From Thermodesulfobacterium hydrogeniphilum (lineage in GTDB: Bacteria; Desulfobacterota; Thermodesulfobacteria; Thermodesulfobacteriales; Thermodesulfobacteriaceae): DNA of 64,000 nucleotides. Shown piece by piece: positions 1 to 64,000 of the stretch. The number at the start of each line of letters is the position of its first letter. Positions within the stretch are counted from its first letter, which is position 1. The translations under genes and the position numbers were made by a program. The notes beneath the pieces were generated by a model, which was not told where the DNA came from, did no database searches, and saw nothing but the letters and a program-made list of their open reading frames with translations. Where the stretch lies: the NCBI RefSeq assembly GCF_000746255.1, contig NZ_JQKW01000001.1, forward strand, positions 1 to 64,000. Reading direction: 5' to 3'.

Positions 1-211
1 TTCCTTCACCGAGGGCTATAGAGTAGATAAGAGAGAGGAGATAGTGAGAATCAGAAGGACCTCTATTGCGTTGTTTGAGCTTTATGTTTTGATCGAGGAG
101 TTTGGGGAGACCGAGATATGAAGCGAAACGAGCGAGAAAAGTAATGCCACCTTTTGAGGTAAGAAGTTCATCAGTGAAGTCAATTTCAGGTTTTGGTGGT
201 ATAATATTCAT
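1..211 (-). CDS. IS1380-like transposase, N-terminal fragment (window-truncated)
   Basis: Reading the minus strand from the ATG at 209-211 gives 70 codons that stay open to the window edge. The protein begins MNIIPPKPEIDFTDELLTSK and continues with a GGITFLARFASYLGLPKLLD block and a basic RNRGPSDSHYLLSLIYSIALGEG block. This pattern (GG..LLA.., LGLP.LLD, then a Ser-Asp plus LLSL segment) is typical of the N-terminus of IS1380-group DDE transposases. The catalytic DDE residues would lie outside the window. An AGGAGGTG ribosome site precedes the start. Family assignment is from pattern memory; a related IS4-like DDE group is possible. Confidence 0.65.
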   Translation of the reverse strand, partial: MNIIPPKPEIDFTDELLTSKGGITFLARFASYLGLPKLLDQNIKLKQRNRGPSDSHYLLSLIYSIALGEG

Positions 212-213
212 AG

Positions 214-278
214 GGGCACCTCCTGGGTGAAAGGTGTTATTTGGCTATATAATAATTTATACCCCAGGTTTGGTGCCC
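214..278 (-). promoter_or_regulatory. Hairpin at IS end that can mask the transposase ribosome site
   Basis: On the minus strand, GGGCACC (272-278) can pair with GGTGCCC (214-220), and CTGGGGT (261-267) can pair with ACCCAG (223-228). The downstream arm contains the AGGAGGTG Shine-Dalgarno sequence of the transposase. A transcript entering from outside the element would fold and hide the site, while one starting inside the loop would not. This matches the known anti-read-through design of IS10 and IS50 ends. The function is inferred. Confidence 0.5.
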
Positions 279-319
279 TTCCAACCTATTTTATCAGGGA
301 ATTTTGGGATATACTAAAT

Positions 320-2150
320 CTAAATTTCTACTCTTGTTATTACTCCATGAATTTTTTCAGGAGGAAAATTATAAAACTCTACAAAACTTGGAAAAGCTTT
401 TTTCATAAAAGCAAAAATATTCCAGAGAGTCTTTTTTGATTTTATACTTTCTACTCCATAAAAAATTATTCTGTTTTCTATATTTATTCTTTTTAACTCT
501 TTTTCTATATCTAAAACCTCCATGTATCCATATTTTATCTCTGCATGTTTCAATCCTGTGCAAAGATCATCCTTTAAAGAAGTTTCTATTCCAAAAGGTT
601 CTTCTTTTTGTACCAAAGAAAGAAAGACATTTGTTTCATAAATTATACCATGGTCAAATAAAGTTTTCACAATATAGGGTGTTACTTTGCTAATATCACG
701 AATAAGAAAAATAGCAGTTCCTTTTATTTTGGGATAACTCTTATAAATTTCACAGAATTTTGTTATAAAAACTTCAAAAGGCATGAATTTTAAAGTTTTA
801 TATAATTGTTTTTGTCCTGAAGTGTATATTAATATAGTTGATAAAGGAATACTTGCAAAAATTAAAGACCAATAAGCTCCGTGAGGGATTTTATAAAAAT
901 TTGATATCCAAAAAATTGTATCTATAAAAATAAGCAAAATAGAAATAAGAGTATGGAAATATTGTTTTTTATGGAAATAAATAATAGCTAAGAATAAAGC
1001 AGTAATAATCATTACTATGTTTACAGAGAACCCATAAGCGGCTGCCATATGTCCAGATTTTTCAAAAATTAAATACATAAAAATTACACCTATCATTAGA
1101 CCCCAATTAGCTGAAGGAATATAAATCTGAGTGCTTATGTTAGTAGAGGTGTGCTTTATATAGAGCATGGGAAAAATGCGAACGTTAATAGCTTGAAAAA
1201 CTATAGAAAATACACCGCTTATTAAAGCCTGTGAAGCTATAATACCTGCTGAAATCACCAGAATTAAAAAAGGTATATATAAAGTGTTCCCAAGAAGCTC
1301 CTTTGCAGATAAAAAGAAAGGGGAAGCATGGTTACTCAGAGGATAGGACAAAACATAAGAGGTCTGGCCAAGATAATTACATACCAAAGCAAAAAAAAAC
1401 AAAAATCCAAGCCTTTCTTATAGCGTCTCTTCCTAAATGCCCCATATCTGCATATAAAGCCTCTCCTCCTGTAGCTGCTAACAATACTTCAGAAAGAGCT
1501 ATTAAACCTCTAAAAGGATGGTGCAAGATGAATTCTATAGCATACCAGGGATTAAAAGCTTTTAAAACATGAGGATTTTTCAAAATATAATGCATTCCTA
1601 TTAACCCTATGCTCAGAAACCATAAAAACATTATAGGTCCAAAGTACTCACCTATTTTCCCAGTTCCTCTTTTTTGTATAGAAAAAAGAAACAAAGTTAT
1701 AATTATAGCAATCATAATTATTTCAAATTGAGCAAAGCCTTTAAAAGCAGGGATCAATTTTAAGCCTTCTACAGAGCTTAATATGGTAATTGCTGGAGTA
1801 ATTACTCCATCACCTAATAAAAAACTCAATCCTATAAAAACCAATATTCTATAAATTTTGCGAAATTTTATATTATGAGTAAGTGAATTAGCTATTTCTC
1901 CTAAAACAACTGTTCCGCCTTCTCCTCTTAAACTTAAATTCATAGCAAGCCAGGCATATTGAACCGTCACAAGAAGTAAGAGAGTCCATATTATAAGTGA
2001 AGAAACTCCGATTAATTCCTGAGGAGATGGTTTTGTTAATAAAATTATTATAGCTAAGGTATATAAAGGACTGGTGCCAATATCACCAAAAACAGCCCCT
2101 ATTGCTCTTAAAACAGGAATAAAAGAAGAGATTTTAAAACTTTTAATCAT
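320..2150 (-). pseudogene. kup: Kup-type potassium uptake permease, split by a +1 frameshift in a T9 run
   Basis: Two minus-strand frames together make a full Kup/HAK potassium:proton symporter of about 610 residues, the usual family length. The N-terminal part (from 2150) has GAVFGDIGTSPLYT, GEGG and LGDGVITPAIT with many membrane helices. The C-terminal part (to 320) holds the remaining helices and the soluble tail. The first frame reads into a stop at 1377 just after KAWIFVFF. Removing one T from the coding-strand T9 (1391-1399) restores KAWIFVFFALVCNYLGQ. The break may be a real mutation, a sequencing error in a homopolymer, or a site where polymerase slippage yields some full-length product. 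The gene lies 7 bp downstream of ribBA. Confidence 0.85.
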
Positions 2151-2157
2151 TTAAAAT

Positions 2158-3360
2158 TTATTTTAAACAAGAAATCAGATGTCCCAATTTTTCTTTTTTA
2201 GTTTTCAAATATTTATAATTTTCTGGTCTTGGTGGAATTTCAAGAGGAACTCTTTCAATTATTTTCATACCATATCCTTCAAGTCCTACTATTTTTCTGG
2301 GATTATTAGTCATCAGACGCATCTGTTTTACTCCAAGGTCCCTTAATATTTGAGCACCAATCCCATAATCTCTCAGGTCAGGTTTAAAACCAAGAGCAAT
2401 ATTAGCTTCTACAGTATCCTTGCCTTGATCCTGCAATTTATAGGCTTTTAATTTATTTAAAAGTCCTATACCTCTTCCTTCTTGTCTTAAATAAAGAAGA
2501 ACTCCCTTTCCTTCTTTACCTATTAATTCCATAGCCTTATGAAGTTGAGGACCGCAATCACATCTTAAAGATCCAAAAACATCTCCTGTAAGACATTCAG
2601 AATGAACTCTCACCAAAACAGGGTTATCATCTATTTCCCCCATTACAAGAGCTATATGAGTAGCGTTATCTATAAAATTGCTGTATGCAATGAGTCTAAA
2701 AATTCCGTATTTGGTAGGAAGAAGTGTTTCAACTTCTCTTTTAACCAGAGATTCATTTTTGATACGATAAGCAATAAGATCTCTAATAGTGATTATTTTT
2801 AGACCATGTTTTTCTGCAAATTTTTCGAGATCTGGAAGTCTTGCCATGGTTCCGTCATCTTTCATAATCTCGCATATTACACCAGCTGGTTTAAGCCCAG
2901 CAAGTCTGGCAAGATCAACCGATGCCTCAGTATGTCCAGCTCTAACCAGCACCCCTCCTTTTCTTGCAATAATTGGAAAAACATGCCCTGGAGTAATAAT
3001 ATCCTCTGGTTTACTGTTATCATCTATTACCAATTTTATAGTATAGGCTCTATCATGAGCAGAAATCCCTGTAGTTATACCATGTCTGGCATCTATAGAA
3101 ACAGTAAAAGCTGTCCCAAAAGGATCCATACCTCTTCTTGGTTGCAAATTTAATTGCAATCTATCAGCTATTTCCTGTGTAATAGCTAAGCAAATTAAAC
3201 CTCTTCCATACTTTGCCATAAAATTTATAGCTTCAGGTGTAACCTTCTCAGCAGCTAAAATAAGATCACCCTCATTTTCTCTATCCTCATCATCTATCAC
3301 TATAATCATTTTACCTTGTTTTATATCTTCTAAAGCTTCTTCTATAGTGCTGACAGGCAT
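2158..3360 (-). CDS. ribBA: Bifunctional DHBP synthase / GTP cyclohydrolase II (RibBA)
   Basis: The 400-residue protein starts riboflavin synthesis by both routes. The N-terminal half makes 3,4-dihydroxy-2-butanone 4-phosphate: the [11 protein letters not shown] motif lies near residue 25 and [13 protein letters not shown] near 145. The C-terminal half is GTP cyclohydrolase II, with the zinc motif [17 protein letters not shown] near residue 255 and the RQEGRGIGL substrate loop. The start is the ATG at 3360 because a strong GGAGGTGA site lies 8 nt upstream; an in-frame GTG 12 nt earlier falls inside that site. A reductase of the same pathway (RibD C-terminal type) is encoded far away at 40225-40890. 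Length and motifs are complete. Confidence 0.96.
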
Positions 3361-3410
3361 ATATAGTATCACCTCCGACTTTTGTTTTAAAAATTTAAAA
3401 ATTGTTTTAA

Positions 3411-3439
3411 TATAATAAAACCCAATAAATTTTTAGCAA
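3411..3439 (-). promoter_or_regulatory. Divergent promoter region between ribBA and murJ
   Basis: On the minus strand TTGCTA (3434-3439) and TATTAT (3412-3417) are separated by 16 nt and would serve ribBA. The plus strand carries TATAAT at 3411-3416, which overlaps the minus -10 almost completely and would serve murJ, though its -35 is weak. If both are used, the two transcription complexes exclude each other. Prediction by eye only. Confidence 0.4.
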
Positions 3440-3448
3440 GAGAAAAAA

Positions 3449-5005
3449 ATGAAAAAAATAGAAAGTATCACTAAATCTGCAAGCTCAGTAACCATAGCTG
3501 TTTTTATAAGTCGCATTCTTGGCTTAGTAAGAGAACAGATCTTGGCATATTTTTTTGGTGCTGGTAAAAGCATGGATGCTTATGTGGTAGCTTATCGTAT
3601 TCCTAATCTTTTAAGAGATCTTTTTGCAGAAGGAGCCCTGGGATCGGCTTTTGTAAAAGTTTTTAGCTCAAGCTTAGAAAAAGAAGGAACATCCAAAAGC
3701 TTTAGAATAGCTCAAACTCTTATTTCTAATTTTTTAATAATCCTTTTTATAGTGGTATCTTTGGGGATAATCTTTTCCAATCAAATTGTTTCTCTTATTG
3801 CCCCTGACTTTAAAAAGGATCTTGACAAATTTGTGCTTACTGTAAGGCTCACCCAAATAATGATGCCTTTTCTTTTATTTATAAGTCTTTCCTCTATTCT
3901 TGCAGGTATGTTAAATTCTTTTAGGATTTTCTTTTTACCTGCTCTTTCTTCAGGCCTATTTAATTTTACTTCTATTTTAGTTGGGGTAATAGGGTATTTT
4001 CTTTTTGTTAGATTAGGTATAGAACCAATTTATGCTATGGCAATAGGTGTTATTTCAGGTGGTTTTTTACAATTTTATTTTCAGTATCCTTTAGTTAAAA
4101 AAAAGGGATTTTCTTTTTCTTTTTCTCCAAATTTTAAAGATCCCTATTTTAAAGAGATTTTAAGACTTATTTTCCCTGTCATTTTTGGCCTGTCAGTTGT
4201 TCAAATCAATATTTTCATCAATACTTTTTTTGCCACTTCCTGCGGAGAGGGAGCGATCTCATGGTATTCCTATGCCTTTAGAATAATGTATGTTCCCTTA
4301 GGACTTTTTGGAATAGGTCTTTCTCAGGCACTTTTACCAGAGCTCTCCAAACAAATTGCCAGGAAAGAGTTAGTTTTAGCAAAGGACACCTTTTATAGGT
4401 CTTTAATAGTTTCCTTAAGTTTATCCATACCTTCTGCTATAGGACTATATGTTTTATCTCACCCTATTATTACTGTGCTTTTTGAAAGAGGAAATTTTAC
4501 TGCTTATGATACCTTACAAACTGCTGGTATTTTGCAAATTTTAGCTATTGGGCTTCCATTCTATGGACTTTCTAAAACTGCTGTGCCTTTATTTTATTCC
4601 TTGGGTAGAACTATAATTCCTGCTTTTGGAAGTGTAATCGCTGTAATTACCAATGTGATTACAATTTTGCTTACTATAAAAACCTTGGGCATAAAAGGAG
4701 TAGCACTTGGAACAAGCTTGTCTTTGGTTTTTCAATCTTTTTTTCTGTTAATAGTAGCCTTTTTAAAACTAAAAGCTCCTGATTTTAAATTTATGATAAA
4801 AAGTTTTTTAACTCTATTTGTAGCTTCTTTTTGTTTAATAAGTGTTTTAAAGATTTTAGATATTTTTATTGATAATGTAATACTGTTTCTGGGTTGTTCA
4901 TTGTTTTTAGGAGCACTGGTTTTTATAGGTATATGTAAAATTTTAGGCCCAAGAGAAACCTATATGTTTTTTATAAGATTATTCAAAAATTTTATAAAAA
5001 AATAG
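3449..5005 (+). CDS. murJ: Lipid II flippase MurJ (MviN family)
   Basis: The protein has 518 residues and about 14 hydrophobic segments, the normal length for MurJ. It flips undecaprenyl-linked peptidoglycan precursors across the inner membrane. Recognisable segments are the N-terminal ISRILGLVREQILAYFFGAG with DAYVVAYRIPNLLRDLFAEG following it, and LFGIGLSQALLPELS in the middle. These arginines and the acidic loop are characteristic of MviN rather than other MOP exporters. The start ATG follows an AAGAGA-like weak ribosome site. The gene is followed by a 63-bp gap with no clear terminator, so some read-through into the next series is possible. Confidence 0.95.
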   Translation: MKKIESITKSASSVTIAVFISRILGLVREQILAYFFGAGKSMDAYVVAYRIPNLLRDLFAEGALGSAFVKVFSSSLEKEGTSKSFRIAQTLISNFLIILFIVVSLGIIFSNQIVSLIAPDFKKDLDKFVLTVRLTQIMMPFLLFISLSSILAGMLNSFRIFFLPALSSGLFNFTSILVGVIGYFLFVRLGIEPIYAMAIGVISGGFLQFYFQYPLVKKKGFSFSFSPNFKDPYFKEILRLIFPVIFGLSVVQINIFINTFFATSCGEGAISWYSYAFRIMYVPLGLFGIGLSQALLPELSKQIARKELVLAKDTFYRSLIVSLSLSIPSAIGLYVLSHPIITVLFERGNFTAYDTLQTAGILQILAIGLPFYGLSKTAVPLFYSLGRTIIPAFGSVIAVITNVITILLTIKTLGIKGVALGTSLSLVFQSFFLLIVAFLKLKAPDFKFMIKSFLTLFVASFCLISVLKILDIFIDNVILFLGCSLFLGALVFIGICKILGPRETYMFFIRLFKNFIKK

Positions 5006-5068
5006 CCTTGACGAGCTTCTAAAAAAAATTAAATTTTCTAAAGAATAAAATTTTTAAGGAGGAGAAAA

Positions 5069-5821
5069 ATTAATACAGTTTTAGATTTTGCTATACCCGA
5101 GAAAGTAAAACTTCTAAAAACACTTTATGATTATATAGATAAAACTTATAAAGAATATCCTTTGGTTTGCAAGCCAGGATGTAATTTGTGTTGCACTCAG
5201 AAAGTTTATGCTACATCAATAGAAGCTTATTATATTTTGGATATTCTTTCAGAAGAAGAGATAAAAATTTTGGAAAAAATAAGCAATTATCCACGTCCTA
5301 AGATTACCAATAATCAAACTATTCTTTGTTATATGCATGGTACAGAGCCACCTCAAGAAGAACTGTTAAAAGATTTAAAACCCTGCCCGTTTTTAGATGA
5401 AAAAGGTCTTTGTAAAATTTACGAAAGACGCCCTCTTATGTGTAGACTTATGGCTTCAATTGTTCCATGCAGTCAGGGTATGGCAGAACTTCCACCTTTT
5501 CTTTTTCAAATAAGTACTATAGCTATGCAACTTGCGGAAAATATAGATATTGGCGGAGTTTATGGAAATATTTTTGATCTTTTGAAGTTTTTACATTATT
5601 ATAAAAAAGGAGAAGCTGAAGAGGTCCCAGATTACCTTTTAAATAACTTAGAGGTGGATGAGCTTCCTATTTTACCTGAAGAAAAAGATCTGAGAAAATG
5701 GGTGGGAACATTATATAGAACCCCTGTTGAAGAGAAAATAACCTTTAGAGATCTCTTAAGAGAATTGAGAGAGGAATTTCAAAGTTATGAATCTTTAACT
5801 TTCTTAAGGGATATAATTTAA
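5069..5821 (+). CDS. YkgJ-type CxxxCxxC cluster protein, probable ATT start
   Basis: The protein has cysteine motifs CKPGCNLCC near residue 34 and CPFLDEKGLCKIYERRPLMCR near residue 110, the pattern of YkgJ-family proteins (putative Fe-S or zinc cluster, function unknown). No ATG, GTG or TTG lies between the strong AAGGAGGAG at 5056-5064 and the TTG at 5162, which would start directly at the first cysteine motif and has no ribosome site. The frame is open from the ATT at 5069, placed 6 nt after the site, and gives a 250-residue protein whose first 31 residues look like a normal family N-terminus. The TAATG junction with pyrK (1-nt overlap) suggests translational coupling. A role in maturing the pyrK/pyrD enzyme is conceivable but unproven. 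Confidence 0.75.
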   Translation: MNTVLDFAIPEKVKLLKTLYDYIDKTYKEYPLVCKPGCNLCCTQKVYATSIEAYYILDILSEEEIKILEKISNYPRPKITNNQTILCYMHGTEPPQEELLKDLKPCPFLDEKGLCKIYERRPLMCRLMASIVPCSQGMAELPPFLFQISTIAMQLAENIDIGGVYGNIFDLLKFLHYYKKGEAEEVPDYLLNNLEVDELPILPEEKDLRKWVGTLYRTPVEEKITFRDLLRELREEFQSYESLTFLRDII

Positions 5822-6594
5822 TGCATTTTGGGAAGGTTTCAATTCATAAAAGAGAATCTGAAAATATATACTTGCTTGGTATAGAAACCTCAAAAGAAAT
5901 TATAAAAAACTTTCAGCCTGGTCAGTTTATAAAAATAAAAATTAATTATAGATTAGATCCTCTGATTCCAAGACCTTTTACTGTTCATGCTGTAGAAGAG
6001 AACAATTTTTATATTCTTTATCAGATAAAAGGAAAAGGAACAAAGGCTTTGAGTAAGTTAAAAGAAGGTGAAGAAGTAGAATTTTTGGCACCTCTTGGAA
6101 AGCCTTTTCCTGTGCTTCAGAATTATGTTATCTGTGCTGGAGGAATAGGAATAGCTGGCTTTGGATATCTTTTGCAATGTGCAAATTCTAAGAATAGATT
6201 TAAGCCACCTGATGCAATCTTTTACGGAGCAAGAAGCAAATCAGAACTTGTTCGACTGGAATTTTTGAGTGAATTTAAAATTCCTTTGGAAATAGCTACA
6301 GATGATGGATCAGCAGGTTACAAAGGTTTTATTACAGACTTGATAGAAGAGGAATTAAAAAAAGAACATAAAGATATTTTAGCTTGTGGACCTCTGCCTA
6401 TGCTAAAAAAAATAGCTGAAATTGGGAAAAAATATAAAGTAAGAACCTATCTAGTTATGGAAACTTTTTTAGCTTGTGGAATAGGATTTTGCAGAGGCTG
6501 TGTAATTCCTTTGAAAAAAGGCGGCTATATACATCTGTGTGTGGATGGACCTACTTTTTTGGCAGAGGAGATAGATCTTGAGACTATCAGTTAA
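5821..6594 (+). CDS. pyrK: Dihydroorotate dehydrogenase electron-transfer subunit PyrK
   Basis: The 257-residue protein is the FAD and [2Fe-2S] subunit that links dihydroorotate oxidation by PyrD to NAD+. A ferredoxin-reductase-like FAD domain comes first, with the FAD-contacting RPFTVH near residue 57. A nucleotide-binding domain follows, with GGIGIAGF near residue 107 and ACGPLPML near residue 190. The C-terminal cluster loop has cysteines in CGIGFCRGC and a fourth in HLCVDGP, the PyrK arrangement. It overlaps the start of pyrD by 17 nt, as is usual for the class 1B pair. Confidence 0.94.
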   Translation: MHFGKVSIHKRESENIYLLGIETSKEIIKNFQPGQFIKIKINYRLDPLIPRPFTVHAVEENNFYILYQIKGKGTKALSKLKEGEEVEFLAPLGKPFPVLQNYVICAGGIGIAGFGYLLQCANSKNRFKPPDAIFYGARSKSELVRLEFLSEFKIPLEIATDDGSAGYKGFITDLIEEELKKEHKDILACGPLPMLKKIAEIGKKYKVRTYLVMETFLACGIGFCRGCVIPLKKGGYIHLCVDGPTFLAEEIDLETIS

Positions 6595-7435
6595 TTTAAA
6601 TGGCTTAAAATTAAAAACACCTTTGATGCTTGCTTCAGGAACTTGGGGACTGGGAGATAATATTGATAAATTCTTTACTAAGGAAGAAGTTGAAACTTAT
6701 ATAGGAGCTTTCGTTACTAAGGGGATTTCTGTAAATCCAAGAGAGGGAAATCCTCCTCCCAGACTTTGTGAAACGCCCTGCGGTCTTATAAATTCTATAG
6801 GTCTTGAAAATCCCGGTATAAAGGAATTTAAAGCCAAATATTTACCTATGTTGAAAATCTATAATATTCCTATAGTTGTCAATTTGCACGGAGAAAAAAT
6901 AGAAGAATTTTTAGAGCTGGTAGAAGCATTAAAAGAAGAAGAGATAGAAGGAATAGAGCTCAACATTTCCTGCCCAAATGTTAAAAAAGGTGGTATTTCT
7001 TTTTCTTCAGATCCAAAAGCTGTAGAAGATTTGGTAAAGGAAGTAAGAAAATCTTGGGACAATTTTTTTGCTGTTAAACTTTCTCCAGTAGGAGCAGTTT
7101 TTGAAATAGCTGAGATTTGTCAAAAACAAGATGTAGATGCTATAGTAGTTGCAAATACCTATCCTGCTTTAGGAGTAATCAATTTAAAGCCTTTAAAAAT
7201 TATAAAAGGTGGGCTTTCAGGTCCTGCTATAAAACCTTTAACTTTAAGACTGGTTTATGAACTTTCTCAAAGGATTGATATTTCTATAATTGGATGCGGT
7301 GGTATAATCTCAGGAAAAGATGCCTTAGAATACCTTTTTTGCGGAGCAAGAGCCTTTCAAATAGGAACTGCAAATCTTATAGACCCAAGAAATGTTATAA
7401 AGATTATAGAGGAACTGAAGACTTTTGAAATATAA
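6578..7435 (+). CDS. pyrD: Dihydroorotate dehydrogenase catalytic subunit PyrD, class 1B
   Basis: The 285-residue FMN TIM-barrel enzyme oxidises dihydroorotate to orotate in pyrimidine synthesis. Seen motifs are TPLMLASGTWG at the N-terminus, NSIGLENPG, LNISCPNVKKGG with the class 1B active-site cysteine, and C-terminal GCGGIISGKDALEYLFCGA with IGTAN for phosphate binding. Translation most likely starts at TTG 6578, inside the end of pyrK, preceded by GAGGAG about 10 nt upstream; no ATG fits the family N-terminus. The class 1B pairing with pyrK is complete. Confidence 0.95.
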   Translation: MRLSVNLNGLKLKTPLMLASGTWGLGDNIDKFFTKEEVETYIGAFVTKGISVNPREGNPPPRLCETPCGLINSIGLENPGIKEFKAKYLPMLKIYNIPIVVNLHGEKIEEFLELVEALKEEEIEGIELNISCPNVKKGGISFSSDPKAVEDLVKEVRKSWDNFFAVKLSPVGAVFEIAEICQKQDVDAIVVANTYPALGVINLKPLKIIKGGLSGPAIKPLTLRLVYELSQRIDISIIGCGGIISGKDALEYLFCGARAFQIGTANLIDPRNVIKIIEELKTFEI

Positions 7436-7450
7436 AAAGAGGATTAAAAA

Positions 7451-8335
7451 ATGGCTTATGTAATCAGAGCTTTACCTGTTAAAAAAAGTTTTAGAGCCTT
7501 TGCTGTGGAATGTAGAGATGTGGTAGAAACTGTTAGAAAATTGCAGGGATTAAGTCCTGTGGCTTCAGCTGCCCTTGGAAGAGCTTTAGCAGGTGCAGCT
7601 CTTCTTTCCGCAGATTTAAAAATCGGTAAAATCTTTATTCAAATAAACGGAAAAGGTCCTTTAGGAGAGATCTTGGCAGAAGGAGATTATCAGGGAAATT
7701 TAAGAGGAACAGTTCAACATCCTGATGTGTATATAGAAATTAGAGATAAAAAGTTACCTGTAGGAAAGGCTGTAGGCAAAGATGGTTATATTTCAGTAAC
7801 AAAAGATCTCGGACTAAAAGAGGTTTATCAAAGTTCTACCAAGCTTGTTTCTGGAGAAATAGCAGAAGATTTAGCCTATTATCTTACTGTCTCAGAACAA
7901 ATACCCTCAGCTGTGGCTTTGGGTGTTTTGGTAAATACAGATGGAAGCATTTTAGCAGCAGGAGGGTATTTAATTCAAAAAATGCCAGATGCAACCGAAG
8001 AAGAAATAGAAGAGCTGGAAGAAAAGTTAAAAAAATTACCACCTGTTACAACTCTTTTATCCCAAGGAAAAGCACCAGAGGAAATTTTAAATATGATTTT
8101 TCCAGAAATAGAAATCTTGGAAAAAAGAGAGCTTCAGTATAAGTGCACTTGCAATATGGAAAGGGTAGAAAATAGTCTAATAGCTCTTGGCAGAGAAGAA
8201 CTGGAAAATTTTATAAAAGAAGGGAAACCTGTAGAGGTAATTTGCCATTTTTGCAGAACCAAATATACTGTTTCTTTAGATAGAATAAAAGAGCTTTTAG
8301 AAGAAATAACTAAAAAGGAGGAACAGAAGAAATGA
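7451..8335 (+). CDS. hslO: Redox-regulated chaperone Hsp33
   Basis: The 294-residue protein is a cytoplasmic holdase that is activated when its C-terminal zinc site is oxidised. The four zinc cysteines are present as CTC near residues 232-234 and CHFC near 265-268, the CxC...CxxC pattern of the family. The N-terminal half has the typical LSPVASAALGRALAGAALLS helix and the GPLG...G.V.HP pattern. Its stop overlaps the start of the next gene in ATGA. It is co-directional with pyrD, with a gap of 15 nt. Confidence 0.95.
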   Translation: MAYVIRALPVKKSFRAFAVECRDVVETVRKLQGLSPVASAALGRALAGAALLSADLKIGKIFIQINGKGPLGEILAEGDYQGNLRGTVQHPDVYIEIRDKKLPVGKAVGKDGYISVTKDLGLKEVYQSSTKLVSGEIAEDLAYYLTVSEQIPSAVALGVLVNTDGSILAAGGYLIQKMPDATEEEIEELEEKLKKLPPVTTLLSQGKAPEEILNMIFPEIEILEKRELQYKCTCNMERVENSLIALGREELENFIKEGKPVEVICHFCRTKYTVSLDRIKELLEEITKKEEQKK

Positions 8336-8622
8336 TATTTAGATTAATTTTATGGATAGTTATAATTTTATTGATAGTTTTTTTTGTAATTTTTAATGTA
8401 GAACCCAGGGTTCAAGTTCATCTCTTCCCAGGAGCTACCTTAGAAAACATACCCTTAGCTTTAGTAATTATTATTAGCTTTATTTTAGGACTCCTTTCAG
8501 GAGTGATTTTATCTCTTTCTCAAATCATTAAATACAAATTAGAAATAAGAAAATTGCAAAAACAAAACAAATGGAAAGCTGAAATTCCATCTGAAACAAA
8601 ATCAGAAGAGGAAACCAACTGA
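8332..8622 (+). CDS. lapA: LapA-domain inner-membrane protein
   Basis: The 96-residue protein has two hydrophobic segments, at about residues 2-20 and 42-65, separated by NVEPRVQVHLFPGATLENIPLAL, and a charged C-terminal tail. This is the DUF1049/LapA plan: two membrane helices with an NxxxVxVxxxPG-type hairpin and a cytoplasmic coil. In E. coli LapA works in LPS level control; here the role is inferred only from family. It overlaps hslO by 4 nt. Confidence 0.7.
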   Translation: MIFRLILWIVIILLIVFFVIFNVEPRVQVHLFPGATLENIPLALVIIISFILGLLSGVILSLSQIIKYKLEIRKLQKQNKWKAEIPSETKSEEETN

Positions 8623-8623
8623 G

Positions 8624-9697
8624 GTGCTTACCAAGCTTTTTGAAGTCATTAAAAAAGCTGTAGAGGATGAAATTTTCCCCGGAGCAGTAGCAGGAGTATC
8701 TTATAAAAATAGAAGATACATTGTAGGCGGAGGTTATAGAGCTTTAGTTCCTTTTTTAGAACCAGTAGAAGAGGATAATATTTTTGATCTTGCTTCTCTT
8801 ACCAAGCCTTTAGCTTTAGCTTTCACTTTTATGTATCTTTTGAAAAAGGATCCTAAAATTGATTTATATTCTCCTATAGGTGAATATTTACCTATTAAAA
8901 AACCTTTATCAGAAATTCCTGTTTACAGGTTTTTAAATCACACCGCTGGTTTAAAGGCTTGGTATCCTTTTTATGAAGAATTATGGCAAAATAAAAGTCT
9001 TGATAAATTGGAAAGGTTGATAAAAAAGATAGAAGAATTACCTCTGGAATATACTCCAGGAACCAAAAGTGTTTATTCAGACCTGGGATATTTTCTATTA
9101 ACTTATTTATTAGAAAAGGTATACGAAACAGATTTTGAAAACCTTTTTGAAAATGCAAAAAAAATAATAATTTTCAGTAAGAAAGCTCTTTTAAGTTTTA
9201 AGCCTCTTGAAAAAGGTATAGATCAGGAGAAAATAGTTCCTACTTCTGTATGTCCATGGAGTAAGAAAATTTTAAGAGGCTTGGTAGAAGATGAAAATAC
9301 CAGAGCTATTGGAGGAGTTTCAGGAGTAGCAGGACTTTTCGGTAATATTTATGGAGTCCTTGATATTCTGGAATTTTTAGTATCTGCTTACAAAGGTTTA
9401 GATAAAGAACTTCCTTCTGAAATAGTTTCTAAATTTATAGATTTTAGAGAAAAAAATTTAGAATATACTCTTGGATTTATGCTTCCCAGTGAAGAGGAAA
9501 GAGAGTTTTTAAAAGATAAAATATCTTCTCATACTTTAAGACATACAGGTTTTACAGGTTGTTCTTTTTTTGTAGATTTTGAGAGAGAAATAATTATAGT
9601 CTTATTGTCTAATAGAGTTCATCCAGATAGAAATAATATTAAAATTAGAAGATTTAGGCCCTATTTTCACAAAATAGTAGTAGAAAATTTATTGTAA
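8624..9697 (+). CDS. Serine hydrolase of the beta-lactamase / class C PBP family
   Basis: The 357-residue protein has the SxxK catalytic motif as SLTK near residues 58-61, a Tyr motif as YSD near 149, and an HTG triplet near residue 310 in the position of KTG. These define the serine beta-lactamase-like fold used by esterases and DD-peptidases. FPGAVAGVSY near the N-terminus and NHTAGL around residue 108 are typical. No signal peptide is visible, so a cytoplasmic esterase or peptidase is more likely than a beta-lactamase. The start is GTG 8624, 1 nt after the lapA stop. The substrate is unknown. Confidence 0.85.
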   Translation: MLTKLFEVIKKAVEDEIFPGAVAGVSYKNRRYIVGGGYRALVPFLEPVEEDNIFDLASLTKPLALAFTFMYLLKKDPKIDLYSPIGEYLPIKKPLSEIPVYRFLNHTAGLKAWYPFYEELWQNKSLDKLERLIKKIEELPLEYTPGTKSVYSDLGYFLLTYLLEKVYETDFENLFENAKKIIIFSKKALLSFKPLEKGIDQEKIVPTSVCPWSKKILRGLVEDENTRAIGGVSGVAGLFGNIYGVLDILEFLVSAYKGLDKELPSEIVSKFIDFREKNLEYTLGFMLPSEEEREFLKDKISSHTLRHTGFTGCSFFVDFEREIIIVLLSNRVHPDRNNIKIRRFRPYFHKIVVENLL

Positions 9698-9709
9698 TAA
9701 TATTTTGAA

Positions 9710-10531
9710 TTATTTTAAAAATTCGCTTAATTCTTTACTTCTAAGGTAAGCTTTGTATACAGCAGAAATAATAATTCCAGAAAATCCCTTTTCATAAAGT
9801 TCATTTAAAGCAGATATAGTGGTTCCTCCTGGGGAGGTAACCATAGATTTTAATTGATAAGGATCTTTTTTTGCTTTAGTCATTAATTCCACTGTTCCTA
9901 TAATAGTTTGCAAAGCAAGCTTTTCAGACAAAGGACGGGGAAGTCCTGCTCTTACTCCTGCATCAATTAAAGCCTCTATAAAAAGAGCTACATAAGCAGG
10001 CCCACTTCCTGAAAGAGCTGTTACAGCATCTATTAAAGACTCATCTACAATTACAGTTTCTCCTATAGTAGAAAAAAGAGTTTCAGCTATTTTTAAATCT
10101 TCATCAGTAGCAAAAGTTCCTTTAGCAATAGCACTTATACTTTTATGAACCAAAGCACAACTATTTGGCATTATCCTTATTAGTCTTGTTTTGTAAGGGA
10201 GAATGTTTTCATAAAAACTTATGGGAAGTCCAGCAGCTATGGTTAAAATAAGATGATTTTCTGTAATAAAAGGTTTTATTTCTTCCAGAACTTCTTTCAT
10301 TACTTGAGGTTTTATAGCTAAAATAATAAGGTTTCTGTTATTTACAACTTCTGGGTTATTATCTGTGAGAGATATTTTGTAGAAATCATCTAAATACTGT
10401 CTTCTTTCTAAAAAGGGTTCTGAAACCAGTATTTTTTCTGGGGTAAATATATTTTTGTCAAGAAGTCCTTTTATTATAGCTTCTGCCATCTGACCACCAC
10501 CAATGATACCTATATCTTTTAAAAGTTGCAT
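9710..10531 (-). CDS. proC: Pyrroline-5-carboxylate reductase
   Basis: The 273-residue enzyme makes proline from pyrroline-5-carboxylate with NAD(P)H. An N-terminal dinucleotide fold has GIIGGGQMAEAIIKGL. LAIKPQ lies in the middle, MPNS near residue 142, and the C-terminal dimer domain has DAVTALSGSGPAYVALFIEAL and SPGGTT, the ProC signature. Start ATG 10531 is preceded by AGGAGG. The gene is convergent with the preceding series (12-nt gap) and stands alone behind the repeated promoter region at 10561-10658. Confidence 0.97.
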   Translation of the reverse strand: MQLLKDIGIIGGGQMAEAIIKGLLDKNIFTPEKILVSEPFLERRQYLDDFYKISLTDNNPEVVNNRNLIILAIKPQVMKEVLEEIKPFITENHLILTIAAGLPISFYENILPYKTRLIRIMPNSCALVHKSISAIAKGTFATDEDLKIAETLFSTIGETVIVDESLIDAVTALSGSGPAYVALFIEALIDAGVRAGLPRPLSEKLALQTIIGTVELMTKAKKDPYQLKSMVTSPGGTTISALNELYEKGFSGIIISAVYKAYLRSKELSEFLK

Positions 10532-10560
10532 AAAATCCTCCTATAATTTAGATTGTTTAT

Positions 10561-10658
10561 TTTTAATATTATAACGTTTTTGTTTTTTGACAAATATTAT
10601 TTAATTAATTGTTGATTATTTTAATATTATAACATTTTTGTTTTTTCACAAATATTAT
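10561..10658 (-). repeat. Duplicated 40-bp promoter-like repeat upstream of proC
   Basis: Two copies, 10561-10600 and 10619-10658, match at 38 of 40 positions with a 58-bp period. Each copy carries on the minus strand TATAAT (10568-10573 and 10626-10631) preceded at 17 nt by TATTTG. The nearer copy would start a message about 30 nt before the proC ATG. The remaining gap to 10764 is nearly pure A/T with a shorter direct repeat ATTATCTAAAATAAA; no RNA gene or reading frame was seen there. Confidence 0.6.
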
Positions 10659-10764
10659 CTAAAATAAAATTATCTAAAATAAAAAAAATAAGAAAAAAAA
10701 TTAAAAATCTAAAAAAAATAAGATAATATAAAGATAAATAGTTTTTATTTGGACTTAAAGTTCT

Positions 10765-10792
10765 TTGACTTTTAAAAATAAATAAATAAAAT
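10765..10792 (+). promoter_or_regulatory. Probable promoter of the hmc operon
   Basis: TTGACT at 10765-10770 and TAAAAT at 10787-10792 are spaced by 16 nt, about 43 nt before the first gene. It is the best sigma-70-like match in the gap on this strand. Prediction by eye. Confidence 0.45.
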
Positions 10793-10835
10793 TCTTTAAT
10801 TTGAAATAGGACTGGTTTAAATAATGGGAGGATTT

Positions 10836-12092
10836 ATGGAAGAGAAAATAGATTGGGGAACAAAAGAAAAGGTTATAGCAGACATTAACAGTTGGAAGGG
10901 GAGGTTTATTGATATAAGAGAGTTAACTCCATCTCATGATGGAGAAAAAATTGCTGCTATAGTTCAACCTGAGACTCGTAAATTTACTTTATGTATAAAT
11001 GGGAAATTACAAGAGAACCTGTTTGATAGGATGTATTCACTTAGATTTAATTTAGAAAATCAGCCTATCTGTCTTGTTTATGCTGACTTTCAATGGACTG
11101 TTCTTGTTGGGGATACAATGTGGGAAAACGGTTTTGATATGATGTGGAATCTTACTTTAAGTCCAGATACTAAAAGTATAGCTGTTAATATAAGAACTGC
11201 TGAGATGACAAGTGGAGTATGTTTAAATGATGTTCCTTGGGAAAACACTTTTTTTGAAGCAAGTGATGTAGTTATCAGTCCAGATGGCAAGAGAACAGCT
11301 TCACATGTTCAGATCAGACAAAGAGAAGAGCTTAATATACACTGGTTTTACCAGAAAAATTTTACTGTAGCTGTAGATGGAAAAGCTTGGGATAATTCTT
11401 TTTTAACGACCTGGGGTGCTACATTTAGTAGTGATAGTCAACATGTAGCTTCAGTTGTTATGACAAGTGATGCAGCTACTTATAGTATTGCAGTAGATGG
11501 TATTCCTTGGGATAAAGAATTTAGTGGATGCTGGGAACCTATTTTTGTCCCAGGAACTTTAGATGTTATAGCACCTGTTGAAACTCCCCGAGGTTGGACT
11601 TTGGCAGAGAATGGAGCTATTATATGGCCTTATTTTCACCAGGTTTATTCTCCTAAGGTGAGTCCTGATGGTAAAAGATTAGCAGCTATAGTAGTGCCAG
11701 AGGTTGGTAAATGGACAGTAGCTATAGATGGTAAGCCCTGGAAAAATATTTTTAACCAAATGATTTTTAATCCAATTTTTAGTCCTGATGGTAGTAAAGT
11801 AGCTACTATCGCTAAACATAATAATAAATATTTAGTAGTAGTAGATGATAAAGTCTGGCCGGATTCTTTTGAAAATGCTTGGGATCCTGTTTTTTCACCT
11901 CAGGGTGACAAGGTAGCACTTAGAGCTGAAAAGAAGGGTAAATTTTTTATTGTGGCGAATGGAAAAATTGGTAAAACAGCTTATGAATGGTTATGGGATC
12001 CCATTTTTAGTCCCGATGGTTCTAAAATTCTTATAAGAGGAATAGAAAACGGTAAATATGTTAGAAGAGTGCTTTCTATTGATGAAATATAA
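10836..12092 (+). CDS. tmcD: Tryptophan-rich beta-propeller protein, TmcD-like
   Basis: The protein has 418 residues and about 19 tryptophans. It is built of roughly nine repeats of about 45 residues, with F/VSPDGxKxAxxV strands alternating with VDGxxWxxxF turns. This is a PD40/WD40-like beta-propeller. No signal peptide or membrane segment is seen, so it should be cytoplasmic. The best fit is TmcD, the tryptophan-rich cytoplasmic subunit reported for the Desulfovibrio Tmc complex; this rests on repeat character and operon place, not on an alignment. The start is ATG 10836 because GGGAGG precedes it; an ATG at 10824 overlaps that site and has none of its own. It leads the hmc operon and probably binds HmcF or a redox partner. 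Confidence 0.65.
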   Translation: MEEKIDWGTKEKVIADINSWKGRFIDIRELTPSHDGEKIAAIVQPETRKFTLCINGKLQENLFDRMYSLRFNLENQPICLVYADFQWTVLVGDTMWENGFDMMWNLTLSPDTKSIAVNIRTAEMTSGVCLNDVPWENTFFEASDVVISPDGKRTASHVQIRQREELNIHWFYQKNFTVAVDGKAWDNSFLTTWGATFSSDSQHVASVVMTSDAATYSIAVDGIPWDKEFSGCWEPIFVPGTLDVIAPVETPRGWTLAENGAIIWPYFHQVYSPKVSPDGKRLAAIVVPEVGKWTVAIDGKPWKNIFNQMIFNPIFSPDGSKVATIAKHNNKYLVVVDDKVWPDSFENAWDPVFSPQGDKVALRAEKKGKFFIVANGKIGKTAYEWLWDPIFSPDGSKILIRGIENGKYVRRVLSIDEI

Positions 12093-12113
12093 AATTAAGA
12101 GAGGGATGAGAAT

Positions 12114-12785
12114 ATGGGTTTTTTAGAGAGTGTAGCATTTTATAATTTTTTAAGAGGCCCTATGGTATGGTTAACTTTTATTATTTTTATTTTAGGAAGC
12201 ATATATAAAATCTTTTATCTAATTAAGCTGGGTAAAGAAGAAAGAGTTATCTTTCCTTTTTTGAGTATGAAAGCTACTATTAAATCTGTTTTGCACTGGT
12301 TAATACCTTACGGTTCAAGAAACTGGAGATTAAGACCCTTTTTTACTATTTTAACATCTCTTTTTCATATATGTTTAATATTTACTCCTATTTTCCTTTT
12401 GGGTCATAATCTTTTATTATATGAATCTTGGGGAATTTCCTGGTGGACCTTACCTGAAGCTTTAGCGGATATAATGAGTATTGTAGTAATAGTAGGGTCT
12501 GTTTTATTCTTTTTAAGAAGAATTTTTAGTCCTACAGCGAGATTTGTCACTACTTTATCTGATTATATTTTTATTGGTATATGTTTTTTTACTTTTCTTA
12601 CAGGATTTTTAGCTCATCATCAATTACTTCTTTCTTATAGAGCTATGTTAAATTTACATATAATATTTGGTGAGATTATGTTAATATGTATTCCTTTTAC
12701 CAGACTTGTTCATATGTATTATTTCTTCTTGACAAGAGCTTGGATGGGTTCTCAATTTGCATGGTGGAAAACTAAAGATTGGTAA
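12114..12785 (+). CDS. hmcE: HmcE-like membrane cytochrome b (NarI family)
   Basis: The 223-residue protein has five hydrophobic helices (near residues 15-35, 75-98, 115-135, 148-168 and 182-205). Histidines suited to bind b haems are FHICLIF, GHNLLLYESWGISWW, AHHQLLL, NLHIIFGE and RLVHMYY. The family is the NarI/DsrM-type quinone-interacting subunit. Length matches HmcE (about 225 residues in Desulfovibrio) and TmcC. In the complex it would move electrons between the periplasmic cytochrome module or menaquinone and cytoplasmic HmcF, encoded just downstream. The C-terminus ends on the cytoplasmic side with WMGSQFAWWK. Confidence 0.85.
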   Translation: MGFLESVAFYNFLRGPMVWLTFIIFILGSIYKIFYLIKLGKEERVIFPFLSMKATIKSVLHWLIPYGSRNWRLRPFFTILTSLFHICLIFTPIFLLGHNLLLYESWGISWWTLPEALADIMSIVVIVGSVLFFLRRIFSPTARFVTTLSDYIFIGICFFTFLTGFLAHHQLLLSYRAMLNLHIIFGEIMLICIPFTRLVHMYYFFLTRAWMGSQFAWWKTKDW

Positions 12786-12806
12786 AATAAAAAGGGGGAT
12801 TTGAAT

Positions 12807-14231
12807 ATGAATGAGTTTGCTATTGAAAGATATTTGAATAGGATAATAGAGGAAAGGGAACAGGGAGAAAAAGAGAAATATGTTAGTCCTTATTTTCCAG
12901 AATATGTAAGAGAAGTAGTTCCTGACATGGGACTTGATGAGAGGGTTTCCCAATTAACCACTGAACAAATAGAAAGAGTAATTAAAAGAGTAATAGGAAA
13001 ACAGACAGCTAGGTTAAAATCAATTATAGAGACTTGTATGCATTGTGGTCTTTGTTCAGATGCATGTCAGTGGTACATTTCCAATGATAGGGATCCAACT
13101 TACGCACCTGTAGCTAAAATTAGGATGACTCTTGGAGAAATGATAAAGAGAAATTTCAAGGTAGATCCTGAGTTTATAAAATTTTGTGCAAGAGTGGTTT
13201 TTACTGAATGTAATATATGTCATCGTTGTAGTATGTATTGTCCTTTTGGTTTAGATATTACTGCAATTATTAGATTGGTAAGAAGAATTTGTTTTATTTT
13301 GGGTGTAGTTCCTCAACGTCAACTTGACCAAGCTCAGACTCATATAACATTTTTGAACCAGGTATGGTTATCGCAAAATGATTATTTAGATACACTTTTC
13401 TGGCGTGAAGAAGAAGGTATTTATGAATTAAAAAATCTTAGAATACCTATAGATAAAGAAGGAGCAGAAATTCTATGGTTTCCGTTAGGAGCAGAGCCTA
13501 AAACAGGTGTTGATCACATTGATAGATTTGCCAAAATAATGGCTGTAGCAGGTGTTGATTGGACTATGACTTCTAAGGATACTTGGGATAGTAGTAACAT
13601 GTCCATGTTTATTAATGATTATTTTACTATGGAAAGAATTGTAAGAGGTCTTTATGAAAATGCTAAACGATTGCGAGTTAAACGAATAGTTTTAACGGAA
13701 TGAGGGCATCCAAGGTACGCCACAAGTTATGTGGCGGCGCAGTTATTAGGATTTAAAAATTTACCTTTTGAAGTTTTGCAACCAGCAGAATTTTATTATG
13801 AACTTTTAGTAACAGGGAGACTAAAAATTGATCCAGCTAAAAGAATTAAAGAACCTGTTACTGTGCAAGATCCTTGTAATGTTATTAGAAGAGCTGGAGC
13901 AGCAGAAAAGCTTAGATATGTTATAAAAGCAGCTTGTGAGGATTTTAGAGATATGTATCCTAATAGAGAACATAACTTCTGTTGTAATTCAGGAGGGGGA
14001 CTTGCAGCTTTATCTAATTGGAGTGCACATAAAGGAAGAGGTAATAGAGTAAAAGCTGAACAAATTTTAAGAACAGGAGCTAAAATAGTAATAACTCCTT
14101 GTCATAATTGTCATACTGGAATTAAAGATGTAATAAATTATTGGAAATTACCTGTAAAAACTATGTATTTAGATCAGTTATTAGTAAGCACTATGGTAAT
14201 TCCAGAAGAGTTAAAACCTGAAGAAGGATAA
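12807..14231 (+). CDS. hmcF: HmcF, HdrD-like iron-sulfur subunit with predicted selenocysteine (U299)
   Basis: The frame runs 474 residues if the TGA at 13701-13703 is read as selenocysteine. The N-terminal half has two ferredoxin-type clusters, CMHCGLCSDACQW near residue 75 and CNICHRCSMYCPFG near 133. The C-terminal half has a CCG domain with DPCNVIRR, NFCCNSGGG and CHNC, the site of the noncubane [4Fe-4S] cluster in HdrB/HdrD. The TGA replaces the cysteine of ECGH in the paralogue at 21606-22973, and alignment continues on both sides without gaps. A SECIS-like hairpin follows. A ribosome site AGGGGG precedes ATG 12807; TTG 12801 is less likely. The alternative, a nonsense mutation splitting the gene (with re-start at GTG 13731), is disfavoured. 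The role is cytoplasmic electron output toward sulfate reduction. Confidence 0.85.
13080..13193 (+). repeat. 114-bp tract identical to the hmcF paralogue
   Basis: This tract is identical base for base, third codon positions included, to 21852-21965. Flanking sequence in the two genes diverges, apart from another near-identical run just upstream (from about 13028). It encodes the linker between the two ferredoxin-type clusters. Such local identity between otherwise diverged paralogues indicates recent gene conversion. Confidence 0.8.
13718..13736 (+). promoter_or_regulatory. Predicted bacterial SECIS hairpin in hmcF
   Basis: CGCCACA (13718-13724) pairs perfectly with TGTGGCG (13730-13736) around the loop AGTTA. 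The loop begins 22 nt after the last base of the in-frame TGA (13701-13703) and has G at its second position. Published bacterial SECIS rules call for a hairpin 16-37 nt after UGA with a G in the first two loop positions. The stretch is markedly GC-rich compared with the AT-rich gene around it, and the paralogue lacks any hairpin here. Confidence 0.8.
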
Positions 14232-14242
14232 GGAGTAAAATT

Positions 14243-15913
14243 ATGAAAAAAGAGACATGGTTTTTACTATTATTAGGTACTGTTTTGTATCTTATTGTTA
14301 TAATTTATGGAATAAAACAAGTTTATACTGCACCTATTCCGCCTTCTAAAAAAGTAGAAGTTGTTAAGTCTGGAAATAAAATAGCAATAGCTCATAGTGA
14401 AATATTTGGGGTGTTACAAAGACCACCGGTTATTTTTGATCATCAAAAACATGTAGAAGTAATTGAAAAAGAAGGAAAAAAAGAATGGGATACTTGTAAG
14501 ACCTGTCATAGAGTAAAAAGAGATAAAAAAGATAAAAAAGAATTTTTAGTTTTTGATTTTCCTAAGGAGATTAGTAAAAAAGATTATAAAGGTTATATGA
14601 ATGCTTATCATAAGGAATGTATAGGATGTCATAAACAAAGAATGAAAGAGAATAAGAAGACAGGACCTGTTACCTGTGGTGATTGTCATAAAGAAAATGT
14701 TAATATAGCTAAATTTAAATATCCTGTTATGGAATTTGATTTTAAACTTCATGATGAGCATGAAAAGAAACTTAAAGATAGAACCAAAAATAAAACTGTA
14801 AAAGAAACTTGTAAATTATGCCATCATACTTATGATTTAAAAACAAAAAAATTGGTATACCAAAATGGAACAGAAGAATCTTGTTATTATTGTCATGATT
14901 TAACTGTCAAAAAGAGAGGTCCTGAACTTTCAAAGATCTTAAAAATAACTTCTAAAGAAAATGATAATATTAAGAAAGTTTCTCATATTAGATGTCTTAA
15001 CTGTCATCTTGAGATTAAGAAAGAAATAGCTCTTTCTAAGGTTAAGGCAGAAAAAGTTCCACCTATAAAATGTGTAAAATGTCACACTGGAAAATATAGA
15101 AGTATTGAAGATCTCAAAAATATTCCTCGTCCTGATAGAGGACAGAAGGATATTATATTTATAAATGTCAAAAATGCTAAAATGAAAGGAGTTCCTTTTG
15201 ATCATAAGGCGCATGAATATGCTCATAAAACCTGTCGTGAGTGCCATCATGAACGATTAAAACCTTGTAAAGATTGTCATACTCTTAAAGGCAGTCCTAA
15301 AGGAGATTATATTAATTTAGCTGAGGCTTATCATTCTATATTTTCTGATTATAGTTGTGTAGGTTGTCATAATAGGAAGATAGCTCAAAATAAAGACTGT
15401 ATGGGATGTCATATTTTTATACCTGCTATGGATGTTGCTGCCAAGACCCCTGATAAAGAGATGTGTGCTAAATGTCATACAGGTAAAAAGCAGGTGGTAT
15501 TACCATCTTTAATTTCTACTGCTAAGCTTGATCCAAAGGTGGTAAAATCTGATATAGAAATAAAAGTTCTTGAAAAAGATTTTAAGCCTGCAAAATTTCC
15601 TCATCGTAAAATTATAGATGATTTAGTAAAAGTGTCTAATAATGACAAATTAAGCAGATATTTTCATGGAAATCTACAAACTGTATGTAGAGGTTGTCAT
15701 CATCAAAGTAAAAAGGAGGCAGAAGTAGGTAATTATAAACTACCTGCTTGTATTAATTGTCATTCTATAGGGTTTGATCCTTTGAATCCTACAAAGCCTA
15801 AATTGATGGCTGCTTATCATCAGCAGTGTATAGGTTGTCATGATGCTATGAAATTAAAAAAACCTACAAGAAGATGCACAGATTGTCATGCTAAAAAAGA
15901 AAAAAATAAATAA
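14243..15913 (+). CDS. hmcA: HmcA, 16-haem high-molecular-weight cytochrome c
   Basis: The 556-residue protein contains exactly sixteen CxxCH haem-binding motifs, the number known for HmcA, and matches its size (about 545 residues). Many extra histidines, such as FDHQKHVEV, PFDHKAHEYAH and FPHRK, are suited as distal ligands. An N-terminal hydrophobic segment (about residues 5-25) with charged MKKE before it is a signal or membrane anchor, placing the cytochrome in the periplasm. It would accept electrons from hydrogenase-reduced cytochrome c3 and pass them to the membrane subunits. The ribosome site AAGGAG lies 12 nt downstream of the hmcF end. Confidence 0.97.
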   Translation: MKKETWFLLLLGTVLYLIVIIYGIKQVYTAPIPPSKKVEVVKSGNKIAIAHSEIFGVLQRPPVIFDHQKHVEVIEKEGKKEWDTCKTCHRVKRDKKDKKEFLVFDFPKEISKKDYKGYMNAYHKECIGCHKQRMKENKKTGPVTCGDCHKENVNIAKFKYPVMEFDFKLHDEHEKKLKDRTKNKTVKETCKLCHHTYDLKTKKLVYQNGTEESCYYCHDLTVKKRGPELSKILKITSKENDNIKKVSHIRCLNCHLEIKKEIALSKVKAEKVPPIKCVKCHTGKYRSIEDLKNIPRPDRGQKDIIFINVKNAKMKGVPFDHKAHEYAHKTCRECHHERLKPCKDCHTLKGSPKGDYINLAEAYHSIFSDYSCVGCHNRKIAQNKDCMGCHIFIPAMDVAAKTPDKEMCAKCHTGKKQVVLPSLISTAKLDPKVVKSDIEIKVLEKDFKPAKFPHRKIIDDLVKVSNNDKLSRYFHGNLQTVCRGCHHQSKKEAEVGNYKLPACINCHSIGFDPLNPTKPKLMAAYHQQCIGCHDAMKLKKPTRRCTDCHAKKEKNK

Positions 15914-15925
15914 GGAGATAGGGAT

Positions 15926-16039
15926 ATGTATATAATTGAACAACTTTTTACAGGGCATGGTTTTGAATATGTAGTAGCAGTTACAGCAATGTTTATTTTT
16001 ATCTTTATATATTATCTTCTTAATAAACCAGCTTATTAA
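15926..16039 (+). CDS. hmcD: HmcD-like 37-residue membrane peptide
   Basis: A 37-codon frame starts at ATG 15926 after an AAGGAGAT ribosome site and ends at TAA 16037-16039. The product begins MYIIEQLFTGHGFEYVVAVT and continues with one strongly hydrophobic helix, ending in NKPAY. Desulfovibrio HmcD is also a single-helix peptide, of about 47 residues, encoded in the same operon. Position between hmcA and hmcB, tight spacing and its own ribosome site support a real gene. Confidence 0.8.
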   Translation: MYIIEQLFTGHGFEYVVAVTAMFIFIFIYYLLNKPAY

Positions 16040-16054
16040 AGAGGGGGGATTTAT

Positions 16055-17086
16055 ATGAAATTTAATAGAAGAGATTTTTTGAAAAAAACAGGGATACTCG
16101 CAGGAGCTCTTCTTACAGGTACTCCTGCAGTTTCTCAAGCATATAAAAAGGATAAAAAAGATGTAGATCTTTCTATTTATTCTACTGATAATAAAGCCAA
16201 TTCAAAAGTCTGGGAAATATATGAAGAAAGGAAAAAAAAACATATACCACCTCCCAAGGAACCTTATGGAGTGTTAGTAGATGTATCCAAGTGTATAGGA
16301 TGTAGAAGATGTGAGTGGGCTTGTAATAATTGGAATAAAAATCCTAATAGACCTATAGAGGAATTTGAAGCTTCTGTATCTCAAGAACCTTCAGTATTTG
16401 ATAAAAGAAGAAGACCTCATGCAGGACAATTTACTGTAGTTAATAGATTTAAGACTAAAAGTGGCAAAACTGTATATGTTAAAATTCAATGTATGCATTG
16501 TGTTACTCCTGCATGTTATGCTGCTTGTTTTGTAGAAGCTTTTAGAAAGACACCAGAAGGTCCGGTTATTTATAATCCTCATGTATGTATAGGATGTCGT
16601 TATTGCATGGTAGCTTGTCCTTTTGATATTCCATCTTATGAGTATTATGATCCTTTAACTCCGGAAGTTACTAAATGCACTATGTGTTACGATAGAATTG
16701 TAGAGGGAAAGGTACCAGCTTGCGTAGAAGCTTGCACTGCTGGAGCTTTAACTTTTGGTAAAAGGAGTGAGCTTATAAAAATAGCTAAAGAAAGAATTGC
16801 CAATAATCCTGGTAAATATGTTAATCATATATATGGAGAAAAGGAAGTAGGTGGTACAAGCTGGTTATATATATCACCTGTTCCTTTTGAAGAAATAGGT
16901 TTTAGAACAGATTTAGGAGAAGTTCCAATTCGTCAATATAGTGATCAATTTTTATTTATGGTAAAAATGTTTGAAATAGTAGGAGCTTGGCCTTTAGTTT
17001 TTGGAGCTTATTATCAACTTTCTAAACATAAGAAAGGACACAATTCTACAAATGAAGAGAAAGGAGAAAGCCATGGAAAGAAATAA
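16055..17086 (+). CDS. hmcB: HmcB, Tat-exported four-cluster ferredoxin subunit
   Basis: The 343-residue protein starts with a twin-arginine signal, RRDFLKK followed by a hydrophobic stretch. Cysteine sets for four [4Fe-4S] clusters follow: CIGCRRCEWACNNW near residue 80, CMHCVTPACYAAC near 148, CIGCRYCMVACPFD near 178 and CTMCYDR...CVEACTAGA near 208. A C-terminal hydrophobic segment (about 300-320) anchors it, as in Desulfovibrio HmcB (370 residues). It should link HmcA on the periplasmic face to the NrfD-like HmcC. It overlaps hmcC by 14 nt, with start and stop in different frames. Confidence 0.93.
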   Translation: MKFNRRDFLKKTGILAGALLTGTPAVSQAYKKDKKDVDLSIYSTDNKANSKVWEIYEERKKKHIPPPKEPYGVLVDVSKCIGCRRCEWACNNWNKNPNRPIEEFEASVSQEPSVFDKRRRPHAGQFTVVNRFKTKSGKTVYVKIQCMHCVTPACYAACFVEAFRKTPEGPVIYNPHVCIGCRYCMVACPFDIPSYEYYDPLTPEVTKCTMCYDRIVEGKVPACVEACTAGALTFGKRSELIKIAKERIANNPGKYVNHIYGEKEVGGTSWLYISPVPFEEIGFRTDLGEVPIRQYSDQFLFMVKMFEIVGAWPLVFGAYYQLSKHKKGHNSTNEEKGESHGKK

Positions 17087-18290
17087 GAATTCTTCTTGGT
17101 TTAGAGAAAAAATTCTTATGGGAAAGACTTTTGGAGAGTATATTAGAGATTGTTTAACTCCTTGGAATATAATAGCTTTGATATTTTTGATTTTAGGAAT
17201 TTATGCGATGATTTATAGATTGGTAGCAGGGTTTGGCCCTACTACCAATCTTTCTGATGAATATCCATGGGGTTTTTGGATTGCTTTTGATATTTTAGTA
17301 GGTATTGCTTTAGCAGCTCCAGGTCTTACTATTGGGACAGCTGTTCATTTGTTTGGTTTAAAAGATTATCATCATTTTGCCAGACCTGCTATTTTGTCAA
17401 GTTTGGTTGGATATATTTTTGCAGTATTTGCTCTTTTATTTGACCTTGGTAGGTATTATCGTGTATTTTATTTAATTGGTTGGTCTTGGGGTTTTAGTTC
17501 TATTCTATTCCTAATTGGTTGGCATTTCTTTCTTTATATTAACATTTCTATAATTGAATTTGCTCCTGTAGTATGTGAATGGTTAAATTTAAAAAGAGCA
17601 AGGGAATTTTTTAATAAACTTGCTATTTGGGCTACTATTTTTGGAGTAATAATTGCTGGAGGTCACCAGTCTGCACTTGGTGGTTTATTCTTGGTAGTTC
17701 CTTCAAAATTACATCCACTTTGGTATTCAGCTTTATTACCTCCATTTTTCTTACTTTCAGCAATTTGTGCAGGAATATCTGTAGTCATTTTTGAAAGTAG
17801 TATTACTCATAGAGCATATAAACACTTAATCAAAGACTATGATCCTGTAGATTTTGATGCTAAAATAATAGGATTAGGAAAGGCTGTTGCATATGGGCTT
17901 TATATTTATTTAATTTTAAAACTTCTTGATTTTGCTCATTATGAAAAATGGCATTATTTAAAAGGTTTTTATGGTTTCTGGTATTTATTTGAAGTAATTG
18001 GCTTTTTCCTTATACCTGCCCTTATTTTGACTTATGCTGTAAGATATAAACAAGCTTTTTGGGTCAGAATCAGTGCTGTTTTAGTTATGTTAGGAATTTT
18101 ACTGAATCGTTTTAATGTGTGCTTATTAGCTTATAAATGGTATTTACCTGCTTCTCAGAAATATTATCCAGCCTGGACAGAGGTTGCTTTAAGTGCAGGT
18201 GTTATTACCATGTTAATTTTAGTTTATAGATTTATTCTTAATCGTATGCCTGTGCTTTATGAACATCCAGAATTTAAATCTGAACATTAA
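17073..18290 (+). CDS. hmcC: HmcC, NrfD-like membrane subunit
   Basis: The 405-residue protein has about ten membrane helices and belongs to the NrfD/PsrC group of quinone-interacting anchors. Conserved features are EYPWGFWIAFDILVGIALAAPG in the second helix region, LFDLGRYYRVF and GGHQSALGGLFLV. The start is ATG 17073, which follows AAGGAG and overlaps the end of hmcB; an in-frame ATG 72 nt upstream has no ribosome site. HmcC has no cofactor of its own in known complexes and probably handles menaquinone. It is the last gene of the operon; only 6 nt separate it from the convergent PiT gene and no clear terminator was found. Confidence 0.92.
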   Translation: MERNKNSSWFREKILMGKTFGEYIRDCLTPWNIIALIFLILGIYAMIYRLVAGFGPTTNLSDEYPWGFWIAFDILVGIALAAPGLTIGTAVHLFGLKDYHHFARPAILSSLVGYIFAVFALLFDLGRYYRVFYLIGWSWGFSSILFLIGWHFFLYINISIIEFAPVVCEWLNLKRAREFFNKLAIWATIFGVIIAGGHQSALGGLFLVVPSKLHPLWYSALLPPFFLLSAICAGISVVIFESSITHRAYKHLIKDYDPVDFDAKIIGLGKAVAYGLYIYLILKLLDFAHYEKWHYLKGFYGFWYLFEVIGFFLIPALILTYAVRYKQAFWVRISAVLVMLGILLNRFNVCLLAYKWYLPASQKYYPAWTEVALSAGVITMLILVYRFILNRMPVLYEHPEFKSEH

Positions 18291-18296
18291 AAATTA

Positions 18297-19235
18297 TTAA
18301 AAGATTAAGATCAATTTAGTAAAAAGAAAAGAAATTGTGAAGGCACTTAAAAGAGTAAGAAGCCAATTTATAGCAATTCTTTTAATAAGATTTAATTTAA
18401 TAGTTTGTAATCCTTTGGTTATACCAACACCACTAAGTGCACCTATAATACAATAAGTAGTAGAAACAGGCATACCAAATAATGTAAATAAAAATATACA
18501 AATACCAGCACTAAATTGGGCTATAAAACCAGAGAAAGGATCAAGAGGAATAATCCCTTTTCCTACGGTTTCTATAACTCTATAACTCATAGTTATTGCA
18601 CCTAAGAAGATAAAAAAAGAAGCTAAAAAATAAAGAAGTATTATATTTATAGGAATTTTTATATAAACAATAGGACCAAGCACTGTGGCTAATTCATTAG
18701 CTCCGGTGTTATAAGAAATAAGAGAAGCACTTAAAAGAAGAAAAGACCTTAGAAGTTTTTCAACTTCAAAAAAAGGAATTTTAGAGATCAATTTTTCTGC
18801 AAGAATATATAAAAAAAATCCCAATATACAAGCTATAAAAGGAGATATTATCCAAGAGATAAATATTTTAACTAAGGAAACAAAATTCACAGAATGATTC
18901 AAAGCAAATCCGGAGCCAATCAAACTCCCTATAATTACTTGATGAGTTGAAAGAGGCAATTTTTTCCAATTAGATAATAAAATCAAAAAAGAAGAAATTA
19001 TAAGAGCTAAACTAATTATAAAAGGACTTGCTTCTATTAAGTTTTTTCCTACAGTTTTCATTACTTTATCACCATTTAATAAGACACCAGTAAAAACAAG
19101 GATTCCAAAAAGAAAAACAGCTTTTTTAAATCTTATTATTCCAGCTCCAATAGAAATACCAAGAGCATTAGAAGCATCATTTGAACCTATTCCAAAGGCA
19201 ATAAGAAAGCTTGAAATTATGGCAAGTTTTATCAT
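18297..19235 (-). CDS. PiT-family inorganic phosphate transporter
   Basis: The 312-residue integral membrane protein has the two PiT repeats: IGSNDASNALGISIGAGI near the N-terminus and SYNTGANELATVLGPIVY near residue 172, with GMPVSTTYCIIGALSGVG near the C-terminus. This is the short form common in archaea and thermophiles. It imports phosphate using a cation gradient. It is the third gene of a minus-strand operon after a PhoU-like DUF47 protein (13-nt gap), the usual regulator partner of PiT carriers. Confidence 0.92.
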   Translation of the reverse strand: MIKLAIISSFLIAFGIGSNDASNALGISIGAGIIRFKKAVFLFGILVFTGVLLNGDKVMKTVGKNLIEASPFIISLALIISSFLILLSNWKKLPLSTHQVIIGSLIGSGFALNHSVNFVSLVKIFISWIISPFIACILGFFLYILAEKLISKIPFFEVEKLLRSFLLLSASLISYNTGANELATVLGPIVYIKIPINIILLYFLASFFIFLGAITMSYRVIETVGKGIIPLDPFSGFIAQFSAGICIFLFTLFGMPVSTTYCIIGALSGVGITKGLQTIKLNLIKRIAINWLLTLLSAFTISFLFTKLILIF

Positions 19236-19248
19236 AAGAACTAATTTT

Positions 19249-19890
19249 TTATTTTAAACTTAGATCAAGGATATAAAGATAATCACTTGCATCTTCAATA
19301 ATATCGCTTATACTTACTAATGAATCTACAAACTCTGCAATTGTTTTTCCTTCCCAAAAGTTAACCTGTTTAGCTAATTCTGAGTTTCTTAATTTCTCAC
19401 TAATATCCAATTTTATGTCATCTACCTTTTTTTCATAGATTCTAATAGCAAGTTTTTTTTCTCTGAGATTATCCTTTTTTGTTAAAGCTTCAAATCCCTT
19501 TATAAGAATTTGACACATTTCAACATTTATATCAGCTACCTTTATACATTCCTCTTTTATTTCTTTATAAATGTCAAGTTTAAAATATCTAAAATCAAAA
19601 GCGCAAAGATTAAGATAATTAAAAGCTTTTTCAGTAATTTCTATAAAAGCACAAAGGTTAGGTCTAATATAAGGTAAAAAAGCTCCTTCATAAATCATAG
19701 ATATAATTTCTCTTTTTAAATAATCTGCTTCTCTTTCAAGATTTTCTACACAATAAGTTTCCTCTATATATTCTTTTGTAAGAACTTCCTTTAAACATTG
19801 AGTAGCTGAACAAAGAGTGTTTAAGTAATCTTTAATTTTTTCAAGAACTTTTTTTTCTAATTTTCCACTACCCCAAAATTTTTCTAACAT
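19249..19890 (-). CDS. PhoU-like DUF47 protein
   Basis: The 213-residue protein is wholly helical in appearance with no membrane segment. It has repeated acidic patterns such as ENLEREADYLKREI and ISDIIEDASDYLYIL that fit metal-binding PhoU-type bundles. DUF47 (TIGR00153) genes are nearly always next to PiT carriers, as here, and are thought to control them. The ribosome site GAGGT lies upstream of ATG 19890. Confidence 0.88.
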   Translation of the reverse strand: MLEKFWGSGKLEKKVLEKIKDYLNTLCSATQCLKEVLTKEYIEETYCVENLEREADYLKREIISMIYEGAFLPYIRPNLCAFIEITEKAFNYLNLCAFDFRYFKLDIYKEIKEECIKVADINVEMCQILIKGFEALTKKDNLREKKLAIRIYEKKVDDIKLDISEKLRNSELAKQVNFWEGKTIAEFVDSLVSISDIIEDASDYLYILDLSLK

Positions 19891-19904
19891 ATTCTTACCT
19901 CATT

Positions 19905-20306
19905 TTATTTTTTAGCTTTTTCAATTAGAATTTCAGCCAAAATATCAAAAAAAGAGACCAAACCTATAATTTCATTATTTTCATTTTTAACAAAAACTCT
20001 GGCTATATTGTTTTTTAACATCAAATTTAATATCTCTTCTATATTTGTATCCTTAGAAACAGCTATAATAGGTTTAGAAGCTATATTTCCTATTTTAATC
20101 TTAACAGGGTCTAATTTTTGAGCTAACACTTTAAATATTATATTTCTTACGGTAACTACTCCATAATCATCTTTTGAGTCTTTGGGTAAAACTAAAAGAG
20201 AACGAATTCTTTTATCTATTAATCTCTCTATAGCATCATAAACTGTAGCATCAGATGAAATGGTTTCTAATTTTGTATTCATGATCTCACTTACTTTCTT
20301 TTCCAT
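19905..20306 (-). CDS. Two-CBS-domain protein in phosphate operon
   Basis: The 133-residue protein consists of a CBS pair: VSEIMNTKLETISSDATVYDAIERLIDKRIRSLLVLP, then KPIIAVSKDTNIEEILNLMLKNNIARVFV with EIIGLVSFFDIL. CBS pairs bind adenine nucleotides or related ligands. As first gene of the CBS-DUF47-PiT operon it may report adenylate state to phosphate uptake; this is an inference. A strong AAAGGAGG site precedes ATG 20306. Confidence 0.88.
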   Translation of the reverse strand: MEKKVSEIMNTKLETISSDATVYDAIERLIDKRIRSLLVLPKDSKDDYGVVTVRNIIFKVLAQKLDPVKIKIGNIASKPIIAVSKDTNIEEILNLMLKNNIARVFVKNENNEIIGLVSFFDILAEILIEKAKK

Positions 20307-20344
20307 AAAGCCTCCTTTTAGTTGTTAATTTTTATAGAAATTTT

Positions 20345-20372
20345 ATTATAAGAAAAATACCTCAAAAAACAA
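20345..20372 (-). promoter_or_regulatory. Probable promoter of the phosphate operon
   Basis: On the minus strand TTGTTT (20367-20372) and a perfect TATAAT (20345-20350) are 16 nt apart, about 39 nt before the CBS start codon. Confidence 0.5.
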
Positions 20373-20412
20373 CTTTTACTTAGATTTTTTAAAGAAAAAA
20401 TTTAAAACCTAT

Positions 20413-20439
20413 TTGAATTTTAATTAAACTTTTTATAAT
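20413..20439 (+). promoter_or_regulatory. Promoter implying a nearly leaderless DUF445 message
   Basis: TTGAAT (20413-20418) and TATAAT (20434-20439) are 15 nt apart. The start codon at 20452 lies only 12 nt after the -10, so the message would have a leader of about 5 nt, and no ribosome site is present. Confidence 0.45.
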
Positions 20440-20451
20440 TCTAAAATTAGA

Positions 20452-21465
20452 ATGTTTGCCAAAAAGAACTTTAAAAATTACCAAAAAAATCAAATAGGAA
20501 ATATTTCTTTGATTATTGCCTGTTCAGGTTTTTTGACTCTTGAAATTTTTCATATTTTTTGGGGAATAGATGGTTTTTTATTTAGACTTTTAATGACAGG
20601 CTTTGAGGCATCTACTGTAGGTGCCTTTGCAGATTGGTTTGCTATAAGCGCGCTTTATCGCAAAATACCTATTCCGCTTATAGGAAGACATACCAATATA
20701 ATTTTGCGTAATAGGGAAAAACTTGAAGAAGGTATTGTAAAGGTTGTCTTAAACGAATGGCTTTCTAAAGAAGCATTGAAAGAAAAACTAAAAGAGACCA
20801 ATTTAGTTTTAATATTAAATGATTTGTTTTCAAAATGTGATGGGGAAAAAGTTGTGGATAAACTTAATCTTTATGAAGATGAAATAAAAGCAAAAATATG
20901 TGAGGTTATCATCTCTTACTTAGAGACTCAGCTTGAGAAAGAGGAATTAAGAGATTATCTTATACAATTTATTAATAAAACCTTTGAAGAAAATAGTATG
21001 CCTAAAAAATTTTTTATAGATCTGGGGAAAAAATTTAATCTTATAAATGCTGAAAAAATTAGTGAGAAGATTTTAAACCTTCTTAAAGAGGAAATGATTA
21101 AAATAAAAAATGATCCATCATCTAATTTAAGAATATCTTTAGAAAATCTTATTAGCAAAGTTTTGAGAAAAATCCCTGATTTTTTAAAATCTGGCTTTGC
21201 AATTCTTCAAAAAGAGCCTCAAAAATTAGAAGAAATAAATAATTTTTTAAGAGACTTTTTAGAACCTGTTATAGATGATTTACAGCCCAAGATAGGAGAA
21301 ATTGTAAGAACAAGCTTGAAAAAGCTTTCTGATGAGGAACTTATAATTTTTATAAAGCAAAAAATTGATTATGATTTACAATATATCAGACTTAATGGAG
21401 CTGTAGTTGGAGGAATAGTAGGTATAATCTTGGCATTGATTAAAGAATTTTTTCATATGTTTTAA
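20452..21465 (+). CDS. DUF445 membrane-associated protein
   Basis: The 337-residue protein has an N-terminal hydrophobic segment (about residues 12-50) and the diagnostic AFADWFAISALYRKIPIPLIGRHTNIILRNREKLEEGI block. A long helical, charged middle follows, then a C-terminal hydrophobic helix (GAVVGGIVGIILALI). This is the plan of the DUF445 family (YheB/YjiN-like), whose function is not known. It has its own promoter and is not tightly linked to neighbours. Confidence 0.88.
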   Translation: MFAKKNFKNYQKNQIGNISLIIACSGFLTLEIFHIFWGIDGFLFRLLMTGFEASTVGAFADWFAISALYRKIPIPLIGRHTNIILRNREKLEEGIVKVVLNEWLSKEALKEKLKETNLVLILNDLFSKCDGEKVVDKLNLYEDEIKAKICEVIISYLETQLEKEELRDYLIQFINKTFEENSMPKKFFIDLGKKFNLINAEKISEKILNLLKEEMIKIKNDPSSNLRISLENLISKVLRKIPDFLKSGFAILQKEPQKLEEINNFLRDFLEPVIDDLQPKIGEIVRTSLKKLSDEELIIFIKQKIDYDLQYIRLNGAVVGGIVGIILALIKEFFHMF

Positions 21466-21548
21466 AAATCAAATTATAAATCTCAAATATAAAACTCCTT
21501 ATATAAAAATCCTAAATTATTAATGTTCATTTTATTGAAATTTTTTAT

Positions 21549-21577
21549 TTGACATATCAATAAAGTATTTTTATTAA
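21549..21577 (+). promoter_or_regulatory. Promoter of the second hmcF-like gene
   Basis: A perfect TTGACA (21549-21554) is followed after 17 nt by TATTAA (21572-21577). It lies 28 nt before the start codon, leaving a leader of about 20 nt that contains only the ribosome site. Confidence 0.6.
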
Positions 21578-21605
21578 TTATCAAAAAATGCAGGAGGAGG
21601 AAAAA

Positions 21606-22973
21606 ATGGAAAAAACTTTGGGTAATAAATCAGAAATAGCTGAAGAGAAATATGTAAGTCCTTATTTTCCTGAATATGTAAGAACTCGTATAGATGATCC
21701 TGGATTAGATGAAAAGATTAAAGGACTTACTTCTGAAAAAATAGAAATGGTAATAAAATCAGTAATAGGAAATTCTTCTGCGAAGATAAAAGCTGCTATA
21801 GAGACTTGTATGCATTGTGGTCTTTGTTCAGATGCATGTCATCATTATTTATCCAATGATAGGGATCCAACTTACGCACCTGTAGCTAAAATTAGGATGA
21901 CTCTTGGAGAAATGATAAAGAGAAATTTCAAGGTAGATCCTGAGTTTATAAAATTTTGTGCAAGAATAGTTTTTACTGAATGTAATGCTTGTCACCGTTG
22001 CAGTATGTATTGTCCTTTTGGAATTGATATAGCAGCTTTAATAGGAAAAGTCAGAAGGATATGCTTTTTACTCGGAATAGTTCCCTATATTTTAATGGAT
22101 ACAGCTCAAAGCCTTGCTACAACCCTTACCCAGCTCTGGATTTCTCAAGCAGATTGGATTGATACTGCTCAATGGATGGAAGAAGAACTAAGTGCAGAGA
22201 TTAAAGAAGCTTACATTCCTATTAATAAAGAAGGGGTTGATGTGTTGTATATTCCTTTAGGAACAGAACCTAAATTAGTGCCTCAGTATATAGCAGTTAT
22301 GGCTAAAATTATGTCTTATGCAGGAGTTAATTGGTCCTATTCTTTACATGATTATGCTCAAGCAAGTATGTTTGTCCAGGATTTAATTACTATGCAAAGA
22401 ATTGCTAAAGAAATTTTTGAAGAAGCTAAAAAATTAAGACCTAAAAAGATGGTAGCTACAGAATGCGGACATGCACTTTATGGCACTTTTATAATGGCTC
22501 CTCCACTTTTAGGTTATAAAAACCTACCTTTTGAGGTATTACATGCTGTGGAATTTTATTATGAACTTGTAAAAACAGGGAGATTAAAGATCGTTAGAAA
22601 GATCAAAGAGCCTGTTACTGTACATGAACCTTGCAATTTGGTAAGAAGAAAGGGTGCTGGAGATAAATTGAGATATCTTGTTAAAGAAATGTGTGAGGAT
22701 TTCAGAGAAATGTATCCTAGTGATGGACACAATTTCTGTTGCAATGCTGGAGGATCAGTAATTGCATGTGGGCCTCCTTGGAAAAAAGCAAGGGTTAAAA
22801 ATGCAAGAGTAAAAGCAGAACAAATTAAAAATACAGGTGCTAAAATAATTATTGCTCCCTGTCATAACTGCCATACTCAAATACATGATTTGATAAAAGC
22901 TTACAATATTGATGCTGAGGTTAAATTTATGTGGGATATATTGTTTGAAACTATAGAAACTCCTTTTGTTTAA
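21606..22973 (+). CDS. HmcF/DsrK-like iron-sulfur protein, cysteine form
   Basis: The 455-residue protein has the same plan as the operon HmcF: ferredoxin motifs CMHCGLCSDACHH and CNACHRCSMYCPFG, then a CCG domain with HEPCNLVRR, NFCCNAGG and CHNC. At residue 287 it has cysteine (TGC 22464-22466, in ECGHA) where the operon copy has TGA. It is monocistronic with a strong promoter. The start ATG 21606 follows GGAGGAGG; the ATG at 21588 lies upstream of that site. It may replace the selenocysteine subunit in the Hmc complex when selenium is short, or serve another membrane partner such as a Qmo/Dsr-like module. Both are inference. Confidence 0.88.
   Translation: MEKTLGNKSEIAEEKYVSPYFPEYVRTRIDDPGLDEKIKGLTSEKIEMVIKSVIGNSSAKIKAAIETCMHCGLCSDACHHYLSNDRDPTYAPVAKIRMTLGEMIKRNFKVDPEFIKFCARIVFTECNACHRCSMYCPFGIDIAALIGKVRRICFLLGIVPYILMDTAQSLATTLTQLWISQADWIDTAQWMEEELSAEIKEAYIPINKEGVDVLYIPLGTEPKLVPQYIAVMAKIMSYAGVNWSYSLHDYAQASMFVQDLITMQRIAKEIFEEAKKLRPKKMVATECGHALYGTFIMAPPLLGYKNLPFEVLHAVEFYYELVKTGRLKIVRKIKEPVTVHEPCNLVRRKGAGDKLRYLVKEMCEDFREMYPSDGHNFCCNAGGSVIACGPPWKKARVKNARVKAEQIKNTGAKIIIAPCHNCHTQIHDLIKAYNIDAEVKFMWDILFETIETPFV
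21852..21965 (+). repeat. 114-bp tract identical to operon hmcF
   Basis: This is the second copy of the tract at 13080-13193, identical at every base. The genes diverge on both sides, which points to gene conversion rather than uniform conservation. Confidence 0.8.
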
Positions 22974-23058
22974 AAAATAATTATTTATTATCTATTATAA
23001 AAATAAATTCAAATCTTATTCCTCTTGAAATTTTAAATAATCATAATATTTTTAAGTT

Positions 23059-24270
23059 ATGAATTTAGAAAAGATATTTCCTTTGATTAAAATTTTAGTA
23101 AAAGATACAGGAAAATTTTTAAAAAAAGCTTTTTTTTCATCTCCCGAAGTATATCATAAAGGAATTATAGATTTAGTTACTTCTGCAGATTTAGAATCTG
23201 AAAAGCGTTTAAAAGAAGGTATAAAAGAAATAACTCCAGATATATTAATTTTAGCAGAAGAAAGTTATACAGGTAAAGAAGAAATAAAAAACGAATATTA
23301 TTGGTTGATAGATCCTTTAGATGGAACAACTAATTTTGCTCATAAAATCCCCTGGTTTGCTATTTCTGTTGCTTTGATGAAGAATAAAGAGCCAATTTTG
23401 GGGATTGTTTATAATCCTATTACAGAAGAATTTTTTTATGCATTAGAGGAAAAAGGAGCTTTCTTAAATGAAGAGCCTATTAAGGTTTCAGGAACAGACA
23501 AATTAATAGATTCTCTTTTATGCACAGGTTTTCCAGTTTCTAAGATTTTAGAAAAACCAGATCTATTTATACCTCTTTTTAAAGATTTTATGACAAAATG
23601 TCAAGGGGTTAGACGTTTTGGCTCTGCAGCTTTGGATCTTGCTTATGTGGCTTGTGGAAGATATGAGGGTTTTTGGGAACCCTATTTAAAACCATGGGAT
23701 ACAGCCGCAGGTTCTCTTTTGGTGAAAGAAGCAGGAGGTAAAGTTACTGATTATTTTGGCAATCCCTATAATCCTTTCTTGAATACCATAGTTGCTTCCA
23801 ATAAGAAAATTCATGATCAGATGATAGAAATAACCTCAAAGTATCATCCTGAGTATTTTAAACTTCATAAAAATCCTTTTCCAACTGTTGATATTATTAT
23901 AGAAGTAGAAGATAAAATTGTCCTTATTTACAGAAAAAATTATCCTCAGGGATGGGCTTTACCAGGTGGTTTTGTTGATTATGGAGAAACTTTAGAAGAA
24001 GCTGCTATAAGAGAAGCTAAAGAAGAAACTAATTTGGATATAGAAATTTTATATCTCTTAGGATGTTATTCAGATCCAAAAAGAGATCCCAGATTTCATA
24101 CTGTTACTACAGTTTTTGTGGCTAAAGGAAAAGGAGAGCTTAAAGGTCAGGATGATGCTAAATTAGCACGGTTATTTAAAGTAAATGAAATACCATGGAA
24201 TGAATTGGTTTTTGATCATGCAAAAATTTTAAAAGATTATCTTAATAAAAAATTATATGGATCTAAATAA
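23059..24270 (+). CDS. Inositol monophosphatase fused to a Nudix hydrolase
   Basis: The 403-residue protein joins two enzymes. Residues about 1-260 are an inositol monophosphatase/fructose-bisphosphatase-type domain, with metal motif [11 protein letters not shown] near residue 90 and [15 protein letters not shown] near 214. Residues about 272-403 are a Nudix domain, with [20 protein letters not shown] followed by ETNLDIE around residues 308-334. Sequence through the joint is continuous, so it is a true fusion. The first domain may act on inositol phosphate, fructose bisphosphate or NADP. The second may act on ADP-ribose or a nucleoside diphosphate derivative; [11 protein letters not shown] resembles ADP-ribose pyrophosphatases. 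No ribosome site is clear at ATG 23059. The gene overlaps the next by 14 nt. Confidence 0.9.
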
Positions 24271-25246
24271 ATGGATTAATCTTATAAAAAAAGATCTTAA
24301 GGAAGAAATAAGAGTAGGAATTAATGATCCAGAAATAATAGTTGAATTATTTTTAGAAGAGATCTTAAAAGAGTTTGATATAAAAATTGATAAGATAAAA
24401 GATATTAAAAGTTCAAAAAATATTTTAAATTATGATTTTTATCAAATATTGATCTTAGTAAATTCTGAAAAAGAGGAAGACTTTTCTATTGTTGAAGAAA
24501 TAAGGAAAAAAAGTCCTTTCACTAAGATTTTGATAGTTTCAAATTTTTTAAAGGAGAAAGATATAGGGAGATATTTTGAAGAGGGAGTAGATGAGGTTAT
24601 TTTTAAGCCTTTTAGTTTAAATGAATTTAGAGCCAGATTAAATAAACTTTTTAAAGAGTATTATTTAGATAAAAAGTTACAAAAAATTGCTATAGAGGAT
24701 GGACTTACAGGAGTTTACAATAGGCGCTTTTTTGATGAAACTTTGAAAGAAGAGGTATATAAAGCTTTAAGACAGAAATATCCTCTTAGTTTGATAATGA
24801 TAGACCTTGACAATTTCAAATGGTATAATGACAATTTGGGGCATCAAACAGGCGATAAATTGCTCAAAAAATTGGGAAGAGCTCTTATTAGTAGCGTTAG
24901 AGATAAAATAGATAAAGTTTGTCGTTATGGAGGAGATGAATTTACTATTATTTTACCTTATACTTCTTGGAAAGAAGCAGTTATTGTGGTAAAAAGGATT
25001 TGTAAAAACTGGGAAAAAGAAAAAGATTTTAAACTTACTACATTATCCATAGGAATAGCTCAGTTGATAAAAAGAGGATCTTTAGAAGAATCTTTATTGG
25101 ACTTACTTAAAAGGGCAGATAAAGCCATGTATCAAGCTAAAAAAGATAAAGATAAATCAGAAAATAAATGGAAAGTAGATGAAGATAGTATCAAACTAAT
25201 TTTAAACGAAGCACCTCAAGACGAGGTTGAACTTTTTCAATCTTAA
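24257..25246 (+). CDS. Diguanylate cyclase with degenerate receiver domain
   Basis: The 329-residue protein has a receiver-like N-terminal domain (about residues 50-135, ending in the [18 protein letters not shown] block) and a C-terminal GGDEF domain (about 148-310). The receiver lacks the phospho-acceptor aspartate at the expected strand end (LILVNSE), so it is probably not phosphorylated. The cyclase motif RYGGDEF is intact. The inhibitory I-site RxxD position reads DKID, so product inhibition may be lost. It is expected to make c-di-GMP in the cytoplasm. Its 3' end overlaps the convergent RNB gene by 56 nt. Confidence 0.9.
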
Positions 25247-27179
25247 CAGTAATTTCCTGTCCAGGTATAAGATTTTTTTTAAAACCTATGAGGTCTCCTG
25301 TAATATTATAATCCACTAAATAAATTTTAGCCTTTTTATTTTGCACATTTAAAACAAGTCCTTTTAAAGGTTGATTTTGCATATAGAGTTGCAAATATTT
25401 TAAAAGAAAATATTTTTCTCTTTTATTTTGAATAAGAATAGCTCTCTGTAGATTATTGGTTAATTCTGGAAGAATTTTTAAGATTTCTTCTTCTGATAGA
25501 GGTTTTAATCCTAATAAAAAGAATTTTAATTGGTATTGAATTAAAAGATCTAAAAATCGCCTTATAGGAGAAGTTAGAGTGGTATAACAATCAACACCTA
25601 ATCCTGAATGATAGGCAGGTTGAGTGGATAACTCAGATTTGGCTAAAAATTTTAACTGTAAAAGCTTGGAATAAAGATTTTCTTCAAAATTTTCTATAAT
25701 TTCAGAGGGTTGAGGTTGGGAGCGATAAATAGCAGGAATGTGATTTTTATATAGAAACTCAGCTGTTAATGTATTTATAAGAATCATAGCTTCAGCAATA
25801 AAATAACGAGCCGGTGTCATAACAAGCTTTTGAACTGTGATTTCCTTTTTTTCATTAATTTTTATTTGAATTTCAGGTAGAAAAATAGCTAAAGCTCCTT
25901 TTTTTTCTCTTTTCTTTTTAAAATACATAAAAATAGAATAAAGTTTTTGCCAGAACTTATTTCCTTGAGAGAGATAATCATCTACATCTTCATAGGTGAG
26001 TCTTTTTTTTACCTTTATAAGGGATAAAATCGGTTTAAAATCAAGGATATTATATTTTTGATCCAGAATAATTTTAAAAGTAATAGCAGGTCTTAAAGTA
26101 TCCTGTTTCAAGCTAAATTTTCCATGAGAAAGGGGAAAGGGTAGCATAGGGAAAATCCCATCTGGCAAATACAAAGTAGAAGCTCTTTCTAAAGCTCCTT
26201 CCCATAAAGCAGATCCTGGTTTTATAAAACCAGCCACTTCAGCTATATGAATATAAAGTATGTATTGATTTTCATTTTCTTCAAAACTCAGGGCATCATC
26301 AAAATCTTCGGTATCTTTAGCATCAATTGTAAAGGTTTGTAAATGGGTTAGGTCTTCTCTATCATCCAAAGAAAATGAAAGATTTTCAAGTTCCTTCGCT
26401 TCTTTTAATTCTTTTTCTGAAAAAGTTAATGGATACCTTGTTCTTAAAATTTCTAAATTTTCATCCTCATCAAAAACTTTTATTTTTACCAATAATTCAA
26501 AAATCTTATTTTGATTAGCCAGGTTTAGGCGTTTAAGCACTTCTTGAACCAGCTTTCCAGAGGGAGTTTGGTTTTCCCATAAAACATAACCTTTTAGTGC
26601 TTCAATCCAGAAATTTCTAACTCCTTGGTTAAAAATTTCTATATTTCCTTTTTGTAGAGCCTTTATAAATTCTTCTCCTTCATTAAGTTTTTTTAATCTT
26701 TCAAGCTCGCGCTTTTTTTGAAGAAGTAAACGTTCAACTTCTTTTTGAGATAAAATCCCAAGTATATTAGGTTCTTTAAGTTTAAAATAAAGTTTTTCTT
26801 CTAAGGTTTTTCTAATAAAACCTGCTATTTCATCTTCATCAGGATCTCTTCCCAAGATTAAGTCTACTAAATCCTTGGCAGGAATTTCCTCGGTTTCATT
26901 AACTATAATTTCCCAGATTTCTTTTAAATCAAAAGTTTCCTTTAATTTTTCTCTATTTTCCTGTTTTTCTTTAAGAGCTGTAATAATTTGATTTAAATCT
27001 TTTAAAGATTTAGGTTTTTCTTCATAAGAAATAAGAGCAGAGTAATTGATAAGTTCTTCTTTGCCTGAGGGTAAAATAATATGAAGCCTTTTTTCTTTAA
27101 CCTCTTTTATGTAGACCGTGGTGATTTTATTTCTATAAAAAATATCGGCGAATCTATTATTCAGAAAAGTTAGATCCAT
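25191..27179 (-). CDS. RNB-domain exoribonuclease (RNase II/R family)
   Basis: The 662-residue protein contains the RNB catalytic core, with IDAKDTEDFDDALSF near residue 290 holding the metal-binding aspartates, HIAEVAGFIKPGS, and YHSGLGVDCYTTLTSPIRRFLDLL near residue 550. The N-terminal part is a poorly conserved SH3/S1-like and helical region, and the C-terminal S1-like segment is short. It degrades RNA from the 3' end. Size is closer to RNase II than RNase R, but without alignment I do not choose. The start ATG lies within the 3' end of hisA (23-nt overlap), implying coupling. Confidence 0.9.
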   Translation of the reverse strand: MDLTFLNNRFADIFYRNKITTVYIKEVKEKRLHIILPSGKEELINYSALISYEEKPKSLKDLNQIITALKEKQENREKLKETFDLKEIWEIIVNETEEIPAKDLVDLILGRDPDEDEIAGFIRKTLEEKLYFKLKEPNILGILSQKEVERLLLQKKRELERLKKLNEGEEFIKALQKGNIEIFNQGVRNFWIEALKGYVLWENQTPSGKLVQEVLKRLNLANQNKIFELLVKIKVFDEDENLEILRTRYPLTFSEKELKEAKELENLSFSLDDREDLTHLQTFTIDAKDTEDFDDALSFEENENQYILYIHIAEVAGFIKPGSALWEGALERASTLYLPDGIFPMLPFPLSHGKFSLKQDTLRPAITFKIILDQKYNILDFKPILSLIKVKKRLTYEDVDDYLSQGNKFWQKLYSIFMYFKKKREKKGALAIFLPEIQIKINEKKEITVQKLVMTPARYFIAEAMILINTLTAEFLYKNHIPAIYRSQPQPSEIIENFEENLYSKLLQLKFLAKSELSTQPAYHSGLGVDCYTTLTSPIRRFLDLLIQYQLKFFLLGLKPLSEEEILKILPELTNNLQRAILIQNKREKYFLLKYLQLYMQNQPLKGLVLNVQNKKAKIYLVDYNITGDLIGFKKNLIPGQEITVKIEKVQPRLEVLRLKLV

Positions 27180-27900
27180 TTTCAGCTATCACCAAGGCCT
27201 CTTTAAGATTTAAAGTACCTTCATACAAAGCTCTTCCTGTAATAGCTCCCATTAAACCTTTTTTTTCATAAGGTTTTAGTTTTTTAATATCTTCTATAGT
27301 TGAAACTCCTCCTGCTAAAATAATAGAATGAGATGAAACCTCAAGAGCCTTTTTTAAACGTTCCAACTCTATTCCTTTTTGTGTTCCGTCTCTTTCTATA
27401 AGAGTAAGAATAATAGCAAAAAGTTCAAAATTATTTAAGAATTTCAAAAATTCTAAATAATTTATTTCTGAAATTTTTAGCCATCCTGAAATAGCAATTT
27501 TATCACCTTTTACATCTACACTTACTATTATTTTTTGAGGATATTTTTGGGTAATTTTTTCTAACCACTGAGGAGATTCAATAGCTTTGGTTCCAAGAAT
27601 TACCTGAGAAATTCCATTTTCTAAATAAATTTTAATATCTTCTTCTGTTCTTATTCCCCCTCCTACTTCAACAGGAATATTTACACTTTGAGCTATTTTT
27701 AATATTAGATCTTTGTGAATGGTTTTTCCTTCTTTAGCTCCGTCTAAATCTACTATGTGAAGTCTTTTAGCACCTTCTTTTTCAAAAAAAATAGCGTATT
27801 TTAAAGGGTTATCTCCATATATTTTAGTTTGGCTATAATCTCCTTGAAAAAGTCTAACGACTTTATTATTTCTTAAGTCTATAGCTGGGATAACAAACAT
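27157..27900 (-). CDS. hisA: Phosphoribosylformimino-AICAR-P isomerase HisA
   Basis: The 247-residue TIM-barrel enzyme carries out the fourth step of histidine synthesis. Features are VIPAIDLRNNKVVRLFQGDY at the N-terminus, HIVDLDGAKEG, VEVGGGIRTEEDI with VILGTKAIE, and C-terminal LAGGVSTIEDI with GAITGRALYEGTL. The acid Asp8 and the second catalytic Asp (ERDGTQKG) are both present. No other his gene is near. The ribosome site GAGGA precedes ATG 27900, 1 nt after the stop of the lipoprotein gene. Confidence 0.96.
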   Translation of the reverse strand: MFVIPAIDLRNNKVVRLFQGDYSQTKIYGDNPLKYAIFFEKEGAKRLHIVDLDGAKEGKTIHKDLILKIAQSVNIPVEVGGGIRTEEDIKIYLENGISQVILGTKAIESPQWLEKITQKYPQKIIVSVDVKGDKIAISGWLKISEINYLEFLKFLNNFELFAIILTLIERDGTQKGIELERLKKALEVSSHSIILAGGVSTIEDIKKLKPYEKKGLMGAITGRALYEGTLNLKEALVIAENGSNFSE

Positions 27901-27901
27901 T

Positions 27902-28558
27902 TTATTCCTCTTTTAAAGGAAAGGTTTGAAGGACCAAATCCAAGCCATTACTGGCTAATTCTTCTGCAGTAAGCCATTTAAATTTTTTATAAATTCTGAT
28001 ATCTAAAATATTTTCACTTAAAGGTTGTTGAGTTTTGTCAAAATATCCATTCCATAAAATTTTTCCTGTAAAACCATCATAAAGCACCAGAGCAAAAGCT
28101 ACACTGGCGGGTTCTCTTACAGAAAAAGAACTTCCTTCTCTTTCTTTAAATCTGTAAATTCTTCCATAGAGTACAGCTTGAGTATCAGTTTTTTTAGCAA
28201 GATTTTTTATAATTTCAGGTAAGCTTGAGGTTTCTTCTAAAATTTCAGCCATAAGATTTTCAAATTCATTTTGAGATAAATATTTGAACTTATAAACCAA
28301 AGAGAACTTTACTAATTTTAAGCGTAATAACCGATTCATTGTTTCTTTGGCATAAGGCTCTATATATCCTGGGATAATATTTTTTACTGGGCAAAAGAAA
28401 ATATTTTCTGTTTTTTCAGGGCAGGTATCAAAAGGTAATACCAAAATAGACTTTATATTTTCAGCCATTTCAGGAGGCAAATACTGTCTTTTTGGTTGAG
28501 AACAGCCGTTTAAGATAAGAATTAAAAAGGATAAAAAAATAGTTCCAAATAAACGCAT
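27902..28558 (-). CDS. Lipoprotein of unknown function
   Basis: The 218-residue protein has a signal peptide ending in the lipobox LNGC (Cys near residue 19), so it is lipid-anchored in the envelope. The mature part starts SQPKRQYLPPEM and continues with a SILVLPF strand and a KKTDTQAVLYGRIYRF strand, then SVAFALVLYDGFTGKILWNGYFD. This strand order resembles the periplasmic CsgG/LpoB-like nucleotide-binding-fold lipoproteins, but the match is too weak to name. It is first in a coupled run with hisA and the RNB gene. Confidence 0.75.
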   Translation of the reverse strand: MRLFGTIFLSFLILILNGCSQPKRQYLPPEMAENIKSILVLPFDTCPEKTENIFFCPVKNIIPGYIEPYAKETMNRLLRLKLVKFSLVYKFKYLSQNEFENLMAEILEETSSLPEIIKNLAKKTDTQAVLYGRIYRFKEREGSSFSVREPASVAFALVLYDGFTGKILWNGYFDKTQQPLSENILDIRIYKKFKWLTAEELASNGLDLVLQTFPLKEE

Positions 28559-28592
28559 ATAAAACCTCTATATAAATTTTTATAATTTTTTA

Positions 28593-29684
28593 TTATATCA
28601 TACAAATTTTTAAAATAAAATACAAAGCTATACCTAAGAAAAAAGCTATGTATTCTATAACATGAAATTTCAATAGAAATATACCAGAATTTTTAGTATC
28701 ATTTTGTGCAACATAGATTTTATATACGATTAAATTAGCTAAGGATCCAAATAAACTGCCAAATCCTCCCACATTAGTTCCCCAAAGAAGGGCTTTCCAG
28801 TTTGTTGTAAATTTTGCAAATAATAATGCTACTGGTACATTACTCATAATTTGACTGGCAAGGGCAGAAAACAAAAATATATGGGTAGAATGAATAATTT
28901 CAGAGGATAATAAAAACTTTACATTCTCAGCAAAACCAAAAAAACAGAAAAAAGTAAATAATAAAGCATAATCAATTTTTAGAGATTTTCTATTAAAAAG
29001 TAATGCATAAATGATTATTAAAATATTAGTTGAAACCGGTAAAATATGGAGCACTGTTAATAAAACTATAATAAATAAAAATATATAAACATATACACTT
29101 TTTTTGTTTAAATTTTTTTCAATGTTAAGTTTCTTAGTATAATTATTATCGGTTTTTATAAAAAAAGAAAAAACTATAAGAAATAAAAGAAAAAATAATG
29201 AAAAAGGGGCAATAGCAGTAACAAAAACTACTGGATCTAAATTATAAAACCAATAAATAAAAAGATTCTGTGGATTACCAAAGGGAGTTAAAGCTGACCC
29301 TGCGTTAGCAGCTAAGGTTTCAAAAATAACTATAATATCTTTATGTTTTATTTCAAGTGATAAGGTCAAAGGCACAATTACAATTAAAGCAACATCATTG
29401 GTGATAAATATTGAAAGGAAAAAAGTAGCTGTTATCAGTTTTAATGGAATAGCTTTTCTTTTTTGAATAATTTGAGAAACTTGTGATATAATACCACTAA
29501 GTTCAAGACCTTTTATAGTGATAAAAAGTGAAAACAAAATAAATAATATCTGAAATTCACTTAAAGAATAAACCGGTAAGCGCTTCACATAAATAGAAGT
29601 TAGGATCAGACCAATTAAGGATGAGATTAAAAGCCATTCTTTTAAAATAAAACCTATTAAAGTGCTTTCTGTTTCTTTTTTCAT
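28593..29684 (-). CDS. ArsB/NhaD-type ion permease
   Basis: The 363-residue protein has about ten hydrophobic helices and belongs to the ion transporter superfamily (ArsB, NhaD, SLC13). Diagnostic segments are TNDVALIVIVPLTL near residue 95, AANAGSALTPFGNPQNLFIYW near 130, and SNVPVALLFAKFT plus LLWGTNVGGFGSLFGSLANLI near the C-terminus. It is shorter than typical ArsB (about 430). The substrate (arsenite, sodium, dicarboxylate) cannot be told from sequence alone; no ars genes are nearby. No ribosome site is clear before ATG 29684. Confidence 0.85.
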   Translation of the reverse strand: MKKETESTLIGFILKEWLLISSLIGLILTSIYVKRLPVYSLSEFQILFILFSLFITIKGLELSGIISQVSQIIQKRKAIPLKLITATFFLSIFITNDVALIVIVPLTLSLEIKHKDIIVIFETLAANAGSALTPFGNPQNLFIYWFYNLDPVVFVTAIAPFSLFFLLFLIVFSFFIKTDNNYTKKLNIEKNLNKKSVYVYIFLFIIVLLTVLHILPVSTNILIIIYALLFNRKSLKIDYALLFTFFCFFGFAENVKFLLSSEIIHSTHIFLFSALASQIMSNVPVALLFAKFTTNWKALLWGTNVGGFGSLFGSLANLIVYKIYVAQNDTKNSGIFLLKFHVIEYIAFFLGIALYFILKICMI

Positions 29685-29830
29685 AATTTTTTATATCATA
29701 CATAATTTTTAAAAAAGTGGAGAGTTATAAAATTACAAACGATTAAATTTTTTAGTAGATTTTTAAAAAATATTGTTAAAATTTTAAATAAAATTTTAAC
29801 ATTGCTTAAAATTTTAAAGTATTTTAATAT

Positions 29831-29859
29831 TTGACAAAATTTTAAATTAAACTTAATAT
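29831..29859 (+). promoter_or_regulatory. Strong promoter of the CBS-acd operon
   Basis: TTGACA (29831-29836) and TAATAT (29854-29859) are 17 nt apart, 39 nt before the start codon. The 213-bp gap upstream is almost pure A/T and contains several AAAATTTTAA palindromes at about 29770-29845, possible operator sites or simply curved DNA. No gene was seen there. Confidence 0.6.
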
Positions 29860-29897
29860 TTAAATATTAGAACATAAAATAATATAGGAGGTATATT

Positions 29898-30803
29898 ATG
29901 GGACAATCAAAAAGTTTATTGTATCCTTATTTAAAAGAAGTTAAAACAATACCTCCTAAGTCTCCGATTATAAATGCTTTAAAATCTATGGTAAATATAG
30001 GATTTAGAAGAGTTCCTGTAGTAGATCCAGAGATTCAAAAAATTATGGGTATTATTACAGCTACGGATTTGTTAAATTTCTTAGGAGGAGGGGAAAAGAG
30101 CAAGATAATTTTAGATAAATACGAAGGGAATTACTTTAAAGCCATAAATGAAAAAGTTGAAGAAGTAATGACAAGGAATCCTATTTGTATAAACGAAAAT
30201 GGATATGTAGAAGATGCCATAGAAATTTTAATAAAAAAGAACATAGGAGGTTGTCCTATTGTAGATGATGAAAATAGAGTAGTAGGTATGTTTACTGAAA
30301 GAGATGCTTTAACATTTTTGATTTTACAACGTAAATTAGATGGATATGTGAAAGGATATGCTAATTTTAATTTGATAACTATTACACCTAACACTTCTGT
30401 AAAGGAGGCTCTTAATGTAATTATTTCTAAAAAAATTAGAAGACTTCCTATAGTTGAAAATAAAACCATTAGAGGAGTTCTTGTTACTATGGATTTTTTA
30501 AAATATTTCAGTAAAAATGTATTTGGGGATTTACAAACTGGAGACATTAATGAAATTTTAAATAAAAGTGTAAGAGAAGTTTTTATAGATTCACCTTTTG
30601 AAATAAAACACAGAAAATTGCTTGTATTTAAAGATGATGATAAAATTTTAGATGTAGTAAAAAAAATGATAGAAACAAATAAAGGCTTTGCTCTTGTTAC
30701 AAGAAATGATTGTTTAGAGGGGATTATTACAGAGAGAGATATAGTTAGATTTATTTATCAAATGATAAAAGGGGAAGAAGATGTTGTTAAACTTTATTTT
30801 TAA
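29898..30803 (+). CDS. Four-CBS-domain protein, probable adenylate sensor
   Basis: The 301-residue protein is made of two CBS pairs and nothing else. CBS1 begins near residue 10 and has GFRRVPVVDPEIQKIMGIITATDLLNFL. CBS2 has VEEVMTRNPICINENGYVEDAI. CBS3 has ISKKIRRLPIVENKTIRGVLVTMDFL. CBS4 has KMIETNKGFALVTRNDCLEGIITERDIVRFI. It overlaps the start of the ADP-forming acetyl-CoA synthetase by 23 nt, so the two are co-translated. That pairing suggests it reports the ATP/ADP/AMP level to that enzyme; this is inference. TAGGAGG precedes ATG 29898. Confidence 0.88.
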   Translation: MGQSKSLLYPYLKEVKTIPPKSPIINALKSMVNIGFRRVPVVDPEIQKIMGIITATDLLNFLGGGEKSKIILDKYEGNYFKAINEKVEEVMTRNPICINENGYVEDAIEILIKKNIGGCPIVDDENRVVGMFTERDALTFLILQRKLDGYVKGYANFNLITITPNTSVKEALNVIISKKIRRLPIVENKTIRGVLVTMDFLKYFSKNVFGDLQTGDINEILNKSVREVFIDSPFEIKHRKLLVFKDDDKILDVVKKMIETNKGFALVTRNDCLEGIITERDIVRFIYQMIKGEEDVVKLYF

Positions 30804-32877
30804 TCCTGAAACTATTGCTGTTATTGGGGCTTCTGAAGATGAAAAGAAAATAGGACATGTTGTTTTAAAAAATTTAGTTCAGCAGGGATACAAAGGCAAA
30901 GTTTATCCTGTTAACCCTAAGAGAAAAGAAATTTTAAATATAAAGTGCTATCCTTCGGTTTTGGAAATACCAGAGAAAATAGATTTAGCTATTATTGTGG
31001 TTCCTGCAAAAGCAGTTCCTTTTGTGATGAAAGACTGTGCTCAAGCAGGTGTAAAAGGTGTAGTGGTTATCACAGCAGGATTTAAAGAAATAGGAGAAGA
31101 AGGGGCAAAATTAGAAAAGGAAATAACAGAAATTGCAAGAAAAGCAGGAATAAAAATGGTAGGTCCTAATTGTTTAGGAGTTATCAATACTTTAATTAAT
31201 ATGAATGCTACATTTGCACCAGATTTGCCTCCTAAAGGAAAAATTTCTCTTTTTTCTCAATCAGGAGCTTTAGGTGTAGCTTTAATAGATTGGGCTATAG
31301 AAAATAAGTTTGGATTTGGAAAATTTATAAGTCTTGGGAATAAAGCAGATTTAAATGAATGTGATTTTTTAGAATATTTTGGAAATGATCCTGATACAGA
31401 TATTATTTTAGGATATATTGAAGATGTTAAAAACGGGAAAAGATTTTTAGAAGTAGCCCAAAGAGTTGCTAAGATAAAACCAGTTATAATTATAAAATCA
31501 GGAGCTACAGAAGCAGGTGCCAGAGCAGCTTCTTCTCACACAGGAGCTTTAGCAGGTTCTGATAGAGCTTTTACAGAGGCTTTTAAAAAAGCTGGAATCA
31601 TAAGAGTAAATGGAATTCAAGAACTTTTTGATATAGCAGAAATTTTTAAAGTGAAAAAATTCCCTAAGGGTAGAAGACTTTTGGTAATTACAAATGCAGG
31701 GGGTCCTGGGATTATAGCAGCAGATACTGCTGATAAATTAGGAATTAAACTTGATCCTATGAGTAGAGAGTCCATAGAGACTCTTATAGATAAACTTCCT
31801 CCTACAGCTTCTTTATATAATCCTATTGATGTAATAGGTGATGCAACTTCGGAAAGGTATAAAGTGGTTTTAGAACAAGCTATTAAAGATCCCGTAGTAG
31901 AAGGAGTATGTGTTATTTTAACACCTCAAGCAGTTACAGATGTAGAAAATATAGCTAAAGAAATTGCAGATAAAAGCCAAAAAACAGACAAACCTATTTT
32001 TGCCTGTTTTATCGGAGGTAGAAAAGTAAAAGAAGGAATTTCACTCTTAAAAAAAGTGGAAATTCCCTGTTATCAAGATCCATCTACAGCTATAAGCGCT
32101 TATAGAAAGCTTGTAGATTTTATAGAATTCAAAAATAAAAAAGAATTAGAGTATATTAAGATAGATATTCCAGAAGAAAATAAACAAAAAGTGAGTCTTA
32201 TTTTAGAAGCTCTTCAAGATGCAGGTGTTACAGCAGTAGGGGATGAAAATGCTACCAAAATATTGTCTTTATATGGATTTAAATTTCCTAAAAGGTCTCT
32301 TGCCAGAACTCCAGAGGAGGCTGTAAAATTAGCAGAAGAGATAGGTTATCCTGTTGTTATGAAAATCTCTTCACCTCAAATTCTTCATAAAACAGATGTG
32401 GGAGGGGTTAAACTTAATTTAAGAAATGCAGATGAAGTATATAATGCTTTTATAGATATCACTCTTAATGTTAAAAGATTTATGCCTAATGCTTATATAA
32501 AAGGAGTAATGGTTTGTGAAATGATTACAGAGGGTAAAGAGGTAATTCTTGGTGTTACTTATGATAAAACTTTTGGACATATGATTATGTTTGGTTTAGG
32601 AGGAATTTATGTAGAAGTTTTGAAGGACGTTTCCTTTAGAATAGTTCCTGTGGCTAAACAAGAAGCCTATGAAATGATAGAAGAAATAAAAGGTAAAAAG
32701 CTTTTAGAAGGGGTAAGAGGAGAAAAGCCCTGTGATAAAGAGGATATTGTGGATAAAATTTTAAGGTTATCTCAGTTAGTTATGGACTTTCCTTTAATAA
32801 AAGAGATAGATATAAATCCTTATGTAGTAAAATATAAAGGTGGAATAGCTTTAGATGCAAGAATAATAATAAGTTAA
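30781..32877 (+). CDS. acd: ADP-forming acetyl-CoA synthetase, fused alpha and beta
   Basis: The 698-residue protein interconverts acetyl-CoA, ADP and phosphate with acetate, CoA and ATP. Domains in order are a CoA-binding fold (about residues 1-130, GASEDEKKIGHVVLKNL and GPNCLGVINT), succinyl-CoA-ligase-like domains (about 150-450, LFSQSGALGVALIDWA and SSHTGALAGSD with the phosphohistidine), and ATP-grasp (about 480-698, YPVVMKISSPQILHKTDVGGVKLN). Alpha and beta are fused as in many anaerobes. A close relative, protein acetyltransferase Pat, has an extra GNAT domain that is absent here. The enzyme could conserve ATP during acetate release. Confidence 0.93.
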   Translation: MLLNFIFNPETIAVIGASEDEKKIGHVVLKNLVQQGYKGKVYPVNPKRKEILNIKCYPSVLEIPEKIDLAIIVVPAKAVPFVMKDCAQAGVKGVVVITAGFKEIGEEGAKLEKEITEIARKAGIKMVGPNCLGVINTLINMNATFAPDLPPKGKISLFSQSGALGVALIDWAIENKFGFGKFISLGNKADLNECDFLEYFGNDPDTDIILGYIEDVKNGKRFLEVAQRVAKIKPVIIIKSGATEAGARAASSHTGALAGSDRAFTEAFKKAGIIRVNGIQELFDIAEIFKVKKFPKGRRLLVITNAGGPGIIAADTADKLGIKLDPMSRESIETLIDKLPPTASLYNPIDVIGDATSERYKVVLEQAIKDPVVEGVCVILTPQAVTDVENIAKEIADKSQKTDKPIFACFIGGRKVKEGISLLKKVEIPCYQDPSTAISAYRKLVDFIEFKNKKELEYIKIDIPEENKQKVSLILEALQDAGVTAVGDENATKILSLYGFKFPKRSLARTPEEAVKLAEEIGYPVVMKISSPQILHKTDVGGVKLNLRNADEVYNAFIDITLNVKRFMPNAYIKGVMVCEMITEGKEVILGVTYDKTFGHMIMFGLGGIYVEVLKDVSFRIVPVAKQEAYEMIEEIKGKKLLEGVRGEKPCDKEDIVDKILRLSQLVMDFPLIKEIDINPYVVKYKGGIALDARIIIS

Positions 32878-32900
32878 AAATAATTAGGGGGGATTTTAAC

Positions 32901-33953
32901 ATGAAACCCATTTTTTTAATTTCAAATAGACCTTTTACTGGAAAAAATTCCTTAGCTTTAGCTCTTGCTTTAATTTTAAAAGAAAAAAAATACAAAGTGG
33001 GATATATGAAAATTTTTGGAAAAGTTCCAATAAAACAAGAGAATAAAATAGTTGATGAAGAAGCTTTTTTTATTCATAAAATGTTGGAATTAAAAGACCC
33101 TGTGGAATGGAGTTCTCCTTTTGTGTTTACTTATGAAATTCAATATAAACTTTTTGAAGAAGATGGATTTAATTTAGAAAATCAAATTTTAGAAGTGGTA
33201 AATAAGCAAAAGGATAAAGATTTTCTTTTTATGGTAGGAGGAGACAATATTTTTGAAGGATATAGTTTAGGAATTGATAGTTTTAGATTGGTAAATAAAT
33301 TAAATGCCAAAGCTTTGGTAATCCAAAATTGGGAAGGGGAAACTTCCATAGATGATATTTTAGGTATAAGAGATATGTTAAAAAATAATTTTATAGGAGC
33401 TGTATTTAATAAAATACCTCCAGAACAATATATTTATATTCAGGAAACCATAATACCTTTTTTAAACTCACAGGGTATAGATGTTTTTGGTGCCTTTAAA
33501 AGAGATAAATTATTGGAAGCGATAACAGTAAGAGACCTGTTAGAGGTAGTAAATGGAGGTATTGTGTGTTGTGAAGACAAGCTGGATGAACTTATAGAAA
33601 ATATTAGTATAGGTGCTATGGATCCTGACAATGCATTTAAATATTTTCTAAGAACACCAAATAAAGTTGTAATTACAGGTGTGTATCGTACAGATATTCA
33701 GGTATTAGCTTTAGAAACCTCTATTAAATGTTTGCTTCTTACAGGTGGTTTACATCCTAATGAAATAGTGATAAACTTAGCTAAAACTAAAGGTGTACCT
33801 ATAATTGTTACTACTTTGGATACCTTTACAACAGTGGATAGAATACAAAAAATTTTTGGTAAAACTATGTTAAAAGAAAAAGGTAAAGTTTTAAGAACAA
33901 AAGAAATGGTTGCTAAAGGATTTGCTTTGGAAAAATTTCTTAAAAAATTATAG
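32901..33953 (+). CDS. P-loop and DRTGG-domain protein (phosphotransacetylase N-terminal-like)
   Basis: The 350-residue protein has an N-terminal BioD/CobQ-like nucleotide-binding fold, with a P-loop-like SNRPFTGKNSLALALALIL, and a C-terminal DRTGG domain (about residues 215-335) with VVITGVYRTDIQVLALETS and GGLHPNEIVINLAKTKGVPIIVT. The same two domains form the regulatory N-terminus of long bacterial phosphotransacetylases, but the catalytic domain is missing. Placed after acd, it may be a stand-alone regulator of acetyl-CoA/acetate conversion (inference). A GGGGGG ribosome site precedes ATG 32901. Confidence 0.82.
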   Translation: MKPIFLISNRPFTGKNSLALALALILKEKKYKVGYMKIFGKVPIKQENKIVDEEAFFIHKMLELKDPVEWSSPFVFTYEIQYKLFEEDGFNLENQILEVVNKQKDKDFLFMVGGDNIFEGYSLGIDSFRLVNKLNAKALVIQNWEGETSIDDILGIRDMLKNNFIGAVFNKIPPEQYIYIQETIIPFLNSQGIDVFGAFKRDKLLEAITVRDLLEVVNGGIVCCEDKLDELIENISIGAMDPDNAFKYFLRTPNKVVITGVYRTDIQVLALETSIKCLLLTGGLHPNEIVINLAKTKGVPIIVTTLDTFTTVDRIQKIFGKTMLKEKGKVLRTKEMVAKGFALEKFLKKL

Positions 33954-33963
33954 AAATAATAAT

Positions 33964-35277
33964 ATGGAAGGAAAGATTATATCAGCTAAATGGATAATTC
34001 CTTCTGCAGAGGATAAGCCTTTAGAAAATTCCTGTTTGGTGATAGAGAAAGATAAAATTATAGATTTGGGATCTAAAGAAAAAATTGTTTCTAAATATCC
34101 TAATTTTCAAATAGAATCTTTTGAGAAAGGTCTTATTTTTCCTGGATTGGTTAATGCTCATACTCATGTTCCTATGACCATTTTAAGAGGTCTTGCCGAG
34201 GATCTTGCTTTGATGACATGGCTTACTCAATATATTTTTCCTGTAGAAGCTAAACTCAAAAGAGAATGGGTTTACTGGGGAACTAAACTATCTCTTATAG
34301 AAATGATCAAATCTGGAATAACTTTATTTTGCGATATGTATATTTTTGAACCTGAGGTAATAAGGGCTACAGAAGAATCAGGGTTAAAGGCACTTTTAGG
34401 AGAGGGGCTTTTTGACTTTCCTTCTCCTGGATATGGACCTTTAGAAAAAGGTTTGGGTCTTACAGAGGATTTATTAAAAAACTTTCAAAATCATCCCAGC
34501 ATTAAAATTGCTGTATCTCCTCATACTCTTTATACCTGTTCTCCTGAAACTATAAAAAAGTGTTTAAAAATAGCAGAAAAATATAGTGCTAAATTTCATA
34601 TTCATTTATCAGAAAATAAAGAAGAAGTGGTAGAAGTCCAGAAGAAATATGGTAAAAGACCTGTAAAATTACTTTACGAATTAGGGGCTTTTTCAGAAAA
34701 TCTTATAGCTGCTCATTGTGTTAAACTAACCCCCGAAGAAATAGAATTGTTAGCTGAAAATAAGGTTAATATAGCTCATTGTCCAGAAAGTAATTTGAAA
34801 TTAGGTTCTGGAATTGCACCTGTGCCTGAGTTATTACAATATAAAGTAAATATAGCTTTGGGAACAGATGGACCAGCCAGTAATAATGATTTAGATATAT
34901 TTTCAGAAATGAAAACTGCTTGCCTGATCCAGAAAGGTTTAAGAGAGAATCCAACCATAATTACAGCTAAGGATGTATTTAAAATGGCTACTGAATGGGG
35001 AGCTAAAGCTCTTGGTTTTGAAAATTCAGGTAAACTTTTACCAGGGTATAAAGCGGATTTAGCTGTTTTAGACCTAAACAATCATTCTTTACAGCCTGAT
35101 TATAACCCTTTAGCACTTTTGGTTTATAGTGCTAAAGGAGGTTATGTTTCTGATCTTATGGTAAATGGTAATTGGATAATGAAAAATTATCAAATTTTAA
35201 CCTTAAATGAAGAAGAAACAAAAGTAAAAATAGAAGAGATTAAAAAAGAAGTTTTATCCATTATTTCTAATCTTTAA
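33964..35277 (+). CDS. mtaD: 5-methylthioadenosine/S-adenosylhomocysteine deaminase-type amidohydrolase
   Basis: The 437-residue protein is a cytosine-deaminase-like amidohydrolase. Metal ligands are the HTH of VNAHTHVPMTILRGLAEDLALMTWL near residue 65, HIHLSE near 215, AHCVKL near 245, and LGTDGPASNN near 300. The LRGLAEDL loop and the SNLKLGSG segment are typical of MtaD (Thermotoga type), which deaminates methylthioadenosine and S-adenosylhomocysteine. The start ATG 33964 aligns with the family N-terminus; an upstream in-frame ATG lies inside the DRTGG gene. No ribosome site is strong, so coupling to the upstream stop (10-nt gap) is likely. Confidence 0.88.
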   Translation: MEGKIISAKWIIPSAEDKPLENSCLVIEKDKIIDLGSKEKIVSKYPNFQIESFEKGLIFPGLVNAHTHVPMTILRGLAEDLALMTWLTQYIFPVEAKLKREWVYWGTKLSLIEMIKSGITLFCDMYIFEPEVIRATEESGLKALLGEGLFDFPSPGYGPLEKGLGLTEDLLKNFQNHPSIKIAVSPHTLYTCSPETIKKCLKIAEKYSAKFHIHLSENKEEVVEVQKKYGKRPVKLLYELGAFSENLIAAHCVKLTPEEIELLAENKVNIAHCPESNLKLGSGIAPVPELLQYKVNIALGTDGPASNNDLDIFSEMKTACLIQKGLRENPTIITAKDVFKMATEWGAKALGFENSGKLLPGYKADLAVLDLNNHSLQPDYNPLALLVYSAKGGYVSDLMVNGNWIMKNYQILTLNEEETKVKIEEIKKEVLSIISNL

Positions 35278-35365
35278 AAATTGGTTTTAAAAAATTCCAT
35301 AACTTTCTAATAAATTATTCCATTATTTCCGAACAAGTGAAAATTATAACAAAAATATTGAAATT

Positions 35366-35394
35366 TGAGAAAAATGAGAAAGATTAGTATTATA
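35366..35394 (+). promoter_or_regulatory. Promoter of the CBS-acs pair
   Basis: TTGAGA (35366-35371) and TATTAT (35389-35394) are spaced by 17 nt and lie 39 nt before the chosen start at 35434. This also argues against the in-frame ATG at 35374, which would sit inside the promoter. Confidence 0.5.
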
Positions 35395-35433
35395 GGTTAT
35401 GTTGGTTATTTTAACAAAAAGGAGGAGGTTGAA

Positions 35434-35832
35434 ATGATAGAGATTGAGAAAATTAGAGTAAAAGATGTAATGAACACCCCTGTAGTAACCATTTCAGGGA
35501 ATGCTACTGTTAAAGAAGCAGCAGAAAAAATGGTTAAAACTGGTTACAGAGGTCTTGTAGTAGAAAGAGTTGATGAAGAGGATGCTTTTGGAATTATTAC
35601 TTTGGCAGATATTGTTTATAAAGTTATAGCAAAAGGCTTACCTTTAGAAAAAGTAAAGGTATTAGAAGTAATGACCAAACCATGCATCACAGTCCCAGAT
35701 TATTATGATATTAAGTATGCTGCCAAACTTATGGCTATGGCTAATATTGTAAGACTTCCTGTTATGTCTGGCAATGAATTAGTAGGTATCGTTACTCTTA
35801 GAGATCTTATTAAACCTTTTATAGGAAAATGA
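35434..35832 (+). CDS. CBS-pair protein upstream of acs
   Basis: The 132-residue protein is one CBS pair: VKDVMNTPVVTISGNATVKEAAEKMVKTGYRGLVVER with GIITLADIVYKVI, then VLEVMTKPCITVPDYYDIKYAAKLMAMANIVRLPVM with LVGIVTLRDLI. It has no other domain. The start ATG 35434 follows AAGGAGGAGG. It is 57 bp upstream of AMP-forming acetyl-CoA synthetase and probably shares its transcript. A sensor of AMP or acetyl-CoA-linked ligands acting on Acs is a reasonable guess. Confidence 0.88.
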   Translation: MIEIEKIRVKDVMNTPVVTISGNATVKEAAEKMVKTGYRGLVVERVDEEDAFGIITLADIVYKVIAKGLPLEKVKVLEVMTKPCITVPDYYDIKYAAKLMAMANIVRLPVMSGNELVGIVTLRDLIKPFIGK

Positions 35833-35844
35833 TTGGAATTAAAA

Positions 35845-35869
35845 AAAATAAAATAAAATAAAATAAAAA
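35845..35869 (+). repeat. Short AAAAT tandem repeat in acs leader
   Basis: Four TAAAA units with period 5 lie between the CBS stop and the acs ribosome site GGAGGTG. Slippage here would change the leader length but not the ribosome spacing, which lies downstream of it. Confidence 0.6.
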
Positions 35870-35889
35870 ATTTAGACAGGAGGTGAAAA

Positions 35890-37866
35890 ATGCCGGAACT
35901 TGAATCTTTATTAAAAGAAAGTAGAGTTTTTTATCCACCTCAAGAAGGTAAAGATCAAGCTTATATTTCTTCACGTTATCAATATAGGCAAATTTATCAA
36001 TATTCTTTAGAAGATCCTGATGAATTTTGGGCTGAAAGAGCTAAAGAATTAATAACTTGGTTTAAATACTGGAACAGAACCTGTTATTGGGATTTTTATA
36101 AACCAGAAATAAAGTTTTTTGAAGGTGGAAAACTTAATGCCTGTTTTAACTGTGTAGATAGACATTTAGAAGATCCGGCTGTTAAAAATAAAGCCGCTAT
36201 AATATGGCAGGGAGAACCAGATAGAGAAATAAAAGTTTACACTTATCAAATGCTTCATAGTGAGGTATGTAAATTTGCTAAAATATTAAAGAATTTAGGA
36301 GTAGAAAAAGGAGATAGAGTTACTATTTATCTTCCTACTATGCCTGAAGCTATAGCAGCAATGCTTGCCTGTGCACGCATAGGTGCTATTCATAGTGTAG
36401 TATTTGGAGGATTTTCAGCTGAGGCATTAAAGGTTCGTATTCTTGATGCTCAAGCAAAAGTTTTAATTACTTGTGATGGAACTTATAGAGCAGGAAGAAG
36501 AATTTCTCTTTTAGATAGAGCAGAAGAGGCTGTAAAAGATTGTGATTGTATAGAACATTGTATAGTAATAAATCGTTTTGGAGATCCTATAGAGCTTAAA
36601 GATAATAGATGTATTTTATACGATGATCTAAAAAAAGATTTAAGCATTTCTGAATATTGTGAATATGAAGTAATGGATGCAGAAGATCCTCTTTTTATTC
36701 TTTATACTTCAGGGACCACAGGAAAACCTAAGGGGGTTTTTCACACAACAGGAGGTTATTTAGTTTACGCTGCACATACTACACAATGGGCTTTTGATTT
36801 AAAACCTGAAGACATTTTTTGGTGCACAGCTGATATTGGATGGATAACAGGACATACCTATGTAGTATATGGGCCTTTAGCTCTTGGAGCTACAGTATTT
36901 ATATATGAAGGAGTTCCTACTTATCCCAATCCTGGAAGGTGGTGGGAATTGGTAGATCGTTATCAGGTTACTATCTTTTATACTGCTCCTACTGCTATTA
37001 GAGCTCTTATGCGTGAAGGAGAGGAATGGCCTAAAAAATACAATCTTTCCAGTTTAAGACTTCTTGGAACAGTAGGAGAGCCTATTAATCCTGAAGCCTG
37101 GCTTTGGTATTATAAAAATGTAGGACATGAGCGCTGTCCTATTGTAGATACTTGGTGGCAGACAGAAACAGGTGGGCATATGATAGCACCTATTCCTTAT
37201 GCTGTTCCTCAAAAGCCAGGTTCTGCGACATATCCTTTGCCTGGAATTGAACCAGTGATTTTAAGATCAGATGGAACAGAAGCAGATATTAATGAAGGTG
37301 GTCATTTATGTATTAAAAGAGCTTGGCCAGGTATGGCAAGAGGTGTTTGGGGTGATCCTCAAAGATTTAAAGAAGTTTATTTTAGCAGATTCCCAGGATA
37401 TTACTATACAGGAGACGGAGCTCGGAAAGACGAAGATGGATATTTCTGGATTATGGGAAGATTGGATGATGTTATCAATGTTTCAGGACATCGTTTGGGA
37501 ACCATGGAGTTAGAATCTGCTTTTGTAGAACATCCTGCAGTAGCAGAGGCAGCTGTAGTAGGATTTCCTCATGATATAAAGGGAGAAGGTATTTTTGCTT
37601 ATATTGTATTAAAAGAAGGTTATGAACCTTCTGAAGAGCTCAGAAAAGAATTAGTACAACATATTAGAAAAGTTATTGGACCTGTAGCTACACCTGATTA
37701 TATTCTTTTTGCTCCAGGTCTTCCAAAAACAAGAAGTGGAAAAATTATGAGAAGAATTTTAAGAAAATTAGCTGCTGGTCAATATGAAGATCTGGGAGAC
37801 ACTACTACCCTTGCTGAACCAGAAATTGTAGAAAAATTAAAAGAGCTTAGAGAGAATTTAAGTTAA
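35890..37866 (+). CDS. acs: AMP-forming acetyl-CoA synthetase
   Basis: The 658-residue enzyme activates acetate to acetyl-CoA using ATP, giving AMP and pyrophosphate. Seen are the AMP-binding loop LFILYTSGTTGKPKGVFHT, the acetate-pocket segment DTWWQTETGGHM near residue 420, TGDGARKDEDGYFWIMGRLDDVINVSGHRLGT (hinge) near 515, and the C-terminal acylation-regulated lysine motif PKTRSGKIMRR. Full length for the family. GGAGGTG lies before ATG 35890 and a strong terminator follows. Its coexistence with the ADP-forming enzyme upstream implies separate directions of acetate use. Confidence 0.97.
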   Translation: MPELESLLKESRVFYPPQEGKDQAYISSRYQYRQIYQYSLEDPDEFWAERAKELITWFKYWNRTCYWDFYKPEIKFFEGGKLNACFNCVDRHLEDPAVKNKAAIIWQGEPDREIKVYTYQMLHSEVCKFAKILKNLGVEKGDRVTIYLPTMPEAIAAMLACARIGAIHSVVFGGFSAEALKVRILDAQAKVLITCDGTYRAGRRISLLDRAEEAVKDCDCIEHCIVINRFGDPIELKDNRCILYDDLKKDLSISEYCEYEVMDAEDPLFILYTSGTTGKPKGVFHTTGGYLVYAAHTTQWAFDLKPEDIFWCTADIGWITGHTYVVYGPLALGATVFIYEGVPTYPNPGRWWELVDRYQVTIFYTAPTAIRALMREGEEWPKKYNLSSLRLLGTVGEPINPEAWLWYYKNVGHERCPIVDTWWQTETGGHMIAPIPYAVPQKPGSATYPLPGIEPVILRSDGTEADINEGGHLCIKRAWPGMARGVWGDPQRFKEVYFSRFPGYYYTGDGARKDEDGYFWIMGRLDDVINVSGHRLGTMELESAFVEHPAVAEAAVVGFPHDIKGEGIFAYIVLKEGYEPSEELRKELVQHIRKVIGPVATPDYILFAPGLPKTRSGKIMRRILRKLAAGQYEDLGDTTTLAEPEIVEKLKELRENLS

Positions 37867-37888
37867 ATATTGTTAAATTTTATAATCT

Positions 37889-37926
37889 AAAGACCTATAG
37901 GGAGAATCCCTATAGGTCTTTTTATT
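37889..37926 (+). terminator. Strong intrinsic terminator after acs
   Basis: A perfect 14-bp stem, AAAGACCTATAGGG (37889-37902) with CCCTATAGGTCTTT (37908-37921), surrounds a 5-nt loop and runs into T-rich sequence. It lies only 14 nt before the next gene, which therefore must start from little read-through or from a promoter inside this region. Confidence 0.92.
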
Positions 37927-37939
37927 TTTGGAGGTGTTT

Positions 37940-39103
37940 ATGAAAAGTTTTGAGTTTCAATTACCTACTAAAGTAATTTTTGGAAGAGATGCCTTAAAAA
38001 AAATTCCCAAGGAAGTTTCTCAAATAGGTAAAAAAGCTTTATGGGTTTATGGTAAAGACTCTATTAAACGGTACGGACTTTATGAAAAGATAAAAGATTT
38101 ATTAGAAAAATCTAAAATAGAGTATATAGAATTTGGAGGGATCAAATCTAATCCTCTTTTATCTAAGGTCTTAGAAGGTGTAAAAATAGCAAAAGAAAAC
38201 AAAATAGATTTTATTTTAGCTACAGGAGGAGGAAGTGTTATTGATACTGCTAAAGCTATTGCCTGTGGATATTATAATGAGGAAAAGATCTGGGATTTTT
38301 ATGAAAGAAAAGCATTTCCAGATAGAGCTTTACCCTTGGTTACAATTTTAACTATAGCAGGAACAGGTTCAGAGCTCAATAATATAAGCGTAATAGTAAA
38401 TGATGAAACAAGATTAAAACTTTCTATGAGTTCGCCTGTTTTATTTCCTAAGATCACTTTTTTAAATCCTGATTTAACTTTAACAGTGCCTCCTGATTAT
38501 ACAGCTTATGGTGCCTTTGATGCTTTTTCTCATGTCTTTGAAATTTTTATAAGCAGAGAATACAAAAAAGAATGTCTCACAGAAGATTTTATGATTATGC
38601 TTATGAAAAACATTATAAAATGGTCTGTAAAAGCAGTAAATAAACCCGATGATTATGAAGCCAGAGCTAATATAATGTGGGCTTCCTCTTTGGCTTTGTG
38701 CGGTCTTACAAAATCCGGAATAGGAAGATATAGATTTATTATCCATGCTATAGAACATACTTTAAGTGGAATTTACGATTTACCTCATGGATTAGGATTG
38801 GCTATTCTTACTTTAGCTTGGTTGAAAAAAAATAAAGAAAAAGATATGGTTAAAAGATTTTTTGAAAAGGTTTTTGATTTAACTATAAAAAAAGATAAAT
38901 CAAAATTAGATTTAGGCATAGAACTTTTTGAAAGCTGGTTAAAAGAATTGAGATTACCTTTGAATTTAAAAGATCTGAAAATTCCTAAGAAAGATCTGGA
39001 TTATTTAGTAGATAAGGCTTATCAAATTTTTACCATCTGGAAAGTAGAGGAATATAGCAAGGAATCAATTAAAGAGATTTTAGAGACTGCCTACTCAAAT
39101 TAA
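37940..39103 (+). CDS. Iron-containing alcohol dehydrogenase
   Basis: The 387-residue protein belongs to the group III iron-dependent alcohol dehydrogenases. It has FQLPTKVIFGRDAL at the start, the nucleotide segment ATGGGSVIDTAKAIACG near residue 95, and metal-site histidines in AFDAFSHVFEIFIS, IIHAIEHTLSG and LPHGLGLAIL. NADPH-dependent butanol dehydrogenase (YqhD/BdhA-like) members share this layout. It would reduce or oxidise short aldehydes and alcohols in the cytoplasm. The start is ATG 37940 after GGAGGTG. Confidence 0.92.
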   Translation: MKSFEFQLPTKVIFGRDALKKIPKEVSQIGKKALWVYGKDSIKRYGLYEKIKDLLEKSKIEYIEFGGIKSNPLLSKVLEGVKIAKENKIDFILATGGGSVIDTAKAIACGYYNEEKIWDFYERKAFPDRALPLVTILTIAGTGSELNNISVIVNDETRLKLSMSSPVLFPKITFLNPDLTLTVPPDYTAYGAFDAFSHVFEIFISREYKKECLTEDFMIMLMKNIIKWSVKAVNKPDDYEARANIMWASSLALCGLTKSGIGRYRFIIHAIEHTLSGIYDLPHGLGLAILTLAWLKKNKEKDMVKRFFEKVFDLTIKKDKSKLDLGIELFESWLKELRLPLNLKDLKIPKKDLDYLVDKAYQIFTIWKVEEYSKESIKEILETAYSN

Positions 39104-39127
39104 AATCATTCTAATTTTCAAAAATAA

Positions 39128-39165
39128 CTTGTCTTTTAAATTAATTTAGTATAAGATAAATATTA
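39128..39165 (+). promoter_or_regulatory. Promoter of the ldh-like gene, shared module with hydrogenase promoter
   Basis: TTGTCT (39129-39134) and TAAGAT (39152-39157) are 17 nt apart. The block TATAAGATAAATATTA (39150-39165) and the CTTGnCTTTT box at 39128-39137 recur with the same spacing before the hydrogenase genes at 49057-49094. Confidence 0.65.
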
Positions 39166-39187
39166 TAAAACATTTTAGGAGAATCTT

Positions 39188-40234
39188 ATGTCGTATAAAG
39201 TATACTTTTTTGAAATAGAAAAAGCTTGGGAGAAACAGTTATATCTTAAAAAACTAAAAGAAAAATTACAAGATCTTTTTGAAGAAATGGATATAACTTT
39301 TACCAATGATTTTTTAGACGAAAATACCTGTCAGAATTATCAGGATGTAGATATTGCTGTAATACAAATAAAATCCCATGTTACGGAAAATGTAATAAAT
39401 CAATTACCTAATCTGAAATTTTTGATTACAAGAACTACAGGAACAGATCATATAGATATTTTAGCCTGTCAGAAAAAAGGTGTAATTATAGCTAATTGTT
39501 CTCACTATGCTTCAACTACTGTAGCTGAATATACTATAGCTTTAGTTTTTGCTTTGGCCAAAAAATTAAAGCCAGCTATTGAAAAGAGTAAAGTTTTAGA
39601 TTTTTCCAAAGAAGGATTATTAGGAATAGATCTTATTGACAAAACCATAGGTATTGTAGGCACAGGGAGAATAGGAAGTGAGGTAGCAAGAATAGCTCAT
39701 GGAATTGGTATGGAAATTTTGGCTTACGATATTTCTCCTTCACAAGAATTGGCTAAGAAATATAATGTTAATTACGTAGATTTAGATACTTTATTAAAAA
39801 GATCTGATGTTATAACGATATTGATTCCTTATTATCCCAAAACTCACCATTTAATAAATAAAGACAATATTAGATTAGTAAAAGATGATGCTATTTTTAT
39901 TAATACAGCCAGAGGTCCTATAGTAGATACAGAAGCTTTAATCTGGGCTTTACGCAACAATAAATTACAAGGAGGAATTGCTTTAGATGTTTTTGAAGGA
40001 GAAAAGGTACTTTTAGAAATATCTAATTCACTTAACAAAACTTTTACATTAGAAGAATATGAAAAGGCTTTAAAAGTTTTATATTTATTAAAATTTCCTA
40101 ACACAATCTTTACACCGCATGTAGCTTTTTATACAAAAGATGCTATTGAAAGAGTTATAGACTGGGTGGTAGATAATATTTACCAGTTTCTTACTTATAA
40201 AACATTACCTAATAAATATAGGTTTTATTTTTGA
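39188..40234 (+). CDS. D-2-hydroxyacid dehydrogenase, D-lactate dehydrogenase-like
   Basis: The 348-residue enzyme of the D-isomer-specific 2-hydroxyacid dehydrogenase family has the NAD fold GIVGTGRIGSEVARIAHGIG near residue 155, catalytic Arg in NTARGPIVDTEALIWAL near 240, Glu in the VFEGEK segment and His in FTPHVAFYT near 320. TRTTGTDHID and long spacing between Glu and His resemble D-lactate dehydrogenase. It could reduce pyruvate to D-lactate or the reverse. Single gene with its own promoter; AGGAG lies before ATG 39188. Other 2-hydroxyacids cannot be excluded. Confidence 0.88.
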   Translation: MSYKVYFFEIEKAWEKQLYLKKLKEKLQDLFEEMDITFTNDFLDENTCQNYQDVDIAVIQIKSHVTENVINQLPNLKFLITRTTGTDHIDILACQKKGVIIANCSHYASTTVAEYTIALVFALAKKLKPAIEKSKVLDFSKEGLLGIDLIDKTIGIVGTGRIGSEVARIAHGIGMEILAYDISPSQELAKKYNVNYVDLDTLLKRSDVITILIPYYPKTHHLINKDNIRLVKDDAIFINTARGPIVDTEALIWALRNNKLQGGIALDVFEGEKVLLEISNSLNKTFTLEEYEKALKVLYLLKFPNTIFTPHVAFYTKDAIERVIDWVVDNIYQFLTYKTLPNKYRFYF

Positions 40235-40890
40235 ACTTTCCATTCACTAATTAAAAATTTGTCAATTATAAAATGATTAACAATTTCCAACCTGAGAATT
40301 TTTTTAAGACTTTTAAAACCTTCTCCACCTACTAAAGTAGGAACATTTTCTCCACCTATAATAACAGGTAGATGTATAATTCTAATTTCATCTATATAGC
40401 CTTTTCTTGCAAGTTCCCAATTTATAGAAGCTCCACCTTCTACCATAAGTTTTTTTATTCCTCTGTTATAAAGTTCTGGAAGGAGGATATCAAAATCTAC
40501 CAAATCTTCACCTGCGATAATAACTTCAGCACCCAATTTTTTAATTTTTTCTATTCTTTCTTGAGGTGCTCTTTTGGTGGTAACTATAATAGTAGGAGCT
40601 TCCTTAGAGAAAATGCTGGCATTTAAAGGAACATTAGCAGTAGAACAGGGAATAATACGAATTGGATTTTTACCCTCTACATATCTTACAGTAAGACTTG
40701 GATCATCAGTTCTTACAGTTTCGCATCCTACCATGATACCATCAACATTTGCTCTAATACTGTGGAGATATTTATAAACTTCTGTAGTCATTATACTCAT
40801 AAGTTCTTTGCTTGAAGCACCTCTATACAAAGTTAATTTACCATCTATAGTAACTTCTGAAGTTATAATAATATATGGTCTATTCATCAT
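40225..40890 (-). CDS. Riboflavin-pathway reductase, RibD C-terminal type
   Basis: The 221-residue protein is a dihydrofolate-reductase-fold enzyme matching the reductase half of RibD: SEVTIDGKLTLYRG near residue 10, GCETVRTDDPSLTVR near 55, MVEGGASINWELARKGYIDEI near 150. It lacks the deaminase domain, like the archaeal ArfC type. It would reduce the ribosyl-pyrimidine intermediate of riboflavin synthesis. A GGGAGA site precedes two adjacent ATGs (40890 and 40887). Its 3' end overlaps the convergent ldh-like gene by 10 nt and its 5' end overlaps the CDP-alcohol transferase gene by 11 nt. Confidence 0.87.
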   Translation of the reverse strand: MMNRPYIIITSEVTIDGKLTLYRGASSKELMSIMTTEVYKYLHSIRANVDGIMVGCETVRTDDPSLTVRYVEGKNPIRIIPCSTANVPLNASIFSKEAPTIIVTTKRAPQERIEKIKKLGAEVIIAGEDLVDFDILLPELYNRGIKKLMVEGGASINWELARKGYIDEIRIIHLPVIIGGENVPTLVGGEGFKSLKKILRLEIVNHFIIDKFLISEWKVQK

Positions 40891-41506
40891 AGGTTCTCCC
40901 AAAATTTTTATAAAGATAAATTATTCTGCTTAATAGAGAAAACAGAGTAAGTATAGTAATAATTTTTATACCATAACTTAATCCTATAGGAGCATTCAAT
41001 TTTTCTAAAATAGTAAAAATAATAAGACTTATATGAGTTTCTGGTCTGCCAAAGAATCCTACATTTTCTAAAGGATCTTGGATTTTTCCTTTAACTTTTA
41101 CTTGATACCCTATTTCTGCATATACTACAGGCTTAATAAAGGAATGCAAAAGAGAAGCTGTTACTGCTACAGTTGCCCAAAAAGGATCAGTATAAAGATA
41201 ACCTACTATTCCAAGAATTAAACCATCTACCCATTTATCTGCAATCCAATCAAAAACTGCCCCAAATTTAGTGGGTTTACCTGAAAGCCTTGCAACTGTT
41301 CCATCTGTTAGATCTAAAATCCCTGAAATAAAGAGAAAAGTTGCAGCAATAGTGAGATTTTCATAATAATAAGCTAAAGCAGAGGCTGTTCCAAATAAAA
41401 GCGAAAAAAAAGTTATTAAATTTGCAGGAATATTTAATCTAAAAAGAACTACTCCAACAGGTGTATAAAATTTTTTTAAAACTTCTCTTTTTTCTGTTAA
41501 ATTCAT
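40880..41506 (-). CDS. CDP-alcohol phosphatidyltransferase
   Basis: The approximately 208-residue membrane protein has the family signature DGTVARLSGKPTKFGAVFDW with IAD following it (DGxxARx8GxxxDxxxD) near residue 68, and five to six helices. It transfers a phospho-alcohol from CDP-diacylglycerol or a similar donor during phospholipid synthesis. NIPANLITFFSLL before the motif is shared with phosphatidylglycerophosphate and inositol-phosphate synthases; the head group cannot be told. A second family member lies at 53168-53767. The start is uncertain: ATG 41506 was chosen, but a TTG at 41542 is in frame; neither has a ribosome site. Confidence 0.85.
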   Translation of the reverse strand: MNLTEKREVLKKFYTPVGVVLFRLNIPANLITFFSLLFGTASALAYYYENLTIAATFLFISGILDLTDGTVARLSGKPTKFGAVFDWIADKWVDGLILGIVGYLYTDPFWATVAVTASLLHSFIKPVVYAEIGYQVKVKGKIQDPLENVGFFGRPETHISLIIFTILEKLNAPIGLSYGIKIITILTLFSLLSRIIYLYKNFGRTYDE

Positions 41507-41645
41507 AAAATAAAATTCTATTATTAAAAAAATAAAAGTCAAGCATATTGTATAAGAATCAACTTTTTCTAAACTTGTTATTTTGACTTTTCTTTGTAAA
41601 ATAGAAAAACATCTTTATATTTAAAAAATAATACCTTTAAAGTGT

Positions 41646-42284
41646 ATGGAAATAATTTTTCAAATTATTCACTATTTATTATCTTTTTTTGAAAGTAGTA
41701 GTTATTTAGGAATCTTTTTTCTTATGCTTTTAGAATCTACTTTAGTTCCTATCCCAAGTGAATTAATAATCCCTCCTGCAGCCTATTTAGCTTATCAAGG
41801 AAAGATGTCTTTAATAGGAGTGGTAATTTCTGGAATATTAGGTAGCCTTGTAGGAGCATTAATAAATTATTATTTAGCTTTAAATTTTGGTAGACCTGCT
41901 TTTTTACATTTTATTAAAAAATATGGAAAGTATGTACTTTTAACAGAGTATTCTTTCCAAAAAATGGAAAAATTTTGGGATAATCATGGGCATATCAGCA
42001 CATTTATTGGAAGACTTCTTCCTGGATTAAGACATGTCATTTCTATTCCTGCAGGTTTTGCCAGAATGGAATTATTTTTATTTTGTCTCTATACCACCTT
42101 AGGAGCTTTTCTTTGGTGCAGTTTTTTAGCCTTTTGTGGCTATTTTTTTGGTAAAAATGAGATTTTGTTGAAAAAATATATACATAAAGGCTCTTATGGA
42201 ATAGTTATTTTTTGTATCCTCTTGATAGGATTTTATGTATGGTTTAAACTTAAAAAGACTGAAAAGACTAATAACCATTTATGA
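41646..42284 (+). CDS. DedA-family membrane protein
   Basis: The 212-residue protein has the DedA pattern: LESTLVPIPSELIIPPAAYLA near residue 32, GSLVGALINYYLALNFGRP near 65, and GRLLPGLRHVISIPAGFARM near 120 with its conserved arginines, plus five hydrophobic segments. DedA proteins are thought to flip undecaprenyl phosphate or phospholipids. It lies between phospholipid and envelope genes but alone on its strand. It overlaps the lolA gene tail to tail by 17 nt. Confidence 0.92.
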   Translation: MEIIFQIIHYLLSFFESSSYLGIFFLMLLESTLVPIPSELIIPPAAYLAYQGKMSLIGVVISGILGSLVGALINYYLALNFGRPAFLHFIKKYGKYVLLTEYSFQKMEKFWDNHGHISTFIGRLLPGLRHVISIPAGFARMELFLFCLYTTLGAFLWCSFLAFCGYFFGKNEILLKKYIHKGSYGIVIFCILLIGFYVWFKLKKTEKTNNHL

Positions 42285-42918
42285 TTTGAATATTCTCAGA
42301 GAAGTTCAATATAAAAAGCTTATTATCTAAGTTAACATTATATCTTATTTGATTAAAAATTATTCTTATCTTTTCTCCTGTAGAATTAATGAAAGTGAAT
42401 TCCTTTACTTCTCCTGTATTTGGACTTACAACAAAAGAGATTTTTTCTACTTTTTTGTCCTTGTAGGCTGGTAAAAAGCTGACTTTCCAAAAATTTTTAT
42501 TTAAAACTTTAAAAGATTCTAATTTAAGGTCTTCTTTAATATTTCCTCTTCCACTCATAAAACCAAGAGCTAAGCGAGAAGAGATCGCCTTTCCTGAGGG
42601 ATATACAAAGGCTTGTTTTTCTTCAGGATAATAAATATATATATTATCTCCATCAGAAATTATTAAGAATTTTTCAGGGCTTTTGTATTCCCAGCGAAAT
42701 TTTCCAGGCTTTTTAATCCAAAGTCTACCTGTTCGTATTTCTTTGTTTCTATCAGGGAAATATGTTTCCTGTAAAAAATCAGCTTGAATAGTTTGAATAT
42801 TTTCATAAAAGTGTTGTATTTTATTTAAAATTTGTTCAATATTTTGAGCAGGTAACTTACAAGGGTTTACGAGGGCCCAGCACAGGACGAGGACGAACAC
42901 CATCACTCGGACCAACAA
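42268..42918 (-). CDS. lolA: Outer-membrane lipoprotein carrier LolA
   Basis: The protein of about 216 residues has a signal peptide (VMVFVLVLCWALVNP) and the LolA fold: IQTIQADFLQETYF, GRLWIKKPGKFRWEY with SPEKFLIISDGDNIYIYYPEEKQA following, typical of the periplasmic chaperone. It implies a double membrane with sorted lipoproteins. The 5' part overlaps the end of ftsK by 62 nt. The likely start is TTG 42918, placed after GGAGGAAGGA; an ATG at 42903 inside the signal peptide is an alternative. The order ftsK-lolA is common in Gram-negative bacteria. Confidence 0.9.
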   Translation of the reverse strand: MLVRVMVFVLVLCWALVNPCKLPAQNIEQILNKIQHFYENIQTIQADFLQETYFPDRNKEIRTGRLWIKKPGKFRWEYKSPEKFLIISDGDNIYIYYPEEKQAFVYPSGKAISSRLALGFMSGRGNIKEDLKLESFKVLNKNFWKVSFLPAYKDKKVEKISFVVSPNTGEVKEFTFINSTGEKIRIIFNQIRYNVNLDNKLFILNFSENIQIINGY

Positions 42919-44932
42919 TTCCTTCCTCCTCCATTTTTTCTACTAACCTCGCTGCTCTATTATAACCTATTTTTAATTTTCTTTGAAGCATGGAAACAGA
43001 AATTTTTCCATATTGATAAGCAATCTTTAAAGCTTCCTCATAAAGCGGATCATCTATATCTGTTCCTTTAACATTTTCATTTTCTTCTTCAATCTCAATA
43101 TTAGCTAAATATTTTGGCTTACCTAAGGATTTTAAATACTCTGCTAATTTTTTTACTTCTTTTTCAGAAATATAAGGGCCATGAATTCTTTCTAAATAAG
43201 AGGAACCCGGTGGCATAAAAAGCATATCTCCTGCTCCAAGAAGTCTTTCTGCACCCTGAGTATCAAGTATAGTTCTGGAATCAACCTTAGAAGTAACCTG
43301 AAAAGATATACGAGCAGGGAAATTTACTTTTATAAGACCTGTAATTACATCCACAGAAGGTCTTTGAGTAGCAACCAATAGATGTATTCCTGCTGCTCTT
43401 GCCATTTGAGCAAGTCTGGTAAGCAGAGTTTCTACTTCTTTAGAAGATACAACCATCAAATCTGCCAGTTCATCTATAACCATTACAATATAAGGCATTT
43501 TTTCCTCAAAATTTTCATTATAAGATTCTAAATTTCTGGCACCTACTTCTTCAAAAATTGTATATCTTCTTTCCATTTCATTAACTAACCATCTTAAAGC
43601 TTTGGTTGCCAGTTTGGGTTCTAAAACTACAGGATGAAGTAAATAAGGAATATCTTCATATACAGAAAGTTCTATCCTTTTAGGATCTATCATTAAGAAT
43701 CTAATTTCTTCTGGAGTGCTTTTATAAATAAGACTTAAAATTACACTGTGTAAAAAAATACTTTTTCCTGAACCTGTGCTCCCTGCAATTAAGAGATGAG
43801 GCATTTTTCTTAAATCAGTTACTATTGGATTTCCAGAAATATCTTTACCAAGTGCTATAGTTAAAGGAGAATTGGATTTTTGGAAAACTGGGCTTTGTAA
43901 AATTTCTTTTAAATAAACCCATTCTCTTTGAGGATTGGATATTTCAATTCCAATAACACTTTTTCCTGGAATGGGAGCAACAATTCTTACACTTTTAGCA
44001 GAAAGCCCTAAAGCAAGATCATCTACCAAGCTTTGAATTTTACTTATCTTTATTCCAGGAGCAGGTTTGAATTCAAAAACTGTAATTACAGGTCCAGGGA
44101 AAATACCCACTACTTCACCCTCTATACCAAATTCCTTCAATTTAGAAACAAGAAGAAGAGCCCTTTCTTTTAATTCTTCAGGCTTGATTTTATAAGAAAA
44201 AGATGGAGGATCTTCCAGAATTTCCAAAGGAGGAGGTAATTTCTTAGGAAGATCTTCTGGTATTTCTTCTGTTTCAGATTCCTGATTATTTTCAATTTTT
44301 TGTTCTATAGTTGTTTTATATTTATTTTCTTCAAGATCGGATTCTTTTTGAAAATCAGATTTTTTAGAAACTGTATCTTTATTTTTAAAGAAAAAATAAT
44401 AAATCTTTTTTAAAAAAGATTTAAAATTGAAAATAAAGACTTTTTTAGGAAATCGTAGCCCTATAAAAACAGCAATAATAAACAATAATATAATAAAAAG
44501 AAAAAATCCCAAAGTTCCAATAAAAGAAATCAAAAAAGAGGATAATTCTCCTATTAATCCTCCATTAAGAGGATATTTGTTAAAAAGATAGGTATTTTTA
44601 ATTCTAAGAATTCCAAAAAGGTAGGTTAAACTGAGGGAAAAGCAGATTAGAATAAGAAACAAACTTCCAAAAATTCTTTTAAAAGAAACTCCGAAAAGAT
44701 ATAAAATTAAACCTAAAATCATAAAAGGAGGGATGAAAACCGAGGAAAACCCAAAAATAAAGTATATTAAAGAAGATAAATAAGCTCCTAATACACCTCC
44801 TAAATTTTTTATTTCTTCTGCTCCAAAAACTCCAATACCAGGATCATAGGGATTAAAGGAATATATAGAAATTGTTAAAAAGCTTATGATAAAAAGGATT
44901 AAAATGTATATAATAGTTTTTTTATTAAACAT
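42857..44932 (-). CDS. ftsK: DNA translocase FtsK
   Basis: The 691-residue protein has four membrane helices (about residues 5-160), a short charged linker (about 175-235), then the translocase. The Walker A loop is LLIAGSTGSGKSIFLHSVIL near residue 385 and Walker B is IVMVIDELADLMVV near 480. RLAQMARAAGIHLLVATQRPSVDVITG is the family signature. The C-terminal winged-helix gamma domain (about 620-691), with KISVSMLQRKLKIGYNRAARLVEKM, reads polarising KOPS-like sequences. It moves chromosome ends through the division septum. The linker is much shorter than in E. coli. Confidence 0.96.
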   Translation of the reverse strand: MFNKKTIIYILILFIISFLTISIYSFNPYDPGIGVFGAEEIKNLGGVLGAYLSSLIYFIFGFSSVFIPPFMILGLILYLFGVSFKRIFGSLFLILICFSLSLTYLFGILRIKNTYLFNKYPLNGGLIGELSSFLISFIGTLGFFLFIILLFIIAVFIGLRFPKKVFIFNFKSFLKKIYYFFFKNKDTVSKKSDFQKESDLEENKYKTTIEQKIENNQESETEEIPEDLPKKLPPPLEILEDPPSFSYKIKPEELKERALLLVSKLKEFGIEGEVVGIFPGPVITVFEFKPAPGIKISKIQSLVDDLALGLSAKSVRIVAPIPGKSVIGIEISNPQREWVYLKEILQSPVFQKSNSPLTIALGKDISGNPIVTDLRKMPHLLIAGSTGSGKSIFLHSVILSLIYKSTPEEIRFLMIDPKRIELSVYEDIPYLLHPVVLEPKLATKALRWLVNEMERRYTIFEEVGARNLESYNENFEEKMPYIVMVIDELADLMVVSSKEVETLLTRLAQMARAAGIHLLVATQRPSVDVITGLIKVNFPARISFQVTSKVDSRTILDTQGAERLLGAGDMLFMPPGSSYLERIHGPYISEKEVKKLAEYLKSLGKPKYLANIEIEEENENVKGTDIDDPLYEEALKIAYQYGKISVSMLQRKLKIGYNRAARLVEKMEEEGIVGPSDGVRPRPVLGPRKPL

Positions 44933-45058
44933 AATTATAAATTATAAAAATTATTTACTGTTTATATAGGTTTGAATATTTCAAAAAATTTTTATAGTAT
45001 TATAATTATAAATCTCTTTTTTTGAAATAACAATTTATTAAACCAAAAATAATTAAAA

Positions 45059-46177
45059 ATGAAATATCAAATAGCTTTTTATATTAACAGAAAAATTTTA
45101 AAATCAAGAACAAGGGTTTTTATTTTTTCAATATTTTTAACTTTAGCTATTTCAATTTCCACTATATTTGTTGTTACTAAATGCATTTATGATCAGGCTT
45201 TATCTCTTTCTACTTTGTATATTCATCATGAATTAAATTTTTTTGAAAAATTGATAGATCTTTATTATCCTGGAGAATGGGAGATTAGAGATGGTAAACT
45301 TTATAAAGATGGAATTCAAATAAATCATAATTATCAAATAGTAGATCTTTTTGAAAAACTTTCTGGGGATACTGCAACTATATTTCAAAATGATACCAGA
45401 GTTACAACTACTATAAGAGATAGTTCAGGAAAAAGAATTATAGGAACAAGAGTTAGCAAACCCGTAGCTAAAAGAGTTTTGGTAGAAGGGAAAGATTATT
45501 ACGGTATAGCTGATATCTTAGGTAAAAAATATATAACAGCGTATAGACCAATTAAAGACAAAAATGGTAATATTATAGGGATTTTATATACAGGTGTACC
45601 TCTTTCATATTTTGATGATATAAAAAGAAAACTTTATTTTATAATAGGGGTTCCTTATCTTCTTTTGGTAATAATTTTTATAATAACTATATTTTTTATT
45701 TTACAATGGGCTAAAACTCAAAGTTTATCTATAACAGATCCTTTAACAGAGATATACAATAGAAGATACTTTATAGAAAGATTAAAAACTGAGATGGAAA
45801 GAGCTAAAAGGTATAATATCCCTTTGTCTTTAATTATAATTGATTTAGATGATTTTAAAAAAATAAATGATACTTATGGTCACATGGTAGGTGATAAAGT
45901 TCTCAAGGCTGTAGCTCAAACCTTGAAAAATAGACTTAGAAAGACAGATATTTTAGCTCGTTGGGGAGGAGAAGAATTTATTATTTTATTACCCAATACT
46001 CCTCCTGAAAAAGCGGTCTTTTTAGCTGGAGATTTAAGGAAAAAAATAGAAGAAATGAAAATTCCTGGTGTTAAAAAAATTACAGCAAGTTTTGGAATTA
46101 CAGGATATTGTATAGGAGATGATATAAATTCATTAATAAAAAGGGCAGATGATGCCATGTATGAAGTGAAAAAATAG
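45059..46177 (+). CDS. Membrane diguanylate cyclase with Cache-type sensor
   Basis: The 372-residue protein has a helix at about residues 20-45, a periplasmic Cache-like domain (about 46-195, with GDTATIFQNDTRVTTTI and YGIADILGKKYITAYRPIKD), a second helix (about 196-218) and a C-terminal GGDEF domain. RWGGEEF is intact, and RKTD five residues upstream matches the inhibitory I-site RxxD, unlike the cyclase at 24257-25246. It should sense a small periplasmic ligand and make c-di-GMP inside. No ribosome site is visible before ATG 45059. Confidence 0.93.
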   Translation: MKYQIAFYINRKILKSRTRVFIFSIFLTLAISISTIFVVTKCIYDQALSLSTLYIHHELNFFEKLIDLYYPGEWEIRDGKLYKDGIQINHNYQIVDLFEKLSGDTATIFQNDTRVTTTIRDSSGKRIIGTRVSKPVAKRVLVEGKDYYGIADILGKKYITAYRPIKDKNGNIIGILYTGVPLSYFDDIKRKLYFIIGVPYLLLVIIFIITIFFILQWAKTQSLSITDPLTEIYNRRYFIERLKTEMERAKRYNIPLSLIIIDLDDFKKINDTYGHMVGDKVLKAVAQTLKNRLRKTDILARWGGEEFIILLPNTPPEKAVFLAGDLRKKIEEMKIPGVKKITASFGITGYCIGDDINSLIKRADDAMYEVKK

Positions 46178-46311
46178 GAAAAAATCAAATTTACTTAAAA
46201 AAATGTGAAAAATAACATGTATCAATAAATCAAAAGGTTCTAAAACTTGATATAAATGTTAAAATTAAAATTATTAAAAATTAAATTTTTAAAAATTTTT
46301 TAAAATAAAAA

Positions 46312-46950
46312 ATGAATAAAATAGAAGAATTTTTAAAAAAAGAAGAATTTTTAAAAACTTTAAATGAATATATTAATAGTTTTTCAAGGGAAAATATATT
46401 CTTAATTTACCTTGATATAAATGATTTTTTCTTAATTAATGTTAATTATGGATTTGAAGTAGGGGATCTTGTTTTAAAAGATTTTGCTAATTATCTAAGA
46501 AAGAGCTTTGAAAATTTTGATATTTTATGGGGTTGGCTAAGTAATGATCAATTTATATTAGCTGTTTTTGAAATTACTGAAAATTCCTTAGTTAATTTTT
46601 TAGATGCCTTTCAGTTATTGGATGAAGAATTAAAAAATAAAAAAATAAAATTGGCTATAGATGATTTTGAAGCAGGTTATGCTTCTTTTTCTTTTTTGCT
46701 TAAAATAAAAGCTGATTTTTTAAAAATTGACGGAGTTCTTATTAGTCAAATAAATAAGTCTTTTAAATATAGATCTGTTATTAAAGGGATAGTATTTTTA
46801 GCTAAGGAGCTTGGTTTAAAAACCATTGCAGAATTTGTAAAAACTAAAGATGAAATAGAAATATTAAAAAACTTGGGTATAGATTATTTACAAGGTTTTT
46901 TTCTATCAAGGCCTTTATCTTATGAAGAATTTAAAAAAGTTGTTAATTAA
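46312..46950 (+). CDS. Shrunken GGDEF-EAL protein, probably inactive
   Basis: The 212-residue protein joins a partial GGDEF-like domain (about residues 20-95) to the second half of an EAL domain. The first part has IYLDINDFFLINVNYGFEVGDLVLKDFA, but WGWLSNDQF stands where RxGGDEF is expected. The second part keeps AIDDFEAGYASFSFLLKIKADFLKIDG, TIAEFVK and QGFFLSRPLSYEEF, but the N-terminal half with the EAL metal site is missing. No stop or frameshift is seen, so it may be a stable, non-catalytic c-di-GMP-related protein. It stands 22 nt before the AOR gene. Confidence 0.8.
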   Translation: MNKIEEFLKKEEFLKTLNEYINSFSRENIFLIYLDINDFFLINVNYGFEVGDLVLKDFANYLRKSFENFDILWGWLSNDQFILAVFEITENSLVNFLDAFQLLDEELKNKKIKLAIDDFEAGYASFSFLLKIKADFLKIDGVLISQINKSFKYRSVIKGIVFLAKELGLKTIAEFVKTKDEIEILKNLGIDYLQGFFLSRPLSYEEFKKVVN

Positions 46951-46972
46951 AAAATAAAAGGAGAATAAGTCT

Positions 46973-48931
46973 ATGGTTACTTATAAAGTTTTATTTATAG
47001 ATGTAGAAAAAAAAGACTGGAAAATCAAAGAATATCCTATACCTCCATATTTAGGGGTAGTAGATATAGGAGTAAGAATTCATTTAGAGGAGTTAGAATC
47101 TTGGAAATATGATATCTTAGATTCTAAGAATGCTTTATTTTTAGGAACAGGGCCTTTTGCAGGGGGAAAAATATTTGGAACTCATAGAATGGTAGCAATA
47201 TTTAAAAGTCCAGAAAGCTATGGTCTTCATGTTTCTGAAGTAGGAGGTGTGGGTTATAAATTTATAGGATCTGGAATTAATGGAATTGTTATTATAGGTA
47301 AAAGTCCTAAGCCTGTTTTGATTTTTATTGAAGGTAAAGAAAAAACAGAAGTTAATTTTAAAGAATTGGAGGAAGAAGAGCTTTACCAAATTTTCAAAGA
47401 ATATAAAAATGAGACAGGAGCTTATGCTTTAACTTTATGGTTACTTGAAGAATATAACAAATTTTTTTTAGAAAATAATGCCAGAGCCATAGTAGTAGGA
47501 CCTGGGGCATTTCAAACCAGATTAGGGGCACTTGTTTCTATAGATGTTAACCCTGCAAAAAAGGAACTAATCATAGGAAGTGAAGATTTTGCAGGGAGAG
47601 GAGGAGCTGGTTCAGTTTTAGCTCAAACTCACAATGTAGTGGCTATTATCGCAGGAGGAAATATAAAACCTGATTTGCCTAAAACATTTTTGAGTATTAA
47701 AGAGTTTAATAAATACTTTAAAAGTATTACAGGAAGAGATTTTATTTCTGCAGTTAATTCTGCTACTGTTAAATATAGATTTAATCCTAAAATAGGAACA
47801 GGAGGAACTTTTGGTTCAAATTACCCTCATTATAAAGAGTGGCTTTTAAGTTTTGGTTATAACAGCATTTACTTGAAAAAGAATTTTAGAAAAAAAATAG
47901 CAGAACTTATTCTTGAGAATTATTGGAAACCTTTTAAAGAAAAAACTTCTGAAAGATCCAAAGCTTGGAAAACTTGTGGGGAGCCTTGTCCAGTAGCTTG
48001 TAAAAAAATATGGAATACCAAAAAGGTGGATTATGAACCTTTTCATGGTATAGGACCGTTAATAGGGGTTTTTGATTTAGATATAGCTTCTCACATAGTT
48101 GATTTTATGGATAAAACAGGTATTGATGCTATAGGAGCAGGTCATATTGTTATCTTTATTTTAGAAGCAATAAATAAAGGCCTATTAAAACCTGAGGAGG
48201 TAGGTATTACATGTTTACCTAATTTGGATCCTTTCATTCTAAATCCTGAAAGATGGAAAATAAATGGAAAAATAGCTTTAGAAATTTTAAGTAATCTAAT
48301 AGAAAAGAAAACCGAGGTTTTAAAACTTATAGCTGAATTAGGTTTAAGAGAGGCTATTCAGAAATTGAATATAAAATATGAAGAAAGAATAGAAAAAATA
48401 GGACTTTCTTTTTATGATATAGCTATTTATCAACCCTATGGAGAAAAGGGATATATGACACCTAATTTTTACTGGACTCCTGGATTTGTTCTTCCAATTT
48501 TTGTTACAGGAAAATACTGGACTGAATATTCTTTAGCTTTTGGCTCACCAGAAGAGTTTGCCAAGTTAGTATATGAAAGAGCTATAAAAGAGCTTGGTAT
48601 TTCTAATGCAGGTTTTTGCAGATTTCATAGAGGTTGGGCTGAAAATTTTTTGGAAAATATTTATAAACTAATTGGAATTGAAGATTTTGAAGAAAAAATG
48701 AAAGAAGTTTACAAAAATATAGCTCTTTATAATATCAAAGCCAAAGCTATTCCTCAGCATCTGGAAGGAGAAAAAGGTATAGATATTTTTTATACTTTAG
48801 CTGAAGAACTAAATGTTCAAAGCTGGGCAGATAGGTTTATAAAAGATAAAAGACGAACTTATCAAGAGTGGTTTGAACGATTTTTTATTACTTACCTTGG
48901 TTTTATTGGTTTGAGTTCTAAAGAAATTTAA
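46973..48931 (+). CDS. aor: Tungsten aldehyde ferredoxin oxidoreductase family protein
   Basis: The 652-residue protein fits the AOR family, which oxidises aldehydes with a tungstopterin and one [4Fe-4S] cluster, reducing ferredoxin. Visible are FLGTGPFAGGKIFGTHR and GLHVSEVGGVGYKFIGSGINGIVI near the N-terminus (pterin contacts), the cluster cysteines in CGEPCPVACKK near residue 342, and AGFCRFHRGW with the distal cysteine. Length (600-650) is normal. It is a single gene after a good ribosome site AAAGGAG. The subtype (aldehyde, glyceraldehyde-phosphate or WOR-like) is not resolved. Confidence 0.88.
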   Translation: MVTYKVLFIDVEKKDWKIKEYPIPPYLGVVDIGVRIHLEELESWKYDILDSKNALFLGTGPFAGGKIFGTHRMVAIFKSPESYGLHVSEVGGVGYKFIGSGINGIVIIGKSPKPVLIFIEGKEKTEVNFKELEEEELYQIFKEYKNETGAYALTLWLLEEYNKFFLENNARAIVVGPGAFQTRLGALVSIDVNPAKKELIIGSEDFAGRGGAGSVLAQTHNVVAIIAGGNIKPDLPKTFLSIKEFNKYFKSITGRDFISAVNSATVKYRFNPKIGTGGTFGSNYPHYKEWLLSFGYNSIYLKKNFRKKIAELILENYWKPFKEKTSERSKAWKTCGEPCPVACKKIWNTKKVDYEPFHGIGPLIGVFDLDIASHIVDFMDKTGIDAIGAGHIVIFILEAINKGLLKPEEVGITCLPNLDPFILNPERWKINGKIALEILSNLIEKKTEVLKLIAELGLREAIQKLNIKYEERIEKIGLSFYDIAIYQPYGEKGYMTPNFYWTPGFVLPIFVTGKYWTEYSLAFGSPEEFAKLVYERAIKELGISNAGFCRFHRGWAENFLENIYKLIGIEDFEEKMKEVYKNIALYNIKAKAIPQHLEGEKGIDIFYTLAEELNVQSWADRFIKDKRRTYQEWFERFFITYLGFIGLSSKEI

Positions 48932-49056
48932 AAATATAAAAGTTTAATAAAAAAAGAAAATTGGCAATTAATTTTAAATAAATTCAAATAATTTCAAATT
49001 GTTCAAATTTTTATAAATAACTTTTTAATAATTTTGAATTTTGATTAAAAATTATT

Positions 49057-49094
49057 CTTGCCTTTTTTCACAAAAAGATATAAGATAAATATTA
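49057..49094 (+). promoter_or_regulatory. Promoter of the hydrogenase genes
   Basis: TTGCCT (49058-49063) and TAAGAT (49081-49086) have a 17-nt spacer. TATAAGATAAATATTA at 49079-49094 and the CTTGnCTTTT box at 49057-49066 match the ldh-like promoter with identical spacing. Confidence 0.65.
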
Positions 49095-49121
49095 CTAAAT
49101 TCTACTTTAAGGAGGTTTGAC

Positions 49122-50057
49122 ATGTTAAGATTTGGAGAAATAAGTAGAAGAGATTTTCTTAAAATATGTACTATTGTAACAGCAAGTATGGGTTTACCAT
49201 ATTCTATGGTAGATAAGGTTTCAGCAGCTTTAAAGAAGGGGCCCAAACCTACTGTTATTTGGCTTCATTTTATGGAATGTACTGGTTGTACTGAATCTCT
49301 TTTAAGGGCTTCACATCCACCTTTAGCAAGATTTCTTTTGGATATTATTAATTTAGAGTACCATGAGACTCTTATGCCAGCTGCAGGAAAGCAGGCTGAA
49401 GAAGTTTTACATGAAGCCATGAAGACCTATAAAGGTGAATATATCTGTGTAGTAGAAGGAGCAGTTTCTACGAAGGATGGAGGTATTTATTGTAAGATAG
49501 GAGGTAAACCTGCTATTGAAATTTTAAAAGAAGTTACAAAGGATGCAAAATTAGTAATTGCTTTTGGAACTTGTGCAGCATTTGGTGGAGTTCAGGCAGC
49601 TAAACCAAATCCAACTGGTGCAGTAGGAGTAGGAGAGGTTATAGGTAATAGTAAGCTTATAAATATACCAGGTTGTCCACCTAATCCTTACAATTTCCTT
49701 GCTACAGTAAGTTATATTTTAACTTTTGGTAAACTTCCTGAGCTTGATCATTTAAGAAGACCAAAATTTGCTTATGGAAGGCTTATTCATAATCATTGTG
49801 AAAGAAGAGCTCATTTTGATGAAGGAAGATTTGCCGAGAAATTCGGAGATGAAGGATATAAAAAGGGCTATTGTTTATATAAACTTGGTTGCAAAGGGCC
49901 AATTACTTACTCTAATTGTCCTGTTCAAAGATTTTGTGATGTAGGGGTATGGCCAGTCGGTGCTGGTCATCCTTGTATAGGTTGTACAGAACCTAATTTT
50001 TGGGATAATGCTTTTCCTATTTATAAGCCGGTTATGGATATAGAAGGAGAAAAATAA
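49122..50057 (+). CDS. hynB: [NiFe] hydrogenase small subunit (Hyn type)
   Basis: The 311-residue protein has a twin-arginine signal SRRDFLKI with a hydrophobic stretch to about residue 35, so the enzyme is exported to the periplasm. Three Fe-S clusters are supplied by ECTGCTESLLRA (proximal), HNHCERRAHFDEGRF with GYCLYKLGCKG (distal), and NCPVQRFCDVGVWPVGAGHPCIGCTEPNFWD (medial). This matches group 1 uptake hydrogenases. It ends soon after the medial set and has no C-terminal membrane anchor, so it is soluble in the periplasm and likely reduces cytochrome c3 or HmcA. AAGGAGG precedes ATG 49122. Confidence 0.95.
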   Translation: MLRFGEISRRDFLKICTIVTASMGLPYSMVDKVSAALKKGPKPTVIWLHFMECTGCTESLLRASHPPLARFLLDIINLEYHETLMPAAGKQAEEVLHEAMKTYKGEYICVVEGAVSTKDGGIYCKIGGKPAIEILKEVTKDAKLVIAFGTCAAFGGVQAAKPNPTGAVGVGEVIGNSKLINIPGCPPNPYNFLATVSYILTFGKLPELDHLRRPKFAYGRLIHNHCERRAHFDEGRFAEKFGDEGYKKGYCLYKLGCKGPITYSNCPVQRFCDVGVWPVGAGHPCIGCTEPNFWDNAFPIYKPVMDIEGEK

Positions 50058-50091
50058 TAAAATTTTAAAAATATAAAAAGGAGGGGAAATT

Positions 50092-51789
50092 ATGGCTCAA
50101 AGGATAACAATAGATCCGCTTACAAGAATTGAAGGACACCTTAGAATAGATGTAGAAGTAGCAGGAGGAAAAGTCGTTAATGCCTGGTCTTCTACTCAAA
50201 TGTGGAGAGGTATAGAAGTTATTTTAAAAGGGAGAGATCCAAGAGATGCATGGGCTTTTACTCAAAGAATTTGTGGAGTTTGTACTACTGTTCATGCTAT
50301 AGCATCTGTAAGAGCAGTAGAAAATGCTCTTGGGATGGAAATTCCTCTTAATGCTCAATATGTAAGGAATATTATTTTATGTGCTCATGGTATACATGAC
50401 CATATGGTTCATTTTTATCATCTCTCCGCTTTAGACTGGGTGGATATAATTTCTGCTTTAAAGGCTGATCCTAAAAAAACTGCAGAACTTGCTCAAACTA
50501 TATCTGATTGGGAAGGAAATAGTGTTACCTATTTTAAAAGTATAAAAGAAAAATTACAGAAATTTGTAGAGAGAGGGCAGATTGGTCCTTTTACCAATGG
50601 TTACTGGGGACATCCTCAGATGAAACTTCCTCCTGAAGTCAACTTATTAGCTGTAGCTCATTATCTAACAGCTCTTGATTATCAATTTAATGCAGACAAA
50701 GTAGTTGCTATTTTGGGTGGTAAAAATCCTCATATTCAGACTGTAATAGTAGGTGGTGTTGGGTTAGCCATTAATCCTGATAATGAAGCTACTTTAAATA
50801 TGGAGAGACTTGACTATATTCGTGAATTACTGTTAAGAGTAAAAGAGTATACTCAAAAAGTATATCTCAATGATGTAATTGCTATTGGATGTCTTTATAA
50901 AGACTGGTTTAAAATTGGAAGAGGTGTTACCAATTACTTAGCTGTTCCTGATTTACCTCTTGATACCAAAGGCACCAAATTTGATCTTCCTGGTGGAACT
51001 ATTTTTAATGGAGATCTTTCCACTTATCATCCTATTAAGAGCTTTAATGATCCTTATTTCAGAGATAATATTACTGAGACAGTGGCTCATTCATGGTATA
51101 AAGATACTGGTCCAAGACATCCTTGGCAAGGAGAAACAATTCCTAATTATACAGATTTTGATCCTAATGGAAAATATAGCTGGGCTAAAGCTCCTCGTTT
51201 TAAAGGGGAACCTATGCAAGTTGGGCCATTAGCTCAGGTTTTAATGGGAATTGCTTCTAAACATGAACCTACTATGAAATGGGTAAATTACGCCATTGAA
51301 AAAGCCAAAACACTTGGAGTTAATCTTACTGTTAATGATCTGCATTCTACTATGGGAAGACATTTAGCTAGAGCTATAAGAGCTGCAGTTTTAGCTGATC
51401 TTGCTTTAAAACATCTTGATCTATTAGAAAAGAACATAGCTAAGGGAGATTTAGAGATCTGGAATGAGGTAAAATTTCCAAGAAGAGAAATCAAAGGGTT
51501 TGGTTTCCATGAAGCTCCTAGAGGAACTCTTTCTCATTGGGTTGTAATTGAAAGAGGAAAAATCAAAAATTATCAGTGTGTAGTTCCTTCTACATGGAAT
51601 GTAAGTCCAAGAGATGAAAAAGGAAAAAAAGGACCTTATGAGGCAAGTTTAATTGATAATCCTATAGTTGATCCTGAAAAACCTTTAGAAGTATTAAGAA
51701 CTATTCATTCCTTTGATCCCTGTATCGCCTGTGCTGTTCATGTTTTAGATTCTAAAGGTAAAGAAATTAAAAGAGTGAAAGTGTTATAA
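50092..51789 (+). CDS. hynA: [NiFe] hydrogenase large subunit (Hyn type)
   Basis: The 565-residue subunit carries the NiFe site. The N-terminal motif RICGVCTTVHA follows DPLTRIEGHLRID, and the C-terminal motif is DPCIACAVH. All four nickel ligands are cysteine; the last set is encoded TGT/TGC, so it is not a selenium hydrogenase. After the His of DPCIACAVH there are 15 residues that the maturation peptidase would remove. The gene for that peptidase is not adjacent; hypD and hypC are encoded on the opposite strand downstream. GGAGGGG precedes ATG 50092. Confidence 0.97.
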   Translation: MAQRITIDPLTRIEGHLRIDVEVAGGKVVNAWSSTQMWRGIEVILKGRDPRDAWAFTQRICGVCTTVHAIASVRAVENALGMEIPLNAQYVRNIILCAHGIHDHMVHFYHLSALDWVDIISALKADPKKTAELAQTISDWEGNSVTYFKSIKEKLQKFVERGQIGPFTNGYWGHPQMKLPPEVNLLAVAHYLTALDYQFNADKVVAILGGKNPHIQTVIVGGVGLAINPDNEATLNMERLDYIRELLLRVKEYTQKVYLNDVIAIGCLYKDWFKIGRGVTNYLAVPDLPLDTKGTKFDLPGGTIFNGDLSTYHPIKSFNDPYFRDNITETVAHSWYKDTGPRHPWQGETIPNYTDFDPNGKYSWAKAPRFKGEPMQVGPLAQVLMGIASKHEPTMKWVNYAIEKAKTLGVNLTVNDLHSTMGRHLARAIRAAVLADLALKHLDLLEKNIAKGDLEIWNEVKFPRREIKGFGFHEAPRGTLSHWVVIERGKIKNYQCVVPSTWNVSPRDEKGKKGPYEASLIDNPIVDPEKPLEVLRTIHSFDPCIACAVHVLDSKGKEIKRVKVL

Positions 51790-51794
51790 AAAAT

Positions 51795-51824
51795 AAAAAA
51801 GGCGGGGAATTCCCCGCCTTTTTT
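51795..51824. terminator. Bidirectional terminator between hynA and hypD
   Basis: A perfect palindrome has stem GGCGGGG with CCCCGCC around AATT, flanked by A6 and T6. Being symmetric, it can stop both the plus-strand hydrogenase message and the minus-strand hyp message. Confidence 0.93.
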
Positions 51825-51836
51825 ATTTTTTAGATC

Positions 51837-52961
51837 TTAGATCTTTCTATATTTAAAATAAGCTAAACAAGCTCCTTCTGAAGAAACCATACAAGGACCT
51901 ATAGGGTTTTGTGGATTGCATACTTTTCCAAAAAGTTTACAATCTGTAGGTTTTTTAAGACCTTTTATAACTTCTCCGCATAAACATCCAGGATTTTCCT
52001 TAGGAGGATGTAAATTCACTTTAAAAGCCTTTTCTCCATCTAAAAATTCATATTTTGGAGAAATAGCATAAGCACTATTGGGTATTTCTCCTAAACCCCT
52101 CCAGGGGAAAGTTTTTCTAATGACAAAAGCTTCATTTAAAAATTCCTTAGCTTTAATATTTCCTTCTTGAGTTACAGATCTGGTATATTGTATTTCTACT
52201 TCACATCTATTTTCTTTTATTTGTTTAACAATCATATAAATAGCCTGTAATAAATCTAAGGGTTCAAAACCAGCTATTACTATAGGAGTCCCATATTTTT
52301 TAACTATAGGTTCATAAACTTTACTTCCTGTAATAGTGCTAACATGGCCAGGACCTATAAAAGCATCTATAGAAGGTTTTTCTTTGCTTTGCAAAAGAAA
52401 ATCTAAAACAACCAAAGCTAAAATATGATTAGAAATTATCCATAAATTTTTAATTTTCAAATCATAAGCCTGTTTAATTAATACTGCGGTATGAGGAGCA
52501 GTAGTTTCAAATCCTATAGCAAAAAATATGATATTTTTATCTCGATTTTCTAAAGCTAACTTTAAGGTTTCCATACAAGAAGAAACAGGTTTTATATTAT
52601 ACCCTTCAGCTCTTAATTTTAAGAGACTTATTTTATTAGACCCTGGAACTCTCATTAAATCACCATAAGTACAAAAAATAGTATTTGGAATTTTGGCTAA
52701 TTCAATAGCCATATCTACACGTTCTAAAGCTGTTACACAAACAGGACATCCTGGACCATGTAAAAAATTTATATAGCCCTTTAAGAGTTCATCTAAACCA
52801 TTTCTTAAAATAACATGAGTATGTCCGCCACAAAATTCCATTATATTTACAGGTTTACCATAATTTTCTATTTCTTTTTTTATAGTTTGAACTAATTTTT
52901 TAACTCGTTCGGGGTCTTTAAAATTATTCCATAATTGGCTGAGTTCTTTTGAGTATTTCAT
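51837..52961 (-). CDS. hypD: Hydrogenase maturation protein HypD
   Basis: The 374-residue [4Fe-4S] scaffold works with HypC and HypE to build the Fe(CN)2CO unit. Motifs include MEFCGGHTHVILRNG near residue 42, FLHGPGCPVCVTALERVD near 68, CTYGDLMRVPGS, GFETTAPHTAVLI, and the C-terminal cluster cysteines CLCGEVIKGLKKPTDCKLFG...CNPQNPIGPCMVSSEGAC. Complete. It overlaps hypC by 38 nt with its start inside, implying coupled translation. hypE, hypA, hypB and hypF are not in the window. Confidence 0.97.
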   Translation of the reverse strand: MKYSKELSQLWNNFKDPERVKKLVQTIKKEIENYGKPVNIMEFCGGHTHVILRNGLDELLKGYINFLHGPGCPVCVTALERVDMAIELAKIPNTIFCTYGDLMRVPGSNKISLLKLRAEGYNIKPVSSCMETLKLALENRDKNIIFFAIGFETTAPHTAVLIKQAYDLKIKNLWIISNHILALVVLDFLLQSKEKPSIDAFIGPGHVSTITGSKVYEPIVKKYGTPIVIAGFEPLDLLQAIYMIVKQIKENRCEVEIQYTRSVTQEGNIKAKEFLNEAFVIRKTFPWRGLGEIPNSAYAISPKYEFLDGEKAFKVNLHPPKENPGCLCGEVIKGLKKPTDCKLFGKVCNPQNPIGPCMVSSEGACLAYFKYRKI

Positions 52962-53163
52962 CCCAATACCTCAGAGTTTCTTCAGCTTCTTCAGGATTTA
53001 ATTTCTTAATAGCAAAACCTACATGAACTAAAACCCAATCACCTTCTTTTACAGGTTCAGGTAGCAAATGTAAAGCTATTTCAGTTTTTACTCCTTGAAC
53101 TTCTGCTATAGCTGTCCATTCATCTTTTATTTCTATAATTTTATAAGGGTAGGCTAAACACAT
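52924..53163 (-). CDS. hypC: Hydrogenase maturation chaperone HypC
   Basis: The 79-residue protein begins MCLAYPYKI, with the essential N-terminal cysteine after the start methionine, and has WVLVHVGFAIKKLNPEEAEETL, typical of HypC. The start is ATG 53163 after GAGGTGA; an upstream in-frame TTG/ATG extension would bury the cysteine and can be excluded. It carries the iron-ligand precursor with HypD and binds the large-subunit precursor. Confidence 0.95.
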   Translation of the reverse strand: MCLAYPYKIIEIKDEWTAIAEVQGVKTEIALHLLPEPVKEGDWVLVHVGFAIKKLNPEEAEETLRYWDEILKRTQPIME

Positions 53164-53167
53164 AAAA

Positions 53168-53767
53168 TCACCTCTTTTTTTGTTTATATTGTTTATATAC
53201 ATATAAAATTCTTTGTAAAGCTGTAAAATGGGTGAAAATAGAAATAAAAATTAAAAAAAGAGTACAAAAATCAAACAAGAGAGCAAGTATAAGAAGAAAC
53301 AATCTTTCAAATCTGGTAAGAAATCCTATTTTACATTCAAAGCCTGCTCCTTCTGCCCTTGCTCTGGTATAACTAACCATTAGAGAGCCGGTAATACCTA
53401 AGAAACTTAATAAAACCCCATAAAATAAATTATTGATTAAAAAATAATAAGTAAAAGCTAAGAAAACAAAAATTTCTCCATATCTATCTAAGGTAGAATC
53501 TAAAAAAGCTCCAAAATGAGTAACTTGGTTTGAGAAGCGTGCTAAAGCTCCATCAATTGCATCTAAAGGAGCAAAAATTAAAAGTAAAATACCAGCAATT
53601 AAAAATTTTCCACAAGCTATAAAATAGGAACTTATAACAAAACCTGTAAAACATAAAATAGTTATAATATTAGGATGAATTTTTAAATTTGCTAATACTT
53701 TTACTATAGGTAAAAGTAAAGGTTGAGATAATTGTCTTACTGTATCATTAAAGCTTAATTTTGCCAT
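53168..53767 (-). CDS. CDP-alcohol phosphatidyltransferase, second copy
   Basis: The 199-residue membrane protein has DAIDGALARFSNQVTHFGAF with LDSTLDR after it, the CDP-alcohol transferase motif with all three aspartate groups, and about five helices. NIITILCFTGFVIS precedes it. The YTRARAEGAGFECKIGFLTRFERLFLL segment resembles archaetidylinositol-phosphate-type and PgsA-like enzymes. The head group is unknown. It overlaps comM by 13 nt and ends 4 nt before hypC, so it lies in the middle of a comM-pgs-hypC-hypD run whose genes are functionally unrelated. Confidence 0.87.
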   Translation of the reverse strand: MAKLSFNDTVRQLSQPLLLPIVKVLANLKIHPNIITILCFTGFVISSYFIACGKFLIAGILLLIFAPLDAIDGALARFSNQVTHFGAFLDSTLDRYGEIFVFLAFTYYFLINNLFYGVLLSFLGITGSLMVSYTRARAEGAGFECKIGFLTRFERLFLLILALLFDFCTLFLIFISIFTHFTALQRILYVYKQYKQKKR

Positions 53768-55290
53768 AAAGACCTTTCCAAAACTCTATATTGGATAGCT
53801 TCTGCAAGATGTTGTTTTAATATTATTTCACATTCTTCTAAATCTGCAATAGTACGAGCAATCTTTAATATTTTATGGATAGCTCTGGCTGAAAAACTAA
53901 ATTTATCAGCAGCTTTTTCCAAAAATTCCTGAGCTTTTAGTTCTAAGACACAAAATTTTTTAATTTCCTTAGGTTTTAACCTGGCGTTTGTTTTTAAAGG
54001 GGAATTATATCTTTTTTCTTGAATTTTTCGTGCTTTTATAACTTTTTCTCTAATAGCTTTAGAATTTATTGAAGAATTTTTAGAATTTTCTTTTAAAAGG
54101 TCTTTAAAATCAACTGCTGGTATTTCTAAATGAATATCAATTCTGTCAATAATAGGCCCTGAAATTTTATTTCTATATCTTTTAATTTCTTGATAAGTGC
54201 ATTGACATGGTTTGGTAGGATGACCATAATAACCACATCTACAGGGATTCATGGCACATATAAGCATAAATTTAGAAGGATAAGTAACTGTAAAATTTGC
54301 TCTTGTAATAGTGACTTTTCCATCTTCTAAAGGTTGTCTTAAAGCTTCTATGACATCTTTTCTGAATTCTGGAAATTCATCTAAAAATAAAACTCCATGA
54401 TGTGCTAAACTTATTTCTCCTGGTTTAGGAGGTGTTCCTCCACCTATTAATCCTACCTCAGAAATTCCAAAGTGAGGATTACGAAACGGACGGGTTAAAA
54501 TAAAAGATTTTTCAGAAGATAAAAGCCCTGCTACAGAATAAATTTTAGTAGTTTCTAAAGCTTCTTCATAAGTTAAAGGAGGGAGAATAGTAGGAACCCT
54601 TTGAGCTAACATGGTTTTTCCTGCTCCAGGAGGCCCTATCATTAAAAGATTATGTCCTCCTGCTGCAGCTATTTCAAAGGCTCTTTTAGCCATTTCCTGT
54701 CCTAAAACTTCTGCAAAGTCCTCTTCATATCTTTCTTCTAAATAAGAAATATTTGAATTATCAAAAGGTTCTGGAGTATAATCTCCTTTAAGATAATCTA
54801 CCACCTCTCTAAGATGTTTAACTCCTATGATTTTAAAGTCTTTTACTAAAGAAGATTCTTTTAAATTATCATAAGGTATAATAATTTCTTTAAAATTTAA
54901 TTCTTTAGCTTTTAAAACTGCAGGAAGAATTCCTTTAGTACTTTTTATTCTTCCATCTAAAGCAAGTTCTCCTATAAAAGCACGATTTTTTAATTTTTCC
55001 TTAGGAACAATTTCTATACCTGCTAATAAAGCTATAGCAATAGCCAGATCAAAACCGCTTCCTTCTTTTTTGAGATCAGCAGGAGCTAAATTGATAATAG
55101 TTTTTTTCATAGGAAACTTAAACCCTGAATTTTTAAGGGCAGACCTTATTCTTTCTCTGCTTTCTCTTATTGAACTATCTGGAAGACCAACAATAGTAAT
55201 ACCAGGTAATCCTAAACTAAAATCTACTTCTATTTCTACTGGAAAAGCGTCTATACCAAGAACTGAAAAACTGAAAGCTTGTGAAAGCAT
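53755..55290 (-). CDS. comM: ComM/YifB-type AAA+ helicase (Mg-chelatase-like)
   Basis: The 511-residue protein has an N-terminal ChlI-like domain (VEIEVDFSLGLPGITIVGLPDSSIRESRERI), the AAA+ core with Walker A GPPGAGKTMLAQRVPTILPP near residue 218 and LFLDEFPEFRKDVIEALRQPLEDG near 300, and a zinc-like CRCGYYGHPTKPCQC loop. The C-terminal helical lid has FSARAIHKILKIARTIADLE. ComM drives branch migration during natural transformation in other bacteria. A TATAAT sits 9 nt before the start with no ribosome site, so the message may be leaderless. Confidence 0.93.
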   Translation of the reverse strand: MLSQAFSFSVLGIDAFPVEIEVDFSLGLPGITIVGLPDSSIRESRERIRSALKNSGFKFPMKKTIINLAPADLKKEGSGFDLAIAIALLAGIEIVPKEKLKNRAFIGELALDGRIKSTKGILPAVLKAKELNFKEIIIPYDNLKESSLVKDFKIIGVKHLREVVDYLKGDYTPEPFDNSNISYLEERYEEDFAEVLGQEMAKRAFEIAAAGGHNLLMIGPPGAGKTMLAQRVPTILPPLTYEEALETTKIYSVAGLLSSEKSFILTRPFRNPHFGISEVGLIGGGTPPKPGEISLAHHGVLFLDEFPEFRKDVIEALRQPLEDGKVTITRANFTVTYPSKFMLICAMNPCRCGYYGHPTKPCQCTYQEIKRYRNKISGPIIDRIDIHLEIPAVDFKDLLKENSKNSSINSKAIREKVIKARKIQEKRYNSPLKTNARLKPKEIKKFCVLELKAQEFLEKAADKFSFSARAIHKILKIARTIADLEECEIILKQHLAEAIQYRVLERSLWQN

Positions 55291-55320
55291 AATATTATTA
55301 TAATTTAAAATAAAAATAAA

Positions 55321-55356
55321 AAAAGGCCATAAGGCTTTAACCCTATGGCCTTTTTA
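55321..55356 (-). terminator. Terminator after atpE
   Basis: A GGCCAT...ATGGCC stem with one internal mismatch spans about 55325-55350, with A-rich sequence before it and T-rich after it on both strands. It lies downstream of atpE on the minus strand and just upstream of comM. Confidence 0.85.
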
Positions 55357-55386
55357 TTTTTTAAATTTAAATTTTATCTAAACTGA

Positions 55387-55755
55387 TTAACCACCCAAAC
55401 CAAGTACATTTAAAAATTTGGGTAAAATTGGGTTAGCATAAAGTAAGATCAAAGCAATAACCAATGCATAAATTGTTAAAGCTTCAATAAATGCCAAACC
55501 GAGAATCATAGTAACTGTAAGTTTACCAGAGATTTCAGGATTTCTGGCAATACCTTCACAAGCACCACGGGTAGCATGACCCATACCTACACCACAACCA
55601 AGAGCAGCTAAACCTACACCTACAGCTGCTCCAAATACAATAGCAGCAAAAAATAAAGTGCTTCCTGCGGCATTACCTGCTGCTTCTGCTGCAAATGCAG
55701 GATTTGCAAAAGCTAAACCTAATACAAACAAAGCTAACAGAACAGCTCTTTTCAT
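55387..55755 (-). CDS. atpE: ATP synthase subunit c
   Basis: The 122-residue protein has a cleavable-looking signal (residues 1-22, ending AFAAEA), then two helices: [21 protein letters not shown] and [21 protein letters not shown]. Between them is the polar loop [16 protein letters not shown], as in c subunits. The ion-binding acid is E in AFIEALTIY. The Na+-type ES-T-Y set is not complete (A follows E), so proton coupling is more likely. The N-terminal extension explains the length above the usual 80. A GGAGGGTGAGGG site precedes ATG 55755. Confidence 0.94.
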
Positions 55756-55800
55756 ACCCTCACCCTCCTTTAAAAATTTTTTGAATTATTCAGAAAATTC

Positions 55801-55829
55801 TTGCCAAGAAGGTATAGCCCCCTTGGCAA
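55801..55829 (-). promoter_or_regulatory. Hairpin between atpB and atpE
   Basis: TTGCCAAG (55801-55808) pairs with CTTGGCAA (55822-55829) around a 13-nt loop; on the minus strand it is followed by GAATTTTC rather than a clean T run. It stands between atpB and atpE and could partly terminate, or protect an atpE-containing RNA end, helping make c in excess of a. Confidence 0.6.
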
Positions 55830-55840
55830 AATTCTCATTT

Positions 55841-56593
55841 TTAATGTTCTTCTTCAACTGCTCCAGCAAAATAAGCCAAACTTAAAACTATAAAAATCAA
55901 CATCTGCACGAAAGCTACTAATACACCTAAACACATAATTGGTAAAGGAGCAAAAAAAGGTCCTGCTAAAAAGGTTAAAAGACCAAGCAAAAGTTCTTTT
56001 GACATCATATTTCCAAAAAGTCGGACAGAAAGAGAAATAATTCTTCCTATATGGCTAAAAATTTCTGTAGGAATCATTAAAGGTGCTAACCAAATCATAG
56101 GTCCCATAAAACTTTTAAAATATCCCAATCCCCTGAATCTAAGACCTAATAAATGATAATATATAATTGTAATAAGTGTTAACCCAAGAGTAACATTAAG
56201 ATTAGCAGTTGGACATGTGCAACCAGGTATTAATCCAATAAAGTTAGAAAAAAGAATAAAAAGAGCAAACATTACAATTAAAGGATAAACTAAAGGAACA
56301 ATATTAGGTTTGCCATCCTCACCATGAGGAACATTTTCATAAGTAAAATTATATAAAGCTTCTAAAACAAATTCCCAAAAATTTTGGAGACCACTTGGAA
56401 TAAATTCCATTTTCCTTGTTCCAAGAATAGCTAAAACAATTAAAAGTATAGAAATAAAATATCCATAAACCATATGAGGAGCAAAAATTTTGGCTAAAAT
56501 TCCGTACTTATCAGCATGATGATAAAAATATTCCCCAGAGGGAATCCCTAATTTTTGCAAAATTAAACATAAAAACAAAATAGGTTCTTCCAT
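55841..56593 (-). CDS. atpB: ATP synthase subunit a
   Basis: The 250-residue membrane protein has the subunit a plan: about six helices, a conserved arginine in HIGRIISLSVRLFGNMMSKELL near residue 188 that faces the c ring, and LIPGCTCPTANLNVTLGL in the middle. It opens the proton path between membrane and c ring. It follows atpI by an 18-nt gap after a GGGGGG-rich ribosome site. F1 genes are not in the window, so the Fo genes are encoded apart from them. Confidence 0.95.
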   Translation of the reverse strand: MEEPILFLCLILQKLGIPSGEYFYHHADKYGILAKIFAPHMVYGYFISILLIVLAILGTRKMEFIPSGLQNFWEFVLEALYNFTYENVPHGEDGKPNIVPLVYPLIVMFALFILFSNFIGLIPGCTCPTANLNVTLGLTLITIIYYHLLGLRFRGLGYFKSFMGPMIWLAPLMIPTEIFSHIGRIISLSVRLFGNMMSKELLLGLLTFLAGPFFAPLPIMCLGVLVAFVQMLIFIVLSLAYFAGAVEEEH

Positions 56594-56611
56594 ATTTTAC
56601 CCCCCTTACTT

Positions 56612-57046
56612 TTATGCTATTTCTTTTTTATTTAAAAGTTTTAAAGTCATTAATGTTAAAACAAAATATATTAAAGTAAATCCTAATAATATATATATTA
56701 TATTAAAAGAAAATTTCAGCAAAAAATAAACAATTAGCCCTATAGCAGTTAACTTTAAAAAAGTCTTCAAAATTAAAATATTTTCACCTTTATAAGAAGG
56801 TTTTTCCATGTTCTCTGAATCATCAGAGGACATAACTACTGTCTCTTTAAACATTTTTATAAAATCTATCCCTTCCCTTTTGGTTGTTCTAAAATTAATA
56901 AAACCTAAAAATCCTCCAATAAAAAAAGAAATCATCCACATTAAATTTTGGCTAATTAACAACACCAATAAACTACATACACATATACTTATTAACATAA
57001 ACTTTTCTACATTTTTAAAAAACCTTTCAGGATTTATTCTTTCCAT
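56612..57046 (-). CDS. atpI: AtpI-like ATP synthase protein I
   Basis: The 144-residue membrane protein has four hydrophobic segments (about 15-32, 34-50, 92-110, 115-135) and lies between atpZ and atpB, the place of AtpI. The family is poorly conserved; it helps c-ring assembly or Mg handling in some bacteria. A soluble loop DSDDSENMEKPSYKGEN lies in the middle. Its start overlaps the end of atpZ by 13 nt. Confidence 0.75.
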   Translation of the reverse strand: MERINPERFFKNVEKFMLISICVCSLLVLLISQNLMWMISFFIGGFLGFINFRTTKREGIDFIKMFKETVVMSSDDSENMEKPSYKGENILILKTFLKLTAIGLIVYFLLKFSFNIIYILLGFTLIYFVLTLMTLKLLNKKEIA

Positions 57047-57303
57047 TTATTTTCTTCCTCTTCCACTTCTTTCATTCGTTTTTTACTGTAATAAAATAAA
57101 TTTTTAATACCCCCTGCTGCTCCCAATAAAATTCCTAAGGTAGTAATCCATGGAAAAGTTTTGCCGTGTAATAATTTTTCTTCTATAAACCATCCAGTTA
57201 TAGCACCTGCAAAAATGGAGCCAACAACTGCTATACCTATTGTTAAACTATCTGTTAAAGTCTCTATTAAAAATTTTAAACTACTTTGCTTTTGCTTCTT
57301 CAA
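57034..57303 (-). CDS. AtpZ/AtpQ-like small Fo protein
   Basis: The 89-residue protein has two helices (about 20-37 and 48-66), GSIFAGAITGWFIEEKL and PWITTLGILLGAAGGIKNLF, and a charged C-terminal tail, typical of AtpZ/AtpQ proteins that precede atpB. It starts at TTG 57303; no ATG fits. It leads a four-gene Fo run atpZ-atpI-atpB-atpE. On the minus strand a TATAAC lies upstream near 57320. Confidence 0.75.
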   Translation of the reverse strand: MKKQKQSSLKFLIETLTDSLTIGIAVVGSIFAGAITGWFIEEKLLHGKTFPWITTLGILLGAAGGIKNLFYYSKKRMKEVEEEENKWKE

Positions 57304-57434
57304 AATTATTTTACACTCGTTATAGTCTAAATTAATTTAAATCAGATTTTTTTAAAAATCAACCATCAAAAAATAATAAAATAAGTCATATATAGAAATT
57401 TTATTCCATAATTTTTTATTTTATTTTTATTTTT

Positions 57435-60400
57435 TTAAAATTTTGCTTTTTTACTGTTAAAAAATTCCTTTACCTGTTCTACAAAAGCCTCTATTCTCAT
57501 CTTTGTGCCTAAGGACTTTTGTCCATCACAAGGAACTGTAAGAGTTGGAACTTTTTTACCTTCCTCTTCTTTTATCCTTTTTAAAATAGCAGTCACCACA
57601 TTACCAGGCATACAGGCAAAAGGAATTACATTTACAATTCCATAGATCCCATTATGTAAATACTCCACAGCTTTCCCTATGGAGAGAAGAACTTCTCCTC
57701 CTTCATATTGAACATCTATATATTTTTGGGTTAATTTCATCAAATTTTCCACCTCTGGCTCTTCTGCTGTATCAAGAAAATCTTTTACTAAATTAGAAAA
57801 CTTTTTCTCCTCCCACTTTAGATACTGGCTTTCAATTATATATCTTAAGACAGTTTTTAAAAGACCCAATTTTTTAGCCCATTTCTTGGAAGTATAATTT
57901 ATAAAATGAATCCATTCTGTAATGGGAGGAAGCCAAACCTCAAGTCCTAAATCTTCTAAAAATCTATATAAGTTTTCGTTAGCAAAACGATTGCTTCTTA
58001 CATAAATTTCTCCTACTATACCAACTACAGGTTTTTCTTCTTCCTTAACAGGGATTTTAGAAAAAGCTTTTTTAATTTCTAAAAGGATTTCTATCAAATC
58101 TCCTTTTTCTTCTATAGTTCTTTCTATCTTAGAAAGACTTTCCATATACAAATTTTCCACCTCTTTCTTATCCAAAGCATAAGGTCTGATTTCTCTTAAA
58201 AATTTATCTAAAATATCTACAGCTATAATACCTCTCCAGGCTATTTTCATAAAATCTCTTCCCAAAATATCCAAATCTTCATAAAATTGTATATCTTGCT
58301 GTAAGGAATAAACAGGCATTTTTATTCCTAAGTCTCTCAGGATTTTTTTATGAAATTGATTATACTGCCCAAACCGGCATGGACCTCCGCTATTAGGCAT
58401 AAAAAAGATGCTTTTTTCTGGATTAAAATTAGGAGAATTTATCAACTTTATTAAATCTCCAGTAGTTAAAACAGTAGGATAACATTCCTTACCTGAAGTA
58501 TACCTTCTTCCTAACTCCAGACTTTCTTCATCAGGTTCAGGTAAAACTTCAGCTTTAACACCACAGGCTCTAAAAGCTGCAGCTAAAATCCTGGCATGGT
58601 CACACATATAGGGAATATATACAGTTCTTCCATCTGTAGGTCTAACTCTTATCTCAAATTTTTGCCTTTTATATTCACATTTTTTTATTTTATTTTTAAT
58701 GCTATCTACAAAAGCTTCTAAACGTGTAACCATTCCTGCTTCAGCACTGTGTTCATCTATTTCAAGCTCAAGAGAGGGTTTATTTCCTAATATCTCTTCA
58801 AAAAAATGCTGAATAAAAGAATCGGGTCCGCAAGAAAAATTGGTAAAAAATACAGGAAACAAATTAGGTGTTTCTCTAATAATGTGAGCAGCTAATAAAA
58901 ATCTCTGTCCATATTCCCAATACATATTTTTAAAATCTTCTAAGGCTTCATAATTATCAAATTCATCTAAGGGCAACATATCAACAGGAAGTCCTACTAC
59001 TCCAAGTTTTTTAATTTTATAATGAAGACCTAAATTTGCCCCTGTATCAAAAGCATTATAAGGTCTTCCTACAATTACGAGAATAACTTGATCTTTAAAC
59101 TCTCTTAGAATTTCTTTTCCTCTTTTTCTTAACCAATCATGAAAGCCTTTTTGAGCTTCTTCTCCCTTTTTCCAAGCCTTTTTAGCTTTATTCACAGGAA
59201 TATTTAACATTTGAGCTAATTGTTTTATTTCATCATTTATGATAAATTTAGGCCTACCAAGATGCAAAACAGGACTTATAACTTCAGTTCCTAACTCTTT
59301 AAATTTTAAAGAAGCTGGACTTATCCAAGGAACGCTCTGCACATAAGGACAAACTTTACCAACTTCAAAAATGGGATGCTCAGGTGGAAGATCTGTGATT
59401 TGGGGTAAGAAGATTTTTTTTATTCCCATATTCAATAGAGCTTTGATATGACCTAAAGCAATTTTTATAGGAAAGCAAGGTTCTGCAGGAGCAAGTTCGC
59501 ACCCAATTTTAATTATCTGTTTAGAAGTAGGAGGAGATAAAACCACTTTATATCCTGCTTCTTGAAAAAAAGTAGCAAATAAAGGAAGCCATTCAAAAAA
59601 TTGCAAAATTCTTGGTATACCAATAATTTTATCCTCTTTAAAATCTCCTTCTACAGGTTTCACATAGGAGAGAAGCTTTTCTTCTCTTTCTAAGGTTAAA
59701 TTAGGAATGTTTTCTGGAGCTTTCCTATAATCCACTTCATACTTTTCACATCTACCTCCGTAGTAATAAGGTTTGCTTCCTTCTATACAAACTTGATGAA
59801 TTTCACATTGATTAGGACAGCCTTTACACTCAAAGGTTTTGATGGTATATTTTACTTTGCTTAAATCAAATCCTCTAAATCTTGTTTCTCCTTTAGTTTC
59901 TTCTTTTGCTAAAAGTGCAACTCCTATAGCTCCTGTCACCTCATGATGAGGAGGAACAATTATGGGTTTGCCCAAAACTTTCTCAAAAGCAGCTACTACT
60001 CCTTTATTAAAAGCAACTGCCCCTTGAAAGAAGATTTTTTTGCCTATTTTTCTTCCCTCTACCACCTTATTTAAATAATTATAAACTATGGCATAACAAA
60101 GACCTGCTATTAAATCTTTTTTAGGAAGTCCTTGCTGTTGATAATGTAAGAGATCTGACTGCATAAAGACTGTGCATCTTTCTCCGAGTTTAAGAGGAGC
60201 GTTACTTTTTAAAGCTATATCTCCAAATTTCTCAATAGGAATTCCCAATTTGACAGCTTGTTCCTGTAAAAAAGAACCTGTTCCTGCAGCGCAGGCTTTA
60301 TTCATTGTAAAATCTGAAACAGTTCCTTTATCTAAATAAATGTATTTAGAATCCTGACCCCCTATTTCAAAAATAGTATCAACTTCATGGTCAAGGAAAA

Positions 60401-61631
60401 GGGCTCCATAAGCTTGAGCAGTAATTTCATTTCTTATAACATCTGCTCCCACGAAGTCTCCTATTAAATACCTTCCAGAACCAGTTGCTCCTACACCCTT
60501 TACTATAACCTTAGAAGGAAGTTTAGCTTTAAGCTCAAGAAGTCCTTTTTTAATGCTTTCTAAAGGTTTGCCCTGATGAAGCATATAGACTTTAGCAATT
60601 AAGTTTGCGTCTTTATCTATAGCTACTAATTTAGTGCTTACAGAACCCACATCTATTCCAAGATAAACTTCTAAACCATCTTCTATTTTTACAGCCCATC
60701 TCTTTTTTTCTATTTTGCGAGTAAATTCTTCAGATAATTTTAAAGATTCAAAAGGGATTAAAACAGGATGCCTGGGTGGATTATAATTTCTTTCTTTCAG
60801 ATATTTTCTCAAGATTTCAGAGCCTTTATATTCAGAGGCAGCCTTTCTTTCTAATCCATAAAGCGCTGCTCCTATAGCTCCCATTATTTTAAAATATTCT
60901 GGTATTATTAGCTCATCATCTTTAAGTTCAAAAATTTCTTTAATAGCACGTCTTACTCCAAGATTAGCAGCTACTCCTCCTTGAAAAATAAGAGGAGGTA
61001 GAATCTCTTTACCTTTTGCTAAATTACTTTTCAAATTTCTTATGATAGCAAAGCAAAGCCCAGCTATAATTTCACAATCAGGAACAGCGGCTTGTTGAAG
61101 ATGAATCATATCGGATTTAGCAAAAACTGTGCATCTACCTGCTATTCTTGGAATATTTTTTGCTTTCAAAGCTAAGCGAGAAAATTCTTCTATAGTATAG
61201 CCAAGACGAGCAGCCTGTTGTTCTAAAAAAGAGCCTGTTCCTGCGGCACAAAGAGTATTTAAAGCAAAATCTTCTATTTCTGGAATGCCTCTTTCATGAG
61301 TAATAAAAATAAGCTTAGAGTCTTCTCCTCCTATATCTATAATGGTTTTTACCTGAGGATAAAAAAAAGTAGCAGCTTTAGCATGAGCTATAACTTCATT
61401 TATAAAAGCACTTCCTAAAATTTGAGAAATTGTTTTTCCTGCTGTTCCTGTGCAGGTTATACCTGAAAGATTATTATCAAATTTTTTTTCTACTTCAGAA
61501 AGAATCTTTTCTGCAGTTTCTATAGGTTGTCCATTGGTTCTTTTATATTTCCAAAAAAGTATATTTTTATTTTCATCAAGAACAGCCACTTTAGCTGTTC
61601 CTGATCCTACATCTAATCCAACATATTTCAT
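57435..61631 (-). CDS. Giant 2-hydroxyacyl-CoA dehydratase activase-like protein
   Basis: The 1398-residue protein has two tandem BadF/BcrA-type ATPase units followed by dehydratase-like parts. Unit 1 (about residues 1-260) has LDVGSGTAKVAVLD, IGGEDSKLI, and CAAGTGSFLEQQAARLG with a downstream GRCTVFAKSDM; unit 2 (about 315-580) repeats the same marks with YLGIDVGSVSTKLVAID, IGGQDSKYI and GERCTVFMQSDLLH. Cysteine-rich KGCPNQCEIHQVC lies near residue 610. The remainder (about 640-1390) is DUF2229 plus HgdB-like segments with PAEPCFPIKIALGHI and SGKECYPTV. Such fusions are common in anaerobes but their substrate is unknown. It may power a low-potential electron transfer using ATP. GGAGG precedes ATG 61631. 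Confidence 0.9.
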   Translation of the reverse strand: MKYVGLDVGSGTAKVAVLDENKNILFWKYKRTNGQPIETAEKILSEVEKKFDNNLSGITCTGTAGKTISQILGSAFINEVIAHAKAATFFYPQVKTIIDIGGEDSKLIFITHERGIPEIEDFALNTLCAAGTGSFLEQQAARLGYTIEEFSRLALKAKNIPRIAGRCTVFAKSDMIHLQQAAVPDCEIIAGLCFAIIRNLKSNLAKGKEILPPLIFQGGVAANLGVRRAIKEIFELKDDELIIPEYFKIMGAIGAALYGLERKAASEYKGSEILRKYLKERNYNPPRHPVLIPFESLKLSEEFTRKIEKKRWAVKIEDGLEVYLGIDVGSVSTKLVAIDKDANLIAKVYMLHQGKPLESIKKGLLELKAKLPSKVIVKGVGATGSGRYLIGDFVGADVIRNEITAQAYGALFLDHEVDTIFEIGGQDSKYIYLDKGTVSDFTMNKACAAGTGSFLQEQAVKLGIPIEKFGDIALKSNAPLKLGERCTVFMQSDLLHYQQQGLPKKDLIAGLCYAIVYNYLNKVVEGRKIGKKIFFQGAVAFNKGVVAAFEKVLGKPIIVPPHHEVTGAIGVALLAKEETKGETRFRGFDLSKVKYTIKTFECKGCPNQCEIHQVCIEGSKPYYYGGRCEKYEVDYRKAPENIPNLTLEREEKLLSYVKPVEGDFKEDKIIGIPRILQFFEWLPLFATFFQEAGYKVVLSPPTSKQIIKIGCELAPAEPCFPIKIALGHIKALLNMGIKKIFLPQITDLPPEHPIFEVGKVCPYVQSVPWISPASLKFKELGTEVISPVLHLGRPKFIINDEIKQLAQMLNIPVNKAKKAWKKGEEAQKGFHDWLRKRGKEILREFKDQVILVIVGRPYNAFDTGANLGLHYKIKKLGVVGLPVDMLPLDEFDNYEALEDFKNMYWEYGQRFLLAAHIIRETPNLFPVFFTNFSCGPDSFIQHFFEEILGNKPSLELEIDEHSAEAGMVTRLEAFVDSIKNKIKKCEYKRQKFEIRVRPTDGRTVYIPYMCDHARILAAAFRACGVKAEVLPEPDEESLELGRRYTSGKECYPTVLTTGDLIKLINSPNFNPEKSIFFMPNSGGPCRFGQYNQFHKKILRDLGIKMPVYSLQQDIQFYEDLDILGRDFMKIAWRGIIAVDILDKFLREIRPYALDKKEVENLYMESLSKIERTIEEKGDLIEILLEIKKAFSKIPVKEEEKPVVGIVGEIYVRSNRFANENLYRFLEDLGLEVWLPPITEWIHFINYTSKKWAKKLGLLKTVLRYIIESQYLKWEEKKFSNLVKDFLDTAEEPEVENLMKLTQKYIDVQYEGGEVLLSIGKAVEYLHNGIYGIVNVIPFACMPGNVVTAILKRIKEEEGKKVPTLTVPCDGQKSLGTKMRIEAFVEQVKEFFNSKKAKF

Positions 61632-61763
61632 ATTGTTTCCTCCAAAAAATTGACTTTTTTAAAAAAATTAATACTTTCTTAAATTTTTTAAAGAAAAAAA
61701 GAAAAAGCAAAGCTTAAAAACAATTTTAACAAAATTTTTAAAATCAGTAAACACAAAAAACTC

Positions 61764-63095
61764 TTGGCAAAGCTTGGTAATATAATATATTATAAGGCTG
61801 TGAGGCCTATTGTAAAAATAGAAAAATTAGTGTTTGGTGGAGATGGTTTAGCCCGTCTTCCTGATGGAAAAGTAGTTTTTGTTCCTTATTCTATTCCTGG
61901 AGAGGTTTTACAGATAAGAATTACAAAAGATTATGGAGATTATGCTGAAGCAGAAATAGATAAAATTTTGGAAGAATCAACCTTTAGAAGGAAACCTATA
62001 TGTCCTTATTATAAAATTTGCGGAGGTTGTCAATTACAGCATATCACTTATGAAGCTCAATTAAAAATAAAAAAAGAGATTCTCTATGATACTTTTAATC
62101 GCTTAGGGTGGAAAGAAGATATACCATTAGAAAAGATAGTTCCTTCTCCTAAGGAATTTCATTATAGGAATCGTCTCAGACTTCATGTAGAAAATGCTCA
62201 GTTAAAGATGGGATTTGTAAAAAGGAAATCTTATGAAGTTTTAAAAATCGAAAAGTGTTATTTGGCAGAGGGAATTTTAAATGAAATTTTATCAAAACTT
62301 TATAAAAATCCTTCCTGGGTTAAACTTTCCATTTATAGCAAAAGAGTAAAAATAGAATCCTCACCTGAAGAAAATAAAGCAACTCTTATTTTTTGGACTT
62401 CACTTAAACCTTTAGAAGAAGATATAGAAGGATTAATAGAAATTAAAGAGATAAAAAGTGTTTTTTATTGGATGAAGGGTCGTCATCCAGAAGGTCCTTT
62501 TCCCAAAGGAAGTTCCTTTGGTGGACGAAGAGTTTTTAAGAATATAGATAGTATTTTTTACTATGTTCAACCTGGGGTTTTTGTTCAAACTAACTGGAAT
62601 ATAAATTGTGCTATTATGGAAACTATAAGATCTTGGAATTTGGATTATGAAAATGTGCTTGATTTACATGCAGGTATAGGAAATTTTATTTTTCCTCTTT
62701 TGATTAATAAAGAAGCAAAAAAATTCTTAGGAGTAGATACAGATCTCAGAGCTATAGAAGATGGCCTTTATATTGCAGAAAAACAGGAAATAAACGGAAG
62801 ATTAGATTTAAGGAATATGAGTGCTATGGAAGCTCTTTATGAAGCTTTAAAAATGGGAGAAATTTATGATTTGGTTCTTTTAGATCCTCCAAGAGGAGGA
62901 TGTAAAGAGTTGTTAAGACTTTTACCAGAAGTAGCAAGAAAGTATATTATCTATATTTCCTGCGATGCACCTACCTTTGTAAGAGATATTAAAATTTTAA
63001 AAGAGAAATATGATCTTAAGAAACTGGTTCTTTTTGATATGTTCCCCCAGACCTATCATTTTGAGTTGGTTGGTCTTTTGGAAAAGAAAGTTTAA
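61764..63095 (+). CDS. TrmA/RumA-type RNA uracil-C5 methyltransferase
   Basis: The protein of about 440 residues has a TRAM domain (VKIEKLVFGGDGLARLPDGK), the four-cysteine [4Fe-4S] loop CPYYKICGGCQ with a later partner, the SAM motif VLDLHAGIGNFIFPLLI near residue 290, LVLLDPPRGGC and the catalytic cysteine YISCDAPTF. It methylates uracil in rRNA (RlmD/RlmCD-like) or tRNA (TrmA-like). Start choice is open: TTG 61764 overlaps a promoter-like TTGGCA...TATAAT, and GTG 61800 (VRPIVKIEK) is just before the TRAM domain. The 3' end overlaps the convergent gene by 80 nt. Confidence 0.88.
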   Translation: MAKLGNIIYYKAVRPIVKIEKLVFGGDGLARLPDGKVVFVPYSIPGEVLQIRITKDYGDYAEAEIDKILEESTFRRKPICPYYKICGGCQLQHITYEAQLKIKKEILYDTFNRLGWKEDIPLEKIVPSPKEFHYRNRLRLHVENAQLKMGFVKRKSYEVLKIEKCYLAEGILNEILSKLYKNPSWVKLSIYSKRVKIESSPEENKATLIFWTSLKPLEEDIEGLIEIKEIKSVFYWMKGRHPEGPFPKGSSFGGRRVFKNIDSIFYYVQPGVFVQTNWNINCAIMETIRSWNLDYENVLDLHAGIGNFIFPLLINKEAKKFLGVDTDLRAIEDGLYIAEKQEINGRLDLRNMSAMEALYEALKMGEIYDLVLLDPPRGGCKELLRLLPEVARKYIIYISCDAPTFVRDIKILKEKYDLKKLVLFDMFPQTYHFELVGLLEKKV

Positions 63096-63840
63096 GCTCT
63101 TTCCCAAGTGCCCAAAGAAGTTGTCTGCAAAATCCTTGGACAATTTTAACTTCTTTAGAAGTGAGCTCAAGTTTTGAAAGGAAGCGTTTAATGTTGGTAA
63201 ACCAGAGGATTTTGTTTTCATGAGGTATGTAATCTATAGCTTTTAAAGTGGCTTCAATGATACTATACATGATATTCAATTCTTGCTGAGTGGCTAACAC
63301 GGGTTTAGGAAATTTGGGAATACTGGCTTCTTGAAAGATCTCATAAAGAATTATAACTATAGCTTGAGCTATATTTAGAGAGGCATTTTGAGTAGTGGGA
63401 ATAGTTATAACTTTATCGCAATAAGAAAGCTCTTCATTTGAAAGCCCAAACCTTTCATTCCCAAAAAGAAGAGCTATTTTGTTATTTACAGAGAGTTCAC
63501 AAATATAAGGAGCTAATTCCTTAGGAGTATAATAAACCATGCGTTTTCTTCCAAGACGTGCAGTAGTTCCTATAACATAATTAAAATCTTTTAAAGCAGA
63601 AGGAAGATCAGGAAAAATTTTCATATTTTCTAAAATAGTTATCCCAGCTTTAGTAGCCATAGCTTTCATTTTTTCTTCATCTATAGATTCAGGATTAACA
63701 AGAATAAGATTGGAAATGCCGAAATTAGCACAGGCTCTGGCAGTAGATCCTATATTTTCACTATACATAGGATTTACAAGTACTACAGCTATGTTTTCTA
63801 ATTTTGCTTTTACGGGCTCAGAGACAGGTCTAACTTGCAT
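63016..63840 (-). CDS. TrmJ-like RNA 2'-O-methyltransferase (SPOUT)
   Basis: The 274-residue protein starts with the SpoU fold: NIAVVLVNPMYSENIGSTAR with ACANFG following it, then ALLFGNERFGLSNEEL near residue 130 and IPTTQNASLNIAQAIVIILYEIF near 150, the three SPOUT motifs. A C-terminal helical extension (about 185-274) is typical of TrmJ, which methylates tRNA position 32. Target not proven. The stop lies 80 nt inside the 3' end of the uracil methyltransferase gene. Confidence 0.88.
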   Translation of the reverse strand: MQVRPVSEPVKAKLENIAVVLVNPMYSENIGSTARACANFGISNLILVNPESIDEEKMKAMATKAGITILENMKIFPDLPSALKDFNYVIGTTARLGRKRMVYYTPKELAPYICELSVNNKIALLFGNERFGLSNEELSYCDKVITIPTTQNASLNIAQAIVIILYEIFQEASIPKFPKPVLATQQELNIMYSIIEATLKAIDYIPHENKILWFTNIKRFLSKLELTSKEVKIVQGFCRQLLWALGKELKLSFPKDQPTQNDRSGGTYQKEPVS

Positions 63841-63935
63841 AGGTTAATTTTATTCTTGTATAGGAGATTGTCAATAATAAATAGAGGTTGGTATTACAGT
63901 TTCTATTAAAAGTTAAAAAAATTTTCTTAAAGAGG

Positions 63936-63963
63936 TTGCTTAAAGAATTAATATTGGTATAAT
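63936..63963 (+). promoter_or_regulatory. Promoter reading out of the window end
   Basis: TTGCTT (63936-63941) and perfect TATAAT (63958-63963) are 16 nt apart. No gene starts before base 64000, so it likely serves one beyond the window. Confidence 0.45.
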
Positions 63964-64000
63964 TTATCGCTGTCTAAATTTACCCAAAAATATACGGAAC

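Follow-up and report, generated by a model that had tools for sequence, protein, structure and literature searches.

Selenocysteine (Sec) has precedent among the Fe-S oxidoreductases of anaerobic bacteria. A family carrying the motif UGH was recorded from Syntrophobacter, Desulfotalea and D. vulgaris under the name 'GlpC' (Zhang et al. 2006, PMC1794560), is also listed in PMC1914089, and is named 'Fe-S oxidoreductase-like protein, PTHR43551, motif UGH' in a 2026 review's list of confidently predicted selenoproteins (PMC13188914). A Sec-containing HdrD4 has been reported in D. autotrophicum (PMC2702500). The gene analyzed here encodes TEUGH in a Fer4_8/CCG Fe-S oxidoreductase and by this motif and type falls within the UGH family. 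Since that family has been listed since 2006 and a Sec HdrD4 has been reported, this kind of selenoprotein is already known; an earlier note on this DNA knew of no described Sec HmcF, but the family is listed in PMC13188914 and PMC1794560.

Compared by description, the likeness to the UGH family (PTHR43551, 'GlpC') lies in the motif, the type of Fe-S oxidoreductase and the occurrence in anaerobes (Desulfovibrio, Syntrophobacter and Desulfotalea among the reported hosts). The gene neighborhoods differ, with hdrA-frhD-frhG-frhA reported for Syntrophobacter and Desulfotalea, whereas the order here, in Thermodesulfobacterium and Nitrospirota, is tmcD-tmcC-tmcB-hmcA-hmcB-hmcC. In the open-access literature (most subscription papers lie outside this scope), we found no description of HmcF or TmcB as selenoproteins and no report of Thermodesulfobacterium or Nitrospirota as hosts of the UGH family. 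New in this analysis are the assignment to a subunit, the host groups and the finding that Sec occupies a lone Cys conserved through DsrK.

The in-frame UGA codon and its hairpin

The window (the whole 64,000-nt stretch analyzed) comes from the genome of Thermodesulfobacterium hydrogeniphilum, which is 1.69 Mb in 13 contigs and 100% complete. The tmcB/hmcF-like gene (12807-14231, plus strand) begins with an ATG at 12807, preceded by AAGGGGG, and extends to 14231; its sole internal in-frame stop is a TGA (13701-13703, plus strand) at codon 299 of 474, within the TEUGH motif. Reading the TGA as Sec gives a protein of 474 aa with the Pfam domains Fer4_8 and CCG. Residue 299 aligns with a Cys of a paralogue in the same window (TGC, 22464-22466), and both codons lie exactly where the earlier note had placed them, in one alignment column. 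Its claim that the two proteins align without gaps holds just past the codon and fails some 40 residues further on, at a 2-aa gap. The codon is TGA across the Sec-clade orthologues and TGC or TGT in 71 of 71 scored Cys homologues, the pattern of an in-frame UGA opposite Cys by which selenoproteins are recognized. Purifying selection acts on either side of the codon: both 5' and 3' of the TGA, dN lies well below dS wherever the latter could be estimated.

Bacterial SECIS elements are hairpins just 3' of the UGA, with the apical loop ~16-37 nt away and a G within the first two loop bases. The hairpin at 13718-13736 (plus strand) has this placement: a 7-bp stem (CGCCACA/TGTGGCG) starts after a spacing of 14 nt, the loop (AGTTA) starts 22 nt past the TGA, and its second base is G, all of which bears out the perfect hairpin originally claimed. 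The segment is also GC-rich within an AT-rich gene, as had been noticed; GC content is 60% over the 42 nt that start with the TGA vs. 34% for the gene, and 0.15% of the 42-nt windows within the gene are equally GC-rich.

A fixed hairpin rule (stem of 6 bp or more) was applied alike to TGAs, resampled codons, and Cys and Sec homologues. Qualifying hairpins follow 4 of the 1823 TGA trinucleotides on both strands of the window and arise in 2.3% of synonymous-codon resamplings of the same peptide; among the 447 codon positions of the Sec gene, they occur solely at the Sec codon and two neighbors, which see the same hairpin. None of 71 Cys homologues has such a hairpin vs. five of six Sec homologues. 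Synonymous identity among eight orthologues is 92% in the hairpin window vs. 52% gene-wide, the highest of 442 windows. In an alignment of 14 Sec sequences, 97% of the cells are paired, with three pairs changed on both sides (covariation score 0.192 vs. 0.083 shuffled), and pairing falls to 19-59% once the register is slid. The folding energy of the region is not significant (z = -0.73) and was left out of the evidence, and a Rfam scan, from a library that may hold no bacterial SECIS family, returned chance matches only. The case for a SECIS element therefore rests on conservation and covariation.

The genome encodes a complete Sec machinery, so the search for selA, selB, selC and selD that the earlier note had proposed comes out in its favor: there is a tRNA-Sec (ARAGORN, anticodon tca), selB (393 bits; cut-off 242), selA (609 bits; cut-off 268) and selD (348 bits; cut-off 125). 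The selD gene (L199) has an in-frame TGA of its own, followed by a 10-bp hairpin with the loop at 20 nt; SelD is itself a predicted selenoprotein and serves as an internal positive control. With this machinery present, the TGA and hairpin kept in orthologues, and the hairpin missing from Cys homologues, a selenoprotein with an in-gene SECIS element is strongly supported, and we put the probability that the TGA at 13701 is decoded as Sec at about 0.95. SelB and Sec-tRNA would read UGA codon 299, steered by the hairpin 14 nt 3' of it, to give a full-length TmcB/HmcF-type subunit. Standard annotation, taking TGA as a stop, would cut such genes into two.

Orthologues, paralogues and other readings of the TGA

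Comparison among related genomes, which the earlier note had suggested, reveals the expected exchange: TGA is kept in Thermodesulfobacterium and Nitrospirota orthologues, and Cys stands elsewhere. Full-length orthologues in three further Thermodesulfobacterium genomes (G010, G011 [a T. geofontis MAG] and G019; 68-71% identity) have one TGA each, and TGA-bearing orthologues are also found in Nitrospirota MAGs. All of these Sec orthologues have the hairpin in the same register, and its stem matches TGCCACA...TGTGGCA with minor deviations. HmcF-like proteins elsewhere in Desulfobacterota (L166-L169; identity 36-38%) carry UGH as well, each followed by a SECIS-like hairpin; those of L167-L169 are less perfect. 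We did not find selB in one related UGH-bearing genome (G139, 76% complete). Among the matches listed from 247 genomes of the taxonomic family of G103, most run without a stop and only a few have a TGA.

A second complete tmcD-tmcC-tmcB-hmcA-hmcB-hmcC operon lies on contig C8 of the same genome (G000, locus L049, 6346-13557). Its tmcB likewise encodes TEUGH (TGA at C8:27102); the hairpin shares the axis of the first one but has another stem sequence, GAGCCTC/GAGGCTC. An extra TGA in this homologue was considered as a second Sec codon and rejected, because it proved to terminate tmcC, the gene upstream.

With the Sec column left out, trees require at least five Cys/Sec changes (45 rows) or at least six (55 rows), with the direction settled only for parts. 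One homologue (L189) combines a TGC codon with the hairpin of L088 and L190, its Sec sisters, suggesting that Sec gave way to Cys there recently. Loss of the Sec trait was rejected as the cause of Cys in other Thermodesulfobacterium, since those genomes keep selB. Because the nearest Cys relatives of the C8 copy belong to sister species in which selB is retained, Cys and Sec appear to be exchanged gene by gene.

The Cys paralogue in the window (21588-22973, plus strand; TGC at 22464) is solitary, with no complex genes of its own. It is intact in the window genome and in G010, broken by several stops in G019 (L057, G019:C5), and appears frameshifted in G011 (L056, G011:C84). Positions 13116-13175 of the Sec gene are 100% identical to the matching part of this paralogue over 60 nt, compared to ~88% in the flanking blocks and ~70% for the genes; the tract looks gene-conversion-like and is far from the Sec codon. 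Between the Sec operon and the paralogue, on the minus strand (18297-20306), are genes for Pit phosphate-transporter-like, PhoU-like and CBS-domain proteins, named from their translations.

The TGA could in principle be a genuine stop, so that the gene would be either a pseudogene in decay or the source of two separate proteins, one per half, with a restart at GTG 13731. Translation table 11 does yield two ORFs (12801-13703 and 13731-14231), an intact Cys paralogue lies nearby, and the fate of that paralogue in G019 and G011 indicates that decay occurs in the family. However, orthologues of two phyla share a single in-frame stop that is always TGA and always at the same codon, both halves are under purifying selection, the SECIS element is conserved alongside the full Sec machinery, and the break sits inside a conserved motif; we regard a genuine stop as very improbable. 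That TGC or TGT was miscalled as TGA during sequencing or assembly is scarcely conceivable, even though TGA is one base away from the Cys codons, as assemblies made independently, from the genus and from Nitrospirota, show the same TGA together with a hairpin that Cys homologues lack.

An in-frame TGA does not by itself name the residue, and near-cognate readthrough or an altered code could place Trp or Cys there. TGA nevertheless terminates 6 of 51 long open stretches in the window (one of them perhaps the Sec TGA itself), the alternative at this column is Cys and not Trp, and the complete Sec machinery and SECIS element point to Sec, leaving only a very slight chance that another amino acid is inserted.

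A Tmc/Hmc hybrid operon

The Sec gene is the third of six genes on the plus strand. Upstream are a tmcD-family gene for a beta-propeller-like subunit (10824-12092; NF045725, 450.8 bits, above the cut-off of 440), which has the same place in the gene order of relatives, and a gene for a tmcC/hmcE-like, NarI-like membrane anchor (12114-12785; NF045723, 242.6 bits, above the cut-off of 240). Downstream are hmcA, encoding a 16-haem periplasmic cytochrome c (14243-15913; NF045713, 547 bits, above the cut-off of 400), an hmcB-like gene for a periplasmic Fe-S protein with a Tat signal (16055-17086; NF045715, 361 bits, below the cut-off of 420; TIGR01409), and an hmcC-like gene for an NrfD membrane subunit (17001-18290; NF045714, 418 bits, below the cut-off of 550). 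As listed, the hmcC-like ORF overlaps hmcB, and its true start is probably further downstream than 17001. No HmcD gene was seen in the operon. A multihaem c3-type cytochrome, a NarI-like anchor and a CCG Fe-S subunit encoded in one operon identify a Tmc/Hmc-type complex, and the order tmcD-tmcC-tmcB-hmcA-hmcB-hmcC recurs in many phyla, with Sec and with Cys.

The Sec protein scores 505.8 bits against the TmcB equivalog (NF045724, cut-off 735) and 362.6 bits against the HmcF equivalog (NF045711, cut-off 750), and is a relative rather than a member by either rule; the DsrK profile scores further off (NCBIfam). The name HmcF given in the earlier note is thus fair but loose, as the protein is nearer to TmcB (506 vs. 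363 bits) while staying below both cut-offs, and what had been taken for a plain Hmc operon is a Tmc/Hmc hybrid. Given the higher TmcB score and the mixed tmc/hmc neighbors, we prefer 'TmcB/HmcF-type subunit of a Tmc/Hmc hybrid complex'. The protein shares with TmcB and HmcF full-length homology, the Fer4 plus CCG layout and the neighbors TmcC, TmcD, HmcA, HmcB and HmcC; it differs in its scores, in having Sec for Cys and in its hybrid operon. The ECGH cysteine and most of the C-terminal CCG cysteines recur in DsrK of the DsrMKJOP complex, but identity is only ~30%, six of six DsrK checked have Cys, and the C-terminal PCHxC motif is without its last Cys there.

The membrane topology of the hybrid complex is presumably that known for the family. 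HmcA, HmcB and HmcC would lie on the periplasmic/membrane side, TmcC would form the membrane anchor, and TmcB and TmcD would be cytoplasmic, making the Sec subunit the probable arm through which a transmembrane complex exchanges electrons in the cytoplasm.

Position and possible role of residue 299

The C-terminal CCG domain of the Sec protein keeps five Cys (357, 392, 393, 432 and 435, numbered from ATG 12807), while the sole Cys/Sec left in the N-terminal CCG-like domain is that of (T/G)E(C/U)GH. This residue is invariant in 45 aligned homologues and is also found in DsrK. The earlier note had placed the Sec next to the CCG cluster domain; it lies instead within the degenerate N-terminal CCG domain and not in the intact, Pfam-recognized one. 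An AlphaFold model of the protein (pLDDT 92, pTM 0.90) has EtfD as its best structural match, with weaker matches to LutA and HdrB, and a PDB sequence search finds only EtfD and succinate dehydrogenase-type proteins. The fold is that of HdrB/HdrD and EtfD, and residue 299 falls on the first Cys of the EtfD CPHC (profile alignment, 9ojn); the difference is that the N-terminal CCG domain here has lost all Cys but one.

In HdrB, both CCG domains each hold a cluster. Residue 299 occupies the first ligand position (CxxC) of the degenerate N-terminal HdrB-like CCG domain; with one cluster per CCG domain in HdrB, this solitary residue plausibly points towards the one cluster left, the special Fe-S cluster held by the intact CCG domain at the C-terminus. 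There it may be a cluster ligand, or a selenolate exchanging with a thiol/disulfide (DsrC-like) partner. We hold a catalytic or cluster-facing role of residue 299 to be possible, at slightly less than even odds, and a change in redox or ligand chemistry due to Sec, as the earlier note proposed, to be plausible. Again at slightly less than even odds, Sec may mark a catalytic residue common to the whole DsrK/HmcF/TmcB group, a lone selenolate or thiolate that caps the CCG cluster or attacks a thiol/disulfide partner.

These results give an obscure selenoprotein family a place in a defined membrane complex and extend its range to Thermodesulfobacterium and Nitrospirota. Repeated natural exchange of Sec and Cys at one residue points to a chemically active residue, and makes it accessible to 77Se EPR, Se XAS and the comparison of matched Sec and Cys forms within a genus. 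If the catalytic residue is indeed shared across the group, the repeated Cys/Sec exchange would be a way in which evolution adjusts the redox exit of sulfate-respiration complexes on the cytoplasmic side.
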